64,000 bases of DNA, from NCBI RefSeq assembly GCF_019879105.1, contig NZ_CP082249.1:186001-250000 (forward strand), read 5' to 3'. The notes below the pieces were generated by a model, which had not been told where the DNA came from, searched no databases, and saw nothing but the letters and a program-made list of their open reading frames with translations. Every line of letters begins with the position of its first letter. Position 1 is the first letter of the stretch. The translations under genes and the position numbers were made by a program. This document shows, piece by piece, positions 1 through 64,000 of the stretch. Source of the stretch: Natrinema sp. SYSU A 869. GTDB lineage: Archaea; Halobacteriota; Halobacteria; Halobacteriales; Natrialbaceae.

Positions 1-10
1 ACATACAGAT

Positions 11-202
11 ATGACGCACACGAGCTGGCGACCGGATCCGGAACTCGACAAGAAACGCGACAAGGAGGTCTGGACGCACACCGCGCCACACGACATCAAC
101 GACGGCGAGATCGACGGCGACATTTCGTTCAGCGATGAGGTTCTCGAGCCGTTCATCGACGACAAGGAGACGGACGACGAAGAGACCGACGGCGAGGAGT
201 AA
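11..202 (+). CDS. Acidic protein of unknown function, possibly the C-terminal end of a longer gene
   Basis: The reading frame encodes 63 residues ending in a run of Asp and Glu. No family is recognised. The frame stays open to the left edge of the window, so the ATG at 11 may be internal and the gene truncated by the window. It runs convergent to the torD-like gene, with 37 bases between the two stops. A role in the formate dehydrogenase module is only suggested by position. Confidence 0.45.
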   Translation: MTHTSWRPDPELDKKRDKEVWTHTAPHDINDGEIDGDISFSDEVLEPFIDDKETDDEETDGEE

Positions 203-239
203 CCGGGCCGCGGATTCGGGCCTCGAGCCGTCGCTTCGC

Positions 240-872
240 TCAGGCCATCTGCATCGCGATCTCTTCCTCGAACGCGACGTCGCCCTCGAGCAGCGCGGCG
301 ACGGCCTCGTAAAACCGCTCGTCGGTCCGCTCGCGGACGTCCGCCGCGAGGTCGTCGATCCACTCGGAGAGGTGCTCCTCGTGGAAGACTCGCTGGTAGC
401 CGAACGTCTCCTCGTCGCCGTTTTGCTGCCGGCGAATCAGGTGTCGGAGGAAGGCCAGTTCGACAGCGACGTAGTCGTTTTCCTCGGGATATTCCTCGGG
501 CGGTGACCAGCCCGCCGCGGCGTAACTCGCCTCGACTGCCGCTAACCCGCCACCGCGAAAGTCGGTATCCTCTCGGTAGTAGGTCTCGTGGGGGAGGACC
601 GGCGGCCGCGGGCCGACGAACAGCCGCGTGAACTCGCTCTCCAAGTCATCCCGGACGGCGTCGGCGTCGCGATCCCGGTTCTCGTCGATGAAGGTCTCGA
701 GTTCCGCGAATCCCCGATCGAGTCGCTCGCTGACGCTCTCGTCGGGGAGCGAAACGTTCCCCGACAGTAGGGTCTCAACGAACGCCTCGCTGGGAACGTC
801 CGCGAACGCGTCGATCAGGAAGTTTACGAGCTCGAGTCGGGCGTCGTAGAGGGCCTGTTGATCCATACTCAT
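240..872 (-). CDS. TorD/DmsD-family molybdoenzyme chaperone
   Basis: A 210-residue, helix-rich acidic protein. The central stretch with YYREDTDFRGG, then AAGW..PEEYPEENDYVAVELAFLRHLI, is the pattern of TorD/DmsD-type chaperones, which hold molybdenum enzymes until the cofactor is in place and Tat export can proceed. Length fits the family (about 200). The ATG at 872 follows the stop of the upstream iron-sulfur gene by two bases, so the two are very likely co-transcribed and translationally coupled. A second ATG lies two codons in. The neighbouring Tat-dependent formate-dehydrogenase-like enzyme is the obvious client (inference from context). Confidence 0.88.
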   Translation of the reverse strand: MSMDQQALYDARLELVNFLIDAFADVPSEAFVETLLSGNVSLPDESVSERLDRGFAELETFIDENRDRDADAVRDDLESEFTRLFVGPRPPVLPHETYYREDTDFRGGGLAAVEASYAAAGWSPPEEYPEENDYVAVELAFLRHLIRRQQNGDEETFGYQRVFHEEHLSEWIDDLAADVRERTDERFYEAVAALLEGDVAFEEEIAMQMA

Positions 873-874
873 GG

Positions 875-3007
875 TCAGTCACCTCGGTCGGAGAGCAATT
901 GTGCGCGGCAGTCGCCGCAGTACTCGAAGATGTTTCCCTGCGCGCTCGGCGCGATGCCAGCGACGAGATCGCCGACTTCCGCCTGGATCTTCTGTGCCGA
1001 TCCCTCGCTGGTGAACGGCTTCCCGCAGTGGCGACACTCTCGCATCTCGCCGTCGAAGACCTCGATCCAGGCGGGATCGTCGCCGTCGCGGTTCTCCGGC
1101 AGTAACGACCGGTCGAGGCCGTCGCGCATCTCGATGACGTCCTCGACGCAGCCCTCCTCACAGAGCCCGCAGTTCACGCATTTCTCGTGGTTGAACTCGA
1201 GGACGGCGTCTTGCTCGTTCCGGCGGATCGCATCGGTGGGACAGAGGTTCGAACACGTCGGTGTGAGCGTACAGCCCTCGGCGACCTGCATACGACCGAA
1301 GTCTTTGAGCCCGCGGATCACCTCGCGGTCGGGTTCGACGTGCTCGAGGATCGCGCGGACGCTCTCGAGCGTCCAGCCGTGACTGTCGAAGGCGGGGTTA
1401 TCCCGGTCGGCGTCGATTTCCCCGGTCGCCTCGTGGTCGCCGACCGGAATCGGCGAGTCCTCGAGTTCGACGGCGAAGGTCGAGAGTTCATCAACGAACT
1501 GAGCCGGTTCGTCCGGATCGGGAGCGAAGAAGCCGATCCGCTCGCCGAGCGCGAGGTCCGTCGTGGCGCGGTTGAGCCGATCGACGAGGGCGGTTTTCGG
1601 ATCCGGGCCGGAGTGACGGCAGTCGCCGCCGCAGCCGACGATGGCGATGCCGTCCGCGCCACAGGCGAGCGCGTGCATCGCGTGGGCCTCGCCGACGGTG
1701 TCCGTACAGTTCACGCGAACGGGGAGGATCGGCGGGTACTCGACGGCCGCTTTCCCCGCGGCGGCCAGCCGGCCGTACTCGGCGAGCGCGTCGTCGGCTT
1801 CCTCCGAGCAGACGAACGCGACGATCGCGGCGTCGATGTCCGAGCCGGAGCGGTTCAGGAGCCAGCCGCCCTCGTCGTCCGTCGGCCGGAGCAGCGCCTC
1901 GACCTCGCGGGCGAGTCGCTCGTTCGAGGGTTCGCGGAGCATCGTGGCCCCCGTCGGACAGGCGCTGGTACAGGCCCCGCAGTTCTGACAGGCCTCTTTG
2001 TGGAACTCGACCTCGTCGATCCGCGCCCGTTCGACCGCGTCGTGGGGGCAGGCCTCGACGCACTCGTTGCAGCCCGCCTGGCTCGAGTCGCCGGCCGCAC
2101 AGACGTCCATTGCGAGGTCAAGGTGGTCGGGTTTCTCGACGCCGCCGAGGTGCTTTCTCACGGCTGAGATCGTCGCCGCGTCGATCGGCGCGGTGTAGAA
2201 GCCGATCCGGCCGCCCCGCGTCGCACGGGTGGCCGCTGGGTAGATGACTTGGTCGAACTCGAGGGTCCGTTCGGTCCCGTCCATCTCGATCGCGTCGGTG
2301 GGGCAGACGTCCGTCCACGCGCCGTCGGGTGCGTCTGGATCGATATCGACCGGGTAGCGCGTGACCATACCGTCGGGCCCCTCGTGGACGCACTTCATAC
2401 AGGAGATGCACTCCTCGGTGACGCGCGACTCGAGGCGAACGGTGAACTCGCCGAACCGGCCGTCGACGTCGATGACGCGCCCGCGCTCGATCGTCACGTC
2501 GTCGAGATCGGCCGCCGCGTCGACGTACTCCTCGCCATCGGCGAGCAGCGTCACGTCGGCGTCGTCAGCAAGCGCCGCCGCGGTCTCCGGATCGGCGACG
2601 ACCGCGACCCGTTCGCCGGCGTCCCGCGAGACCGTCCGGGAGACCGATTCGGACTCGAGTCCCGCGTATCTGGCGTTGACCATTCGGGCGGTCTTCGCCG
2701 TGGCACCGGCCTCGTCGTGGACCCACCCGGCGCGCTCGCGTTGGTCGACGAATGAGACCGCGTCCGGATGGAGTCCCTGCTGTTCGGCGACCCGTTCGAT
2801 CTTCTGCTGCGACCGCGACTCGGGGCACGTGACGATCAGCTGATCGAGGTCGTACTCGTCGATGACCTGCTCCATCGCGGGGAGACCGTCCGCACAGAGC
2901 AGACTCGAACTCGCCGCGACGTCGACATCTTCGATCCCCTCGCGGACGCCCTCGAGATCGATGTCGCAGGTGTCCGCACACGAACAGACGAAACTCCCGA
3001 CTCTCAT
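875..3007 (-). CDS. HdrA/MvhD-like multi-cluster iron-sulfur electron-transfer protein
   Basis: A 710-residue cysteine-rich protein. The N-terminus (MRVGSFVCSC..., with LCADG and VTCPESR) resembles the first domain of heterodisulfide reductase HdrA, but no GxGxxG flavin site is visible. Ferredoxin-type motifs follow: ECISCMKC, CNECVEACPHDA, CQNCGACTSACPTGA, then an MvhD-type domain (IVAFVCSEEA...VRVNCTDTV...VGCGGDCRHS), then CSNLCPTDA, CVNCGLCEEGC and a C-terminal four-cysteine knuckle (CRHCGKPF...CGDC). The start was set at 3007 because the longer frame reads into AT-rich promoter DNA. It is divergent from the formate-dehydrogenase-like operon and just upstream of torD, so it probably handles electrons for that enzyme (inference). 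Confidence 0.85.
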   Translation of the reverse strand: MRVGSFVCSCADTCDIDLEGVREGIEDVDVAASSSLLCADGLPAMEQVIDEYDLDQLIVTCPESRSQQKIERVAEQQGLHPDAVSFVDQRERAGWVHDEAGATAKTARMVNARYAGLESESVSRTVSRDAGERVAVVADPETAAALADDADVTLLADGEEYVDAAADLDDVTIERGRVIDVDGRFGEFTVRLESRVTEECISCMKCVHEGPDGMVTRYPVDIDPDAPDGAWTDVCPTDAIEMDGTERTLEFDQVIYPAATRATRGGRIGFYTAPIDAATISAVRKHLGGVEKPDHLDLAMDVCAAGDSSQAGCNECVEACPHDAVERARIDEVEFHKEACQNCGACTSACPTGATMLREPSNERLAREVEALLRPTDDEGGWLLNRSGSDIDAAIVAFVCSEEADDALAEYGRLAAAGKAAVEYPPILPVRVNCTDTVGEAHAMHALACGADGIAIVGCGGDCRHSGPDPKTALVDRLNRATTDLALGERIGFFAPDPDEPAQFVDELSTFAVELEDSPIPVGDHEATGEIDADRDNPAFDSHGWTLESVRAILEHVEPDREVIRGLKDFGRMQVAEGCTLTPTCSNLCPTDAIRRNEQDAVLEFNHEKCVNCGLCEEGCVEDVIEMRDGLDRSLLPENRDGDDPAWIEVFDGEMRECRHCGKPFTSEGSAQKIQAEVGDLVAGIAPSAQGNIFEYCGDCRAQLLSDRGD

Positions 3008-3018
3008 CCTATCGTGGT

Positions 3019-3060
3019 ATACCGTGACAATACAATAGTATTCCGTAAAAATACCGTGAC
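3019..3060. promoter_or_regulatory. Phased short repeats ATwCCGTrA in the divergent promoter region
   Basis: ATACCGTGAC occurs at 3019-3028 and 3051-3060, with the variant ATTCCGTA at 3040-3047 between them. The spacings of 21 and 11 bases are close to two and one helical turns. They lie 12-53 bases upstream of the HdrA-like gene in the 272-base divergent intergenic region. A regulator-binding array is inferred; the regulator is unknown. Confidence 0.45.
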
Positions 3061-3198
3061 TGTCCGGCAAAGTTCGAACACTACTCGATAGTAATAACGT
3101 ATTTCGTTTCTTAGCCGGAAGAAAGCTAGCTCGAATATATATTACCGAAAACATCCATAGCAAATATTCATAGCGCCGTCTAGTGAAGTGCGAGTCAT

Positions 3199-3228
3199 GG
3201 TCATGGGTACTGTGGTCACGGGTACTGT
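3199..3228. repeat. 15-base tandem repeat upstream of the formate dehydrogenase operon
   Basis: GGTCATGGGTACTGT at 3199-3213 is followed directly by GGTCACGGGTACTGT at 3214-3228, one mismatch in 15. The repeat ends 51 bases before the catalytic subunit start and downstream of TATA-like AT-rich DNA near 3132-3145. It could lie in a 5' untranslated leader or form part of an operator. Confidence 0.5.
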
Positions 3229-3279
3229 CCACATGGTAACGCGAACGAGTGTTCGCCGAGTAGTGGGGTACCGCATCCA

Positions 3280-6200
3280 ATGAGCGCGGACAGCGACCCG
3301 GTGACCATCGACCTCGATCGTCGATCGTTCATGAAAGCCAGTGCTCTCGCCGGTGGGTTGGTCCTCGGCGGCGGCGTCACCGGGCACGTCCTTAGTCAAG
3401 AGGAAGAGGGCGAGGACGGCGTCGTCGACGACGCCGACACGTCGAAGGTGATCTGTAACTACTGTGCCGTCGGCTGTGGCTTCAAGGCCGTCAAGGACGG
3501 CAACTCCTTTACGGCGATGGAGCCGTGGTTCGAGAACCCGATCAACAACGGCTCGCTCTGCTCGAAAGGCGCGGGCATTCTCGAGACCGAGCACTCGGTC
3601 AAGCGACTCAAACATCCGATGCGGAAGGTCGACGGCGAGTGGCAGAAGATCTCCTGGGACGAGGCCTACTCCGAAATCGCCGAGACCTGGCAGGAGACCG
3701 TCGACGAGTACAGCCGCGAGAGCGCCATGTTGCTGGGCAGTGCCCACCACGCCAACGAGGAGGCCTATGCCATCCGCAAGCTCGCGGCCTTCATGGGCAC
3801 AAACAACGTCGATCACCAGGCGCGGATCTGTCACTCGCCGACCGTGACCGGCCTCGCGAACACGTGGGGATTCGGCGCGATGACGAACACGATTAACGAC
3901 TACCGCAACTTCGACCTGCTCATCATCCTTGGGCAGAACCCGGCCGAATCCCACCCGATCGCGATGCAGCACATCCTCGAGGGCCAGGCGCGCGGCGGAA
4001 CGATCGTCTCGATCGACCCGCGCTACACGAAGACATCGGCCCACGCAGACTACTTCTACCGGCTGCGACCCGGCACGGACGTCGCGCTGGTCATGGGCCT
4101 GCTCAACTACATTCGAGAGCAGGACGGACTCGACAACACCTTCCTCAAGGACCGGGTGTTGGGCTGGCCCGACGTCGAACCTGAACTCGATCAGTACGAC
4201 CTCGAGACGGTCTCGGACATCACCTGGATCGATCAGGGCGACCTCGAGGAAATCGGCGACCTGGTCATCGAGAACGTGCCCCGGATACAGCTCGAGTGGG
4301 CGATGGGCGGGACCCAGCATAACAACGGAACACAGAACATCCGCTCGTATGCCCTCTTCAGCCTCGCGACCGGGAGCGCGGCCCGCTCCGGCGGCGGGTT
4401 GCAGGTCATGCGCGGCCACGCAAACGTTCAGGGGGCGACCGACCTCGGCGTCGACGCCAGCATTCTCCCGGGCTACTACGGCGTCGACTCGCCGGGGTCG
4501 TGGGAGCACTGGGCGGATGTCTGGGACCGGAGTCCCTGGACCAGCGGCAGCACCTCCTTCCGGGAGCTGTACGACAAGTTCGAGATGATGCCGGAAGACA
4601 TGTGGAGCGGCATGGAGACGCCGGCCGAGGTCGAGGCGGGGGGTGCAGGCGTCGGCGTCGAGGAGGAAGAGGAAGGGGAAGGTGGCGAAGGCGAAGAGAG
4701 TGGAGGGGCCAAGGAGACGAGGAGCAGGGCGAAGAGCAGGAAGGCGACGACGAAGAAGAGGGTCTGGATCAGGAGGCACCGATCGACGACGTCGACGAAC
4801 GGTCGATGATGTTCCAGATCGGGCTGACTGTTGCCCGCTGGTACGAAGCGGCTCTCCAGCAGGGTGATCGGCTGCTCGAGTCGAACCTCTACCAGTCCGA
4901 CCCGCTGAAGATGGCGTTCTTCTGGGGTCACTCCGCGAACTCCATTAGCGAGATGGACAAGATGAAGCAGGCCATGGAGGAGTTGGATCTGATGGTCGTC
5001 GTCGACGTCTTCCCGGCCGTCGCTGGGACGCTGCCCGATGACGCGAACGTCATCCTGCTGCCAGCCTCGAGCCAGTACGAACACGTCCGGACGGTGACGA
5101 ACTCCCACCGTTCGGTCCAGTGGAGTGAGCGGGTCTCGCCGCCGGCGCACAACTCCAGGCCCGACCTCCAGATCATGCAGGAACTGGCCCATCATCTGGG
5201 CTTCGGCGAGCACTTCGACTGGGGGAGCGGTCCGGAGGTTCACAACGGCCAGAGTTCCTACGAGGACGCACTTCGGGAGATCAATCTCGGAACGCGATCG
5301 ATCGGTTACCAGCAGTCGCCCGAGAAGCTCCAGCAACATCAGGAGTACGACTGGGCGTTTAACACGGACAACCTGCGCGCGGACACCAACGGGTTGCCGG
5401 TCGACGGCGACTACTGGATGCTCCCTTGGCCGTACTGGGGCGACGACCATCCCGGGTCGCCGATCATCTGGACGAAGGAGGCCGACCCCCGCGACGGCGG
5501 CCACGACTTCCGGGAGAACTGGGGCGTCAGAGCGCCGACTCCCAACGAGTGGAACGACCTCAACATCGACAAGGACTACCCGCTCCAGAAGACCTACAAT
5601 CAGAACGGCGAGGATGGACTCGATCTGATCGCCGAGTCGTTCGAGGCACCGTGGTGGGACGGTCAGGAGATCAACGGCGTGCCATCGTATCCGAACTACG
5701 CGACGATGCTGCCCGACGATCCGGTAAACGCGTCGACGCAGACGCTTCCCGTCCGGTATGCGCTCGACGAAACTGAGTCAGTGTATTCCGCTGCACAGGC
5801 GATCAACAATCAGTACGGTGACGAGATCGACATCGACCCTGCGGCCTACGAGGAGTACGACTATGCACAGCCCGACCCGCCGACGGGACGCGGGAAGGCG
5901 CGTGCGGTCGTCTGGAACTTCCTCGACACAGTGCCCGTCCACCGGGAACCCGTCGAGAGCCCACGCCCCGATCTCGTCGAGCAGTGGCCCGCCAACGGCG
6001 AACAGGTCAACTTCTGGCGACTCGACCAGAACAACGCGTCGGTCCAGGCGGACGCGACCGAACGGGTTCACACCGAACTCGGCAGCAACGCCGAGAGCGG
6101 CCGAACGGTGATTCTGACCTCCGGCCGGCAGGTCGAACACCAGGGCGGTGGTGCCGAGACGCGGAACAACGAGTACACCGCCGACCGCCAGCCCCACATG

Positions 6201-6644
6201 TACGCCGAGATTAACCCCTCGCTCGCCGAAGAACTCAACGTCGTCGGCGGCGACGATCACGTCGTCGTCACCTCGTCGGACAAGGGGTCGATCCTGGTGA
6301 AGGCCTATGTGACGAACCGCGTCAACGAGGAGGAGGTCTTCCTCCCCTACCACTGGGGCGGCGTCTTCCACGGTGAGGACAGGTCGGGCAACTGGCCCGA
6401 GGGAACCACGCCGCTGGCCATCGGCGAGAGCGCGAACATCATCACGCCGAGCGGGTTCGACGCCGAGACCCAGATGCAGGAGACCAAATCGGGCGTCGTC
6501 CACGTCCAGAAGGCCACGCAAAGCGTGGTCGACGACCTCGGGATGGAGTTCATCGACTATCCGCAGGACGAGCACGGACTCGGCGCGCAGAAACGATACG
6601 ACGTCCGCGAATGGGACATGATTGAGGGAGGTGACACACCGTGA
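3280..6644 (+). CDS. Formate dehydrogenase-like molybdopterin catalytic subunit, Tat-exported, frameshifted
   Basis: The N-terminus carries a Tat signal (DRRSFMKASALAGG), then a 4Fe-4S motif C59-x2-C62-x3-C66 with a later LCSKG cysteine. ARICHSPTVTGL puts Cys184 where formate dehydrogenases carry Sec or Cys, and GLQVMRGHANVQGATD is a further formate-dehydrogenase-type block. The frame changes near the G run at 4705-4708, inside a Glu/Gly-rich insertion of about 60 residues. One extra G restores a single frame ending at 6644 (1,121 residues, the usual size). The second half includes the molybdopterin-dinucleotide-binding domain (NEYTADRQPHMYAEINPSLAEE...). It heads a coupled operon with the ferredoxin and cytochrome b subunits. 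Formate is the likely substrate, but related oxidoreductases cannot be excluded. Confidence 0.85.
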
Positions 6645-7321
6645 CACAAGACAATCGATCCGGACAGGTGATGAGTCAGGGCGTGATGAGCACCGGCGAG
6701 GGGATGCGGATCTTTCCCGACGTCGAGGCCTGCATCGACTGCGGCGGCTGCGTTGTCGCCTGCAAGCGCACCTGGGACCGCGAGATACACAACCAGCGCA
6801 TCGACATCACGACGATGGCCGAAGGGAGCGCCGGGCCACAGGGCCAGAACGCCGACAAGACGGACCGACTCGCAGCCGGTGAACGGCCCGGCGAGACGAG
6901 TCTCCCGATGCAGTGTTACCACTGCGAAAACGCGCCGTGCGTCTCCGTCTGTCCGACAAACGCGCTCCAAAAAGAGGACGACGGGTTCGTAACGGTGACC
7001 GAAGACCTCTGCGTCGGCTGTCAGTACTGCCTGTCGGGCTGTCCGTTCGGTGCGCCGCAGTTCCCGGACAGCAACGAGGGAACGGCCCAACTCTTTGGCA
7101 CCGGCGGCATCATGGACAAGTGTACCGGCTGTCGCGAGCGCCAAGAGGTCCAGAAGGGGCCCGCCTGCGCCGAAGAGTGTGCAACTGACGCGATCCTCGT
7201 CGGCAGTGCCGGCGAGATCGCCGACGAACTCGAGCAACGCGACAGCGGCCCCTTCTTCAACGAGGAGGCCATGGAGATCATCTTCGGGGCAGACGACGCC
7301 CAACTGTTCAGTGACCAATGA
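6641..7321 (+). CDS. Four-cluster ferredoxin subunit of the formate-dehydrogenase-like complex
   Basis: A 226-residue FdhB/DmsB/NrfC-type protein with cysteine groups CIDCGGCVVACK, CYHCENAPCVSVCPTNAL, CVGCQYCLSGCPFGAPQF and CTGCRERQEVQKGPACAEECATDAI, the standard four-cluster arrangement for moving electrons from a molybdopterin subunit to a membrane cytochrome. It starts with GTG at 6641, overlapping the stop of the catalytic subunit by four bases, which argues for coupled translation. It has no signal peptide, so it probably travels outward with the Tat-exported catalytic subunit. Confidence 0.9.
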   Translation: MTQDNRSGQVMSQGVMSTGEGMRIFPDVEACIDCGGCVVACKRTWDREIHNQRIDITTMAEGSAGPQGQNADKTDRLAAGERPGETSLPMQCYHCENAPCVSVCPTNALQKEDDGFVTVTEDLCVGCQYCLSGCPFGAPQFPDSNEGTAQLFGTGGIMDKCTGCRERQEVQKGPACAEECATDAILVGSAGEIADELEQRDSGPFFNEEAMEIIFGADDAQLFSDQ

Positions 7322-8004
7322 GCGACGAACAACCACCCAACGGACCGCACGAGGGCGACGACGTCCGAGCCGCGAGGAATCAGGACCGGACGACGGATGC
7401 GGTCGACTGGGACGATCGCGACACCACCGAGACTGCCGCCGGACGCGACGAGAGTAGCGAGGTATTGACCGACGAATCACGATCGAGCCCCGACCGTGAC
7501 CCGAACTCCGGGTCAGGAACCGGAGGCGACGGCGGCGGCCGCTGGGATCGGATCGCCTTCGCGATCAGCGCGCTCATCGGACTCGTGCTGGCGGGCGGTG
7601 CCGTCGCGCTCGTTTCCGGGCGCGCACCGCTCTTCGAGAACCTGCTACGCGTCCGGCCGACCGTCCAGGGCGGCGGCGTCGCCGCCGATTGGGTCTTCGG
7701 CAACACCGTGCCGGCCCTCGAGATCGCGATCGCGGTGGTCCACTTCGCGGACGTCATTATGGGAATTTTCATCCTCCTGATGGTGTTCATCCACTGGGCG
7801 GCGTTCCGGCGGCTGGCCGCGCGAATGCGGCCGCCAGCGGCGACGGCTCGCGAGCGGGAATCGGCCGCGGCGACCGACGGCGGTGCGCCGAGTGCCACGG
7901 GACGACCGTCGGCTGACTCGAGCGCTGCCGCGGAACCGGAGTCGGAATCGGACTCGGCACCGCACGACGATCCGACTCGGTCCGAGGGAGGTGAATCCCG
8001 ATGA
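7318..8004 (+). CDS. Unknown two-helix membrane protein within the formate dehydrogenase operon
   Basis: The 228-residue product has a long acidic, disordered N-terminus (about residues 1-75), two hydrophobic helices (about 78-100 and 130-160, the second containing HFADVIMGIFILLMVFIHW) and an acidic low-complexity tail. It overlaps both neighbours by ATGA, so it is firmly part of the operon. The histidines near the second helix (VVHFADVI, FIHW) could serve a haem or quinone site, but this is speculative. No family was recognised. Confidence 0.8.
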   Translation: MSDEQPPNGPHEGDDVRAARNQDRTTDAVDWDDRDTTETAAGRDESSEVLTDESRSSPDRDPNSGSGTGGDGGGRWDRIAFAISALIGLVLAGGAVALVSGRAPLFENLLRVRPTVQGGGVAADWVFGNTVPALEIAIAVVHFADVIMGIFILLMVFIHWAAFRRLAARMRPPAATARERESAAATDGGAPSATGRPSADSSAAAEPESESDSAPHDDPTRSEGGESR

Positions 8005-9125
8005 CGAATCTCGACCACGGCAAGTTCTCGCGGATCACCACCACGTTCCACTCGCTGCTGGCGCTGACGGTCTTTTTCCTGTTCTTTACGGGATACGCCA
8101 TCGCGTTCAACACGGAACTGTGGTGGATGGTCGAACTGATGGGCGGTAATGAGGGCGTGCTCCTGATACACCGGTTCGCGGGATTCTCACTGATCTTCCT
8201 GACTGGATTCTGGGTGTCCTACATGCTCTTGCGGTCGACGAGTCGTTCGAATTTCCGCGGAGTATTGCCCAATCGAACTGATATCTCGGCGTTCATACAG
8301 GACGTCAAGTTCGCGCTCGGGCGGGCCGACGAGCGCCACCCGGCCGCCCGCCAGTTCGCGGGCTACAAGGCCGATGAGGTGCCGCTGATCTCCTATATCG
8401 GCAAGGGAGTTATCTGGATCTTTACCGTCGAACTCCTCTTGCTGATGATTTCCGGCCTCCTGATCTGGCGGAAAACCTGGCTGATCGACTTCTACAACTC
8501 CCAGACGGTCGTCATGGCCTTCGTTGCCTTCCACGGCCTACTCGGGGTCATCATGCTGATGGGCGTGATGTTCCACACCTTCGAGCACGGCTTCCATCCT
8601 GCCTTCTACCCGGTAGAGATGAAGGCGTTCCTGCCGAAGGACCGAACGCCGAACTTCCACGACGACCCCGACGAATACGAGACCACTGGGATCGAGCGGC
8701 TCCGGCTCCGCTCCTCGTGGCGATGGGCGACCAATGTGATGGCCGTACTGGTCGTCGTCGGCATCGTTAGCGTGATGATGGCCAGCCTCTCGTACGGCGG
8801 CTACCCGGTTCCGAATCGACTCCAGTTCAACGAGGGGAGCGTCCTGCGAACCATCGGCGTCAACGTCGGCATGCTCGTCTTGCTCATCGGGCTAGTGCTC
8901 TCGATGTACGGCAACGTGCTGCGGGCGCGGTACATGCAACAGCGGCGGGACACGGCCGAGCAGACGACCGCCGCCGACGGTGGAGGGCGAGAATCCGACC
9001 GTAGCGGTGACCATGAGGACGGACACCGATCCGGAACTGACGGTGGGACGCGAACGACCGACGGTCGATCGGCGACCGACGACGGGACGAATAGCGGGCG
9101 GACGGACACTGACTCCGGCGGCTAA
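8001..9125 (+). CDS. Cytochrome b (gamma-type) membrane subunit
   Basis: The 374-residue protein has at least five hydrophobic segments. Histidines placed in or near helices (FSRITTTFHSLLAL, LIHRFAGF, FHGLLGVIMLMGVMFHTFEHGFHP) match the di-haem cytochrome b/b6 domain of formate dehydrogenase gamma subunits. Such subunits pass electrons from the ferredoxin subunit to menaquinone. The last 70 residues are a charged, disordered tail (TDGGTRTTDGRSATDDG). The start overlaps the previous stop by ATGA. Confidence 0.86.
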   Translation: MTNLDHGKFSRITTTFHSLLALTVFFLFFTGYAIAFNTELWWMVELMGGNEGVLLIHRFAGFSLIFLTGFWVSYMLLRSTSRSNFRGVLPNRTDISAFIQDVKFALGRADERHPAARQFAGYKADEVPLISYIGKGVIWIFTVELLLLMISGLLIWRKTWLIDFYNSQTVVMAFVAFHGLLGVIMLMGVMFHTFEHGFHPAFYPVEMKAFLPKDRTPNFHDDPDEYETTGIERLRLRSSWRWATNVMAVLVVVGIVSVMMASLSYGGYPVPNRLQFNEGSVLRTIGVNVGMLVLLIGLVLSMYGNVLRARYMQQRRDTAEQTTAADGGGRESDRSGDHEDGHRSGTDGGTRTTDGRSATDDGTNSGRTDTDSGG

Positions 9126-9209
9126 TCGCGTCCGAGTTTCGCGACGATTCCGTCGGATTTCCGACCGCTCCGGTGGGGATTTACGTGATTTCGACACGTC
9201 TGGGATAGT

Positions 9210-9389
9210 ATGGCAGAGATGCTGTACTCGATCTACGCCGTCGCGATCCTGATCGTGGCCGTCGGCGGCCTCCTCGGCGTCGTCTTCGCGACGCCGGACC
9301 TTGAGGGGCGCTCTGAGTACCGGTTCGAGGCACTCGCGATCATCGCCGCCCTCTTTATTCTCGCGATGGTCGGCGGGTTCGTTCTGTAA
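9210..9389 (+). CDS. Small two-helix membrane protein at the end of the formate dehydrogenase operon
   Basis: A 59-residue frame starts at ATG 9210 and ends at TAA 9387-9389. It encodes two hydrophobic helices (IYAVAILIVAVGGLLGVVF and ALAIIAALFILAMVGGFVL) joined by a charged loop. Codon usage is GC-rich like the operon, and it lies 84 bases after the cytochrome gene in the same direction. It may be a small accessory subunit of the membrane complex. No family was recognised. Confidence 0.65.
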   Translation: MAEMLYSIYAVAILIVAVGGLLGVVFATPDLEGRSEYRFEALAIIAALFILAMVGGFVL

Positions 9390-10481
9390 CGCGAACCGAA
9401 TCGAACCGGGCCGTGCCGTTCGAGATGTTGCGCTCGATGAGCCGTTCCGTCGGCCACGCGTATTCCTCGTTTGCGACCATCCGAATCTATCGTACTATTC
9501 GAATTCCCGCCGATCCGCTCCGGAAAATATCTTTTCCACATAATAATATTATCTTTGTTACTTTCACGGAACCGGCAGACAATCGGGGAAGCGATCCAAT
9601 GCAGTCGCGAGTTTTCGTCTCCGTCCAGATTCGACGTATGTGCGCGATTAATCCGTATGAGGGCCACTATTTGCGCTATACTCGACCTCACTTTGACTGC
9701 TCGTCGAGATGGATCTAGAATCTGCTCGAGTAACTATGTCTTCACAGCACCATTCCGGACTGTGGAAATGCGGAGTTTTCGCTGAAAATACCAAGATACA
9801 CTCATTTCAGTTACGAATGGTTCGATAGCGGAATTACGAGCCCACCGGTGACCGCTGTTGGCCGTTCTGTGCGCTATTCTCGATTCCGAAGAACCGTCTC
9901 AATATACCTCTGAGTAATGGGTGGAAGTCTTTGATTACTGTTGATACAGTAGCCACATGGTGATCAACCAGTAGGATCACTAATTATCTAGGATATTTGC
10001 ACGCCCTCTCGGATAATATCATGTACTTGTATAATATCAGAAATGGTACTACAATCATATATATTACTATACTAGTGTACTGATATTTGAGATATCGTAT
10101 GAGATACTACTAGTGTATGCAATAACTGCGACCACCTCGCTCTCAGATTACACCCATATACTTGTAATCTGGATGTCGAAGTACCGTCACTTTCCTCTCT
10201 CAGTGAAATTGCTACTGGTATGTGCGATCATGCCAGTTAGACAATTAAGACGCAGTACCCGAACGGATGCACCCGCTCTGGCGGGAGTAAACATGTGTTA
10301 TGTAATAGTGAACAGGGAGTCAGCGGTTTTCGTTGTGGTCGATGATTGAAGAGCCGGGTTCTCGCGCCTACCGAGATCGAACTCGGCTTCGATAGGTATC
10401 CTGTCATGCCGGAACGAGTCGAATTCAGTAGCTCTTCGCTCGATTTCGTGTCACTTCATCTCACCCACTATAGAAAACGGG
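9390..10481. other. Long AT-rich intergenic region, no gene recognised
   Basis: About 1.1 kb without a convincing frame; the short frames present lack the codon bias of neighbours. An AT-rich core at about 9990-10130 contains TACTAGTGTA twice (near 10070 and 10107). The region separates the formate dehydrogenase operon from the pentose island and could hold distal regulatory sites for xacR. Nothing else is supported. Confidence 0.5.
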
Positions 10482-10500
10482 TGTTCATTATTAGAGAACA
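10482..10500. promoter_or_regulatory. Palindrome TGTTC-N9-GAACA, distal candidate operator of xacR
   Basis: TGTTC at 10482-10486 and GAACA at 10496-10500 form a perfect inverted repeat around nine AT-rich bases. The same half-sites and spacing recur 130 bases downstream, beside the xacR TATA box. Binding by the IclR-type regulator is inferred. Confidence 0.6.
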
Positions 10501-10611
10501 CTACCCGCATCGCACGTCGATGGTTGCGGTAGAGAACCACACACATTTAGTAGCTCTCAGTCTCGTACCGCCGACAGCCTGTCCGAAAACTGAGTCACGG
10601 ACGGACCGATT

Positions 10612-10630
10612 TGTTCGTGAATAATGAACA
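10612..10630. promoter_or_regulatory. Palindrome TGTTC-N9-GAACA next to the xacR TATA box
   Basis: TGTTC at 10612-10616 and GAACA at 10626-10630 are a perfect inverted repeat with a nine-base spacer. The site ends four bases before the TATA-like GATATTTATA at 10635-10644, overlapping the likely BRE. A protein bound here would block or modulate TFB/TBP binding, which fits autoregulation by the adjacent gene. Confidence 0.65.
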
Positions 10631-10634
10631 CATA

Positions 10635-10644
10635 GATATTTATA
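10635..10644 (+). promoter_or_regulatory. TATA box of xacR, leaderless type
   Basis: GATATTTATA is centred about 27 bases before the ATG at 10667, the spacing expected if transcription starts at or next to the start codon. No Shine-Dalgarno sequence is seen. Confidence 0.6.
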
Positions 10645-10666
10645 GGAAACACGGACTAGCCGATAT

Positions 10667-11431
10667 ATGGGTAAACGAGCGAACAATCCAGTCAAGTCCG
10701 TGGTCACGACGTTCGACATTCTCCAGACACTGCGTCGGCTCGATGGGGCCGGCGTCACCGAACTATCCACTGAACTCGACCTCCCGAAAAGCAGCGTCTA
10801 CAACTACCTCAGTACGCTCGAGCAGGAGGAGTACGTAGTCAAAGAGGACGGACAGTACGATATCGGACTTCGATTCCTCGACCTCGGACGGTACGTGCGC
10901 CAGCGCGACGACCTCTACGAGACGGCCCGCCCGGAGATGGAGTCGATTGCGGACGAAACCGACGAACTCGTTAATTTGCTCGTCGAGGAACACGGACAGG
11001 GGGTCTACGTCTGCCGAGTACGGGGTGATCAAGCGGTTAACGTCGCCGCGAGTACCGGTCATCGGGTTCTCCTGCACAATACGGGACTCGGGAAGGCGAT
11101 CCTCGCGTATTTGCCCGAGGACCGTGTCGACGAAATCTTAGATAGCCACGGGATGTCGGCCGATACCGAACACACGATCACCGATCGCGACGAACTCAAG
11201 GCCGAACTCGCGGAGATCCGCGATCGCGGCGTCGCGTTCGACCGGGAGGAACGGATCGGCGGCCTCTGCTGTGTCGCCGTGCCAATTCTGGACCTCGAGG
11301 ACCGACCGATCGGTGCCCTCAGCGTGGCCGGACCGACGAGTCGCATGAAGGGAGAGCGGTTCGAGACTGAACTGCCCGAACTGCTGAAGAGTGCGGCGAA
11401 CGTCATCGAACTGAACCTCACCTACTCTTGA
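10667..11431 (+). CDS. xacR: IclR-family regulator of pentose catabolism (XacR-like)
   Basis: The 254-residue protein has an N-terminal winged helix (about residues 10-65: VVTTFDILQTLRRLDGAGVTELSTELDLPKSSVYNYLSTLEQEEYV) and a C-terminal IclR effector domain (LVEEHGQGVYVCRV, GKAILAYLPEDRV, GLCCVAVPILD, GALSVAGP). In Haloferax volcanii an IclR-type protein, XacR, controls the xylose/arabinose xac genes. Here the gene leads a cluster with all the main xac enzymes and the transporter, so the symbol is assigned by context plus family. Two identical palindromes sit directly upstream. Confidence 0.85.
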   Translation: MGKRANNPVKSVVTTFDILQTLRRLDGAGVTELSTELDLPKSSVYNYLSTLEQEEYVVKEDGQYDIGLRFLDLGRYVRQRDDLYETARPEMESIADETDELVNLLVEEHGQGVYVCRVRGDQAVNVAASTGHRVLLHNTGLGKAILAYLPEDRVDEILDSHGMSADTEHTITDRDELKAELAEIRDRGVAFDREERIGGLCCVAVPILDLEDRPIGALSVAGPTSRMKGERFETELPELLKSAANVIELNLTYS

Positions 11432-11474
11432 ACGGCCTGTCGGAAGTCGTTCGTCAACTCGTCCCATAAACTCA

Positions 11475-11493
11475 TGTTCACTAATGACGAACC
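11475..11493. promoter_or_regulatory. Near-palindrome TGTTC-N9-GAACC downstream of xacR
   Basis: TGTTC at 11475-11479 and GAACC at 11489-11493 have the same spacing as the two xacR upstream sites, with one mismatch in the outermost base. It lies between the xacR stop and the end of the metallo-hydrolase remnant, where no promoter is obvious, so its function is uncertain. Confidence 0.35.
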
Positions 11494-11511
11494 TCTGTCT
11501 CACGCTCGCCG

Positions 11512-11823
11512 TCACGCGACGACGCCGTCGGTTGTCGTCCGTTCGAGGGTGCCGCGGCTGACGTGAGCGGCGAACGTGACCGACGGCTCATGTTCACGGA
11601 GTTCGTGAGTCCCGCCGTGATGGTCGGCGTCCGCGCGGGTGATCACGGCGAGTGAAACGTCCTCGAGCGACCAGTTCCGCTCCTCAAGGAACGGCCGATA
11701 GACCGTTGTCGGTGCGTCAACGATGCCGGGATCGACGATGATCGGGACATCCACCCCCTCGAGGACGTGGTAGCCGTGGCGTTTGTCGTCGATGACGGTC
11801 TCGATTCGATGGATTCCGGCCGC
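11512..11823 (-). pseudogene. N-terminal remnant of a metallo-beta-lactamase-fold hydrolase
   Basis: The frame reads GIHRIETVIDDKRHGYHVLEGVDVP..., then VPIIVDPGIVDAPTTVYRPFLEERNWSLEDVSLAVITRADADHHGG, the first hundred residues of an MBL-fold hydrolase. It has no start codon in a proper place (a stop lies just upstream at 11824-11826). The metal motif reads TRADADHHGG with Arg replacing the first His of HxHxDH, and the C-terminal two thirds are missing. It follows the SDR gene on the same strand, so it was probably the second gene of that operon. A lactonase role in sugar oxidation is possible but unproven. Confidence 0.7.
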
Positions 11824-11903
11824 TCACGTTCGAGTCGTTCTCTCACTCTCTCGCATTCGTTCGGCTAAAATTCGCCAACGAGACTACAAAGACGTTGGTC
11901 CGG

Positions 11904-12676
11904 TTAGAACGCGCTGTCCGCAAATCCGCCGTCAACCGTGACGATTCACCGGTCACGAAGGATGCGGCGTCGCTGGCGAGGTAAATCGCCGCGCCGACGA
12001 TTTCCTTGCGCTCGGCAACCCGGCCGAGCGGGGTTCGCTCGTCGATCCGCTCGCGCTTCTCGGTCCCGTCAGCGTACGTGTCCGCGTTCTGGGGCGTAAT
12101 GACGAAGCCCGGCGCGATCGCGTTGACCCTGATATCGGGTGCGAGTTCCTTCGCGGACGCGCGGGTGAAGGCCTCGACGCCGCCTTTCGCCGCGGTGTAA
12201 GCCGGCAGGTTCGCCATCGAGAGCCGGGCCGACAGCGAGGAGATATTGACGATCGAACCGCCCTCCTCCATCGCGGGTGCGAACGCCTGAGTCACGCGGC
12301 GAACCCCATCGAGCGCGACATCGGTGACGAAGTCCCACTCTTCATCGGAAATGTCCTGGACCGACGCCCGCGAGATCGCTCCCTGCGACGCGACGACGAT
12401 ATCGATGCCACCGAGTTCGGCGACGGCTGTCTCGCGGACGCGTTCAAGCGAGTCGGGTTCGGTCACGTCGCAGGTGATTTGCGCCGTCTCAACCCCTCGA
12501 TCTTCGATCTCCGTCGCGGTCTCAGCGACTTTCGTCTCGTCTCGGCTCGTCGCGATGACGTCGGCTCCCTCCTCGGCGAAGCCGAGGGCGATCGCCTGTC
12601 CGATACCGCTCGTCCCGCCGATCACGACGGCTCGTTTGCCACTGACAGTCACCGGGCTGTGTTGATAATCGACCAT
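11904..12676 (-). CDS. SDR-family sugar/alcohol dehydrogenase, frameshifted near the 3' end
   Basis: Classical short-chain dehydrogenase. It has the NAD(P) motif GGTSGIGQAIALG, the NxxG-like region VASQGAI, catalytic ISSLSARLS...YTAAKGG (Ser, Tyr and Lys) and the C-terminal pattern AIYLASDAASFVTGES. The start at 12676 (MVDYQHSPVTVSGKRAVVIGG) was chosen over a longer frame with an unlikely extension. After FVTGES the frame slips near 11942. One extra base restores VTVDGGFADSAF and a TAA at 11904-11906, giving the typical 257 residues. It is divergent from the zinc dehydrogenase; both probably oxidise a sugar of the island, but the substrate is unknown. Confidence 0.82.
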
Positions 12677-12803
12677 ACGGCAAGCGAGACCGTCCGTCCA
12701 CATTACGTTTACCTTCCGCTCCGGACGGCCGTTCGAGGGGCCGGGACGGTCCACTGCGCCGGTAGTCGATCGGTTCGATACCGATTCGGGACCAAACCCC
12801 ACA

Positions 12804-12814
12804 GAATTATAACT
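12804..12814 (+). promoter_or_regulatory. TATA box of the zinc-type dehydrogenase gene
   Basis: AATTATAACTG lies about 27 bases before the ATG at 12836, consistent with a leaderless transcript in the SDR/MDR divergent region. No GTTC-N9-GAAC palindrome is seen here. Confidence 0.5.
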
Positions 12815-12835
12815 GACGACGAACGATCCGGTATC

Positions 12836-13879
12836 ATGCGTGGATTAGCCAAGACTAGTCGGAGTGACGGAGCTATGGAACTCGTCGACCGCGAGCGGCC
12901 CGAACCCGGGCCGGACGAAGCGCTGATCGAGGTCGACTACGCGGGTCTCTGCGGGAGCGACGCGGGGATCTACGAGTTCGAATCGGCGTTCGAACGAATG
13001 GAGTTGCCGACTGTCATCGGCCACGAGTACTCGGGTCACGTCGTCGAGGTCGGCGACACCGTGACGAAGTTCGCGGTCGGCGACCGGGTCGTCGAGCGGC
13101 CGATCCGCGGCTGCGGCGACTGCTACCAGTGCGAGATCGGCGAATCGAACGTCTGCCAGAACTCGGTCATCACGGGCGTGGATCACGACGGTGCCTACGA
13201 GCCCTATATCGCGGTCCCCGAGGATGCGCTCCACCCCGTCCCCGACAGCGTCGAACAGCAACACGCGGCTATGGTCGAACCGACCAGCATCGCTGCCCGC
13301 GCCGTCATCCAGAACTCCCGCGTTCGCGCCGGCACGCGAGTCCTCGTCGAGGGGCCCGGTCCGATCGGACTCCTCACCGCCCAGGTCGCCCGCGCGCAGG
13401 GCGGCGAGGTCGTCGTCAGCGGCGTCGGCCAGGACGCCAACTACCGCCTCCCGCTCGCCGAGGAGCTCGGGTTCGAAACGATCAACGTGGCCGACGACGA
13501 TCTCGACGCCGTCCGCGACGAACTGACCGACGGCATCGGCTACGACGTCGTCTTCGACACGACGGGCCACCCGTCGGGGCTGCCGTCAGCCGTCGACGAG
13601 GTCCGGAAGGGCGGTCAGATCGTCCTCATCGGACAGACCGGCGAAACGACGATGCCCTACTCGCCGCTCGTCCGCGCGGAGATCGACCTGCAGTGTTCCT
13701 ACGCGTCGAAGTACGAGGACTTCGAGAACGCGCTGCGCCTGATCGACACGGGCGACGTCGACGCCGAGACGTTCGTCGACGACCGCTTTAACCTGCTCGA
13801 GGCCGACGAGGCCTTCGAAACCTTCCTCGAGGGCGGAACGTGCAAGCCCGTCTTCGACGTGTCGGTCCTTCGAGACTGA
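12836..13879 (+). CDS. Zinc-dependent medium-chain (MDR) dehydrogenase
   Basis: The 347-residue protein has the MDR architecture. It has zinc-site residues in CGSDAGIYEFES and GHEYSGHVVEVG, the structural cysteine group GCGDCYQCEIGESNVCQ (an incomplete four-Cys set, with Cys at three clear places), and a Rossmann region VLVEGPGPIGLLTAQVARAQGGEVVVSG. It resembles threonine/sorbitol/galactitol dehydrogenases. Its place between the SDR gene and xacD suggests a sugar or polyol substrate; which one cannot be read from sequence. Confidence 0.82.
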   Translation: MRGLAKTSRSDGAMELVDRERPEPGPDEALIEVDYAGLCGSDAGIYEFESAFERMELPTVIGHEYSGHVVEVGDTVTKFAVGDRVVERPIRGCGDCYQCEIGESNVCQNSVITGVDHDGAYEPYIAVPEDALHPVPDSVEQQHAAMVEPTSIAARAVIQNSRVRAGTRVLVEGPGPIGLLTAQVARAQGGEVVVSGVGQDANYRLPLAEELGFETINVADDDLDAVRDELTDGIGYDVVFDTTGHPSGLPSAVDEVRKGGQIVLIGQTGETTMPYSPLVRAEIDLQCSYASKYEDFENALRLIDTGDVDAETFVDDRFNLLEADEAFETFLEGGTCKPVFDVSVLRD

Positions 13880-13961
13880 GACTGCGCGCGAATTTTCTTC
13901 GGTACGTGGCATCGTTTCAGACGGAAGTTTTAGTAGCACCTGCCGTCATTCACGACTGTCG

Positions 13962-15190
13962 ATGGACTACAGACAGCTGTCCGACCCGAACGCAGAGTAT
14001 ACGATGCGCGACCTCTCCGCGGAGACGATGGGGGTTTCCAGCTCTCGCGGGCCGCGCGATGTCGAGATTACGGATGTCCAGACGACCATCGTCGACGGCA
14101 ACTATCCGTGGACGTTGGTCCGTGTCTACACTGACGCGGGTCTCGTCGGGAACGGCGAGTCCTACTGGGGAGCCGGCGAACAGGAAATCATCGAGCGGAT
14201 GGCACCCTTCCTCGAGGGCGAGAACCCGCTCGACATCGACCGACTTTACGAACACCTCGTCCAGAAGCTCTCCGGTGAGGGCTCGATCGCCGGGAAAGCG
14301 ATTTCCGCGATTTCCGGGATCGAGCTCGCACTGCACGACGTCGCCGGCAAGATTCTCGACGTCCCGGCCTACCAGCTCATCGGTGGCAAGTACCGCGACG
14401 AGATGCGGATGTACTGCGACTGCCACACTGAAGAAGAGGCCGACCCCGACGCCTGCGCCGACGAGGCCGAGCGTGTCGTCGAAGACCTCGGCTACGATGC
14501 ACTGAAGTTCGACCTTGACGTCCCCAGCGGCCACGAGAAAGACCGCGCGAACCGCCACCTCCGGGGCCCCGAGATCGAACACAAGGCCGAAATCGTCGAG
14601 AAGGTCACCGAACGCATCGGCGACCGCGCCGACGTCGCCTTCGACTGTCACTGGTCGTTCAGTTCCGGCAGCGCACACCGCCTCGCCGAGCGCTTAGAGG
14701 ACTACGACGTCTGGTGGCTCGAGGACCCAATCCCGCCGGAGAACCACGACGTCCAGGCCGAAGTCACCAAGCGCACCTCGACGCCGATCACCGTCGGCGA
14801 GAACGTCTACCGCAATCACGGCAACCGCCGCCTCCTCGAGGAGCAGGCGGTTGATATCGTCGCGCCGGACGTGCCTCGCGTCGGTGGGATGCGCCAGACG
14901 CGGAAGATCGCGGATCTCGCGGACATGTACTACGTGCCGGTCGCGATGCACAACGTCTCCTCGCCGATCGGGACGATGGCCAGTATCCACGTCGGCGCGG
15001 CGATTCCGAACTCGCTGGCCGTCGAGTACCACTCCTACGAACTGGGCTGGTGGTCGGATCTCGTCGAGGAAGACATCATCCACGAGGGTACGCAGAAGTG
15101 CCGGAGAAGCCGGGTCTCGGCCTGACGCTCGACTTCGACGCCGTCGAGGAGCATCTGGCTGACGGTGCTGAAATGTTCGATGAGGCGTAA
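13962..15190 (+). CDS. xacD: Pentonate (xylonate/arabinonate) dehydratase, enolase superfamily, frameshifted at the 3' end
   Basis: An enolase-superfamily (mandelate racemase/muconate lactonizing subgroup) enzyme. Metal and catalytic regions are KFDLDVPSGHEKD, DVAFDCHWSFSSG, WWLEDPIPPEN, ITVGENVYR and the HNVSSPIGTMAS His. The N-terminus (MDYRQLSDPNAEYTMRDLS) resembles Haloferax XacD, which removes water from D-xylonate or L-arabinonate. The frame breaks near 15098 (AAGTGCC); one added G restores QKVPEKPGLGLTLDFDAVEEHL and a TAA at 15188-15190, giving 409 residues. A TATA-like GTTTTAGTAG lies about 30 bases upstream of the start. Confidence 0.88.
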
Positions 15191-15290
15191 ACCGACGTCA
15201 CGTCACGGAGCGTTGCTCCGGGTTGTTCGACGAAGCATGAGCTTCGTCATGCTCGCAAATCTCGGATTTGCGTTGTTCGATGAGGCGTAA
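15174..15290. repeat. Direct repeat and hairpins after xacD
   Basis: TGTTCGATGAGGCGTAA, the last codons of xacD, is present at 15174-15190 and again at 15274-15290. Between the copies are short inverted repeats (GAAGCATGAGCTTC, and GCAAATC-TCG-GATTTGC). The rest of the 413-base gap to xacG shows no convincing gene. The duplicated gene end suggests a local tandem duplication followed by loss. Confidence 0.55.
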
Positions 15291-15568
15291 GCGAAGCCGA
15301 GTCCAGTAGTCCGTACAGCGTTCCCGGATCGAGGCAGTGCCTCGCGTCTCGGACGAGTTGTCTCGCCCCGCCCAGCCAAAACCGTCTTCGAGGGAGTCTG
15401 TCCCACATTCATTCTCCCCCGTCGAGCCTAGACAGCCTGAGCAGCGGCTCTCTGCAGCGGCCGCTTCAGATCGGCCTCGAGAGGAGACACGCCGCATTCG
15501 GGCAATTCGAGGAGGAACACGCCCTCGTTCTACCTAAAGTGACACTGTTTGACAACTGAGTACCGATA

Positions 15569-15583
15569 GTTTTATAATTATAT
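15569..15583 (+). promoter_or_regulatory. TATA box of the xacG transporter gene
   Basis: AT-rich AGTTTTATAATTATA is centred about 28 bases before the ATG at 15604, indicating a leaderless transcript for the xacGHIJK operon. ACTGTTTGACAACTGAGT just upstream does not match the GTTC-N9-GAAC palindrome. Confidence 0.6.
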
Positions 15584-15603
15584 ACGGACGTTTGCTAATC
15601 AGT

Positions 15604-16901
15604 ATGGTTGACAATGACAAACCGGTCACCAGTGTTGATAGGCGAACGTATCTCGGTGGGATTGCAACGGGTACCGCACTCGGGCTGGCCGGCTGTCTCG
15701 GCGGGAATACCTCTGGCGGACTCGAGGTTCTGCACGGTTGGACAGGGGGGATGGTGCCGACGCGGTTGATGCACTGACGAGCGCGTTCGAGGAGAATCAC
15801 TCCGACCTGGATCCGAATTTCCAGGCCGTTGGTGGGGACGGGAACGTCGAACTGAATTCGACCATCCTTCGCCGGTTGACGAACTCGAATCCGATGAGTG
15901 GGTTCGCTAACTGGCCAGGAAAGAACCTCGAACGATATCGCGGGAGTCTGATGGACCTCGAGGAAGACGTTTGGGAGGCAGAGGGGTACAAGGAGAGCAT
16001 GCAGGACCGTGTCGTCGAAATCTGTAATTTCAACGATAAGATGCCGGCGGTGCCGATCGGTTCTCACCGAATGAACAACCTGTTCTACAATACGGCCGCC
16101 TTCGACGAGGCAGGCATCGATGCCGAGAGCCTCGAGAGCGTGCCGGATCTCATCGACGCACTCGAGACGATCGACCAGGAGACCGATTACACGCCGTTCG
16201 CACACGGGATGCGAGCGCCATTCCTCGGGCTGCAGACGTGGGCGCAGATCCTCACGAGCCAGAGCGGCGTCGACGCGTATACGGACTTCATCGAGGGCGA
16301 CGGCGACAGAGACGCCGTTATCGATGCGCTCGAAACGCTACAGGAGATTCAGGAGAACTATATCAACGACGACGCGTCCTCAATCGGGTACTCGGAGGCC
16401 TCACAGAAGATAATCGGCGATAGCGACGACCCGTCGGAAGCCGCGTGTATTCACGGCGGGAACTGGCAGTACGGGATGTTTCGGGCCGACGAGAACTTCA
16501 ACTACGGCGAGGAATGGGACTGGGTCCCATTCCCGGGTACGGAGGGACTGTACTTCTATCACGTCGACGCGTTCGTCACGCCGACCGACAATCCGAGTTC
16601 CGAAGAGACGATCTCGTGGCAGAAGTTCGTCGGTACGAAGGAGGCTCAGGTCGCGTTCAACAACCTCAAGGGATCGGTTCCGCTCCGAACCGATATCGAT
16701 TCCGACGAGTTGACGGACTTCCTGGCGATGACCTACGAGGACCTCATCGACTCTGAGGCGTATCCGCCGACGATCGCTCACGGCCTCGCTGTCGAACCCG
16801 AAGCCATGAACGACTGCAAGAGCGCGATCGGGAACAACTTCACGGGTCCCTACGACGCCGAAGCGGCAGCCGACGGCCTGCTCGAGGCCGTCTCCCAGTA
16901 A
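15604..16901 (+). CDS. xacG: Pentose ABC transporter substrate-binding lipoprotein, frameshifted
   Basis: The N-terminus carries a Tat-like motif (DRRTYLGGIATGTALGLAGC) ending in a lipobox Cys, so the protein should be exported folded and lipid-anchored. The rest is a family 1 type sugar-binding protein (FYNTAAFDEAGIDAESL, FIEGDGDRDAVIDALETL, WVPFPGTEGLYFYHVDAFV). The frame slips in the six-G run 15745-15750 after HGWTGG; one extra G joins it to DGADAVDALTSAFEE and gives 432 residues. It lies first in the operon with two permeases and two ATPases. Confidence 0.87.
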
Positions 16902-16981
16902 CGACACACGTTCGAGGCAACGGACGAGACCACCGAACCATAACTCAATTTTTATTATGGAGGGAGCAAATATCTAGGCCG

Positions 16982-17935
16982 ATGGCAACACGCGACACAA
17001 CTGACTCTCCGACAATACCGACAGAGGAGGTGGTAGACTGGAAGACGAAACTCAGGTACTTCCTGAACAGCGACTTCGTTCGATCGTCGCCATACTGGGG
17101 GATTCCCTTCATCCTGATGGCGATCGCCGTCTATGGCGGGATCGGCTACAACATCGCGATTTCGTTTACCGACTACGCCGGAATCAGCCGCCCTACGTTC
17201 GCCAGTCTCGACCTCGAGATGTACCGGACGGCGCTGGCGAGCGGGGCGTTCCGCGAGGCCGCGTTCAATAATTTCGTTTTGCTCGTCGTTTTCACGACGG
17301 TCTCCCTAGCACTGGGTCTGTTCCTGGCGATTCTCCTCGATCACGGGATCAGATACAAGGACAAGATTCAGACGATCTATCTCCTTCCGATGGCACTGTC
17401 GTTCGTCGTGACGGCCCAGCTCTGGTTGTGGATGTACAATCAGGACAGCGGGGTCCTCACCGTCATCGTGACAGCGTTCGGGTTCGAATCGATCGACTGG
17501 CTTGGGAACCCGGATATTGCGCTCGCGGCGGTTATCTTCGCGCTGGTATGGCAGTTTAGTGGATACGCGATGGTCGTCTATTTGGCGGGCCTCCAGTCGA
17601 TCCCACGAGACCAGTTCGAAGCGGCGAGAGTCGACGGCGCGAGTACGCTCCGCACGTACCTGCGGATCATCGTGCCCCAGTTAAAGGAGTCGTCGGTCAG
17701 CGCTGCCGTCGTCCTGATGGTGTTCGCGCTCAAGGCGTTTACCTTCCTTTACGCGCTCGTCGGGCAGTACCGGCCACCAAACGGGACTGACATCCTGGCC
17801 ACGCTGATGGTCCGGCAGGCATTCAAGTTCGGGAAATGGGCGTACGGGGCCGCGATTGCGACGATGCTGTTGTTGCTCGCACTCAGCGTCATCGCGCCAT
17901 ATCTGATCTATCAGCACCGACAGGGGAGCCTCTAA
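16982..17935 (+). CDS. xacH: Pentose ABC transporter permease (MalF/UgpA type)
   Basis: The 317-residue protein has six hydrophobic segments and the cytoplasmic EAA loop (QFEAARVDGASTLRTYLRIIVPQLKESS) that contacts the ATPase. It starts 80 bases after xacG; the intervening DNA has an AT-rich TTTTTATTATGG, so a secondary promoter is possible. One base separates its stop from the next permease start. Confidence 0.9.
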   Translation: MATRDTTDSPTIPTEEVVDWKTKLRYFLNSDFVRSSPYWGIPFILMAIAVYGGIGYNIAISFTDYAGISRPTFASLDLEMYRTALASGAFREAAFNNFVLLVVFTTVSLALGLFLAILLDHGIRYKDKIQTIYLLPMALSFVVTAQLWLWMYNQDSGVLTVIVTAFGFESIDWLGNPDIALAAVIFALVWQFSGYAMVVYLAGLQSIPRDQFEAARVDGASTLRTYLRIIVPQLKESSVSAAVVLMVFALKAFTFLYALVGQYRPPNGTDILATLMVRQAFKFGKWAYGAAIATMLLLLALSVIAPYLIYQHRQGSL

Positions 17936-17936
17936 C

Positions 17937-18869
17937 ATGTCACAGTCAACACCCGGATCGAATATCGACGTCGCATCGCTCGTCGAGGACGTAAACCTCA
18001 GACGGATCGGCCAGTACACGCTGGTCATCCTCTTTCTGGGATTCTTCCTCATCCCGATTGAGACCGGGATCATGACCGCACTGAAAACGAACGAAGCCGT
18101 CGCCCGGTCCTTGCCGTTCGCACCACCTCTCAACGAGGGATTCACGATCTCGAACCTCGAGTACGCGTTCAGCCAGCTGACGAACGCGTTCGTCAACTCG
18201 TTGCTCATGGCGATTCCGGCGACGATCATCAACGTGTTGCTAGCGAGTATGGCCGCCTACGGGCTGACGATGGTCAACTGGCGCGGCCAGATCGCACTGC
18301 TGTCGCTGTTCCTGATCGGTGTCTTCGTGCCCTATCAGGCCGTTCTGGTGCCGCTGGCACGGTTCTGGAACAACCTGTTTCCGCTCGCGCGGATGCTTGA
18401 GCCGCTCTTCGCGGCCTTCCCGCTCTTGCAGGGGTATCACTCCCAACTCGTTCCGCTGATAATCACCCACGTCGCGTACGGGATTCCGATCTGTACGATC
18501 CTCTTTCGGTCGTATTACAAGGGGATGCCGGACTCGTACGTCGAGGCGGCCAAGATCGACGGGGCAAGTATCACGAAGATCTATCGGCGCATCGTGTTGC
18601 CAATCTCGAAGCCGATGTTCGGCGTCGTCTTCATCTACCAGTTCACCCAGATTTACAACGAGTTCCTGTTCTCGTTTACCCTCATCACGGGCGCGAACGA
18701 TCCGGCAGCGCCGGTGACGCTGGTCCTCCCCGCGATCGGCGCGTCGACCTCCGGGATCGACTTCGGTATCCGGATGTCGGCAGCGTTCCTCGCGGCACTG
18801 CCGACGATCATCCTGTACGTCGCGTTCGCCGAACAGTTCGCGAAAGGGCTGCGAACGGAGAGTGGATAA
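17937..18869 (+). CDS. xacI: Pentose ABC transporter permease (MalG/UgpE type)
   Basis: The 310-residue protein has six membrane segments and the EAA loop SYVEAAKIDGASITKIYRRIVLPISKPMFG. It pairs with the preceding permease to form the channel. It follows the upstream stop by one base, and three bases separate its stop from the first ATPase gene. Confidence 0.9.
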   Translation: MSQSTPGSNIDVASLVEDVNLRRIGQYTLVILFLGFFLIPIETGIMTALKTNEAVARSLPFAPPLNEGFTISNLEYAFSQLTNAFVNSLLMAIPATIINVLLASMAAYGLTMVNWRGQIALLSLFLIGVFVPYQAVLVPLARFWNNLFPLARMLEPLFAAFPLLQGYHSQLVPLIITHVAYGIPICTILFRSYYKGMPDSYVEAAKIDGASITKIYRRIVLPISKPMFGVVFIYQFTQIYNEFLFSFTLITGANDPAAPVTLVLPAIGASTSGIDFGIRMSAAFLAALPTIILYVAFAEQFAKGLRTESG

Positions 18870-18872
18870 CCT

Positions 18873-20015
18873 ATGGGACGAATTCAACTCGATCACCTGA
18901 CGAAGCGGTTCGGAGACACGGTCGCCGTCGAGGACGTTACGCTCGACGTCGAGGACAGCGAGTTCCTCGTCCTGGTCGGGCCGTCGGGCTGTGGCAAGTC
19001 GACGACGCTGCGGATGGTAGCCGGTCTCGAGTCGCCGACCGAGGGCAACCTCTACATCGACGGCGACCACATGAATTATCGCGTTCCCCAGAACCGGGAC
19101 ATCGCGATGGTTTTCCAGGATTACGCCCTCTATCCCCACATGACGGTCCGAGAAAACGTTCGGTTCGGGCTGGAAGAGGAAGCGGGGTATACCGGCGACG
19201 AAATGGACGAGCGAGTCGAAGCGGTCGCCGCCGACCTCGGGATCGAAGACCTGCTCGATCGCAACCCTGGCGAACTCTCCGGCGGTCAGCAACAGCGGGT
19301 CGCACTCGGCCGGGCGATCGTCCGCGATCCGGAGGTCTTCCTGATGGACGAGCCTCTGGCCAACCTCGACGCCAAACTCCGATCGCAGATGCGGACGGAA
19401 CTCCAGAGCCTACAGGCCGACCTCGACGTGACGACGGTGTACGTTACCCACAATCAGACGGAAGCGATGACCATGGGCGACCGGATCGCCGTACTGAACG
19501 ACGGTCGTCTCCAGCAGGTCGGCGAACCCCTCGAGCTCTATCACGAGCCCGCAAACCAGTTCGTCGCGGGCTTCATCGGCGAGCCGATGATGAACTTCAT
19601 CCGCGGACGCCGTTCCGAAGACGGGTTCGTCGGCGAATACCTCGAGTATCCGTTCGATGCCACGCTCGCGGACGCCGTCGGCGACGCGGACGAGCTCGTC
19701 CTCGGGATTCGCCCCGAAGCGGTCGACGTTCGACGTGACGAGGACGCGGCGTCGGCACTCGGCGACCACGAGTATCGGATGACGGTGACCGTCGCGGAAA
19801 CACACGGCGACCAGAACGTGGTCCATCTCACTCCCGACGAGACGGACGATCACGACGTCTTGCAGGCGGTGACCGACGGCATGCACGTCGTGGAACCGGG
19901 CGAATCGGTCGTGGTCACTATCGATCCCGACAGGGTCCACGTCTTCGACGGCACGAGCGGCGACGCGCTCCGGAACCGTCAGCTCGAGACCGAACGCGAA
20001 CTCACACAGGTGTAA
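18873..20015 (+). CDS. xacJ: Sugar ABC transporter ATPase (MalK/UgpC type), first of two
   Basis: The 380-residue protein has Walker [12 protein letters not shown]-loop [14 protein letters not shown], signature [14 protein letters not shown], Walker [15 protein letters not shown] and H-loop [11 protein letters not shown], followed by the C-terminal OB-type regulatory domain of MalK proteins. It is a close paralogue of the next gene. Haloferax also has two ATPases in its xac transporter; a heterodimer is plausible. Confidence 0.9.
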
Positions 20016-20016
20016 C

Positions 20017-21162
20017 ATGGCGGGCTTAGAACTCGACGACGTAACCAAGGTGTATCAGGACGGTGAAGCGAGCGTTATGGCGGTCGAAGACGTCTCGGTC
20101 GATATTCCGGACGGGGACTTTCTCGTCCTCGTCGGTCCCTCGGGCTGTGGGAAGTCGACGACGTTGCGGATGATCGCCGGCCTCGAGGAGGTCACGGACG
20201 GCGAGGTCAGACTCGGCGACCGAACGGTCAACGACGTGTCGGCACAGGACCGGGACATCGCGATGGTCTTCCAGTCGTACGCGCTGTATCCCCACAAGTC
20301 CGTCCGGGCGAACATGGCCTTCGGGCTCGAGGAATCGACCGACAGCTCCGCTGCGGAGATCGACGAGACGGTCACGGAGGTCGCAGAACTGATGGGAATC
20401 GACGACCTGCTGGATCGCAAACCTGACGAACTCTCCGGTGGTCAGCAACAGCGGGTTGCGCTGGGCCGAGCGATCGTCCGCGATCCCGACGTGTTCTTGA
20501 TGGACGAGCCGCTCTCGAACCTCGACGCAAAGCTGCGAGCGGAAATGCGGACGGAGTTGCAACATCTGCAGGACCAACTCGGCGTGACCACAGTCTACGT
20601 CACACACGATCAGACGGAGGCGATGACTATGGGCGACCGGATCGCGGTCTTGGATCAGGGGGAGCTTCAGCAGGTCGGCACGCCCCTCGAGTGTTACCAC
20701 GAACCAAACAACCTGTTCGTCGCGGGCTTCATCGGCGAGCCGTCGATGAACTTCTTCGACGGCCACCTCGAGGAGGATGCGCTGGTGACTGACGAGTTTG
20801 AGTATCCGCTCTCGACCGGGCTGAGAACCGATCTCGAGGGCGGGGCTGGCCTCGTGCTCGGGATCCGTCCGGAAGACGTCCGGCTCGGTGAGCGAGGGGC
20901 AGGCGATGGGAGATTCGCGGCGACGGTCTCCGTCGTCGAGCCGATGGGGAACGAGAACATCGTCCACCTCCAGTTCGACGGTGCGGCGGACGGCGACGAG
21001 TTCATCGCGACGACCGAAGGCGTTCCGTCGGTCAGCGGCGGTGATCGAGTGGGTGTCGACTTCCCCGAGGAGTCGATCCACCTCTTCGACGGTGAGACCG
21101 GTATGGCGATGAAGAATCGCCAGTTAGCGTTCACCGGTGCCGACGACGGAACGCTGCCGTAA
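20017..21162 (+). CDS. xacK: Sugar ABC transporter ATPase (MalK/UgpC type), second of two
   Basis: The 381-residue protein has [10 protein letters not shown] (Walker A), MVFQSYALYPHKSV (Q-loop), [14 protein letters not shown] (signature), [14 protein letters not shown] (Walker B) and VYVTHDQTEAM (H-loop), plus the MalK-type C-terminal domain. It begins one base after the previous stop and ends the transporter operon. The two paralogues differ mainly in the C-terminal domain. Confidence 0.9.
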   Translation: MAGLELDDVTKVYQDGEASVMAVEDVSVDIPDGDFLVLVGPSGCGKSTTLRMIAGLEEVTDGEVRLGDRTVNDVSAQDRDIAMVFQSYALYPHKSVRANMAFGLEESTDSSAAEIDETVTEVAELMGIDDLLDRKPDELSGGQQQRVALGRAIVRDPDVFLMDEPLSNLDAKLRAEMRTELQHLQDQLGVTTVYVTHDQTEAMTMGDRIAVLDQGELQQVGTPLECYHEPNNLFVAGFIGEPSMNFFDGHLEEDALVTDEFEYPLSTGLRTDLEGGAGLVLGIRPEDVRLGERGAGDGRFAATVSVVEPMGNENIVHLQFDGAADGDEFIATTEGVPSVSGGDRVGVDFPEESIHLFDGETGMAMKNRQLAFTGADDGTLP

Positions 21163-21388
21163 GGCGGACGCTTCGTTTCGACCGGTGGCGATCGAGTTTC
21201 GTGGGTGGACACCGAGTTTTTGCGGCGACCAGCAGTCACGATTTGAGGGCGGATACTCAGCCATCGACTGTGAGGAATGGTGACGATTCGATAGCGACCA
21301 CTATGTGCTCTCCCGGGTCATCTCGACCGCAAAAGAATCGCACTCGAATGGCTCTGTAGGGGTCGACGGCCCCTGTAGGTAATCTCAG

Positions 21389-22255
21389 CTAGACTTCAAT
21401 GACGGGATTCGAGAGTTCACCGATCTCATCGATTGCGATGTGGACCTCGTCGTCCGGCTGGAGGGTGAAGCCGTCGTCCGGGACTAGCGAGGTGCCAGTG
21501 AGCAGGACGCCGAGTTCGGGAACGACGTCGTGGTCACGCCAATAGTCGACCAGTTCCTCACAGCTGCGTGCCATGTTTCCGATCGAGGTTTCGCCGTCGT
21601 AGAGCACCTCATCGTCGCGAGTGATCTGCATGGACATCGACAGTTCGTTGGGGTCGCCGACGGCTTCGGCGGAGGCAATGCAGGGACCGATCGAACAGCA
21701 GCGCTCGTACATCTTCGCCTGGGGCAGGTACAGTGGATTCTCGCCCTCGATTTCGCGGCTGCTCATGTCGTTGCCGATCGTATAGCCGACGATCGAGCCG
21801 TCATAGAGGACAATACCGAGTTCCGGTTCGGGTACGTCCCACGTCGAGTCCGCTCGGATTCCGACGGCCTCGCCTGGCCCGACAGTTCGACTCGGTGTCG
21901 CTTTGAAGAAAATCTCCGGCCGTTCGGCCTCGTAGGCGTGTAGATACATCTCCGGCATCCCGCTCTCTGCCTCGCGCGCCTCCTCGCTAATCTCGTAGGT
22001 GACACCTGCCGCCCACACTTCCTCCGGGACGACCGGCAGCGTGCCGTCGGTGAGCGTGTCGCGTGAGACGGTCGGTGCCTCGGCCGTAATCTCGCTCGCT
22101 AGCTCGTCGATTCCGCAGCTCGCGATGTCCGCCGCTGCTGCGAGTTCCCCGAAGCCGTCCAGTCGCGGCTTGACGGCCGTCAGATCGTACGTTGTCTCGT
22201 CATCGACAGCGATCAGTCTATACTGATCGCCAGTTGATAGGCGCTGATACCGCAT
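21389..22255 (-). CDS. xacE: 2-keto-3-deoxypentonate dehydratase, fumarylacetoacetate hydrolase family
   Basis: The 288-residue FAH-fold protein has the metal-site region KATPSRTVGPGEAVGI...WDVPEPELGIVLYDG...GYTIGNDMSSREIEGENPLYLPQAKMYERCCSIGPCI. In the Haloferax pathway XacE converts 2-keto-3-deoxy-xylonate or -arabinonate to alpha-ketoglutarate semialdehyde. Divergent pairing with the semialdehyde dehydrogenase and position beside the transporter make this assignment strong. A TATA-like CATTTATAATGG on this strand (22277-22288) gives a leaderless start. Confidence 0.88.
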   Translation of the reverse strand: MRYQRLSTGDQYRLIAVDDETTYDLTAVKPRLDGFGELAAAADIASCGIDELASEITAEAPTVSRDTLTDGTLPVVPEEVWAAGVTYEISEEAREAESGMPEMYLHAYEAERPEIFFKATPSRTVGPGEAVGIRADSTWDVPEPELGIVLYDGSIVGYTIGNDMSSREIEGENPLYLPQAKMYERCCSIGPCIASAEAVGDPNELSMSMQITRDDEVLYDGETSIGNMARSCEELVDYWRDHDVVPELGVLLTGTSLVPDDGFTLQPDDEVHIAIDEIGELSNPVIEV

Positions 22256-22366
22256 GAAGGCACCAACACCCTAGTCCATTATAAATGTCTCGTCACTGGA
22301 CGATTCAGCCGATCGGAAGCGTCGGAACGGCAAGAATTATGAGCGGACGTGACGACGGTCACATGT
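22256..22366. promoter_or_regulatory. xacE-xacF divergent promoter region
   Basis: 111 bases separate the two starts. On the minus strand a TATA box lies at 22277-22288; on the plus strand AAGAATTATG at about 22332-22341 lies 26-35 bases before the xacF ATG. Both starts therefore look leaderless. CGTGACGACGGTCAC (22348-22362) is a short inverted repeat. The GTTC-N9-GAAC palindrome is absent. Confidence 0.5.
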
Positions 22367-23806
22367 ATGGCAGACCAGCGGTTGAACTACGTTAGTGGCG
22401 AGTGGACCGAATCGCATACCGGCGAAACGTTCGAGACGACCGATCCCGCGAACCCCGGGGAGGTCATCGCGACCTATCCGGAGTCCGACGCCGAGGATAC
22501 CGATCGAGCGATCGAAGCGGCACGTGACGCGAGCGACGAGTGGGGATCGACCCCTGGCCCCGAGCGCGGCCGGATCCTCGCGAAGACTGGCTCGCTCCTT
22601 GACGAGCGCAAGGACGAACTGACCGAACTGCTCGTACGGGAAGAGGGCAAGACCCGGAGCGAGGCCGGCGGCGAGGTACAGCGGGCCATCGACATCTTCC
22701 ACTACTACGGGTCGAAGGCCAGCGACATCGGCGGCACGGTCAAGAGCTCGAGCGCACGAGATACGAACCTCTATACGAAAACCGAGCCCCTCGGCGTCGC
22801 GGGCCTAATCACGCCGTGGAACTACCCCATCGCGATCCCGGCCTGGAAGATCGCCCCTGCACTCGCTGCAGGTAACTCGGTCGTCATCAAGCCCGCCACA
22901 CTCGCGCCCGGCGTCGTCCACGAGATGGCGAGCGCGCTCGAGGAAGCCGGCCTTCCGGACGGTGTCATCAACGTCGTCACCGGGCCCGGAAGCGAGGTCG
23001 GCAGCACGATTGCCAGTCACGAGGGCGTCGATGCCGTCTCCTTCACCGGCAGCACAGCGGTCGGTAACACTGTCTACGACACCGCGACCGAGGACGGCAA
23101 GCGCGTCCAACTCGAGATGGGCGGGAAGAACCCGACGGTCGTCAGTGACACGGCGGACGCCGAGGAGGCTGCCCAGATCGTCGCCGACGGCGCGTTCGGC
23201 GTGACCGGGCAGGCGTGTACGGCCGCCTCCCGCGCCATCGTCCACGAAGACGTCTACGACGAGTTCGTCGACGCCGTCGTCGACCGCGCCGCCGCGATCG
23301 ACCATGGCCACGGACTCGACGACCCCGGCATGGGGCCCCACGTCAGCGAATCGGAACTCGAGAGCACGCTCGAGTACGTCGACATCGCCAAGGATGAGGG
23401 TGCGACCCTCGAGTACGGCGGCAGTGCACTCGACCGCGAGGGCTACTTCGTCGAGCCCGCGGTCTTCTCGGATGTCGACCCTGAGATGCGGATCTCTCAG
23501 GAGGAGGTCTTCGGGCCGGCGCTCGCCATTATCCCCGTCAGCGACTTCGACGAGGCGCTCCACGTCGCCAACGACGTCGACTACGGGCTCTCCGCGAGCG
23601 TCGTCACCGACGACCACAGCGAAGCGAACCGCTTCGTCGACGAGATCGAAGCCGGCGTCGTGAAGGTCAACGAGAAGACCACCGGCCTCGAACTCCACGT
23701 CCCCTTTGGCGGCATGAAGGACTCCTCAAGCGAGACCTACCGCGAGCAGGGCGACGCCGGACTGGACTTCTACAGCATCAGCAAGACGGTCTACGACAAC
23801 TACTGA
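22367..23806 (+). CDS. xacF: Alpha-ketoglutarate semialdehyde dehydrogenase (aldehyde dehydrogenase family)
   Basis: The 479-residue aldehyde dehydrogenase has the cofactor/oxyanion region TPWNYPIAIPAWKIAPALAAGNSVVIKPA, FTGSTAVG, the general base region QLEMGGKNPTVV and the catalytic Cys in GVTGQACTAASRAIV. The size fits XacF, which oxidises alpha-ketoglutarate semialdehyde to alpha-ketoglutarate for the citric acid cycle. The ATG at 22367 is preferred to an upstream GTG (22349) because of the TATA spacing. It is divergent from xacE. Confidence 0.88.
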   Translation: MADQRLNYVSGEWTESHTGETFETTDPANPGEVIATYPESDAEDTDRAIEAARDASDEWGSTPGPERGRILAKTGSLLDERKDELTELLVREEGKTRSEAGGEVQRAIDIFHYYGSKASDIGGTVKSSSARDTNLYTKTEPLGVAGLITPWNYPIAIPAWKIAPALAAGNSVVIKPATLAPGVVHEMASALEEAGLPDGVINVVTGPGSEVGSTIASHEGVDAVSFTGSTAVGNTVYDTATEDGKRVQLEMGGKNPTVVSDTADAEEAAQIVADGAFGVTGQACTAASRAIVHEDVYDEFVDAVVDRAAAIDHGHGLDDPGMGPHVSESELESTLEYVDIAKDEGATLEYGGSALDREGYFVEPAVFSDVDPEMRISQEEVFGPALAIIPVSDFDEALHVANDVDYGLSASVVTDDHSEANRFVDEIEAGVVKVNEKTTGLELHVPFGGMKDSSSETYREQGDAGLDFYSISKTVYDNY

Positions 23807-24690
23807 CGGCCTGAGAACCGCCCGAGCTGAGTTCGGACGCGACACGATTTTTCGCTTTTACACCCCGACTGCGTACTGAAGACGAATTCACCAGCGAGCC
23901 TTCCAGCGTCACGACCGATCACTCCACTGCTGTACTGCATCGTGTTCGAGGGGACCCGCGCAGGTGGTAGCCCGGTCCCGTAGTGTCTCTCATTTCTATG
24001 GACTCAACTCCGTTATGCAATTACGAACGAATAGTGCGGCGGTCTCACGTTGAATTGGGGTTCTTTACACCCATATTGCCATAATCCAGTGCTGGATCGC
24101 CGACGGCCCAATCCGGCAGAATTAGCGCCCGTTACAGCTCGAAACCGAGCGATCTCTCGTGAAATGGTGTAGCAGCCATTCCATCACCCGGTCGTATCGA
24201 AACCGGTGGCGTTCAGGAATTACGGACAGAAATACCGGCGGAACGAGACGCTGTGACCGAGAGCTCACGCTTAGAGCGGGTTCTCGCGGCTCATAATTGC
24301 GTCTTGATCGACGAATCCCGATAGCTTCTCTCAGCGATAGTTAATTGATGTTCGTCATAGATGAACGCTCTGTTGGCAGTACAGATGATCACTTCGCCAA
24401 TCGAAAACCGACTGAGGGCTGGCACTAGCAGCGAACCTCTCTCGGACGCCCGATAGAGAACGAGACCGTGGCACCGACGACTCGAGACCCGAACGTTAGC
24501 GTTCGAGCGCCCACTCGAGGACGCGTGGTCGATAAGCTACCAGACGTCGATACGGCGTCTCAGGATTCCGCCGTGTCGCTTGAGCGAAGCCCCGGACTCT
24601 TCCCGGGTAGCGATCGAACGAAGCGGATAACCTCGCCGTAGAGCGCTCTAGTCCGAATCATTAAGACTCTGGGTCGAGTGAATTCTGCTC
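23807..24690. other. Long intergenic region upstream of the glycosidase remnant
   Basis: 884 bases without a convincing frame. It contains two blocks also found upstream of gntP: CAGAATTAGCGCCCGTTAC at 24117-24135, and the segment 24329-24392. Near the right end AT-rich sequence precedes the GH3 start at 24691. Confidence 0.55.
24329..24392. promoter_or_regulatory. Conserved regulatory block with TGTTC-N9-GAACG
   Basis: TCTCAGCGA (24329-24337), then TGTTC (24349-24353), nine bases, GAACGCTC (24363-24370), sixteen bases, GATCAC (24387-24392). The same elements in the same order and nearly the same spacing occur at 30320-30382. The central palindrome matches the xacR upstream sites. It probably served the oligosaccharide module downstream. 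Confidence 0.6.
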
Positions 24691-25588
24691 ATGCAGACCA
24701 GTTCAGACTGCGGCGTCACGGGGACGCCGGCCGAGCAGCGCGTAGAGGAACTCTTCGAGGAGATGACGCTCGAGGAGAAAGCGGTTCAACTCGGGTCCGT
24801 GAACGCCGACAAACTCCTAGACGAAAACGGCGAGCTTGACGAGGAAGCCGTCGACGAGCATCTCTCAACCGGTATCGGCCACCTGACTCGTATCGGCGGT
24901 GAGGGAAGCCTCTCGCCGTCCGAGGCGGCCGAACGGACGAACGAACTGCAGGCGTATCTGCGAGACGAGACCCGTCTCGGCGTCCCCGCAATCCCCCACT
25001 AGGAGTGTCTCAGCGGGTACATGGGTCCCGAGGGGACGACGTTCCCGCAGATGATTGGGATGGCGAGCACGTGGTCGCCCGACCTCCTCAAGACGGTTAC
25101 CGACACCGTCTGGGACCAGCTAGAGGACATCGGGACCGCGCACGTGCTGCCGCCGGTCCTCGACGTCGCCCGCGATCTCCGTTGGGGACGCGTCGAGGAG
25201 ACGTTCGGCGAGGACCCCTATTTGGTCGCGGCGATGGCGTGCGGGTACGTCGACGGGCTTCAGGGGGACGGCGATGGCGTCTCCGCGACGCTAAAGCACT
25301 TCGTCGGCCACGGCGCTGGCGAGGGCGGGAAGAACCGGAGTTCGGTCAACCTTGGACGACGTGAACTCCTCGAGACGCATCTGTTCCCCTTCGAAGCGGC
25401 GATCCAAACGGCGGACGCCGAGTCGGTCATGAACGCCTATCACGACGTCGACGGAGTCCCCTGTGCCAGCGACGAGTGGCTCCTGACGGACGTGCTTCGG
25501 AGGGAGTGGGGATTTGACGGAACGGTGGTCTCGGACTACTACAGCGTCGAGTTCCTCCGGAGCGAACACGGCGTCGCCGCGGACGATC
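24691..25588 (+). pseudogene. Broken glycoside hydrolase family 3 gene (beta-glucosidase/xylosidase type)
   Basis: The frame encodes the GH3 catalytic domain start (ELFEEMTLEEKAVQLG...), the substrate-site region GRVEETFGEDPYLVAAMACGYVDGLQ, KHFVGHG, and the nucleophile motif GFDGTVVSDYYSV. An in-frame TAG at 25000-25002 replaces an expected Glu codon in IPHEECLSGY. After HGVAADD (about 25588) homology stops and permease sequence begins in another frame, so more than half of a typical 700-residue GH3 enzyme is gone. The module probably cleaved xylo- or cello-oligosaccharides. Confidence 0.85.
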
Positions 25589-26374
25589 GAATCAGGCGGA
25601 GCGCTTCCTCAGCCCGTTCGAGAACATGCAGTATCCGCTCGGGACGACCCAATCGGGAGTCGATTTGTTAGCCCTGATTATCGACTCGACGCCGTTCATC
25701 CTACTGATGGTACTCGCGGGCGGGGTGTGGGCGACCACCCTCGCAGTCGTGGTCGGCACCGTCTCGGGATACAAAGGGGTATGGTCGACACCGTCATTAC
25801 CTCGATCTCCGACTTCTTCATGGCGATCCCGGGACTCCCGCTCGTCATCGTCCTGACGATCGCGCTCAGCCCGGAGAATCCGATACTGCTCGGCGTCGTG
25901 CTGACGATCAACTACTGGGCCGGACTGGGCCGCTCGATACGGTCACAAGTCCTCTCAATACGGGAGGAAAGCTACATCGAGGCCTCCCGGACGATGGGAA
26001 CGAGTACGTGGCGCATCATCACCAAGGACGTAGTGCCGAATCTCATGCCGTACGTGATGGTCAATTTCGTGCTCGCCGCACGCTACACGATCTTCGCGGC
26101 CGTCGGCCTGTACTTCATCAGCGTATTACCGTATACGGGGCAGAACTGGGGCGTCACGCTGAATAACGCGTATTATCAAGGTGGCCTGTTCACGATGCAG
26201 GCAGTCCACTGGCTCCTCGTCCCGATCATCGCCATCGTCGGGCTGGCCTTCGGACTCATCCTGTTGAGTCAGGGGATGGACCGGATCTTCAATCCCCGAG
26301 TCCGGACTCGCCTTACCGGCGAATCCGAATCCGTAACGGAGGAAAACGACGCGTCGACAACGGAGACGATGTGA
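25589..26374 (+). pseudogene. Truncated and frameshifted DppC-type ABC permease
   Basis: The remnant begins inside the protein (FLSPFENMQYPLGTTQSGVDLLALIID), lacking the N-terminal membrane segment. It frameshifts in the four-G run 25776-25779; one extra G joins SGYKG to GMVDTVITSISDFFMAIPGLPLVIVL. The EAA loop (SYIEASRTMGTSTWRIITKDVVPNLMPYV) and the C-terminus are intact. The left edge directly abuts the GH3 remnant, so one deletion removed the GH3 tail, any genes between and the permease head. Its partners would be the ATPases at 26.7-28.9 kb. Confidence 0.85.
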
Positions 26375-26640
26375 CATCCTCCCGCGCCTAAAGGCGCGGG
26401 CCTCCCACCCGGTGTTTGCCGGGCAGGTCAATCCTGACGGTTGGGGGTCTACGGTTTGTGACCGACAGCACTGGCTCTGCCACGAAGCCGTTACTCCTAC
26501 CACAGCGATGGCTTGGAGGTATCTTATTTTGTGTCGGTCGGCGCGGTCGGCTTACTTGTTTGATTTCGGCTCTCGCCGTGGCAAACACCGAGTCAACTGC
26601 CAGTTTTCCGCGCACGACTGTTGTGACGAGTAGATGACCA
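26375..26640 (-). mobile_element. IS200/IS605-type right-end remnant
   Basis: GACATCCTCCCGCG at 26373-26386 begins the typical haloarchaeal right end read on the minus strand: hairpin CCCGCGCC-TAAA-GGCGCGGG at 26381-26400, directly after the permease stop. The minus strand then has an 85-codon frame (26388-26645) with no recognisable transposase domain, probably a decayed tnpB 3' end. A shared CCGTTACTCCTA block is also found in the similar element at 50.5 kb. No intact transposase and no clear left end are seen. Confidence 0.6.
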
Positions 26641-26702
26641 ATCAAGCTTACGGTGCGTATCCACGGCCTGAAGACCGTGTATTACGCCTGTTCCTCAGTA
26701 TA

Positions 26703-28924
26703 ATGGCTACCGATAGCTCATCCAGCGAACGAGTCGTATCGCAGGAAACCGTCGAAGATCCGATCTTCGAGATCGAGAACACGAACGTCACCTACAACGG
26801 AGGCGAAACGTGCGTGCTCGACGACGTCAACGTCAGCATCGACCGACACGAGGTCCTCGGCATCGTCGGCGAGAGCGGGAGCGGCAAATCGATGTTCGCC
26901 TCCGCGCTGCTCGACGCTATTCCGGATCCTGGAGTCCTCACCGGACAGATTCGGTACCACCCGAAAGACGGGTCCACGGTCGACCTCCTCGAGTTGAGCG
27001 ACGAGGAACTCCGCAAATTCCGCTGGGAGGAGGTGTCCATGGTGTTCCAGGGCGCGATGAGTTCGTTCAACCCGACGATGAAGATTGGGGCTCACTTCAC
27101 TGAGACACTCAAGGCCCATGACAAGGACGTCTCGGAGGGACTCGACTTCGCTCGCGAACTCCTCGAGAACCTCTATCTCGAGCCGGAGCGGGTACTCGAC
27201 GCGTACCCCCACGAACTCTCTGGCGGGATGCAACAGCGTGCCCTGATCGCGTTGAGTATGGTCCTGGACCCGGAGGTTCTGGTGATGGACGGAACCGACG
27301 GCCGCGCTCGACTTGCTAATGCAGCGGTCGATCCTGACGTTGCTCGACAACTTACAGAGCGAGTATGACCTGACGATCGTCTTCATCACCCACGACCTGC
27401 CACTGGTCGCGTCGCTGGCTGATCGAATGGCGATCATATACGCGTTCCAGTTCGCCGAGATCGGGCCGCGCGACGAGATAATCGGGAACTCGGCGCATCC
27501 GTACACACGGAAGCTGTTGAACGCGACGCCGAACATCGATGCGCCGCTCACAGAGATGCAACCCATCGAGGGCGAAGGCCCCGCCCCGGTGAGCGTTCCG
27601 TCTGGGTGCCGATTCGAACCGCGGTGTCCGCTCACGACGGAAGAGTGCCGGACGACTGATCCGCCATTGGCCTCGTTCGACGGGGAACACACCGATCACC
27701 GCACGGCGTGTCACCACTGGCGAGAGGCGCGCGAGGAGATCGAACTCAATTTCGGCGAGACGAGCAACGACGTCGAGAGCGCCACCCGGGCCGGGACATC
27801 GGAATCGCCAGCGGTGGAACGCGACGAAGGGGCGAGCGAAACGCCGCTCCTATCGCTCGACGACGTCGAGGTCCACTTCACCGAGGAGCAGGGACTGCTC
27901 GAGCGGTTCACTGAAGCCCCGAACGAGGTCCGGGCAGTGGACGGCATCTCGCTCGATATCGAGGAACAGAACCTCGTCTGTCTCCTCGGCGAGAGCGGCT
28001 GTGGCAAGACGACGTTGGGGAAGACACTGATCGGACTCCAGCGCCCGACCAGCGGCTCGATCGAGTACCGCGGACAGGATATCTGGGAGACGAAGGACAG
28101 CGGCGGCGAGATCCCGTACGGCGACATCCGGTCAGCGCTCCAGATCATCCATCAGGACCCGGGGAGCGCGTTGAATCCCAACCGGCGCATCGTTGACATT
28201 CTCTCGGAGTCGCTCAGACACACATCCGAACATCGGCGAAAGCGAGCGTCGGAGCCGAATGCACTCCCTGCTTGAACGGATCGGTATGGCCCCGGCGACG
28301 GAGTTCCTCGATCGGTATCCCCACAAACTCTCAGGCGGCGAGAAGCAACGCGTCGCGCTCGCTCGTGCGCTCCTGATGAACCCGGACGCGATCCTCGCCG
28401 ACGAGGCCATCAGTGCGGTCGACGTTTCGCTGCGCATCGAGATCATGGACCTGATGCTGGAACTACAGTCGGAGTTCGAGACTTCGTTCCTGTTCGTGTC
28501 CCACGACCTCTCGAACGCGCGGTACTTCGCCGAACACGGTGACGGCCGGATCGCCGTCATGTACCTGGGCGAGATTGTGGAGATCGGCTCCGCTGAGCGG
28601 CTCATTCACGACCCTCGGCATCCGTACACCGAAGTGCTTCGATGGGCGACACCGGACCTCGATCTCGATTCGATGGAGGCCAGTGACCCACCGCTCAGGG
28701 AAGTCGACGTCCCGGACCCGGTCGATCCGCCCTCAGGCTGTCGATTCCACACGCGATGTCCCGTCGCCCGAGAGGCCTGTCGCGAGGAGCACCCGAACCT
28801 GCAAGCGGTCTCCGACGGGGACGGGGAGGCCGCTTGCTTCCGCGAGGATCCGAATCACGAGTACTGGGACAGCGACCCTCTAGACGGGGCCGTCGAGACG
28901 CGCGAAGATCTCGCGGAGCACTGA
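26703..28924 (+). pseudogene. Fused DppD-DppF ATPase of an oligosaccharide/peptide ABC transporter, two frameshifts
   Basis: Two ABC ATPase units lie in one polypeptide. Unit 1: GESGSGKSMF (Walker A), LSGGMQQRALIALS (signature), then a frame break near 27291 (one extra G) where MDEPTAALD is expected, VFITHDLPLVASLADR, and the CRFEPRCP...C zinc-like C-terminal motif. Unit 2: GESGCGKTTLGKTL, IHQDPGSALNPNRR, a second break near 28218 (one extra base), LSGGEKQRVALARALL, FLFVSHDLSNARY, CRFHTRCPV. Removing the two bases gives 739 residues. The natural DppD-DppF fusion is notable. Probably non-functional together with its permease. Confidence 0.85.
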
Positions 28925-29023
28925 GACGCACCGTTCCCCTCACGTTCGATCGACTCCCCTTCGGTTCTCGGGACCTGGCCGGCGACAACACTATTATTAT
29001 GCGAGCGGCTGTACTCCGCACCG

Positions 29024-29392
29024 ATGACACGGTACGAGCCGGATTCCGTTGACGGAACGCTCTTCCTCTCTGCCGAGGACGATCGAATCGAGATCGGTGC
29101 GATCGACGACATCGTCGATGTGATCGGTGACGAGACGCACTCGATCGAGTACGACCAGACACAGCGGACACAGCCGTGGCTGGAAACCGACGACGGCGTG
29201 CTCGAGATAGACGTTCGCGAGACGGTGACGACGCTCCCGCACACCGAAGAGACGGTTTCCGAACTCCGGGAGTACGACATGGAAACCGAGCGATACGGGC
29301 TTCCCAGGCGAACCGTCGAGTTCGCGGATCGACTCACCACCGTCCTCGAGCAACAGGGGACGGACGCGTCGTCCGACGAGAGGCAGCAGTGA
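29024..29392 (+). CDS. Acidic protein of unknown function
   Basis: A 122-residue, highly acidic soluble protein (TLFLSAEDDRIEIGAIDDIVDVIGDETHSIEYDQTQRTQPWLETDDG) with typical haloarchaeal codon use. It lies 99 bases after the broken ATPase gene on the same strand, with AT-rich TATTATTATG just upstream. No family or motif is recognised. Confidence 0.65.
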   Translation: MTRYEPDSVDGTLFLSAEDDRIEIGAIDDIVDVIGDETHSIEYDQTQRTQPWLETDDGVLEIDVRETVTTLPHTEETVSELREYDMETERYGLPRRTVEFADRLTTVLEQQGTDASSDERQQ

Positions 29393-29394
29393 CC

Positions 29395-29713
29395 GTTGTG
29401 TCCTGGTAATCCGATGATCGGACTGAGACTTCCACACCGGTCTCGGCCGCCTCGTAGATAGACGTGAGGGCCCGCCTGTCGACGAGCGCGTGTTCGCTGT
29501 GGGGTTGAGAGCAGTTCCCTCGGCAGACGCGTCCGCGAAGCCACAGCGTGTGCGATGGGCGCGGACGCCGATCTCGTTCTCTACTCGCAATTTACTCGTC
29601 GATGGCAGTTGCGCTGCTACGGCTGGGCTGGCGGCCGCCAAGACGCCGAGCACGCTGATCGATTTGAGGACGGTCTGCCGTCTATTCTCGTAGCTGAGTG
29701 ACTGCTCTGTCAC
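29395..29713 (-). pseudogene. Gene-fragment patch: secretion signal start and oxidoreductase-like tail
   Basis: From 29713 the minus strand encodes a plausible signal peptide (LSYENRRQTVLKSISVLGVLAAASPAVAAQ) and then loses coding character. In a different minus-strand frame, about 29400-29480 reads ALTSIYEAAETGVEVSVRSSDY, which resembles the C-terminus of Gfo/Idh/MocA oxidoreductases. The patch looks like joined remnants of two genes. Confidence is low because no conserved domain is complete. Confidence 0.35.
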
Positions 29714-30138
29714 CGGTATCTTTCGCTCCGGCAGACATCTATCATATCTTTCTATCCAATTATGATGATGGATGGGCGTATCCTTCCCTCTCGGAGAACC
29801 GAGATACGTCTCATAACCGCGATTACGGGCCGTTCCGAAGGGAAACGGAAAGAGGACACTGATGCTTCTGCCGTCCCTCGATCGGCGGAACCGATTCTTC
29901 GTCCGGGTACTAACCGAGACACTACCGATGTCGGAGCGACATTCAGCGGAGAGGACTCACGGACGCAGATGTTCAAATGTCGTATTTCCCTGTTTCACGC
30001 CGATACAGGCCGTTTTAGCGCTGTTCCGAACGCAGTGAGACGCGACCGGTCGGCGGATGGTACCGGTTCCGTTTTTCAGGGACGGTCCGTGTTATCTAAT
30101 ATCCGTCAAGATATAGGACACGTTTACACTCCTACTAG

Positions 30139-30166
30139 GGGATTACAAACATAAGGCCGTAATTCC
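30139..30166. promoter_or_regulatory. Palindrome TTAC-N12-GTAA, also present upstream of rdfA
   Basis: GGATTAC ... GTAATTCC forms an inverted repeat; TTAC is at 30143-30146 and GTAA at 30159-30162. The core TTACAAACATA and the N12 spacing are identical at 36573-36592. No regulator is known to me for this motif. Confidence 0.4.
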
Positions 30167-30319
30167 AAACAGAGGAGGAAAATTCTCACGTCAGAATTAG
30201 CGTCTGTTACGAACTGAGACGTAGATATCCACCTATCACAGTGTGAGACTCGAACGCGCGTGTCAGTAGCGGCCGTCGTAGCGTGCGTGGGCATCACTGA
30301 TTGGGAGCCGACAGTTTCG

Positions 30320-30388
30320 TCTCAGCGAAGCGAATGTCCGTTCACCATATACGAACGCTCCATCAGCGCTGAGAACGATCACGTTCTC
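30320..30388. promoter_or_regulatory. Conserved regulatory block with CGTTC-N9-GAACG and a second inverted repeat
   Basis: TCTCAGCGA (30320-30328), CGTTC (30339-30343), nine bases, GAACGCTC (30353-30360), sixteen bases, GATCAC (30377-30382). GAGAACG-ATCA-CGTTCTC at 30371-30388 is an additional perfect inverted repeat. The layout copies that at 24329-24392. It lies about 230-300 bases before gntP, a long distance for a direct operator unless an unseen transcript starts nearby. Confidence 0.55.
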
Positions 30389-30618
30389 GGTAGAGTAGAA
30401 CACTTTTCGTCTGAACGAATCGGTTTTCCCATCCGATGAGTGGCGTGAACGTTAGACTGATCGCTCGAGGCCATCGACGGACCATCGAATCAGTCCCTTG
30501 GTGTGATTTTCCTGAAATAATTGTGTGAAGATTCAGATCGTGAAACCCAATGGTCGGATATCACACAGGACAAATGCATGGTTTTTTATGGACGTGCGAA
30601 AATGTGGTATACGGACAC

Positions 30619-32013
30619 ATGGTAGCCACCGCACCACTGATAGCGTTCGGTATCGGACTCGTCTCCGTGATCTTGTTCCTTGTCGTATGGGACGTTCCGG
30701 CTTTCGTCGGATTGATACTTTCGGCGCTGCTCGTTGGGACGACCAATGCATTCCTCCTGACCGATGTCGGCATCGGCGGCATTCCCGAAGCCGTTGCGAC
30801 GGCGTTCGGGAACAATATGGCCGGCGTCGGGATCCCAATCCTGATGGCGGCGGTGATCGGGAAGTCGATGACGGACTCCGGAGCGGCCAACCGGATCGTT
30901 CGGTCCTTTCAGTCGTTCGTCAGCGACGACAACGCCGACCTCTCGCTCTGGGTGAGCAGTTCGATCCTCTCAATCCCCGTCTTCTTCGACAACGTGTTCT
31001 ACCTGATGGCTCCCCTCGCCCGCGCCATGCGCGCTCGAATCGGGAAGAACTACGCGCTGTACATCGTCGTCGTCGGCGGCGGTGGCGTCGCAATGCACGC
31101 GTTCGTGCCACCGACGCCGGGGCCGCTCGCGGTCGCCCAGGAACTCGATCCGGAGCGATCCATCCTCGGTACGACCATCATCATCGGACTGGCGGTCGCT
31201 CTTCCCGCAGCGCTCATCAGCGGAATCCTCTTCGGCCGATTCATCAACCAGTACGTCGATATCCCGCTCCGTGATACGATGGGGACGACCGTCGAGGACC
31301 TCGAGGAGCAGGCGTCCAAACCCGCCTCGAACCTGCCGTCGTTTACCGAGTCGATCCTTCCGGTCATCGTCGCCGTCTCCCTTATCGCTGCCAGTACGGT
31401 CGTCAACACGTTCGTGGACGTCTACCCCGCGCTCGAGTCCGTCCAGCCAGCGACGGATTACGTTGGCAACGTCAACTTCTCGCTGACCCTCGCCGCGGTG
31501 ATCGCCTCGCTCACGTACCTTCGGATGGACGACTTCCCGCGGTCAGTCTGGGAAGACGAGATCACTGACGCGCTGCGAAACGGCGGGAATATCGCCGCGA
31601 TTACCGCGGCCGGCGGTGCGTTCGGCGCGATGCTCGCTGAGGCCGGTATCGGCGAAGTCGTCGCATCGACGCTCGACGGTATCGGTATCGGACTCCTCGT
31701 GACTGCTTGGCTCATCGCCGCGATCCTTCGCGTTGCGCAGGGGTCGGTCACGGTCGCCATGCTGACCACGGGCGGGATCATGGCCCCGCAGGTTCCGGAA
31801 CTCACCGTCCACCCGGCCTACCTCGTGATGGCGATCGGCTCGGGTGCCGTCATCTGCTCGTGGTTCAACGACTCCGGCTTCTGGATCGTCAAGGAAATCG
31901 GCGGGCTCACGAAGGCCGAGACGCTGAAGACGTGGACCGCACTCACGATCGTGCTCTCGTTCTCGAGTCTGGGCTTACTCCTCGTGTACTCGACGGCTTT
32001 CCCCCTCGTCTAA
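30619..32013 (+). CDS. GntP-family permease (gluconate/sugar acid transporter)
   Basis: The 464-residue membrane protein has about twelve hydrophobic segments. GntP hallmarks are GNNMAGVGIPILMAAVIGKSMTDSGAANRIV, FFDNVFYLMAPLARAM and VPPTPGPLAVAQELD. The start at 30619 (MVATAPLIAFGIGLV) was chosen over 30550 because the extra residues are not membrane-like. Family members import gluconate or related sugar acids with protons. Here the substrate may be a pentonate, given xacA, xacD and xacE around it (inference). A UspA gene follows. Confidence 0.88.
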   Translation: MVATAPLIAFGIGLVSVILFLVVWDVPAFVGLILSALLVGTTNAFLLTDVGIGGIPEAVATAFGNNMAGVGIPILMAAVIGKSMTDSGAANRIVRSFQSFVSDDNADLSLWVSSSILSIPVFFDNVFYLMAPLARAMRARIGKNYALYIVVVGGGGVAMHAFVPPTPGPLAVAQELDPERSILGTTIIIGLAVALPAALISGILFGRFINQYVDIPLRDTMGTTVEDLEEQASKPASNLPSFTESILPVIVAVSLIAASTVVNTFVDVYPALESVQPATDYVGNVNFSLTLAAVIASLTYLRMDDFPRSVWEDEITDALRNGGNIAAITAAGGAFGAMLAEAGIGEVVASTLDGIGIGLLVTAWLIAAILRVAQGSVTVAMLTTGGIMAPQVPELTVHPAYLVMAIGSGAVICSWFNDSGFWIVKEIGGLTKAETLKTWTALTIVLSFSSLGLLLVYSTAFPLV

Positions 32014-32150
32014 CCCAACTGCGTTGCCGATAGCCGGTCGACCATCGGGACGGCGGTATCGGGCTCGAACCCGATCCGTGCCGATTCTTTCGTTACAAGC
32101 TGCATGTTACCAAACAGAATACTTAATCCGATCCCGCTCGACGGTCCTGT

Positions 32151-32639
32151 ATGGAAAACGGACTTGTCGTCGTCGAAGAAACTTCTCACCACGCGGCCCT
32201 CCTCCGTGAAGCGGCACAGTACGCACGTGGAGGCGACGCGGAACTGGTCGTACTGGCGTTCGCGACCGGTGAGGAGATCGGCCCCGGCGTTCGAAAGATC
32301 GAATCGATCGGCGAGATCGAGGGAATCTCTGACGACGACGGCGAAGACGCCATTATCGACGCGGCCGAGACCGAACTCGAGAAATTCGTCCAACGAACGC
32401 TCGATGAGACCGCAGTCGAGTATACCGTCGCCGTAAACGTCCTCTCGGAGGGATACGGAATGGGAACGCTCAACGCCGCGGCCGAATACGACTGCGATCA
32501 CGTCTTCATCGCCGGTCGAAAACGCTCGCCGACCGGGAAGGCGATCTTTGGCGACTGGATCCAACGCGTATTGTTGAACTTTGACGGGGCCGTAACGGTC
32601 TCGCTCGAAGAGGACGGCGGGCGGGCGGCCGATTCGTAG
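32151..32639 (+). CDS. UspA-family universal stress protein
   Basis: The 162-residue protein has the UspA fold: N-terminal ENGLVVVEETSHHAALLREAAQYARGGDAELVVLAF, long helix region, and C-terminal DHVFIAGRKRSPTGKAIFGDWIQRVLLNFDGAVTV with the G-x2-G-x9-G-(S/T)-like nucleotide pattern weakened. It follows gntP by 137 bases with its own AT-rich upstream stretch. UspA proteins often accompany transporters in haloarchaea and may modulate them. Confidence 0.85.
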   Translation: MENGLVVVEETSHHAALLREAAQYARGGDAELVVLAFATGEEIGPGVRKIESIGEIEGISDDDGEDAIIDAAETELEKFVQRTLDETAVEYTVAVNVLSEGYGMGTLNAAAEYDCDHVFIAGRKRSPTGKAIFGDWIQRVLLNFDGAVTVSLEEDGGRAADS

Positions 32640-32729
32640 ACACACTGAGTCGCGAACGGCAGTTGAACCCTGTCATCGTCACTCACTGTCATCGGTCATT
32701 TTTTATCAGATCGGAAAATACACAAGAAC

Positions 32730-33800
32730 ATGCTCGATTGGATCGACAACTATGAGGAACGAACCTGGCAGACGACCGAGAGCGGTACCGTCAGATACGC
32801 CCTGCTCGGCCTGGGCTGGTGGACGATCGATGTCGCGCTACCGGCGATCGAATCGTCGGAGCTGGGTGAAGTGACGACGCTCGTCAGCAGTTCGACAGAG
32901 AAAGCGACGCGGCTCGCCAACGAGAACGACGTGGCACGCGGGATCAGTTACGACGAGTTCCACGACGGCGAAGCGAGCGACGAGTACGACGCTGTCTACG
33001 TCGGGACGCCGAACGCCTACCACCTCGAGTACGTCGAGACCGCGGCCGAACTGGACAAGGCCGTCCTCTGTGAGAAGCCGATGGAGGCGACCGTCGAGCG
33101 CGCCGAAACGATGGTCGAGACCTGCGAGGCCGCGGACGTCCCGCTGATGATTGCGTACCGTATGCAGACCGATCCCGCGGTACGGCGAGCCCGCGAACTG
33201 ATCGCGGACGGGTTCCTCGGCGACCCGGTCTCGGTCTACGGCCACAACAGCCAGCCGCTCCTCGAGATGATCCCCGATCCGGACCAGTGGCGGCTCGACC
33301 CCGATCTGAGCGGCTACGGGACCTCGGTGATGGACTTGGGAATCTACTCGATCAACACGACGCGATTCCTGCTCGGGCGCGACCCGGTCAGCGTCCACTC
33401 CGAGATGGCCTCGAGCCACGAGGCCTTCACAGAGATGCCCGACGAGCGCGCTTCGTCGCTGCTGGTCTTCGAGGATGACGTCCAGATGATCTCGACCTCG
33501 AGCCAGAACGCCCACGAGGACACCCACCTCAAGATCACGGGAACGGAGGGCCAGATCGAACTGCGGCCGGCGTTCCACGGGGAGTGTTCGCTACAGCTCT
33601 CACGCGGTGATCTCTCGGTTACGGTCGAGCACGATAGCTTCGACGCCGAACGCGAAATGGAAGAGGAGTTCGATTACTTCGCCGACCGCCTCCTCGGTGA
33701 CGGCGAGATCTATCCCGACGGCCGACACGGTCTGCAGGATATGCGGATTATCGAGACCCTCCACAAATCCGCCGAACGGGACGAGCCGCTCGACCTCTAG
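32730..33800 (+). CDS. xacA: D-xylose/L-arabinose 1-dehydrogenase-like Gfo/Idh/MocA oxidoreductase
   Basis: The 356-residue protein has an N-terminal Rossmann domain (VRYALLGLGWWTIDVALPAIE), the family motif LCEKPMEATVERAETMVE and the catalytic-type region GTSVMDLGIYSINTTRFLLG. The opening DWIDNYEERTWQTTE resembles haloarchaeal NADP xylose dehydrogenases (XacA), which make xylono-lactone. TTTTTTATCA about 25 bases upstream serves as a TATA box. It completes the oxidative pathway with xacD, xacE and xacF, although it is 9 kb from xacF. Convergent with the malic enzyme gene, 12 bases between stops. Confidence 0.82.
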   Translation: MLDWIDNYEERTWQTTESGTVRYALLGLGWWTIDVALPAIESSELGEVTTLVSSSTEKATRLANENDVARGISYDEFHDGEASDEYDAVYVGTPNAYHLEYVETAAELDKAVLCEKPMEATVERAETMVETCEAADVPLMIAYRMQTDPAVRRARELIADGFLGDPVSVYGHNSQPLLEMIPDPDQWRLDPDLSGYGTSVMDLGIYSINTTRFLLGRDPVSVHSEMASSHEAFTEMPDERASSLLVFEDDVQMISTSSQNAHEDTHLKITGTEGQIELRPAFHGECSLQLSRGDLSVTVEHDSFDAEREMEEEFDYFADRLLGDGEIYPDGRHGLQDMRIIETLHKSAERDEPLDL

Positions 33801-33812
33801 CCGCGGTCCCGA

Positions 33813-36068
<2,256 letters not shown>

Positions 36069-36162
36069 TGGTATGATCGTGTGTCTCCGGCGGACCGACA
36101 AAAGTGTACGGCTGCGCTCGGTCATCTGCACCAATCGAAACGTTCGTCCGATGGAAACCCGA

Positions 36163-36291
36163 TTAGTCCGCGGCGTGACGCGGAACGTGGCCACAGTCGA
36201 GACACTGCCACGATCGCTCTTCGAAGGTGAGCGCGCCCTCGCAATCGGGACATCGATACGGCTGTACGACTAGCTGCTGGTGGGCCGTCAT
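36163..36291 (-). CDS. 42-residue protein with two CxxC zinc knuckles
   Basis: ATG at 36291 to TAA at 36163-36165 encodes a small protein with YRCPDCEGALTF and WQCLDCGHVPRH: two CxxC pairs, a likely zinc ribbon. It is upstream of maeB on the same strand with its own codon bias intact. Small zinc-knuckle proteins of this type are common in haloarchaea; function unknown. Confidence 0.7.
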   Translation of the reverse strand: MTAHQQLVVQPYRCPDCEGALTFEERSWQCLDCGHVPRHAAD

Positions 36292-36938
36292 TATCACCTC
36301 TTCGATGGAATTGGGCTTAAACCTTCTCCCTAGGCGTCACAACCCGGATCACGAACCGAGAACGACACCGTTACTTAATGGGAAACGGAAGGCAGCTAAT
36401 CGCCGATCGTATCGGCAGACACGCCGGGCTAGGGACAGCGCCCGTGTCGACTTCATCGGCTATCACCCACGGAATCGGCGGACGGACTACTGGGGGTACT
36501 CTCCGAACAGGTCTTCCCGACAATTCAGCAATAGCGAACATCGATCGGACGGAACGCAGCCGCTAGTGGTTTACAAACATAGCTCTGTAACCGGCCGCGT
36601 CGTCGGCCGGTTCCAATCGGTCCCTCCTCGTCTCCGCCCCACAATATGCGTGACCAATATGGCAAAGAGACGAAATTAGAGCTAAATACAATCCGATATT
36701 TTGGCTGGGATAGATCCCGTTTCAGTAGTTCTGAACGCCTATATTGCTGTGAGAGGCGGTCTCTGAACGGTTCCGATATCGGTACGATCTGACAGCTGGT
36801 TGCTCTCGTTCCATGACACTATATTTATACTATTGGCGAAATTTATCGCTGATTACGGCACCCGTCCGGTATCGAACTCGCTCGTCAGTCCCGGAGGTAA
36901 TCACAACATTTGTACGACAGGCATCAGTGACATCCGGT
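36292..36938. other. Intergenic region upstream of rdfA
   Basis: About 650 bases without a convincing gene. It contains the palindrome at 36570-36594 and AT-rich TATA-like DNA at about 36820-36845; the rdfA start itself is set at 36939. Confidence 0.5.
36570..36594. promoter_or_regulatory. Palindrome GGTTTAC-N12-GTAACC upstream of rdfA
   Basis: TTAC at 36573-36576 and GTAA at 36589-36592, flanked by GGT and CC, form an inverted repeat. The core TTACAAACATA is identical to that at 30143-30153, with the same N12 spacing and a shared CTAG just upstream. It sits about 345 bases before the rdfA start. Confidence 0.4.
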
Positions 36939-37565
36939 ATGACAGACGACTCGAGTGGTGGGCGACGAACGAAGGTCGAACGAGTGATGGACCGGTACGG
37001 CCTCGAGGACTGGGGAGAGCGTCTCGAGGCCGAGTGGATCGGTGACGGGACGGAACGAACGAGTCTACGCGATCTCGCGACCGAGTTCAATCAGGCCGTA
37101 CTCAGCGCGGCTGTGCGCGACGCGGGCTCGTCCGTCCTCGAGACGGACATCGACTCGCTCTATCGAACACTAACGGACGACGACGTGTCGCGATCCGATG
37201 CGGTTCGGAAACGGCGCGAACTCGAGCGTTCGGGTGTCGATATCGACGACGTTCAATCTGACTTTGTTACCCACCAGACGATTTATACGTATCTCACGAA
37301 CGTCCGCGACGCCTCTCTTCCGGAGGAAGACCCCGAGGACCGAATCGAACGAAAGAAAGAAACCGTCCAGCGCCTTGCCGGCCGCACGCAAGTCATCACG
37401 GAATCCACGCTCGAGGAACTCGGTAATGCCGGCGAGATCACGGATCGGGAGTACGAGGTGTTCGTCGACGTTCGAACGATCTGTGGGAACTGCGGTGCCG
37501 ACTACCCGATCGCTGACCTGCTCGATCAGGGCGGCTGTGACTGTGACGGCGCTGACGCCGCGTGA
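36939..37565 (+). CDS. rdfA: Rod-determining factor RdfA
   Basis: The 208-residue protein matches haloarchaeal RdfA: an N-terminal helical part (KVERVMDRYGLEDWGERLEAEWIGDGTERTSLRDLATEFNQAVLSAAVRDAG), a middle with IYTYLTNVRDASLPEE, and a C-terminal zinc-type CGNCGADYPIADLLDQGGCDC. RdfA is needed for rod cell shape in Haloferax. The start at 36939 (MTDDSSGGRRTKVERVMDRYGLEDW) is preferred to 36813, whose extra residues look non-coding. An SMC-like gene follows after 63 bases, a recurrent haloarchaeal pairing. Confidence 0.85.
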   Translation: MTDDSSGGRRTKVERVMDRYGLEDWGERLEAEWIGDGTERTSLRDLATEFNQAVLSAAVRDAGSSVLETDIDSLYRTLTDDDVSRSDAVRKRRELERSGVDIDDVQSDFVTHQTIYTYLTNVRDASLPEEDPEDRIERKKETVQRLAGRTQVITESTLEELGNAGEITDREYEVFVDVRTICGNCGADYPIADLLDQGGCDCDGADAA

Positions 37566-37628
37566 GCCACCCGCCGAAAAGCGGCCGTAACCAAATAGCA
37601 TTTAGTTCAGCGGCGAGAAGAGGATATC

Positions 37629-39584
37629 GTGTCATCTCCAGAGTCAGTCACCTCGTCGATCACCGTTACGGCGGAGAACATCGGCGGGATAGACAGTACT
37701 GAGGTAATGCTCCAGCCCGGCATGAACGTCCTGACTGGCCGGAACGCGACGAACCGAACGTCGTTCCTCCAGACGATCATGGCGGCGCTTGGTAGTCGAC
37801 GATCATCACTGAAAGGCGACGCGGACGCCGGTCACGTCGAACTGGCGTTCGACGACGAGCAGTACACGCGATATCTCGAGCGACGCAACGGCGAGGTCGT
37901 CTTCGACGGCGACCCATACCTCGACGATCCGGAGCTCGCGGATCTGTTCGCCTTCCTGCTTGAGTCCAACGAGGCACGTCGCACCGTCAGACGGGGCGAC
38001 GATCTCCGCGAACTCATCATGCAACCGATCGATACCGACGAGATCGAAGCGGAGATCAGCCAATTCGAGGCTGAAAAGCGCGAACTCGACGATCGGCTCG
38101 AGGAACTCGCCCAGCTCGATAGCGAACTCCCCAACCTCGAAGAGGACCGCGTCGCACTCGAGAACGAGATCGAGACCACCACCGAACGGATCGACGAGCT
38201 CGAAGCCGAACTCGATGCGTTCGATCTCGACGTCGAGGCGAGTCGCGAGCGAAAGGAAGAGATCGAGTCGGCGTTCGCCGACCTCCAGGACGCACGGACC
38301 GAACTCGAGTCCATCGAGTACGATCTCGAGACCGAACGAGAGAGTCACGACGAACTCGAACGGGAACGCGACGAACTCGAGGCGGAACTCGAGACATTCG
38401 ACGACGAGCAGGAGTCACCGGACCGACTCGAGGGGCGCGTACAGGAGCTTCGCAACCGGAAGCGGTCGCTCGACACGACCGTCAGCGAACTCCAGAGCGT
38501 GATCCGATTCAACGAGGAGCGACTCGCGGACGACGGCCTCGACCTCGATCTCGAGGAATCGGTCGAGTCGGACGAGACGGACGACGGCGATATCACCGAA
38601 CAGCTACTCGCGGACTCGGATGACGTCGTCTGCTGGACATGTGGCTCTCAGGTCGACCGCGATCGGATCGAATCGACGCTCGACCGATTGCGCTCGCTCC
38701 GCCAGCGAAAGCTCTCCGAGCGGAGCGACCTGCAAGAGCAGATCGACGAGTTCTCCGACCGACAGAAGGAGCTTCGGAAGCGACGCCGGAAACGCGGGGA
38801 GGTCGAAACGCGACTCGAGGCGATCGAGGACGAACTCGAGCAGCGATCCCAGCGCATCGAGGAACTCGAGGCGGATCTCGAGGACCAGCAAGAGCGGGTT
38901 GACGAGCTCGAATCGGACGCTGAGACGTTCGAAAACGCGGAGTACGGTGAGGTAATCGAGACCCACCGCGAACTGAATCGGCTCGAACTCGAACTCGAGG
39001 ACCTCAAGGAGGAACGCGACGAGGTCGAGGATCGAATCGAGGAGATCGAAGCAAAGATCGACGAGCGCAGCGACCTCGAGGACCGCCGCGAGACGGTCGA
39101 GGACGAGTTGACCGATCTCAGAACGCGCGTCGATCGGATCGAAGCGAACGCCGTCGACGCGTTCAACGAGCACATGGAGTCGATCCTCTCGATTCTGGAG
39201 TATCGAAACATCGATCGCATCTGGATCGAACGCCGCGAGAAGACGGTCCGGGAGGGGCGACGGAAGGTCACGCGGACCGCGTTCGATCTCCACATCGTCC
39301 GGACGACCGAGGACGGCCGGACCTATGAGGACACCGTCGATCACCTCTCGGAGAGCGAACGCGAGGTCACGGGGCTCGTCTTCGCGCTGGCCGGGTATCT
39401 GGTCCACGACGTCCACGAGATCGTGCCGTTCATGCTCTTGGACTCGCTCGAGGCGATCGATTCGAACCGGATCGCCGACCTCGTCGAGTACTTCGAGGAG
39501 TACGTCGACTGTCTCGTCGTCGCCTTGCTTCGCGAGGACGCCGAGGCGCTATCGGAGTCGTATACGTACGTCGAGGAGATCTAG
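37629..39584 (+). CDS. Archaea-specific SMC-related protein with Rad50-like zinc hook
   Basis: The 651-residue protein starts with GTG. The N-terminal ATPase part has the P-loop-like TGRNATNRTSFLQTIMAALG, where the canonical GK[ST] Lys is absent. Two long Glu/Arg-rich coiled coils (about residues 145-290 and 355-520) flank CWTCGSQVDRDRIE, a CxxC zinc hook. The C-terminal part has SESEREVTGLVFALAG in place of the ABC signature and the Walker B-like VPFMLLDSLEAID. This layout is typical of the SMC-related partner of RdfA; it probably bridges DNA or acts as a scaffold. Confidence 0.87.
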   Translation: MSSPESVTSSITVTAENIGGIDSTEVMLQPGMNVLTGRNATNRTSFLQTIMAALGSRRSSLKGDADAGHVELAFDDEQYTRYLERRNGEVVFDGDPYLDDPELADLFAFLLESNEARRTVRRGDDLRELIMQPIDTDEIEAEISQFEAEKRELDDRLEELAQLDSELPNLEEDRVALENEIETTTERIDELEAELDAFDLDVEASRERKEEIESAFADLQDARTELESIEYDLETERESHDELERERDELEAELETFDDEQESPDRLEGRVQELRNRKRSLDTTVSELQSVIRFNEERLADDGLDLDLEESVESDETDDGDITEQLLADSDDVVCWTCGSQVDRDRIESTLDRLRSLRQRKLSERSDLQEQIDEFSDRQKELRKRRRKRGEVETRLEAIEDELEQRSQRIEELEADLEDQQERVDELESDAETFENAEYGEVIETHRELNRLELELEDLKEERDEVEDRIEEIEAKIDERSDLEDRRETVEDELTDLRTRVDRIEANAVDAFNEHMESILSILEYRNIDRIWIERREKTVREGRRKVTRTAFDLHIVRTTEDGRTYEDTVDHLSESEREVTGLVFALAGYLVHDVHEIVPFMLLDSLEAIDSNRIADLVEYFEEYVDCLVVALLREDAEALSESYTYVEEI

Positions 39585-40369
39585 CTGTCAACGATTTCCG
39601 GTTCGTTCCGACTCGGTCTCCATCCGTGATCCTCGTGCACAGCGTCGATCGGCAGAGTTTGCTCATCGGAGTAATCGAACCAGACGATACGGTATGGGCA
39701 TAGACACAATAGAGATATAGTATAGAAATCCATGTATTCCGATGTAGAATGTTCTGTAGCCCCTCTTGCGCTCACAGACACCACTGAAAGCCGAATAGAT
39801 CGCCTTGGACAACGGAATATGGGGCAGCACCTTTCGACGAACCGTCTCGGTCAGGACGGTCGATCGGACGAGAAACCGAGGAACTCGAGATCGTCGAATC
39901 GATCCAGAGTCCGCTGTACTATCGCGTATGCGGTACGTAACGGTAGCAGGATCGAATACTGTCTGAAGAAGTGAGTCGAATCACCCTCGATTCCGTGTCT
40001 CGAACATACCACCTAGAGATAATAGAACTGAAACTGATAGACCGCCAGTAACCGTTACGTCCATCTCTCGAGCGGATCGATCGAATCGATCTCCGCTCTC
40101 ACTCGATCGCAACGGTAAGACGAGTACTGGATATCGGACTGGGTTGAGCGACTCGAGTTGCTTGGGGTCGCCGTCGACCAACGACGTACACGCCGTTGCA
40201 TGTGCAGTTGTAAGCTACAATATTGCCGCTATCGTGTTCCCCGTATGAACTGTTCCACGATACCACGGTCGCGGCCACTCGAAATGACGCGGCCACGGAC
40301 CGTTGAGTTGGCGGACCGTCAGTGGTCAATCGGTCGGTCGTTCGAACGACGCGTTCCGTCGGGGAACCC
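39585..40369. other. Intergenic region, no gene recognised
   Basis: About 785 bases between the SMC-like gene and the SRPBCC gene. Short frames lack coding bias. No repeats or clear promoters were recognised except modest AT-rich DNA near 39700-39730 and 40010-40030. Confidence 0.45.
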
Positions 40370-41154
40370 ATGAGCGATCGTTCGTCGGAGACGATACCGA
40401 TCGAGACCCAGGGCCATGCGAGCGATCAAACTCGTACCGAGTCGGAGCGCTCGAGCGGACGCGGCAGACGGCTGGCCACCACGGCCGTCGGGGGGATACT
40501 CATCGTCGCCGGTCTCAGACGGCGATCGATCGGCGGTGCGGCGATGGCGCTCGGCGGTGGGTGGCTCATCGCTCGCGGCGTCAGCGGGCGTCGCCGTCCG
40601 CTTCGAGACCGCAGTATGGGAGTCTCTGGAGAACTGGACGAATCCGTGGCTGAGGATGCTGGCGGCCCGGTGACGGTCGAACGATCCATCACGGTCGGCG
40701 CGCCCGCGGACGAACTCGCGGAGTACTGGCGCGACCCCGAGCGACTGACGCGGATTATGGGTCCCGTCGCCGAGGTGACCGGTGCCGGCGAGGACCGCCA
40801 CCACTGGGACGTCCAGACGCCCCGCGGTCCCAACCTGACCTGGGAGACGGAGATAACGGACGCCGAGTCCGAACCGGACCTGCACTGGAAGACGCGCGAG
40901 GGGGCGATGATCGCCAACGAAGGCAGCGTGCGCTTCCAGCCGGCACCAGGGGAACGGGGGACGACGGTGACGCTTCGGTGGCAGTTCGACCCGCCGGGGG
41001 CACCATCGGTACCGCGCTGCTCCAGCGACTGGGGATCGTTCCCGAAACGATCGCCGAGAAGGCACTCCATCGGTTCAAGAGCCTCGCCGAGACCGGCGAA
41101 ATTCCGACCTTAGAGCACAATCCATCCGCGCGGGGTAGCGGCGACCTGCTTTAG
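40370..41154 (+). CDS. Membrane-anchored SRPBCC (cyclase/dehydrase-type) protein, frameshifted
   Basis: The N-terminal part has two short hydrophobic stretches (LATTAVGGILIVAGL, GAAMALGGGWLIARGV), followed by a START-like SRPBCC domain (VTVERSITVGAPADELAEYWRDPERLTRIMGPVAEVTGAGEDRHHWDV, LTWETEITDAE, RGTTVTLRWQFDPPG). The frame breaks in the five-G run 40996-41000. One extra G continues with GTIGTALLQRLGIVPETIAEKALHRFKSLAETGEIPTLEHNP, giving 261 residues. Such proteins bind hydrophobic ligands; substrate unknown. Confidence 0.82.
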
Positions 41155-41180
41155 GCAGTCTCGGTTCCCGAGGCGACGGT

Positions 41181-42650
41181 TCAATCACCAGGCGCGGATT
41201 CGGGTCGATAGCCGCGACTGATGACCTTCCAGTGGCCGGCAGCGAACCGATAGTACGTGACGACGGCGGGAACGAACGTCTCGAGGATCAGCGCCGCGTA
41301 GAGCGCGCCGATTCCCAGCGGCATGATGGCCTCGAGGGGCCCCGCGGGAATCGAAACGGCCCCGAGAGCGGCGACGGGGAGCGCGAACACGTAGAGTCCG
41401 AGTACCTGGCCGTAGAACGGCCAGCGGGTGTCACCGCTCGCACGGAGCGGGCCGGTCGCGCCGCCACTAATGCCGCGGAAGACGACGCTCACGCAGGCGA
41501 CGACGATGAAGGTGGTTACCAGCGGCAGGATCGACGGATCGTCGACGAAGAGCCGCCCGACCTGTTCGGCGAAGAGAAGGACGATGGTCGCGCTGAATAG
41601 ATACACGGCGGTCCCGAACCAGAGCACTTCGTAGCCGTACGTGTCGGCGTCACTCTCATCGCCGGTTCCGAGTTCCTGACCCACGAGACTGCTCGAGGCC
41701 AGCGAGAAGCCCCAGCCCGGCGTGTCCATCAGATCCCGGACGCGGCGTGCGACGACGTAGGCGGCCACCACGTTCGGTCCGAACAGCGCGACGATGGCAA
41801 GCATCGGGAACTGCGCGGCCCGCCGAGCGACGTTCGTAAACACCAGCGGCGCGCCGATGTCGATCACGTTCCGGACGTCCTCGAGGGTCGTGTACGGCCG
41901 CGAGAGGTCGATTGTCACAGGGAACTCCCCGATCACGGGGAGCCGGCCGACGGTAAACCCGGTGACGAACGCCGCCAGGACGAGGACGTTCGCCAGTACC
42001 GTCCCGATCGCAGCGCCGACGACGCCCAACTCGAGGACGAACAGCAGGACGGCGTTAACGGCGACGTTGGCGACTGCGCCGCCGGCGCGGAGCATCATGG
42101 GCGTCCACGCGTCGTCGGCACCGACGAGCGTCCGGCTGGCGATCAGGTTCACGCCGGCAAAGGGTACGCCGAGCGCGAGGATTCGGAGGTAGTCCGCACC
42201 GTACGCAGTCGACGCCGCGTCGTTCCCGACGAGTCTGATCAGTTGTTCGGGAACCGTCCAGTAGAGGACCGCGAGGGGAATGGTAATCGCGACGACGATG
42301 AGCGCGCTGGTCGTTACCGCCAGCGACAGCTTTTCGGTCGCCTGCGCGCCGTAGCGCTGCGAGACGAGACTGATCGTCGCGCCGGCGACCCCGCCACCGA
42401 TCGCGAACGCGATCGACCAGAACGGGGTCGCAAAGCCGACGCCAGCGATCGCTGCCGGACCCAGCGCGATCCCGACCATGGCCACGTCCGCCGCGGACTT
42501 CGACATCCGGGCGATGCCGGTGACGATCCGCGGCCAGGCGAGATCGGTGGTCCGCTCGACGCGCTGAGAGTCGACGATCCCGACCCGCGCGAGCAGGGAG
42601 CCGATCGACAGCAGGAGCCAACGGAATGGATTCGGCACTCGAGAAGCCAC
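41181..42650 (-). CDS. MATE-family efflux transporter
   Basis: The 489-residue protein has twelve hydrophobic segments in two halves. MATE landmarks are GPAAIAGVGFATPFWSIAFAIGGGVAGATISLVSQRYGAQ in the first half and GWGFSLASSSLVGQELGTGD in the second. Family members exchange Na+ or H+ for drugs or other organic cations. Convergent with the SRPBCC gene, 26 bases between stops. Confidence 0.9.
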   Translation of the reverse strand: MASRVPNPFRWLLLSIGSLLARVGIVDSQRVERTTDLAWPRIVTGIARMSKSAADVAMVGIALGPAAIAGVGFATPFWSIAFAIGGGVAGATISLVSQRYGAQATEKLSLAVTTSALIVVAITIPLAVLYWTVPEQLIRLVGNDAASTAYGADYLRILALGVPFAGVNLIASRTLVGADDAWTPMMLRAGGAVANVAVNAVLLFVLELGVVGAAIGTVLANVLVLAAFVTGFTVGRLPVIGEFPVTIDLSRPYTTLEDVRNVIDIGAPLVFTNVARRAAQFPMLAIVALFGPNVVAAYVVARRVRDLMDTPGWGFSLASSSLVGQELGTGDESDADTYGYEVLWFGTAVYLFSATIVLLFAEQVGRLFVDDPSILPLVTTFIVVACVSVVFRGISGGATGPLRASGDTRWPFYGQVLGLYVFALPVAALGAVSIPAGPLEAIMPLGIGALYAALILETFVPAVVTYYRFAAGHWKVISRGYRPESAPGD

Positions 42651-43034
42651 ACTCGATCGTTCGAGTCTCAGCGCTAAAACGCTTTATACCTCAGTGATAC
42701 GTCATGGTCGATCACGCGATATAGGCCGTATTGCTGGCTGTATGCCATCGAATAGCTCACGCATCTCTGTGTTTCAACATAATCAGACGGATACTTCCGG
42801 AGACTGAAACGGACTCATCTGTGGGCCAGCTAGTATGTGTCCCTACGGCCGGATGTCCGCTCGAGAACGAGCGATTTCGAATCGACTCTGACCGAGATGC
42901 AGAGTCGTCTGTACGGTAGGATACCTCGATAGAGCCGAGCGAGGCGAGCGGTGGATAGTACCAGCCAGCACAGTGTGACGACCCACGCGGGTGCAGGCAG
43001 TACTGGCTTGTCTCGGACCCGCTCACCACCGATT
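42651..43034. other. Intergenic region between the MATE and PRC-barrel genes
   Basis: 384 bases, divergent. No gene is supported. The MATE promoter probably lies near 42670-42700, where AT-rich AAACGCTTTATACC occurs. Confidence 0.45.
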
Positions 43035-45050
43035 ATGTGTGCAACGTTTTCGCCGGACGACATCGACAAAACGGTCGAGAACGCGAACGGGGAGGTGATC
43101 GGCACCGTTACTGAAATCGAGGGCGGCACCGCTCACGTCAAACCGCGTTCCGGCGTCATGGATTCGATTAGGGCGGCTCTCGGCTGGGAGCGAGCCACCG
43201 GAGATACCGTGGTAATTCGCGAAGGCGCGGTCGGAACCATCTCGGACGACGTGATCCGACTTGGGCCGGAGCCCAAGGATCCGGAGACGGCGGCGCGTAC
43301 CGATATCGACGATGCCGGCCGAGACTCCGAGCCTGACGTCATCGTGGACCGGGGTCCAGACTCTGACGAAGCGGACGAGATCGAGCCATCGGAGTCGGCT
43401 GCGGCGGGCGATCGAAACCCACCGGGCGATCCCGTCGAGGAGAGGGGCGGCGCTGACGAACTGTATCCGGACGACGAGATCGGCGGTGCCGACGAACTCG
43501 AGGAGACGCAGGAAACGCATCCGGCGGCGGATACCGACGACGCCGATGCCGACACTGCATTCGACGAGCCGGTCGCGGATGACGACTCGTTCGAGGCAGA
43601 CGAGCAACGCGAGTTCGATGCCCCGAGCGCGGCCGACGAGATCGTCGATACCGATGCGCGGGATGGGCTCAAGGACACTGCAGCGATCGACGAGACGGCA
43701 TCGACAGACGAGCCGGATGCGGCGGAAACGGACGAAGCCGCGGGGGCGAACGCGGTCGACGAGAGCACCGAGATCGGCGACTCGGACGAGCGTACCGACC
43801 TCGAAGACCCGTCCCGAACCGACGAATCGGGGCGGACGGAGATCGACTCTTCGGACAACGCCGATGAGAGCGGAGCCCCTGACGAGGCCGCATCGACCGT
43901 GGATATGGCGGACGAACGGGGCGCGACTGACGGGATCCAGTCGACCGAGACGGGCACTACTGAAGAAGGGAGGGCGGGCGAAAGCCAGTCAGCGTCGGCA
44001 GGGTCCGCGGACGCGAACGAGATCGATCGAACCGTCGAGAGCAACTCCTTCGAAGACGTCAGCGACGGGTTGGACGACGCCGAGGAGCGCAATCCGGCCG
44101 AGGATATGGGCCTTGCGGACGAACTGGACAACGGGATCGATATCGAATCGACTGCAGAGAGCAATGAAACCGCCGAACACGAGGAAACGGCACACTCGAG
44201 GCCGTCGGAAGAGGAGAATCTAGTCGATGAGTTGGATCGGGGATCGGATATCGAGTCGGTCACGGATGACGACCGTGAGACGGATCCCGATATCGATCCT
44301 GATGCCATCAGTGGGGAACAGACCGGAGCTGAGGCCGGCGTCGAGATGGTCGACCGCCGAATCGTCACCGAGGACGACGCCGATATCGACCACCGCCCAG
44401 CCGAGACGGCCGGTGACCGCGATCGAACAGCGCTCGAAGACCTCGAGATGGAGCCCGAAGAGAGGAAAACCGAAACGAGGGCATCGGAGGTGGCCGCGAG
44501 CAACGATCGGAGTCAATCAGCCACTCCGCTGTCGGCCATGTTTGCCGCCCAGCGAGCGGCGCTAGAGCCGGGCAAACAGGCAGTCGAACTCCAGCAGCGA
44601 CTCGCCCGAAACGCCGTCTCCAGCGGGATGGCACTGCAGCGCCAGCAGTTGCGACTCGCTGAGACGGTCGCCAGCACGCCCGTCGAACTTGCCGCCACGA
44701 TGATGGGATCGAGAGAGGAACCGTCTCGTGGCCGACGCGAGGAGTCGCACGCGGGACCGGATCGGCCCGACGAGGGTATCGCTCGGGACCACGACCGGAC
44801 GGTGGCGCTACTCGAGCGACACGTCGAACGGCTGGAGGAGCTGCACCGGCAGTTAGCGGCCAACCCTGACGCCACGCACCGGCGGCTCGAACTCGTCGAC
44901 GGACTCGATTCGATGTACCGCGAGCGACTCGTCGATGCGGGCATCACCTCGCTCGACGACCTCGCTCAAGCCGACAGCGAGACCGTTGCCGACGCGGCCG
45001 AGGTCACCGAGAAGCGAGCGGCAAGCTGGATCGAGCAGGCCGATACCTGA
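43035..45050 (+). CDS. PRC-barrel protein with long acidic linker, phasin-like segment and helix-hairpin-helix
   Basis: The 671-residue product starts with a PRC-barrel-like domain (about residues 1-75: FSPDDIDKTVENANGEVIGTVTEIEGGTAHVKP...REGAVGTISDDVIRLG). About 400 residues of Asp/Glu/Ser/Ala-rich, probably disordered sequence follow. A helical stretch (MFAAQRAALEPGKQAVELQQRLARNAVSSGMALQRQQLRLAETVAS) resembles phasin-type granule binders. The end carries a helix-hairpin-helix (LVDAGITSLDDLAQADSETVADAAEVTEKRAASWIEQ). The start at 43035 avoids a non-coding extension. Roles on a surface such as DNA or PHA granules are speculative. Confidence 0.75.
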   Translation: MCATFSPDDIDKTVENANGEVIGTVTEIEGGTAHVKPRSGVMDSIRAALGWERATGDTVVIREGAVGTISDDVIRLGPEPKDPETAARTDIDDAGRDSEPDVIVDRGPDSDEADEIEPSESAAAGDRNPPGDPVEERGGADELYPDDEIGGADELEETQETHPAADTDDADADTAFDEPVADDDSFEADEQREFDAPSAADEIVDTDARDGLKDTAAIDETASTDEPDAAETDEAAGANAVDESTEIGDSDERTDLEDPSRTDESGRTEIDSSDNADESGAPDEAASTVDMADERGATDGIQSTETGTTEEGRAGESQSASAGSADANEIDRTVESNSFEDVSDGLDDAEERNPAEDMGLADELDNGIDIESTAESNETAEHEETAHSRPSEEENLVDELDRGSDIESVTDDDRETDPDIDPDAISGEQTGAEAGVEMVDRRIVTEDDADIDHRPAETAGDRDRTALEDLEMEPEERKTETRASEVAASNDRSQSATPLSAMFAAQRAALEPGKQAVELQQRLARNAVSSGMALQRQQLRLAETVASTPVELAATMMGSREEPSRGRREESHAGPDRPDEGIARDHDRTVALLERHVERLEELHRQLAANPDATHRRLELVDGLDSMYRERLVDAGITSLDDLAQADSETVADAAEVTEKRAASWIEQADT

Positions 45051-45204
45051 CGGACTCGACGGTTGCACGGACTCTTCGCTGTTGTTCGAGGTCGAGTTCG
45101 ATTGGGGACTCCGGTATCGTTGGGTCGACTATCGCTGCGGCCCCTTGCAGATTTATTGTCCTCGAGGGCATCCCTTACGGAAGAGCGACACAGTACTTCA
45201 CGTG

Positions 45205-45621
45205 ATGACCAGCGACGATCGATACAAACTGTTCGGCGTCTACGTCTCGGAGCCAGTCTCCGACGCGCTCGAGGGGTTTCTGTACGAGGAAGCCGGCGTC
45301 GTCGACTACGAGAACTATTTCGATCCATCCGAATCCGACGTCCCCGTGGGCGATCCCGGTGGCGACGCGACCGATCGGCTCGTCTCGGACGTGGTCGCAA
45401 ACTTCGCGGCCCTGTACGATGAGGCGGATTTCGAGGCCGCTCGAGGGGTCGACGCCGACACGTTCGTACTTGCCCACCTCGCCGCCGAGCCACAGACGGT
45501 GACGCGCGCTCGCGAACGCTTTCAGGCCGCCGCCACGATTCAGGAGACGGACAGTCGAACAGTCCACACTGCGCTCCTATCAGCCTATCTCGCGAGAGAA
45601 AACGGGCTCGAGAAGCGATAA
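45205..45621 (+). CDS. Protein of unknown function
   Basis: A 138-residue acidic soluble protein (RYKLFGVYVSEPVSDALEGFLYEEAGVVDYENYFDPSESDVP). The ATG at 45205 was chosen because the frame upstream runs into the end of the PRC-barrel gene in a different frame. Codon use is normal. No family is recognised. Confidence 0.6.
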   Translation: MTSDDRYKLFGVYVSEPVSDALEGFLYEEAGVVDYENYFDPSESDVPVGDPGGDATDRLVSDVVANFAALYDEADFEAARGVDADTFVLAHLAAEPQTVTRARERFQAAATIQETDSRTVHTALLSAYLARENGLEKR

Positions 45622-45645
45622 GAGATCGCCAGTCAAACCCGTCGG

Positions 45646-45786
45646 TCAGGCCTCCCGTAGGTCAACGATACTTACCCAGTGGTCGGCGTACTCGGCTTCG
45701 TGATCGCTGGCGTCGCTGTTCGCGTCGGCCCAGTCGGTGTGCTCACTCTCGAGGTCGCAGCTGTCACATTGCAGCTGGTATGCCAT
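45646..45786 (-). CDS. 46-residue CxxC protein
   Basis: ATG at 45786 to TGA at 45646-45648 encodes YQLQCDSCDLESEHTDWADANSDASDHEAEYADHWVSIVDLREA. It has one CxxC pair with His and Asp residues that could complete a metal site. It is convergent with the preceding unknown gene, 24 bases between stops. Function unknown; resembles short haloarchaeal metal-binding proteins. Confidence 0.55.
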   Translation of the reverse strand: MAYQLQCDSCDLESEHTDWADANSDASDHEAEYADHWVSIVDLREA

Positions 45787-46045
45787 GTGTTATACTATCA
45801 CCCGTGTTGGCTTAAGCTTCACCGCTAGTCTCTCAGGTGCTGTTCAGATTCGTAAGGAAGTCATGAGGGGAGTAGCCTAACGGGATAAAGCAGGTATAGC
45901 CATCCCCCAAAGAAGCTAGTGTGTATAATCGCACAACGGCGACGCCCCCAGACAAGAGACTTGATCGAATCCAGTTTGCCAATGCTGGCTTCAAATATAA
46001 ACACTCCTACGCAGTCTGTGGGTTCACAGGGAACAAGGTGACGAG

Positions 46046-46120
46046 TGGGTTGGGGCAGATTTGAACTGCCGACTTCCTCCGTGTGAAGGAGGTATCATAA
46101 CCGGACTAGATCACCAACCC
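46046..46120 (-). tRNA. tRNA-Val (anticodon CAC)
   Basis: Read on the minus strand, a full cloverleaf is visible: acceptor stem GGGTTGG/CCAACCC, D-arm with TAGTCCGGTTA, anticodon stem CCTCC/GGAGG around the loop TTCACAC (anticodon CAC), variable loop, and T-arm GGCAG-TTCAAAT-CTGCC. The discriminator base is A and the CCA end is not encoded. No intron is present. Confidence 0.93.
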
Positions 46121-46433
46121 GCACGAGAGAATTCCCGTGCGTTTAACTTAAGACTTCCTTTCACCGATCGTCGTCGGCCCCACTCGAGCAACTCGCCGCT
46201 ACCCGGGCTCGTGCCAAGCCAAGCCCGCCCGCGCGTCTCTGCTCGCTGCCTGACTACAGTGACATCCGCCACTGCACCCTCGACACGACCGCGTTCGGGT
46301 TCCGGTTCGGTTTCTCGTCCGAGGAGGACTTGAGCCCGGGCCACAGGTACCGCGAGGGATTCGGTCACCCCAGACGGGCATGTTCGACGGCTCGAGCGAG
46401 GGAGTATCGGCTGTCGTGGAACTGCCTGTCCAT
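46111..46433 (-). pseudogene. Frameshifted haloarchaeal small protein (DUF7553-like)
   Basis: From ATG 46433 the frame reads MDRQFHDSRYSLARAVEHARLG, then stops; one extra base in the C run 46368-46371 (plus strand) continues VTESLAVPVARAQVLLGRETEPEPERGRVEGAVADVTVVRQRAETRG. This resembles haloarchaeal helical proteins of about 90 residues (DUF7553-like). The repaired frame runs on to 46111, overlapping the 5' end of the tRNA-Val gene, which is unlikely to be its natural end, so more damage is probable. Confidence 0.5.
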
Positions 46434-46596
46434 GTAATTCACATACATGAAGAGGGCGAGCGTGGGTAGAGTTCTTTCGCGGACAGCACAATCCGACCTC
46501 GAACTACCTGTGGCCCAGAGCGTCCCCGAACCCGTGGGGAACGCCACGGTTTCGCGCGATCAATTAATAGCGGACGGTGCACGAGACCTACCCGCC

Positions 46597-46975
46597 ATGA
46601 ACGAGTTACAGCCGGTCGCCCTCGAGCGTGAGGATGCGACCGCCGATCTGGTCGTCGCTGCCGACCGCGTCGCATCGATGGGCGGGGGCTTCGCGGTCGC
46701 TCGCGACGACGAGGTCGTCGCGGACCTCACGATGCCGATCACCGCGACCGCCGCCGAAATGGCCCCGACGCGTTCACGACCGAGTTCGCGGCGCTCGAGG
46801 CGTCCCTCCGCGAGAGCGGCGGCGATATCGAGCGGCCGCTGTTGACTACGCAGACGCTGACGTTCCCGGCGTCCCCGCATTGGAGCTCACGCCGTCGGGG
46901 TACGCGGACGTGCTCGGCCGATCACTCGTCGGCCGCAGGCCTGACCCTGATTTCGATTCGGATTCCGTGAAGTAA
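46597..46975 (+). pseudogene. C-terminal remnant of adenine deaminase
   Basis: The sequence encodes LVVAADRVASMGGGFAVARDDEVVADLTMPI, then after a one-base loss in the C run 46763-46766 DAFTTEFAALEASLRESGGDIERPLLTTQTLTFP, and after another loss near 46868 GVPALELTPSGYADVLGRSLVG. This is the C-terminal domain of AdeC-type adenine deaminases (about 127 of about 570 residues). The catalytic amidohydrolase domain is missing. Two bases added would make one 126-residue frame. Confidence 0.7.
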
Positions 46976-47155
46976 CGGGTCCCTCGACGGTCGCCTCGAG
47001 TCGTTTCGAACGATCTACCGGAAGCGGTCTCCCGAATAGAAATATGTCACATGACCTCATCCAGCAGTCCAGAGTTCGCCGATAACCGGCCTTTCACCCG
47101 GTAACACTCACGTTAGCGAGAATATAACTGTTTCAGGTACATATCAGATAACGTA

Positions 47156-47248
47156 ATGCAACTACAAACGCGACTCGCAGATCAGAATCGGTTCCAGCAG
47201 ACGAACGGAGGACACGCAACGGCCTCGAGTCTGGAGGTGAGTGACTGA
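47156..47248 (+). CDS. Possible 30-residue leader peptide overlapping doxX-like gene
   Basis: ATG at 47156 to TGA at 47246-47248 encodes MQLQTRLADQNRFQQTNGGH and ten more residues. The stop overlaps the next start as TGATG, a layout typical of translational coupling. AT-rich TTTCAGGTACATATCAGATAA just upstream could hold a promoter. The product is not recognised, so coding status is uncertain. Confidence 0.35.
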   Translation: MQLQTRLADQNRFQQTNGGHATASSLEVSD

Positions 47249-47664
47249 TGGCGCTCGAGAGCGGTATCGGTGCGGTACTCCTGCTCGTGGGTAGACTGCT
47301 CTTCGGTGGCCTCCTTGTCTATCAGGGAATCAATCACTTCCTTGCAACTGATATGATGGCTGGCTATGCCGAGTCAAAGGGTGTTCCCGCGGCCAAGTTC
47401 GGCGTCGTCGCGTCGGGCGTGGTGCTCGTCCTCGCGGGGCTCGGCATCGTTCTCGGCGTCTATCCCATCATCGCCGCGGGGATGCTGGCGGTGTTCTTCC
47501 TCCTCGTCACACCGTTCATGCACGACTTCTGGGCGGTCCCCGAGGATCAGCAGCAAAACGAGATGAACCACTTTCTCAAGAACGTCCAACTGCTTGGCGT
47601 CTCCCTGCTCGTGTTAGTCTTCGCCGGTGAGACCTGGGGCTACGCGCTAAATATCGGCCTCTAA
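47248..47664 (+). CDS. DoxX-family membrane protein
   Basis: The 138-residue protein has four hydrophobic segments and the DoxX pattern (LLVGRLLFGGLLVYQGINHFLATDMMAGYAESKGVPAAKFGVVASGVVLVLAGLGIVLG, TPFMHDFWAVP, NHFLKNVQLLGVSLLVLVFAG). Family members are thought to act in membrane redox reactions. It overlaps a possible 30-codon leader frame. Confidence 0.87.
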   Translation: MALESGIGAVLLLVGRLLFGGLLVYQGINHFLATDMMAGYAESKGVPAAKFGVVASGVVLVLAGLGIVLGVYPIIAAGMLAVFFLLVTPFMHDFWAVPEDQQQNEMNHFLKNVQLLGVSLLVLVFAGETWGYALNIGL

Positions 47665-47846
47665 CGATAATCGATAGTTCACTTCGATTCTCTCGAATCG
47701 GCACCGATAGCGAACGCGATTACACAATAGCCCTCCATTAGAGGGAGTGCGTTCACTGTGTGCTATCTCGTATTGCGTGGCGAGCTCCTGTCATTCCAAT
47801 TTCTTTTGGAGGATAGTTCAAACGGTGGGTCGTCGACTAGTCGAGC

Positions 47847-48035
47847 ATGGCAACGAACGAAATGGCCCCCGATCGCGGAGAGACGAAGCAGTTCCTCGTG
47901 GAGTGCGACGGCTGTTCGTACGAACGACCGGCTGACGGCCGCGACGAAGCGACACGAATCGGAACGGACCATCGGCAGGAAACAGGTCACGACCTCGTCG
48001 CTATCGAACTTCCGCCGTCGATCGGGGACGCGTAG
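47847..48035 (+). CDS. Small protein of unknown function with CxxC
   Basis: The 62-residue frame encodes KQFLVECDGCSYERPADGRDEATRIGTDHRQETGHDLVAIELPP: one CxxC pair and two His residues, a likely small zinc finger. Similar short proteins are common in haloarchaea; the function is unknown. The start at 47847 is the first ATG of the frame. Confidence 0.65.
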   Translation: MATNEMAPDRGETKQFLVECDGCSYERPADGRDEATRIGTDHRQETGHDLVAIELPPSIGDA

Positions 48036-48182
48036 GGCCGTTCCCGTAGCGCTCGAGGGACAGAGACACGCGGCGGCGAGCTGAGGGAGCCACGCCGATT
48101 CGTTCGGTATTGAACGGTGAGTCCGTCTTCGGCCCGGCGAACGCGGAAGTCGAAGTCGAGGATAGGATCGCAGTCGTTCAAT

Positions 48183-48716
48183 CTAGTATTCGGGCGCTTC
48201 CTCCAGTTCCCCGTCGCGAGCGTTGACAACGCGGGCAAACGTGAACAGGCCATCCGAGAGCCGATTGAGATACTGGACCGCATCCTCGTTGATCTGTTCC
48301 TCCGACGCGAGCGCGACCGCTCGTCGTTCGGCGCGCCGACAGACTGTCCTGGCGTGGTGCAGCGCCGCACCGTGTTCGCTGCCGGTCGGCAGGATAAATG
48401 AGGTCAATGGCTCGAGTTCCTCGTCGTACTCGTCGATCCAGTTCTCGACGGTCTCGGCGTGTTCGGGGCGGATCGCGGGGTCGTCCTCGTCGGGATCGGG
48501 GTTCGCGAGGTCAGCCTGTACCACGTGGAGGTGGTTCTGAATTTCGGACAGTCGGTCGTTGATGTCGTCGTGGTCGGTCGGCCGAACCGTGCCGAGCAGG
48601 GCGTTGAGTTCGTCGACGGTCCCGTAGGCCTCGATGCGGGCACTCGACTTCGAGACACGAGTCATATCCCGGAGATCCGTCTCTCCGTCGTCGCCGCGGC
48701 CGGTGTAAATCGACAT
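48183..48716 (-). CDS. pduO: Cob(I)alamin adenosyltransferase, PduO type
   Basis: The 177-residue protein has the PduO landmarks: MSIYTGRGDDGETDLRDMTRVSKSSARIEAYGTVDELNALLG (ATP site), FILPTGSEHGAALHHARTVCRRAERR and YLNRLSDGLFTFARVVN. It transfers adenosyl from ATP to cob(I)alamin to make coenzyme B12. It is the only B12 gene in the window. Confidence 0.93.
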   Translation of the reverse strand: MSIYTGRGDDGETDLRDMTRVSKSSARIEAYGTVDELNALLGTVRPTDHDDINDRLSEIQNHLHVVQADLANPDPDEDDPAIRPEHAETVENWIDEYDEELEPLTSFILPTGSEHGAALHHARTVCRRAERRAVALASEEQINEDAVQYLNRLSDGLFTFARVVNARDGELEEAPEY

Positions 48717-48846
48717 AGCTGGGTCGACGTCGGGATTCCACTTAACTTCCCTGTCGCCCGGCTTGCTGCAGTCGGTGGCCGCGATCAGCGATCCGGTCGC
48801 CGCCGGAACCAGTACGTTAAACTCGCTTCGCTCACTATCGCCTCGT

Positions 48847-49023
48847 ATGGCTCTGGAACTCGAACACGAGTGTCCCGACTGCGGGGGCGAGAAGACGTTC
48901 TACCGCGCCGCCAGCACGACACTTCACCTCGGCGAGAAGGTCAAATGGCACTGCCCGGACTGTGACTACGGCTTTGTCCGCATCGGCGACAACGGCGCTG
49001 CCGTCGACTCGAGTAGCGCATAA
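48847..49023 (+). CDS. Small zinc-ribbon protein
   Basis: The 58-residue frame from ATG 48847 encodes HECPDCGGEKTFYRAASTTLHLGEKVKWHCPDCDYGFVRIGDNG: two CPDC knuckles forming a zinc ribbon. It resembles conserved haloarchaeal proteins of this size. Divergent from the adenosyltransferase gene, 130 bases apart. Confidence 0.75.
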   Translation: MALELEHECPDCGGEKTFYRAASTTLHLGEKVKWHCPDCDYGFVRIGDNGAAVDSSSA

Positions 49024-49260
49024 TTTCATCAGTTTCTCTTAGCTTTGTGGCATTCATAGCGTTAGTTCCGATTCCGACTCGTACGCTCCCTCGTCCTGTT
49101 TTAATTCTATGGTAAATATCGATCATACTGGTCGATTGGGTCATTATAACGAGGGTTCGTGAGAGGGGACTCATCCTCTATAACTGGTTCAAATCAGCTC
49201 TATCTACCGAAGACGCAGTCACACAGTCATTGTATTACTGCCATCATATCATCAACTATG

Positions 49261-49671
49261 CTACTTATCTTCCTTATGTGCCTCTTTCACCTGCTGTGCA
49301 AACCCACTGTTTGAATCGTTGTCTGTCGATTGTGGGGTGGCTGATGATGATCGTGTATCCCGGCTATCCCCCGTCCATTCTGAGTCAGCTGATGACGGTT
49401 TCTGCGCTCGGACGGGATTTGAATTGGTACCGTCTCTTTTCATCAGCCAACCACCTGCGATCGTGATGATCAATCCGAAGATAATAGTTGGGGATTTACT
49501 GGTATTCGTGGTTTCGTATGTTGATTCCACGCACTCTTGTCCGTATCCCATCGGATTGTCGTAACAGCTGGTACTCGTAGTCGTCGTTGTACTCGGCATA
49601 GTGAGACCACCGAGAAGGACGAGGAGTCCGATGACAAGAACAATGCTGCCAATAATTTTGGTACTGTTCAT
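49261..49671 (-). CDS. Two-helix membrane protein of unknown function
   Basis: The 136-residue product has an N-terminal helix (KIIGSIVLVIGLLVLLGGLTM), a Thr-rich external loop with two Cys (CYDNPMGYGQEC), a second helix (TIIFGLIITIAGGWLM) and a hydrophilic tail. Base composition is more AT-rich than the core genes, suggesting transfer. Its start lies within the 3' part of the next upstream gene. Confidence 0.6.
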   Translation of the reverse strand: MNSTKIIGSIVLVIGLLVLLGGLTMPSTTTTTSTSCYDNPMGYGQECVESTYETTNTSKSPTIIFGLIITIAGGWLMKRDGTNSNPVRAQKPSSADSEWTGDSRDTRSSSATPQSTDNDSNSGFAQQVKEAHKEDK

Positions 49672-50140
49672 CGTTATGGAATGAAGAGTAAAGGCGTGAA
49701 CATGAAATGAACATGAATATAGCTATTACTGCGAGGACGACTTTAACCGTATCGTAGCCGTTCGTCTGTTCGTCAGGGTGAAACACTTCTTTGCTTTGAC
49801 AATTTTCATCAAATGTTTTGAGGACGTGTTCGACCGGGTACCCACGAGTGCGTTCGAGTTCCGCAAGAAACTGTGACTTGTATTGTTCGGGGTTGGCAGT
49901 CATGTTCATCTCAACTTCTTTTTTAGCTCTAATTGTGATCATCGTCTCGGCGGCTGAGGACTGATTTTCGGGAATGTCTACGATGATTTTCTCACCATAG
50001 CTTCTGAAATTGGATCCAGTCTTTCCAATAATTCGATGGCCGTCATCAAAGTAAGTCTCAATGTCGTGCATCCGTTCGAAGGCGGCTTTGGTCAGGGTTT
50101 TTGCATCATCTCTTGTGTATTCCAATGAGATGGAAGTCAT
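49496..50140 (-). CDS. Unknown protein with C-terminal membrane helix
   Basis: From ATG 50140 (MTSISLEYTRDDAKTLTKAAFERMHDIETYFDDGHRIIGKTG) the product is about 140 residues of mixed soluble domain, then a helix (VVLAVIAIFMFISC). The frame continues 175 bases into the downstream gene, where it loses coding character, so the true end is probably near 49680 and a frameshift or sequence error may hide the stop. AT-rich, low haloarchaeal codon bias. Likely accessory gene paired with the downstream membrane protein. Confidence 0.5.
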   Translation of the reverse strand: MTSISLEYTRDDAKTLTKAAFERMHDIETYFDDGHRIIGKTGSNFRSYGEKIIVDIPENQSSAAETMITIRAKKEVEMNMTANPEQYKSQFLAELERTRGYPVEHVLKTFDENCQSKEVFHPDEQTNGYDTVKVVLAVIAIFMFISCSRLYSSFHNDEQYQNYWQHCSCHRTPRPSRWSHYAEYNDDYEYQLLRQSDGIRTRVRGINIRNHEYQ

Positions 50141-50429
50141 GCTACGGATGATACGCGCGGCTATGTATACCCTTTCCGATACATCCAAATATCTATTATT
50201 TCAACTAATGGTTAATAAATAGATAACGGGCCTGTCCCCTGAAAATCACATCATGTCTCTCCGAGGGGCATGCTAAAACAATCGCAACCGATTGACATCC
50301 TCCTCCGCGTGAACGCGGAGGAATCCCGAGCGGTGGGAGTTTCAGGTCTGCAACCACGGATGCCGCCACTTCACGGGAGTCCGCGTCTCACCCAGCCATC
50401 GTGGTCGGTGGCTGACTGGCGTTCACGAG

Positions 50430-50480
50430 AGCGAAGCTCTCGTGCAGCCCATCAGAACGCCTTGCGTTCTGAGGCCGGTG
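50430..50480 (-). ncRNA. Candidate transposon-derived RNA scaffold (omega-RNA/sotRNA-like)
   Basis: Two perfect hairpins, CACGAGAGC-GAA-GCTCTCGTG and TCAGAACGC-CTT-GCGTTCTGA, lie between the tnpB remnant's 3' end and the right-end hairpin at 50302-50321. In IS605-type elements this interval encodes the guide RNA of TnpB, with the guide just outside the right end (here about 50275-50294, minus strand). Transcription is not shown; only the structure is seen. Confidence 0.4.
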
Positions 50481-50650
50481 CCAAACCGCCGTTACTCCTA
50501 TCCTCGGTGTCGTTGCCCCCCATCTGTTGTTTTTGCCAGCAGGGAGTCACTGACACGTCGCCAGACTTGGAGTTATCGTCGGGCTTGCTCAGGCCGACGG
50601 GCACAAGGCGAACCCTTCGAGGATTCGCGTTCACCGCGTCGGCATTTCGG
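50452..50650 (-). pseudogene. tnpB: tnpB C-terminal remnant
   Basis: The minus-strand frame reads NADAVNANPRRVRLVPVGLSKPDDNSKSGDVSVTPCWQKQQMGGNDTEDRSNGGLAPASERKAF and stops at 50452. NADAVNAN resembles the end of the TnpB zinc finger/RuvC-III region, and the Ser/Gly-rich tail is typical of haloarchaeal IS1341 transposases. The catalytic domains are missing and a stop lies just upstream. Confidence 0.5.
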
Positions 50651-50902
50651 ATACTGCCTCGTTATCGTGGGCGGGCTGGCCGCCTCCGACGGTCGTTCGG
50701 AATCCGCTCCGTTCCGACCTGACCTTACCGCAGTATAGCGGTTCTTAGCACTTCAAAGTATGGATTGGAAACTCGAACTGGCGCGTCGAGCGTAGTTGGT
50801 GACATGGGTTGTCGGATTCATCCTGCGGCTAAAGCCGCAGGTATTCTCCCCGATTCTGTATAAATCTCGAAATAGTGGAAGAGGCTATAAAGTCGGTCCC
50901 GG

Positions 50903-52429
50903 TTATGTATCGTCCGTGAGCGCCTGCCACGAGAGCCGCGGGGTCCGCGCGGCGCTCGTCTGGTCAATCCGGCGTGCGGTGGTCCGTTCCGGTGCCGCCT
51001 CGAGCGTTGCGTCGTCCTCGCGTGCGACGGCGTTGAACGCGGCGGCGAGACGATCGAGGGTGTCCTTGCTCTCGACTTCAGTCGGCTCGGTCATCAGGGC
51101 CTCGGGGACGATCTCGGGCCACTTTGTCGTCGGTGGGTGGACGCCGTAGTCGAGCATTCGCTTTGCGACGTCGGCGGCGTCCTGATCGCCAGCGCTGGCG
51201 ACGAACTCGTGGTGGAACGGGCCATAGGGGACGTCGTACTCGAGTCCCTCGGCGAGGTAGTTCGCGTTGAGCACCGCAGAGGCGCTCGCGTCCGCGAGTC
51301 CCTCGTCGCCGAGTCGTGCGATGTAGGCGAAGGCCTTGAGGAGTACCAGCCAGTTGCCGTCGAATCCGTGGACCTTACCGATGGTGTGTTCGGGCTCGAA
51401 GCGTTCGTAGATCGGGTCTCCGGACGTCGATTCGCCGGCGCGCTCGCGGACGCGGGGCACGGGCAGGAACGGCGCGAGGTCTTCGACCACGCCGACCGGA
51501 CCGGCACCTGGCCCACCGCCGCCGTGGGGCGTCGCGAACGTCTTGTGGACGTTGTAGTGCATCACGTCGAAGCCCATGTCGCCCGGCCGGGCACGGCCGA
51601 GCAGGGCGTTCAGGTTCGCCCCGTCGTAGTAGAGCAGCCCACCGACATCGTGGACCATCTCGGCGATTTCCGTGATATCGCGCTCGAACAGCCCGAGCGT
51701 GTTCGGGTTGGTCAACATGAGCGCAGCCGTCTTCTCCGAGAGGACCGCCTCGAGCGCCTCGAGATCAACTCGCCCCTCGTCGTCGCTGGGCAGGGAGACG
51801 ACGTCGTAGCCGCCGAGGGCTGCGCTGGCGAAGTTGGTCCCGTGGGCGCTCTCGGGGACGATGACCTCGTCGCGGTGGCCTTCATCGTTGTGCTCGTGGT
51901 AGGCCGCGGCGATCTGAATTCCGGCAAACTCGCCGGCAGCGCCGGCGGGCGGCTGGAGTGTCACTGCGTCCATGCCCCCGATTCGTCCCAAATAGTCCTG
52001 CAACCGATACAGGAGTTCGAGGGTGCCCTGAACGGACCCCTCGGACCGGTCAGGATGGACGGCCGCCGACGGCAGCGCGGCCACGTCCTCGGTGAACTTG
52101 GGATTGTACTTCATCGTACACGACCCCAGCGGGTAGGGCCCGCTGTCGATCCCGTAGATCATCTGGGAAAGTCGCGTGTAGTGGCGAGCCAGTTCGGGCT
52201 CGGAGAGTTCGGGGAGTTCGAGGGAGTCGCGGGTGAGGTCATCGGGGAGCGGCGAACCGTCCTCGCCGTCTCCGTCACGGCTGCTACTGGGATCGCCGAT
52301 CTCGACACGCGTCTGATCCTTCTCCGAGAGCAACGGCTCGTACTCACCGTTCTCGACGTACCGGGCCTGATCATAGCACGACTGTGCGGCGTCGCGGTCG
52401 TCTGGGGCATCGGATCGCTCATCGGTCAT
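50903..52429 (-). CDS. gcvPB: Glycine dehydrogenase (decarboxylating) subunit 2
   Basis: The 508-residue P-protein beta half has [36 protein letters not shown], the PLP region [15 protein letters not shown] and the Lys motif [26 protein letters not shown]. It works with subunit 1 to decarboxylate glycine and load the lipoyl H-protein. Its start overlaps the subunit 1 stop by four bases (ATGA). The gcvT and gcvH genes are not in the window. Confidence 0.94.
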
Positions 52430-53763
52430 CGTGCCACCTCCGTTGTGGCCTCGACGAACCGATCGATCCGGTCGTCCGAAATGCCGGCGACGCAGACCTG
52501 GATCTCGTGGTCGCCGACGACGTGGACCGCGAATCCGAGCTGCTCTAAGTCATCGGCGATGGCCCCCGCGGGCTGGTCGACGTGAGCGACGAACTCCCGA
52601 AGGTGGTGGCGGTCGTGGACCGGCGCTTTCACGCCGACGATGTCGTCGAGTCGCTCCGCGAGGGTCCGGGCTCGCCGGACGTCTCGCTCCGCGAGATCGA
52701 CCATGCCAGTTGGCCCGAGGACGGCCGCGTGCATCGCAGTTCGGAGCGCGACCCAGGCCTGGTTCGTACAGATATTACTCGTTGCGCGTTCCCGACGAAT
52801 GTGCTGTTCACGAGTCTGTAGGGTGAGCGTGAACGCTCGGCGGTCGGTCGCGTCCTCGCTGGCCCCGACCAGCCGGCCGGGGACCTGCCGGAGGTAGTCC
52901 TCCCGCGTCGCGAACAGGCCCAGCCCCATCCCGTAGCTCGTCGGGAGGCCGAGCACGCTCGCGTCGCCGACGACCACATCTGCACCGACGTCGACGGGCC
53001 GCTCGAGCAGGGACAGCGCGATCGGGTCCGAACCGAGCGTAAAGAGCGCGTCGTTGTCGTCGGCGAGGTCGCCGACTGCATCGAGGTGCTCCTCGATCGT
53101 TCCGCGAACCGTCGGATTCTCGGCGTAGATCATTACGACCGCCTCGTCGACGGTCTCCTCGAGTCCCACGAGATCGACGTTGCCGTCGTCGACGGGGTAG
53201 GTCTCGACGTCAAGATCGGTACCGGCGACGTAGTTCTCGAGCGTGCTCTGCCGTTCCTCACGCAGGAGGTCGGGGATGAGTACACGGTGGCCCGTCGTAT
53301 TCCGGACCCGGTCGGCCAGCGTGGCAGCCTCGCCCAGAGCCGTCGCGGCGTCGTACATCGAGCAGTTTGCGACTGTGAGGCCGGTCAACTCGACCAGCAG
53401 CGACTGGTACTCGAAGAGGGCCTGCAGGAATCCCTGAGAGATTTCGGGTTGGTACTGCGTGTAGGACGTGAGGAACTCTGAGCGATCCGCGAGGTGATCG
53501 ACCAGCGACGGGACGTAGTAGCCGTAGTGGCCCCGTCCCAGTAGTTCGGTCAGGTCGTCGTTGCGACCCAGAATCGAGCGAACCAGCCGTCTGGTCTCCC
53601 GTTCCGTTCGCGTGTCGATGTCGAACCGCCCGTCGAACCGGACGTCGGCCGGGATGTCGAAGAGATCCTCTGCGGACTCCGCACCGACCGCCTCGAGCAT
53701 CGCCGTGCGGTCCTCCTCCGTATAGGGAGCGTACGGACTCCCCGTGGTGTGTGATCCGTGCAT
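52426..53763 (-). CDS. gcvPA: Glycine dehydrogenase (decarboxylating) subunit 1
   Basis: The 445-residue P-protein alpha half has [91 protein letters not shown] and [25 protein letters not shown]. The start at 53763 ([19 protein letters not shown]) matches the family; the longer frame has 60 implausible residues. First gene of a two-gene operon with gcvPB. Confidence 0.94.
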
Positions 53764-53979
53764 GCTTAGTAGTGGTCTCGATCGAATGCGCCGTCCGCCC
53801 CCCACCAGCGTCGGTGACGCCGTTTGATCCGAGACACGATAGTGGCCTCTAGCGGGTACGGGGTAATGAACGCACTCGTTTCGGAGTGGGTACCGGTAAT
53901 TCACAGACGAACCTGACCACCGCAGGCCCTGCAGTCGCCACACGGGCCACTATACACGGCCGCGGTGTCGTGGGGTGGC

Positions 53980-54738
53980 ATGGACGACGACAGCAACGAA
54001 CCCGGTGAGAACGGGCCGATCGAGGGAGATCGGGGCGAACGGGAGAACAGAGACGGACCGCTCGATCGCGACGATCAGGAGATCGGGGCGACGGTCGCCA
54101 CCGATACCGACTCCCTACTCGGCGTCCTCCCGCACTTCTACCGCGGTGAGGTCAGCCAGGCCAACAGTGCGCAGGATCGAATCGATCGGACCACCGACTG
54201 GTCGATCACGCTGCTCGCTGCACTGCTCTCGCTCGTGTTCTCGAGTCAGAATATGCCCGCTTTCCTACTCCTGATAGGGATGTTCATCCTGTTGGTCTTC
54301 CTGTTTTACGAGGTGCGACGCTACCGATTTTACGACCACTGGCGCGCCCGCGTCCGCTTCGTTCAGGAGAACGTGTTCGCGAACGCCTTGGAGCCCACCG
54401 GCGTCGAACACCCCGCTTGGCGCGAGGAACTGAGCGACGATCTCCGCCATCCGACATTCAAGGTATCGACTCGAGAGGCCCTCTCACGGCGCATCCGTCG
54501 GGTTTACGGGTTGTTGTTCGCAGTGGCCGGAGTCGGCTGGGTGTTCAAAGTCACAATGTTCACCCCGGGCCAGCAGTGGACCGAAGCCGCCGAACTGCCG
54601 GGGCTCCACGGCGCGATCGTGGCGGGGTTCCTCGGACTCTTCTTCGTCAGCGTGATCGCGATCGGCCTGTGGCCGGGCGGACGGGAGGCGAAAGGCGAAA
54701 TCCACGGGGTAGAGCCGGGTGACTGGAAAAACGACTGA
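53980..54738 (+). CDS. DUF2270 membrane protein
   Basis: The 252-residue protein has an acidic N-terminal tail, then the DUF2270 core: LGVLPHFYRGEVSQANSAQDRIDRTTDWSITLLAALLSLVFSSQNMPAFLLLIGMFILLVFLFYEVRRYRFYDHWRARVRFVQENVFA, and two further helices near the C-terminus. The function of the family is unknown. The ATG at 53980 is preferred to 53965. Convergent with the AI-2E-family gene. Confidence 0.85.
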   Translation: MDDDSNEPGENGPIEGDRGERENRDGPLDRDDQEIGATVATDTDSLLGVLPHFYRGEVSQANSAQDRIDRTTDWSITLLAALLSLVFSSQNMPAFLLLIGMFILLVFLFYEVRRYRFYDHWRARVRFVQENVFANALEPTGVEHPAWREELSDDLRHPTFKVSTREALSRRIRRVYGLLFAVAGVGWVFKVTMFTPGQQWTEAAELPGLHGAIVAGFLGLFFVSVIAIGLWPGGREAKGEIHGVEPGDWKND

Positions 54739-54756
54739 TCGAGGTCGGCGGCCCGA

Positions 54757-55950
54757 TCAGGAGTCGGAGTCGCCGTCATCACTACCGTCACCGTCAGTAT
54801 CGGACTCGCTCGGTTCATCGGTCGTCGACTCCGATTTGGCGGCCGCATTCTCGGGCGGGGCGTCGGACTCCGGCGTCTCGACGATAGCCACAGCGTCGGT
54901 CTCAGCCTCGGCGTCGGCTCCCGTCCCGCCGATGCGTTCTCGAGCGAAGATATCGAGGACGATCTTCACACCGCCGAGGACGACGGGGCCGATGAACAGC
55001 CCCACGGCACCGAAGGTGATGAGCCCGCCAAAGATACCGACGACGACGATGGCGGAGTTAAAGGCGCTCGTGCGGCCGATGAGCGCGGGCCGGAGATAGG
55101 TGTCCGAGACGGTGACGAGCAGGCCATAGACCGCGAGGCCGGCCGCGGCGACGGGCCGACCGACTGCGACCAGATAGATCGACACGGGGAGCCAGACGCC
55201 GAATGCACCGACCAGCGGCAAGAGGGTGAGCACGAAAGTGAGGACGGTGAGTAACACGACGGCGGGGATACCGAGCACTGCGAGTCCGGCCCCGAGCATC
55301 ACCGCCTGAATGGCCGCGACGAGGACGTTGCTGATGACCGACGCCCGCATGAGCTGGTCCAGTTCGGTGAACAGCTCCTGCTGTATCTCGTCGTCGATCG
55401 GGATCACGCGGTACAGCCAGTCGATCAGTCGATCCCCGTCCCGCAACAGCGCGAAGCAGACGAACAGCGTCACCGTCAACCCGATCACGATCCCCGGCAG
55501 CCCGCCGACGATATCGAGCGCGCTGTTCGCGAGTCCGCGGAGAGCAGTCGAAATCCCGTCCTGATACGACTCGTACAGTCCAGTGAGGTCGACCGGATAC
55601 CCCCTGTCAGCGAGTTCCCCTTCGATCATCTCGAGGTTGACGTCGCCCTCTCGGATGGCGTCCACGAGCAGCGTCGACTGCCGGAACGCGACGTTGAGGA
55701 TATACGCGAGCGGGAGCAAGATGACGATCACCGCGATGATGACGGTGATGAATGCCGCAATCATCGGCCTGACGTACGTCTCGAGTCGGTTCTGGACGGG
55801 CAACAGAATGTACGCGAGAACAACCCCGAAGAGAACGTACTGTAGATACGGAAGGACGATAAAGAAGCCGAGCAACACGCTGACCAGTGCGAGCCCGGTT
55901 AGGACGGGCTGCTCGACGACCCACGCCGGTGGCTCGGGACGATCTGCCAT
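54757..55950 (-). CDS. AI-2E family transporter
   Basis: The 397-residue protein has about eight hydrophobic segments and the family pattern: LTGLALVSVLLGFFIVLPYLQYVLFGVVLAYILLPVQNRL at the N-terminus, LLPLVGAFGVWLPVSIYLVAVGRP, and GLFIGPVVLGGVKIVLDIF near the end, followed by an acidic tail. Members of this permease family (PerM/TqsA) include AI-2 exporters and Na+/H+ antiporters; the substrate here is unknown. Confidence 0.88.
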   Translation of the reverse strand: MADRPEPPAWVVEQPVLTGLALVSVLLGFFIVLPYLQYVLFGVVLAYILLPVQNRLETYVRPMIAAFITVIIAVIVILLPLAYILNVAFRQSTLLVDAIREGDVNLEMIEGELADRGYPVDLTGLYESYQDGISTALRGLANSALDIVGGLPGIVIGLTVTLFVCFALLRDGDRLIDWLYRVIPIDDEIQQELFTELDQLMRASVISNVLVAAIQAVMLGAGLAVLGIPAVVLLTVLTFVLTLLPLVGAFGVWLPVSIYLVAVGRPVAAAGLAVYGLLVTVSDTYLRPALIGRTSAFNSAIVVVGIFGGLITFGAVGLFIGPVVLGGVKIVLDIFARERIGGTGADAEAETDAVAIVETPESDAPPENAAAKSESTTDEPSESDTDGDGSDDGDSDS

Positions 55951-56080
55951 ACACTCGGTTGCAACGCCCCGACAAATTAGTCCACTGAACTGAGAACTGA
56001 ACGGGGGGAGTGCTCGCTCGAGTCAAGTGAGCTATTGAACGCGAGTCGACCGACTCACGTCCTCTCAACCTGTCACGCCA

Positions 56081-57418
56081 CTACTCGACGTAGCGGTACT
56101 TCCGCTCGCCCATGCGGCCCCAGCCGTCGAAGACGAACTCCTCGTTGGGCGTCGTGAACTCCTCGATATCGACGTCCATATCGTGGTTGTGGGAGTCGTG
56201 GATCTCCTCGTAGTCGGCCCACTCCATCTCGTAGCGGTCGGCGAGTTGCCCGTCGATATTCAGGGCCCCGATCTCGTCTTTCCAGCCCTCCTGAACCGTC
56301 TCGGAGTGCATCTCCGCCTGTGCTCCACTGCCGTAGGAGCCGATGAGCAGTTTCTTGCCGGTCATCTCGCGGTCGTTCTCGAGGGCGTGTTTGAGCGCGC
56401 TCGCGCGGGCGACGTGGACGGAGCCGGTGTACCAGTTGCCAACCTCGCGAGCGATCGTCAGCGTCGGATCGATCGTCGTGTCGTACCATTCGGCGTAGCG
56501 GTCGGTGTCCTTGAGGAGGTCCATGTACTCCCGGAGGGCGTCGCGATACTCGTCGTCGGAGTCGAACGCCTCGGGTCGGGGCTGGCGACCGATTTCGTCT
56601 GCCAGTTCGTCCTCGACTTCCGTGTTCCGAGTGACGTGGCGGAATGCCAGTAGGGCGGCCTTCCGGACCATCCCTGGGAACGGCGTGTGGAAGGGGGCAT
56701 AGATGAAGTCCTCCTCGTGGACCTCGCCTGCAACGCTCTCGAAGTCCTCGAGTGCTTCGCGCATCCGCGCGAGGTAGACCTGCACGGAGCGTTTCCCGTC
56801 GACGCTCGGGAACTGCTGGTTGGGCTTGAGGAAGTCGGTCTCGTCGGCCGAGCCGTACCCCTGTTCGGCGGAGAGTTCGACCAGATTCGGATCCTCGCTG
56901 ATGAGCATCGCGACGGCACCGGCTCCCTGCGTCGCCTCACCGTCGTCACCGCGGGCGTACAGCGCCGTGTCGGTCGCGATGACCAGCGCTGATCGACCGC
57001 GATTCCGGCCCGCGCGGATCCAGTTGTACGCGTCGTCGAGACTCTGGGTCCCCGAGATACAGGCGAACTTCCGCTCGCCCTTGTTCGCGTGGTGGAAATC
57101 GGCCTCGTAGACCTGCTCGAGGCAGCCAGCGACGTACGTCGAAACTGGCTTCGAGTTGTCGAACGCGCTCTCGGTCGCGACGTCGATGCGGCCAATATCC
57201 TCGGGCTCGAGGCCTTTGCGCTTCATCAGCCGGTGGGCAGCGTTCGCTCCCATCGTGACGATGTCCTCGTAGCTATCGGGGAACGAACTGGCGTTGAGGC
57301 CGAGCCCCTTCGTGTATTTTTCCGGGTCTTCGCCCTTCTTCGGGGCGAACGTGCCGGGAAGGTCGAGTTTGAGGTTCCCGGTCCAAATTTCGACGGCGTC
57401 GATGCCGACTGCAGTCAT
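56081..57418 (-). CDS. hmgB: Hydroxymethylglutaryl-CoA synthase
   Basis: The 445-residue thiolase-fold enzyme has GIDAVEIWTGNLKLDLP at the N-terminus, the catalytic Cys region KFACISGTQSLDDAYNWIRAGRNRGRSALVIATD, the Glu region VATESAFDNSKPVSTYVAGCLEQVYEADFHH, and the His region FIYAPFHTPFPGMVRKA. It joins acetyl-CoA and acetoacetyl-CoA to HMG-CoA, the precursor of mevalonate and archaeal isoprenoid lipids. It is monocistronic here. Confidence 0.94.
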   Translation of the reverse strand: MTAVGIDAVEIWTGNLKLDLPGTFAPKKGEDPEKYTKGLGLNASSFPDSYEDIVTMGANAAHRLMKRKGLEPEDIGRIDVATESAFDNSKPVSTYVAGCLEQVYEADFHHANKGERKFACISGTQSLDDAYNWIRAGRNRGRSALVIATDTALYARGDDGEATQGAGAVAMLISEDPNLVELSAEQGYGSADETDFLKPNQQFPSVDGKRSVQVYLARMREALEDFESVAGEVHEEDFIYAPFHTPFPGMVRKAALLAFRHVTRNTEVEDELADEIGRQPRPEAFDSDDEYRDALREYMDLLKDTDRYAEWYDTTIDPTLTIAREVGNWYTGSVHVARASALKHALENDREMTGKKLLIGSYGSGAQAEMHSETVQEGWKDEIGALNIDGQLADRYEMEWADYEEIHDSHNHDMDVDIEEFTTPNEEFVFDGWGRMGERKYRYVE

Positions 57419-57514
57419 ATCTCGTCAATACGGGCGATGATACAAGGTATTGTCGTTCGTCATTTCGACAAACGTCGAAAGATATCGCGACCGAAGTCGA
57501 CGCAAGACTGGTCG

Positions 57515-59056
57515 CTACCCGGCGACTTGCGTTCGGGTCGCGGTTTCGCTGGCCCCGTTCGCGTCGGTGACGGTCAACTCGAGCGTGTACTCCTGTCCAC
57601 TACTGAGGTCGGAGAACTCCTCGTTATTTCGACTGGTGGTCTGCCCGCTGACGGCGTCCGTCTTCTCGTCGATGTACGACCCATCCCTGAACAGTTCGAC
57701 CGTAACCGTCTCCAGCTCCGTGTCGGTGGCCGACACCTCCCAGCTGTACCTGAGACCAACGTTGTTACCGGGTCGTTGCTGCGTCGTGAACGAGTCAACC
57801 GCTGGCCCGGATTCGCCGCCGTTCTCGGAATTTCGATCGATCGTCAACTCGATCTTGTCGCCGTCGCTCCCGCTCGAGGCGTAGACGTTGACAGTATCGC
57901 CGTCAGCGGCGTTCGAGCCCACCGTGAACCGTGTGGTGCTCGTTCCGTCGTCGCTCGTCGTGGTCTCAGTCGGCGAGACGGTTCCGACGCTTCGGTTGCT
58001 CACCGCGTACTCGACGCTGGCATCGGCTGCGGTCCCGTCGGTCGCCATCGTCAACTCGACATCGCCACCGGTGACCGTACAGGCGGTTGCGTCGCAGTTG
58101 CTGTCGTCGACACCGGATCGCCCGGTGGGATCCTGCCAGTCGACGTAATAGGCGGGCGTCGAACCGCTACCGCCCTCGCCGCCGGCGTCCCGAACATCGA
58201 ACGGGTCGTCGTCGGATGGACTTGCATCACCGACACCGACCCGTGCCATCCGAAGTTCGTAGTCCGCGTCGGGGTCGTCCTCGAGTTCGATCGTCAACTG
58301 CCCGGCCGCGTAGTCGGTCACTTTCGCGTTCTCCTGACCGGTTCCGAAATCGGCCCCGATCGTCTCGTTCCACGCGGTCGGTGACTCCGTCGGGACCCTG
58401 ATCTCGATGTTATCGCCGGTCGATTCGAGGTCGATCGGATCCGTCGGGCCACTCACCATCCTGGTATCGGCGGATGTCGTGCCGCTCGCGGTCGTCGACA
58501 GGTTGCCCTCGACGAGGACGATAGTGATCCACTCACCATCGATCAGCGGCTGGTCGGTGAGCGCGATCGACGCGTCGTCGAACTCGTTGAACGCGGAGCC
58601 GTGTTCGATCCGGGTCGTCGGCGCATCTCGGTACTCGTTGTACGACGGCTCGTAGCGGAGCGTCCGCGTCTCGTGGTTCGTCCCCAGAAGTGTTCCCGGG
58701 TCGCCTGTGTATGTTCCGTTAAAATCGGCGTTGTCGATACGGATGGTTCCGGTCTCTCCCGTCTCGAGGGTGCCTGTCGGATCCGATGGATTCGTCAAAA
58801 AGGTTCGAGTCGGGTAATGGGTCCCGAGCGTGACCGAGACCGATTCCGAGCCGCCACCCATCCCCGCGTTCTGGATCGCGTTCCGCAGATCCTGCAGTTC
58901 TCCGTGGACCTGCTGGTTGTGCTCGCTCTCAATCGCCTGATTCTCCACGGGAACGGCGTTGACTTGATAGAGCGCGAGCGCGGCGAAGACGATCGCGAGC
59001 AGGAGGACCGCCCCGATCTGGACGGTTACCGCACGCTCGTCTAGCCACTGTGTCAT
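57515..59056 (-). CDS. Haloarchaeal secreted pilin-like protein with Ig-like domains
   Basis: The 513-residue protein begins with a pilin-like N-terminus (MTQWLDERAVTVQIGAVLLLAIVFAALALYQVNAVPVENQAIESEHNQ, hydrophobic helix then QAIESEHN). A Thr/Asp-rich external region follows with beta-sandwich-like segments (DVELTMATDGTAADASVEYAVSNRSVGTVSPT; TVELFRDGSYIDEKTDAVSGQ) ending in TVTDANGASETATRTQ. It fits haloarchaeal surface proteins of the DUF7289 kind. It likely sits on the membrane with the bulk outside. A CDATAC pair may form a disulphide. Confidence 0.75.
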   Translation of the reverse strand: MTQWLDERAVTVQIGAVLLLAIVFAALALYQVNAVPVENQAIESEHNQQVHGELQDLRNAIQNAGMGGGSESVSVTLGTHYPTRTFLTNPSDPTGTLETGETGTIRIDNADFNGTYTGDPGTLLGTNHETRTLRYEPSYNEYRDAPTTRIEHGSAFNEFDDASIALTDQPLIDGEWITIVLVEGNLSTTASGTTSADTRMVSGPTDPIDLESTGDNIEIRVPTESPTAWNETIGADFGTGQENAKVTDYAAGQLTIELEDDPDADYELRMARVGVGDASPSDDDPFDVRDAGGEGGSGSTPAYYVDWQDPTGRSGVDDSNCDATACTVTGGDVELTMATDGTAADASVEYAVSNRSVGTVSPTETTTSDDGTSTTRFTVGSNAADGDTVNVYASSGSDGDKIELTIDRNSENGGESGPAVDSFTTQQRPGNNVGLRYSWEVSATDTELETVTVELFRDGSYIDEKTDAVSGQTTSRNNEEFSDLSSGQEYTLELTVTDANGASETATRTQVAG

Positions 59057-59133
59057 ACGCGAGGATAGTCATCGGGGAGTAAACGTCTGGTGGCTACCGA
59101 GCGCCGAAAACGTGCCCGACTCCGTCGACCGGA

Positions 59134-59712
59134 CTACTCGTCTTCCTCGACGACTTCCGGATCGCTCATCGCGCTCTGGAGGCTGTCGAGGCCGTTGATC
59201 CACTCCGTAACGAGTCCATACTCGAGGTCCTCGGCGACGGTCATATCGAGTTCCTGATCGTCGATGATCAGCGTCCCCGCCTGCGCCGCGTAGCCGAGTG
59301 CGGCGTCGAGATCCTCTTCGGCTTCGGCGTCGGCCGCAGCGCTGAGGTAGTCGCCGACGGTACCCTCGTCGGTCGGCCCGTTCGCAACGTACTCCTCGGC
59401 CGCGAAGAAGACGCAGACGAGACTGGTCTGAACGCCGTCGACGAGGATCAGTTTCTCCTCGTCTTCGATGTCGACTTCGTCAAGGACGATCTCGCGGACG
59501 TCGTTGATCTCCTCGAGGGCCACCTCTTGCTCGAGTTCCCCGTCGTCGTAGGCAGCGACGATCTTGGCGATTGCGATCGCCGTGTCGTCCTGCAGATTCA
59601 ACAGGAGTCGCGCCGACGATTCGTCTTCCGGATCGATGTCTTCGTCTTTGATGCGATCGATCCAGTTCTGCCAGCGTTCCTCCGAGTAGAACTCGGTCGG
59701 GGGATTGCTCAT
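59134..59712 (-). CDS. DUF2150 family protein
   Basis: The 192-residue acidic protein matches the archaeal DUF2150 pattern: FYSEERWQNWIDRIKDEDIDPEDESSARLLLNLQDDTAIAIAKIVAAYDDGELEQEVALEEINDVREIVLDEVDIEDEEKLILVDGVQTSLVCVFFAAEEYV. Function unknown; highly conserved in haloarchaea. Confidence 0.88.
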   Translation of the reverse strand: MSNPPTEFYSEERWQNWIDRIKDEDIDPEDESSARLLLNLQDDTAIAIAKIVAAYDDGELEQEVALEEINDVREIVLDEVDIEDEEKLILVDGVQTSLVCVFFAAEEYVANGPTDEGTVGDYLSAAADAEAEEDLDAALGYAAQAGTLIIDDQELDMTVAEDLEYGLVTEWINGLDSLQSAMSDPEVVEEDE

Positions 59713-59879
59713 ACAGACACCTACACCGGCCGCTTGAAAGGCCTTTCTCTACACTAGCCGCTCCAAATGAATGAGTAGTCGAAACGAAAGAACTCCTACT
59801 AGCTGCGTACAATCCCGCTCGTGCCGCGTATCGGCAATATTCGCTGATACTGGCGTGCTCGAGCGACCTTAATAGGATA

Positions 59880-60731
59880 TTACTCCTTTCGCTCGAGGGT
59901 CGCTTCAGTGTCGATACCGTAGACTCGCTTCGGCGTCTCGACGTGGGCAATCCGGACCGCCTCGTCGAAGCCGTTCTCGAGGAGCCATCGGACCCGCCGA
60001 GGGACCGTCTTGGGGCCGAGCACGGCCCCCGGTCGATCGGGGTCGTCGATGTAGTCGGTCTCCATCAGGAACGGCTCGCCGCGCTCGGCTGCGGTCTCGA
60101 GGCGGTCTTTATCGGCCATCACGCTCGGTGTGGGCCCCTCGAGACGGCCGCTTGCGTAGTGTTTGACGACGCGGTGGGCCGGCAGCCCGGTGTCCTCGGC
60201 CCACGCGGCCACCTCGGTCATGTCCTCGCTGGCTTCGGCGTGGAGCTGGACGGCGCACTCGAGATTGGACCCGTGCTCGAACGCGCGGCGCATGACCGCG
60301 TTCGAAGCCGCCCAGACGTCGTCGTCGACATCGTAGTGTGGCCGGCCGGATTTCAGCGCCAGCGCCTTGCCCGACTCGACATACTCCGCGGCGACGTCGA
60401 TCCCGGCCTGCATGAGATCACGTGCGTCCTCGGGCGCGAACCCGCGGTCGTCGACCAGACGCGAAACGAGTCCCGGATGAACGCCGAGGATGGGCCATGC
60501 ACGGCCCTCGAGTTCGCTCGAGGCCTCGTCGACGATCTCGATAGTCCGCTCGAAGACCGTTCGGAAGTCCTCGCCGGTCTCGGCCTCGACACCGAGGTGC
60601 CAGGAGGGTTTGTTCACCACGAGTAGGTGGGTGCCGCCGACGCGGGCGAAATCTTTGACGGCGTCGATACCCCGATGGTTGTCCGGGTCGAGGTGGAGGT
60701 GGTCGTCCAGCACCGGCCGATCGTCGATCAT
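59880..60731 (-). CDS. TatD-family metal-dependent hydrolase
   Basis: The 283-residue amidohydrolase has the HxH metal motif in LDDHLHLDPDNHRGI, the middle region ILGVHPGLVSRL, ECAVQLHAEASEDM, RVVKHYASG and FLMETDYIDDP near the C-terminus. TatD proteins act as DNases or hydrolases of unknown substrate. The start at 60731 (MIDDRPVLDDHLHL) is preferred to a longer frame. Confidence 0.87.
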   Translation of the reverse strand: MIDDRPVLDDHLHLDPDNHRGIDAVKDFARVGGTHLLVVNKPSWHLGVEAETGEDFRTVFERTIEIVDEASSELEGRAWPILGVHPGLVSRLVDDRGFAPEDARDLMQAGIDVAAEYVESGKALALKSGRPHYDVDDDVWAASNAVMRRAFEHGSNLECAVQLHAEASEDMTEVAAWAEDTGLPAHRVVKHYASGRLEGPTPSVMADKDRLETAAERGEPFLMETDYIDDPDRPGAVLGPKTVPRRVRWLLENGFDEAVRIAHVETPKRVYGIDTEATLERKE

Positions 60732-60958
60732 ACTCGACAGTGGGCGGGTGGCGCTGGAAAGTTCTCCGATCCCAGCGAGCGACGAGACCGGCCGTCCGAT
60801 CGATACCGGGGATCGATTCGATAGGTACATGATGGCTGTCGGCCGTACTGCCGAAAGGATCGATATCGAACAACTAGCTCATTGAACCGATTTTGTCAAC
60901 AATAGTTATTATGATTCATCCAATTAGCACGAGTGTGTCACAGTATGAGTGATCGACC

Positions 60959-62528
60959 ATGAGCGAGAACGGAGGAGCGCCGGCCGGCGAGGACCCGTCT
61001 GACCAGTTCATCGGCGGGGAGACCGAGGACGGCCCCCGCGTCGAGTTCTACGGCGGCCGCGGGATGAGCGCGTTCCCGATCGGGTTTTCATCGTGTGGGC
61101 CATCGTCCAGACCGCCCTCTGGCGGATCGGCGATACGGGCGGCCTCATCGTCGGCATCCTGGTCGGGCTGATCCTCGGGATGTTCTTCACCCGGGGAACT
61201 GGCAGTCCTACGCCAACACGATCTTCGAGGGGATGACCCAACCCGTCGCGGTGACCGCCATCGTGGCGTGGATCTGGGCCGGCATGTTCGCCCAGTTGTT
61301 ACAGGACGGCGGCTTCGTCGGCGGCCTCGTCTGGCTAGCCGACACCGCCGGTGTCGGCGCGGCACTGTTCCCGGCGATCACGTTCGTCCTCGCCGCCGTC
61401 TTCACGACGGGGATCGGGACGGGCTACGGCGCGAGCGTCGCCTTCGTCGGCCTGTTCTTCCCGGCGGGCGTGTTGCTCGGCGCGAATCCCGTCTTGCTGT
61501 TCGGCGCGATCCTTTCCGGTGCGATCTTCGGCGACAACCTCGCACCCGTCAGCGACACGACGATCGTCAGCGCCGTTACGCAGGATGCCGACATCGGTGG
61601 CGTCGTCGCCTCGCGGTTCAAGTACGTCATCATCGCCGCCGTCATCGCCTTCGTCGGCTACGTCGCCGCCGGCGGCGCGATGGACGGCCTCGAGATCGGA
61701 GCCGAAGCCCAGTCGATCTTCCTCGAGGGCAGCGAAGCGATCGGCCTTGTCCACGTCATCTCGATGCTGGCCGTGATCGGCGCAGCGGTCGCCGGTCGTC
61801 ACATCGTCGAGGCAATCTCGTGGGGGATCGTCATCGCCATCGTGTTCAACCTCGGCTTCAGGCTGACGGGCCTCGGCGATATCGTCATGTTCAACGCGCC
61901 CGAGGACGCGCCCCTGGCCGGCCCGCTCGAGGCCCTGCCGGTCCTTACGATCGTCGAGGATCCCGACGCGGTCGGCGTCACCGGGAGCCTGATGGCCGGC
62001 GTGTCAGGGTTCCTCGAACTCTCGATTCTCGTCCTCCTGATCATCGGCGCGGCCCAGATCATGATCCGGGGCGGCGCGTTCGAAGTCTTACTGGAGTGGT
62101 CGCTCGAGAACCTCGCGACGAACGTCCGGAACGCCGAACTCACGATGGTCGGCACCGCGGCGCTGATCAACGCGATCATCACGATCAACACCGCCGCCGA
62201 GGTCGCGATCGGCCCCTACATCTCGAAGATCGGCGAGCGGTTCAACCTGAACGGCTACCGCCGGGCGAACATCTTAGACGGCCAGACCGCCGCCATGGGC
62301 TACATCTTCCCGTGGTCGGGCGGCGTCCTCGCTGCCTATGGGGCGATGCAGACTCTCCCCGACGATTACGAGTGGTTTACCGAGTCGATGGTTGTCACGC
62401 CGATCGACGTCGTCCCGTTCGTCTTCCAAGGCTGGCTACTGGTGGCCGTCTTCGTCATCGCGGCGCTGACCGGCTTCGGTCGCGAGTACCTTACCGACCG
62501 CGAGACCGAGGAGGTGGCTCGCGTATGA
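60959..62528 (+). CDS. nhaC: NhaC-family Na+/H+ antiporter, two frameshifts near the N-terminus
   Basis: The bulk of the protein (from 61200) is a NhaC-type transporter with about eleven helices, including GIGTGYGASVAFVGLFFPAGVLLGANPVLLFGAILSGAIFGDNLAPVSDTTIVSA. The first 120 residues lie in two other frames: one base is missing in the T run 61085-61088 (IGF-FIVWAIVQTALWRIGD) and one in the G run 61193-61196 (FFTRG-NWQSYANTIF). With both restored the gene has 523 residues. It exchanges Na+ for H+, a core function for a haloarchaeon, so these breaks are suspect as sequence errors. Confidence 0.87.
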
Positions 62529-62797
62529 GCTTCCTCGGAAAGTACCTCAAGGGCTGGCGGTTCCGGACGTCTCGCCCGGCCCTCGAGCAGGGAAGCGAGG
62601 TCGATGTCTTCATCGCGGAGTCGAACGGCACATCGGGCCGCGCGTACATCGGTGACACTGAACTGGTCGTCGAGGGTGCCGGTCCGGGAACGGTCGAAAA
62701 GCAGGTCCGGGTCCGCGTGACCGAGTTCGATGAGACCACTGCGAGCGGTCGCGGTGAACTCCTCGAAATCGTCGGCGAGAGTTCCTACGAAGGCTGA
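62525..62797 (+). CDS. TRAM-like small protein (DUF7513-like)
   Basis: The 90-residue protein (MSFLGKYLKGWRFRTSRP...GRAYIGDTELVVEGAGPGTVEKQVRVRVTEFDETTASGRGELLEIVGE) has the beta-barrel pattern of a TRAM domain, an RNA-binding OB-fold. It overlaps the nhaC stop as GTATGA and is probably co-transcribed. Function unknown. Confidence 0.72.
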   Translation: MSFLGKYLKGWRFRTSRPALEQGSEVDVFIAESNGTSGRAYIGDTELVVEGAGPGTVEKQVRVRVTEFDETTASGRGELLEIVGESSYEG

Positions 62798-62822
62798 AGC
62801 GGTCTCAGACCGCGATCTTCTC

Positions 62823-63281
62823 TCACGGCTCGAGTGTAAGCGCGTCGTCGGCCGCGTTCTGGAGGGCGTCCGAGCGGCCGTGCGAGCCCGGCGCGATCGC
62901 GATCGTTTCCACACCGACCGTACCCGCGTACTCGAGGACGGGTTTGAAATCAGTGTCCCTCGAGACGATCGCGAGTTGGTCGATAGTGCCGTCGCCTGCG
63001 AGCGCGGTCGCGTCGACGGCGAGTTTCACGTCGACGTCGCCGCTGGTGATGATTACCTCGAAGCCGCGGGCTTCGGCGGCTTGGATGAGGCCGGGCGTGG
63101 CGTGTTCGTCGAGGTAGACTCGAATGACGCCGACACGACCGAGCCTGCGAGCCGTATCGCGGAGATCATCAAGGTCGACGTCGAACTCGTCGCGGAAGAC
63201 GTTCGGCCCGTCGACGAACAACCCTACTGCCGGTTCGGTTACGGTGTCGGGCGAAAGACGTGCGCGAACGCGGTCAAACAT
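62823..63281 (-). CDS. NYN-domain (LabA/DUF88-like) protein
   Basis: The 152-residue protein carries the PIN-like NYN pattern: AVGLFVDGPNVFRDEFDVDLDDLRD, VIRVYLDEHATPGLIQAAEARGFEVIITSGDVDVKLAVDATALAG, DQLAIVSRDTDFKPVLEYAGTVGVETIAIAPGS. The conserved Asp residues (VDGPN, DVDVKLAVD, SRDTDF) form the putative metal site for RNase activity. Convergent with the TRAM-like gene, 25 bases between stops. Confidence 0.87.
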   Translation of the reverse strand: MFDRVRARLSPDTVTEPAVGLFVDGPNVFRDEFDVDLDDLRDTARRLGRVGVIRVYLDEHATPGLIQAAEARGFEVIITSGDVDVKLAVDATALAGDGTIDQLAIVSRDTDFKPVLEYAGTVGVETIAIAPGSHGRSDALQNAADDALTLEP

Positions 63282-63610
63282 GGTCAGTTACCGGAATTTT
63301 CCCGTGCACGGAAATAGGTGTGACGACTCGGTAGTGTCGTCGATCGTCTCGTTGATAGGTTCGGTCAGCTACACGAATCGTGACTGTGAGAGACTGACTG
63401 GCCATACGAATCCACTACCCAAAGTGTGAAATAAATATTTTCTAAATCTATTTTCATGAAATATTAAGAATCTTACAATACTCGACACTCCAAAACATGG
63501 GTGAGAGAGTGTATACCATCCTGAATTACAAAACTAGTGTCCATATTTTATTGTAATTCATTATGTTTAGGAATTATTTAATATCGGTATCGTATTTCTT
63601 CGGTTGCATT
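63282..63610. other. AT-rich intergenic region upstream of the subtilisin-like gene
   Basis: 329 bases, AT-rich from 63420 on. AATTATTTAATATC near 63572-63585 lies 25-40 bases before the ATG and can serve as TATA box for the protease gene. No gene is supported. Confidence 0.5.
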
Positions 63611-64000
63611 ATGTCCGATAGAAATAACCAACGGGTCGGTCGGCGATCGCTTTTACAATCAATCGGCGCATTCGGCGCGCTAGTCGGTCTCGGTGGCATC
63701 ACGTCCGCGACGCCAGGGCGGGAGCCAGGACCGAAGAAAGACGAACTCATCGTCGGGGTCGATTCCGATGTCTCCAATATTGAAGCAGTTGTGGAGCCGA
63801 AGATTCCGAGCAACGCGAAGATCGTCCACACGAACGAGACGCTCGGCTATGCCGCAGTCGAGATCGCTGACGAGGCTTCAATACAGGCCAAGGAAACCGT
63901 CCTCGATGCTGATGAGGTTACGTACTCCGAAGACAACGTGACCTATGAGGCCATCGGGGCGGACCCACAGGAACTGGAAAGCGATGCTGATACGGCGTCG
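63611..64000 (+). CDS. Tat-exported subtilisin-like protease (halolysin type), N-terminal part
   Basis: The frame starts with a Tat signal (VGRRSLLQSIGAFGALVGLGGITSATPG) and continues with an inhibitor I9-like propeptide (ELIVGVDSDVSNIEAVVEPKIPSNAKIVHTNETLGYAAVEIADEASIQAKETVLDADEVTYSEDNVTYEAI), as in halolysins. The window ends at residue 130, before the catalytic domain, so the S8 assignment rests on the propeptide pattern. Confidence 0.72.
   Translation, partial: MSDRNNQRVGRRSLLQSIGAFGALVGLGGITSATPGREPGPKKDELIVGVDSDVSNIEAVVEPKIPSNAKIVHTNETLGYAAVEIADEASIQAKETVLDADEVTYSEDNVTYEAIGADPQELESDADTAS

Follow-up and report, generated by a model that had tools for sequence, protein, structure and literature searches.

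An apparent clade-wide loss of the P-loop lysine and catalytic glutamate in haloarchaeal Sph proteins, SMC-like proteins encoded beside RdfA

In Natrinema sp. SYSU A 869, a gene for an SMC-like protein without the Walker A lysine directly follows a gene for RdfA. This raises the question of whether the altered nucleotide site is an accident of one genome or a property of a lineage, and what such a protein could do beside RdfA. The window analyzed here is a 64,000-nt stretch of contig NZ_CP082249.1, and all positions refer to that whole stretch. Both open reading frames, and the 63-base gap between them, lie where an earlier note on this DNA, made from the sequence without database searches, had placed them (Table 1). 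That note also took the spacing as support for joint expression; the gap itself stands, but spacing alone is weak evidence, and the relative orientation of the two genes varies among relatives. Among the seven neighboring ORFs scanned, four small ones have no family assignment, no HalOD1 (DdfA-like) gene is present, and no Mre11- or ScpA-like match was found.

Table 1. Features of the rdfA–ASRP locus and its neighbors, in positions of the 64,000-nt window
Feature	Positions	Strand	Details
rdfA	36939..37565	+	RdfA (rod-determining factor A) family, 208 aa; Pfam PF21811, E 1e-75
RdfA CxxC...CxC cluster	37482..37544	+	Cys182, Cys185, Cys200, Cys202; probable zinc ribbon
Spacer	37566..37628	+	63 bases, rdfA stop to ASRP GTG start
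ASRP/Sph	37629..39584	+	Archaea-specific SMC-related protein, 651 aa, GTG start; NCBIfam NF045487, E 6e-209
ASRP degenerate P-loop	37737..37763	+	GRNATNRTS, residues 37-45; Arg43 codon 37755-37757
ASRP coiled-coil arms	38037..39197	+	Residues 137-523, hook region midway; DSSP of AF2 model
ASRP zinc hook	38631..38645	+	CWTCG, residues 335-339; both Cys in 88/88 clade-A rows
ASRP signature motif	39345..39359	+	LSESE, residues 573-577, signature Ser retained; alignment
ASRP Walker B / D-loop	39435..39461	+	LLDSLEAID, residues 603-611; Ser606 for catalytic Glu, codon 39444-39446
Malic enzyme/phosphotransacetylase, neighbor ORF	33813-36194		
Polyketide-cyclase-like, neighbor ORF	40322-41113		
MatE transporter, neighbor ORF	41181-42650		

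Neither the family nor the pair is new, and the locus is an ordinary representative of both. The ASRP scores 695.5 bits against NF045487 (cut-off 300), covering model positions 1–593 of 593, and RdfA scores 254.3 bits against PF21811 (gathering cut-off 27). In family, zinc hook, size, and RdfA neighbor, the window protein resembles Sph1–Sph4 of Halobacterium salinarum and Haloferax volcanii, and it falls among the haloarchaeal ASRPs (the Sph clade) in our tree. Its AF2 model (mean pLDDT 88) comprises a two-part, split ABC/SMC-type head, a long antiparallel coiled coil, and a hook, which bears out the coiled coils and CWTCG zinc hook read earlier from the sequence. The top PDB matches to this model are SMC, Rad50, and RecF heads (VIA Z 19–23), led by the Pyrococcus Smc head (Z 22.7, rmsd 4.0, 323 aligned); a PDB sequence search returned no match for ASRP or RdfA. 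RdfA is modeled (pLDDT 92) as an all-helical protein ending in a C-terminal CxxC/CxC cysteine cluster, which probably binds zinc and in which Cys182, Cys185, and Cys200 are at least 90% conserved over 68 rows. No fold relatives of RdfA were found by Foldseek at E ≤0.001 or by VIA at Z ≥5, and a kleisin- or kite-like winged helix received no support.

The heads of Rad50, SMC, and RecF, whose fold the window ASRP is predicted to share, carry a GxxGxGK[ST] P-loop, an LSGG signature, and a catalytic glutamate. Set against such canonical ATPases, the window protein departs at two residues. The P-loop lysine is missing, as the earlier note had read, and its precise state is an exchange for arginine: in T36-GRNATNRTSF, Arg43 occupies the lysine position and is followed by Thr44 and Ser45, the loop being otherwise intact. 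Walker B had been regarded as retained, which holds for Asp605 but not for the catalytic glutamate of ABC and SMC ATPases, whose position is taken by Ser606; the Walker B of methanogen relatives reads LDELTYLD, its glutamate aligning with this serine. The signature region, HLSESEREVTG (residues 572–582), has both Ser574 and Glu577. The residues of an ABC site kept in the window ASRP are thus Asn39, Thr44-Ser45, Asp605, Ser574, and Asp611 of the D-loop. Replacement of LSGG, listed earlier beside the missing lysine, proved uninformative: LSxSE is found throughout the family, including methanogen ASRPs that have both lysine and glutamate and read LSTSE or LSKSE. We therefore rejected a degenerate signature as a mark of lost activity, and to judge from the alignments LSESE is a family-wide trait, unrelated to the loss of lysine and glutamate.

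Two alignments describe how far the Arg/Ser site extends. For the first, 110 proteins were selected and three exact duplicates removed (leaving 107); L003, which has a frameshift, went uncounted, and the remainder comprises 88 rows of the main haloarchaeal clade (clade A, window protein included), 14 of a second haloarchaeal clade, and 4 outgroup rows. Within clade A, Thr41, Arg43, and Ser606 each occur in 83 of 88 rows, and Asn39, Ala40, Ser45, Ser574, Glu577, Asp605, Glu608, and Asp611 are invariant (88/88), whereas the mean majority fraction over all 651 columns is 0.60; conservation so far above this background indicates that the state of the site is not a matter of chance. The clade has two states and no mixture of them: Thr41/Arg43/Ser606 in 83 rows and Ser41/Lys43/Ala606 in five. 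The second clade keeps the GK (for example, SNWQGKSSF) and has Gly, Arg, or Gln at the glutamate position.

The larger alignment, from which seven proteins shorter than 590 aa were removed first, held 194 rows, 182 of them distinct; taking out L008 and L009 (Rad50/SMC-like), L210 (cut), and L211 (frameshifted) left 178. At the lysine position, where the earlier note had proposed an alignment of orthologs, arginine is common to 128 of these 178 ASRPs, a proportion not to be read as a frequency since the sample was purposely enriched for Lys-type copies. All 128 have Ser606. The 50 proteins with Lys43 have, at residue 606, Ala (20), Gly (13), Glu (7), Arg (3), Asn (3), Ser (2), Gln (1), or Asp (1). 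Non-haloarchaeal rows (n = 10) have lysine in every case and glutamate in seven; no haloarchaeal ASRP in the set has Glu at 606, and no protein in it combines Arg43 with Glu606. Residue 608 is Glu in every Arg/Ser or Lys/Ala row (148 in total); the methanogen rows linked to RdfA have Thr there, and the second haloarchaeal clade has Gly or Ser. At the level of genomes, 333 of 391 in the class have a strong match to the query, and at least 20 of the 391 have a Lys-type P-loop pattern, a lower bound because the pattern requires Phe after the P-loop. A canonical lysine is thus the property of methanogen relatives, of the second haloarchaeal clade, and of two revertant lineages nested in clade A; close relatives of the window protein share its arginine, and an isolated mutation was rejected on this ground.

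In the passages covered, the literature searched, which included PMC5120986 and PMC12284271 and whose scope left aside Ruepp 1998, Herrmann and Soppa 2002, and Takemata 2019, contains no statement of a degenerate P-loop or an absent catalytic glutamate in Sph/ASRP proteins. PMC9389158 gives Walker A and Walker B as present and excludes candidates without them. Within that literature, clade-wide catalytic silencing is apparently undescribed; the family, the pairing, and the rod-shape role in Haloferax are already published.

For a quick IQ-TREE tree of 136 of the 178 rows, the motif columns were taken out and the outgroup served as root; in this tree Arg/Ser lies at the base of clade A, and Lys/Ala is nested within that clade twice, on starred branches. 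Both revertant lineages have Ala606, and neither has regained glutamate. Two proteins, L220 (on the second-clade side, with a long branch) and L227, combine Lys with Ser; together with the absence of any Arg–Glu protein, they suggest that glutamate was lost before lysine. The simplest order, as far as the sequences allow, would be loss of glutamate, Lys-to-Arg on the stem of clade A, and two returns to lysine, each of which would have come with Ala in place of Ser606 and Ser in place of Thr41. The coupling of Arg with Ser is striking; it stands as a lead, resting as it does on three independent Lys/Arg contrasts (sign test p 0.25). The Arg43 codon is CGN in 120 of 126 examined, two changes from a lysine codon.

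Three other ASRP copies in the same genome are broken, and the window copy could be pictured as one more dying paralog under neutral drift. Measured against eight relatives, dN/dS is 0.13–0.25 for the ASRP and 0.03–0.18 for RdfA, so that both genes are under purifying selection; these values, with the invariance of the motif, leave decay very improbable, and we ruled it out for the window copy. The loss of lysine and glutamate is, on comparison of relatives, an inherited trait of the clade and not a local mutation. Two other settings were considered and rejected. Against a phage-borne module, none of 50,697 phage records matched; plasmid matches number 134 of 72,556 records, and the ten most frequent genera among them are all haloarchaeal. 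For anti-phage defense, PADLOC returned only weak Lamassu LmuB or similar SMC-type matches for the ASRP, mostly to coiled coil, and no match for RdfA.

The pairing with RdfA, which the earlier note had recognized, is real. At the thresholds used, ASRP and RdfA occur in an identical set of 50 genomes out of 59 in the class, and the other nine have neither. RdfA lies within 1 kb of 78 of 87 ASRP genes in the class genomes, and an ASRP within 1 kb of 79 of 110 RdfA places; the published RdfA/Sph synteny counts are 42/50 and 42/54, and an rdfA–sph3 partnership is described in Haloferax volcanii (PMC10869688). Where the two genes share a strand, RdfA lies upstream of the ASRP in 44 cases and downstream of it in 15; in other cases the genes are convergent (11) or divergent (8). 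The two proteins have also diverged together: their distances correlate at r 0.94 over 95 pairs (taken from 156 rows with an RdfA, at loci with numbers below 130), the highest of 500 permutations being 0.18, in a Mantel test that ignores species history. The RdfAs adjoining second-clade ASRPs form a single clade.

Further, the ASRP–RdfA pair extends beyond the haloarchaea. An RdfA homolog directly adjoins the ASRP at 3 of 10 non-haloarchaeal loci: on a plasmid of Methanohalobium evestigatum (L120; 35 bits, above the Pfam cut-off of 27), on a plasmid of Methanomethylovorans hollandica (L121; 26 bits, just below it), and at L123 (22 bits, below it). The Methanohalobium RdfA is already so annotated in the public record, and the literature passages covered hold no discussion of it. 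Two further archaeal genomes (G232 and G240) have RdfA homologs above the cut-off and no ASRP match in the stretches examined. The Methanohalobium and Methanomethylovorans ASRPs are like the window protein in their adjacent RdfA homolog, but unlike it they have the P-loop lysine (NASGKTS) and the glutamate after Walker B. Seen against methanogen proteins that have kept Lys and Glu, and against three RdfA-adjacent loci, the clade-wide Arg/Ser site points to an ancient, selected silencing of an RdfA-linked ATPase.

The silenced site would be present in the Sph3 lineage as well. The gene order RdfA–ASRP–HalOD1 occurs at three loci of one genus (L074, L200, and L215), all Arg/Ser, and rdfA-sph3-ddfA is the order in Hfx. 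volcanii (PMC10869688). That genus is probably Haloferax, since its L199 and L216 are 76–82% identical to the Haloferax marinum paralog L063. The window pair shares the Arg/Ser site with these loci, but no HalOD1 was found beside it. In Hfx. volcanii, deletion of sph3 abolishes rods (PMC10869688), and loss of Sph2 leads to rods whereas loss of Sph3 leads to none (PMC11276520); two passages of PMC13286277 have Sph3 promoting plate shape, contrary to the primary result in PMC10869688. The window ASRP is 48% identical to the Sph3 type and 49% to another Haloferax paralog (47–50% overall). Given this equal distance, the lack of an adjacent HalOD1, and the opposite effects of the paralogs, the role in rod-shape control suggested earlier is, for the window copy, a guess.

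It is also conceivable that these proteins organize chromosomes as SMCs do, with roles in gene conversion or the nucleoid, and affect shape indirectly. Efficient gene conversion needs all four Hfx. volcanii Sph proteins (PMC11276520), and coalescin ClsN of Sulfolobus, likewise an ASRP (Sulfolobus acidocaldarius matches NF045487 above the cut-off), organizes chromosome compartments (PMC9389158, PMC9764264); ClsN belongs to another clade with another role (PMC9389158). However, the Arg/Ser site is without the residues for an ATP-driven cycle, and the shape phenotypes of Hfx. volcanii are specific and opposite between paralogs; we hold this account to be rather improbable. Arcadin-4, an SMC-like archaeal protein tied to the cytoskeleton (PMC9389158), matches the window ASRP weakly (22 bits) and belongs to a separate family near Rad50.

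The reading we favor, at roughly even odds (about 0.5), is that the window ASRP is a stably engaged, little- or non-hydrolyzing SMC-like clamp or scaffold acting with RdfA. Loss of the lysine and the glutamate, with the other residues kept, agrees with a site in which nucleotide stays bound, or the heads stay joined, and no turnover takes place. NBD1 of CFTR, an asymmetric ABC protein, has a degenerate, non-hydrolyzing site with serine for the catalytic glutamate and the rest of the site kept. The window protein is like it in these two respects, an analogy of working only; the degenerate site of CFTR keeps its P-loop lysine and CFTR has one normal partner site, whereas the window protein has Arg43.

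In the sequence of events that we envisage, the ancestor would have had a full SMC-type site, with P-loop lysine and Walker B glutamate, and RdfA already adjacent. The catalytic glutamate would have been lost as the haloarchaeal proteins arose, or earlier, after which the main haloarchaeal clade may have fixed Lys-to-Arg jointly with serine at the glutamate position. Strong selection would have held the remaining site: the P-loop Asn and Thr/Ser, the Walker B Asp, the signature Ser, and the D-loop Asp. Two heads, tied distally by the zinc hook, would then form a stable engagement, probably over nucleotide that remains unhydrolyzed or is hydrolyzed very slowly, and RdfA, not ATP turnover, would set when the clamp or scaffold forms, for work in cell shape, on the genome, or both. 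Nucleotide binding without hydrolysis, engagement of the heads, physical contact with RdfA, and regulation by it are what we infer; that RdfA gates its SMC-like partner is our proposal.

The same site can be read in two other ways. Arginine in place of the lysine usually abolishes binding or activity in other P-loop ATPases, and nucleotide binding may therefore be lost here. The conserved loop would in that case serve as a contact surface for protein, DNA, or membrane, for example for RdfA, an idea in keeping with the absence of both lysine and catalytic glutamate and with a divergence that matches that of RdfA. But retention of Asn39, Thr/Ser44, Ser45, Asp605, Ser574, and Asp611, the residues for nucleotide, Mg, and cross-dimer contacts, and the regain of lysine in two lineages speak against it, and we find it doubtful. 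Alternatively, the protein could still be an ATPase of altered chemistry, in which Arg43 stands in for the lysine and Glu608, or another residue, for the catalytic glutamate. The strong conservation of the whole site fits this, as do the two returns to lysine, as if the loop still handled nucleotide; Glu608 is invariant in clade A, is not found in the RdfA-linked methanogens, and might be the acid moved to a new position. To our knowledge, however, known ABC heads do not place the residue three past the Walker B Asp close to the gamma-phosphate, so that the placement of Glu608 argues against a catalytic role, and the Lys revertants are without Glu at 606; an altered ATPase seems unlikely to us.

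Extended from the window copy to its relatives, the clamp reading becomes more tentative, and we offer it as a possibility: the main Sph clade may be a natural “ATP-locked” SMC, in which loss of the glutamate in the haloarchaeal stem, and then Lys-to-Arg with Ser, would have turned an RdfA-associated ATP machine into a static, RdfA-gated clamp or filament former for shape and genome-copy maintenance. SMC-family machines are defined by their ATP-driven cycles, and here is a branch without both catalytic residues in which the rest of the site is under selection. This branch includes proteins with proven shape functions, and its relatives with a complete site share the partner gene. The clade-wide silencing is directly testable in Hfx. 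volcanii, for which knockouts of clear phenotype are available, and the Sph proteins may offer a natural experiment in which the effect of head engagement can be separated from that of hydrolysis.

Five of the 20 ASRP copies that carry Lys at P-loop residue 43 and Ala at residue 606, the catalytic Glu position, have no RdfA in the examined flanks (loci L079, L083, L139, L140 and L141), and in the tree all five fall within a single Lys/Ala clade, on the same side of it. In that part of the clade, the return to Lys and a looser link to RdfA may go together.

Within the Natrinema sp. SYSU A 869 genome itself, three further ASRP copies are disrupted by frameshifts or fragmentation, for which sequencing error is a possible cause; an RdfA ORF still adjoins two of them, and the detached first part (L179) of the broken copy at C2:74033 has a Lys-type P-loop. 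The genome also holds a second intact pair and an RdfA gene without ASRP (Table).

In the methanogen loci L120, L121 and L123, RdfA is followed by a third gene, which encodes a protein of about 175 aa; in two of the three loci this protein matches the winged-helix family HTH_45. RdfA homologues scoring above the Pfam cut-off also occur in two other archaeal genomes (L131 and L132), with no ASRP match in the stretch examined around them; a gene of about 130 aa, alike in both, adjoins the homologue on the opposite strand.

Table. Features by sampled locus (L) or Natrinema contig (C).
Feature	Locus	Position
Third gene after RdfA	L120	4594-5112
Third gene after RdfA	L121	837-1358
Third gene after RdfA	L123	606-1130
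RdfA homologue	L131	1529-2113
RdfA homologue	L132	4276-4968
Broken ASRP	L003	C2:72533-77230
Broken ASRP	L004/L007	C1:754139-758901
Broken ASRP	L005/L006	C2:737601-741782
Second intact RdfA-ASRP pair	L002	C1:76599-79268
RdfA without ASRP		C3:1783068-1783640
Lys/Asn outgroup ASRP	L126	1944-3920
Lys/Asn outgroup ASRP	L127	1944-3932

Two outgroup ASRPs, L126 and L127, keep the Lys and have Asn at the catalytic Glu position, apparently a separate, non-haloarchaeal loss of Glu. An AAA (PF00004) ATPase gene lies near the RdfA-less, non-haloarchaeal ASRPs of L122, L124, L125, L126, L127 and L129, and in most of these six loci a small protein without a Pfam family is encoded between the two. This arrangement of ASRP and AAA gene is a second conserved ASRP neighbourhood, found outside the haloarchaea.
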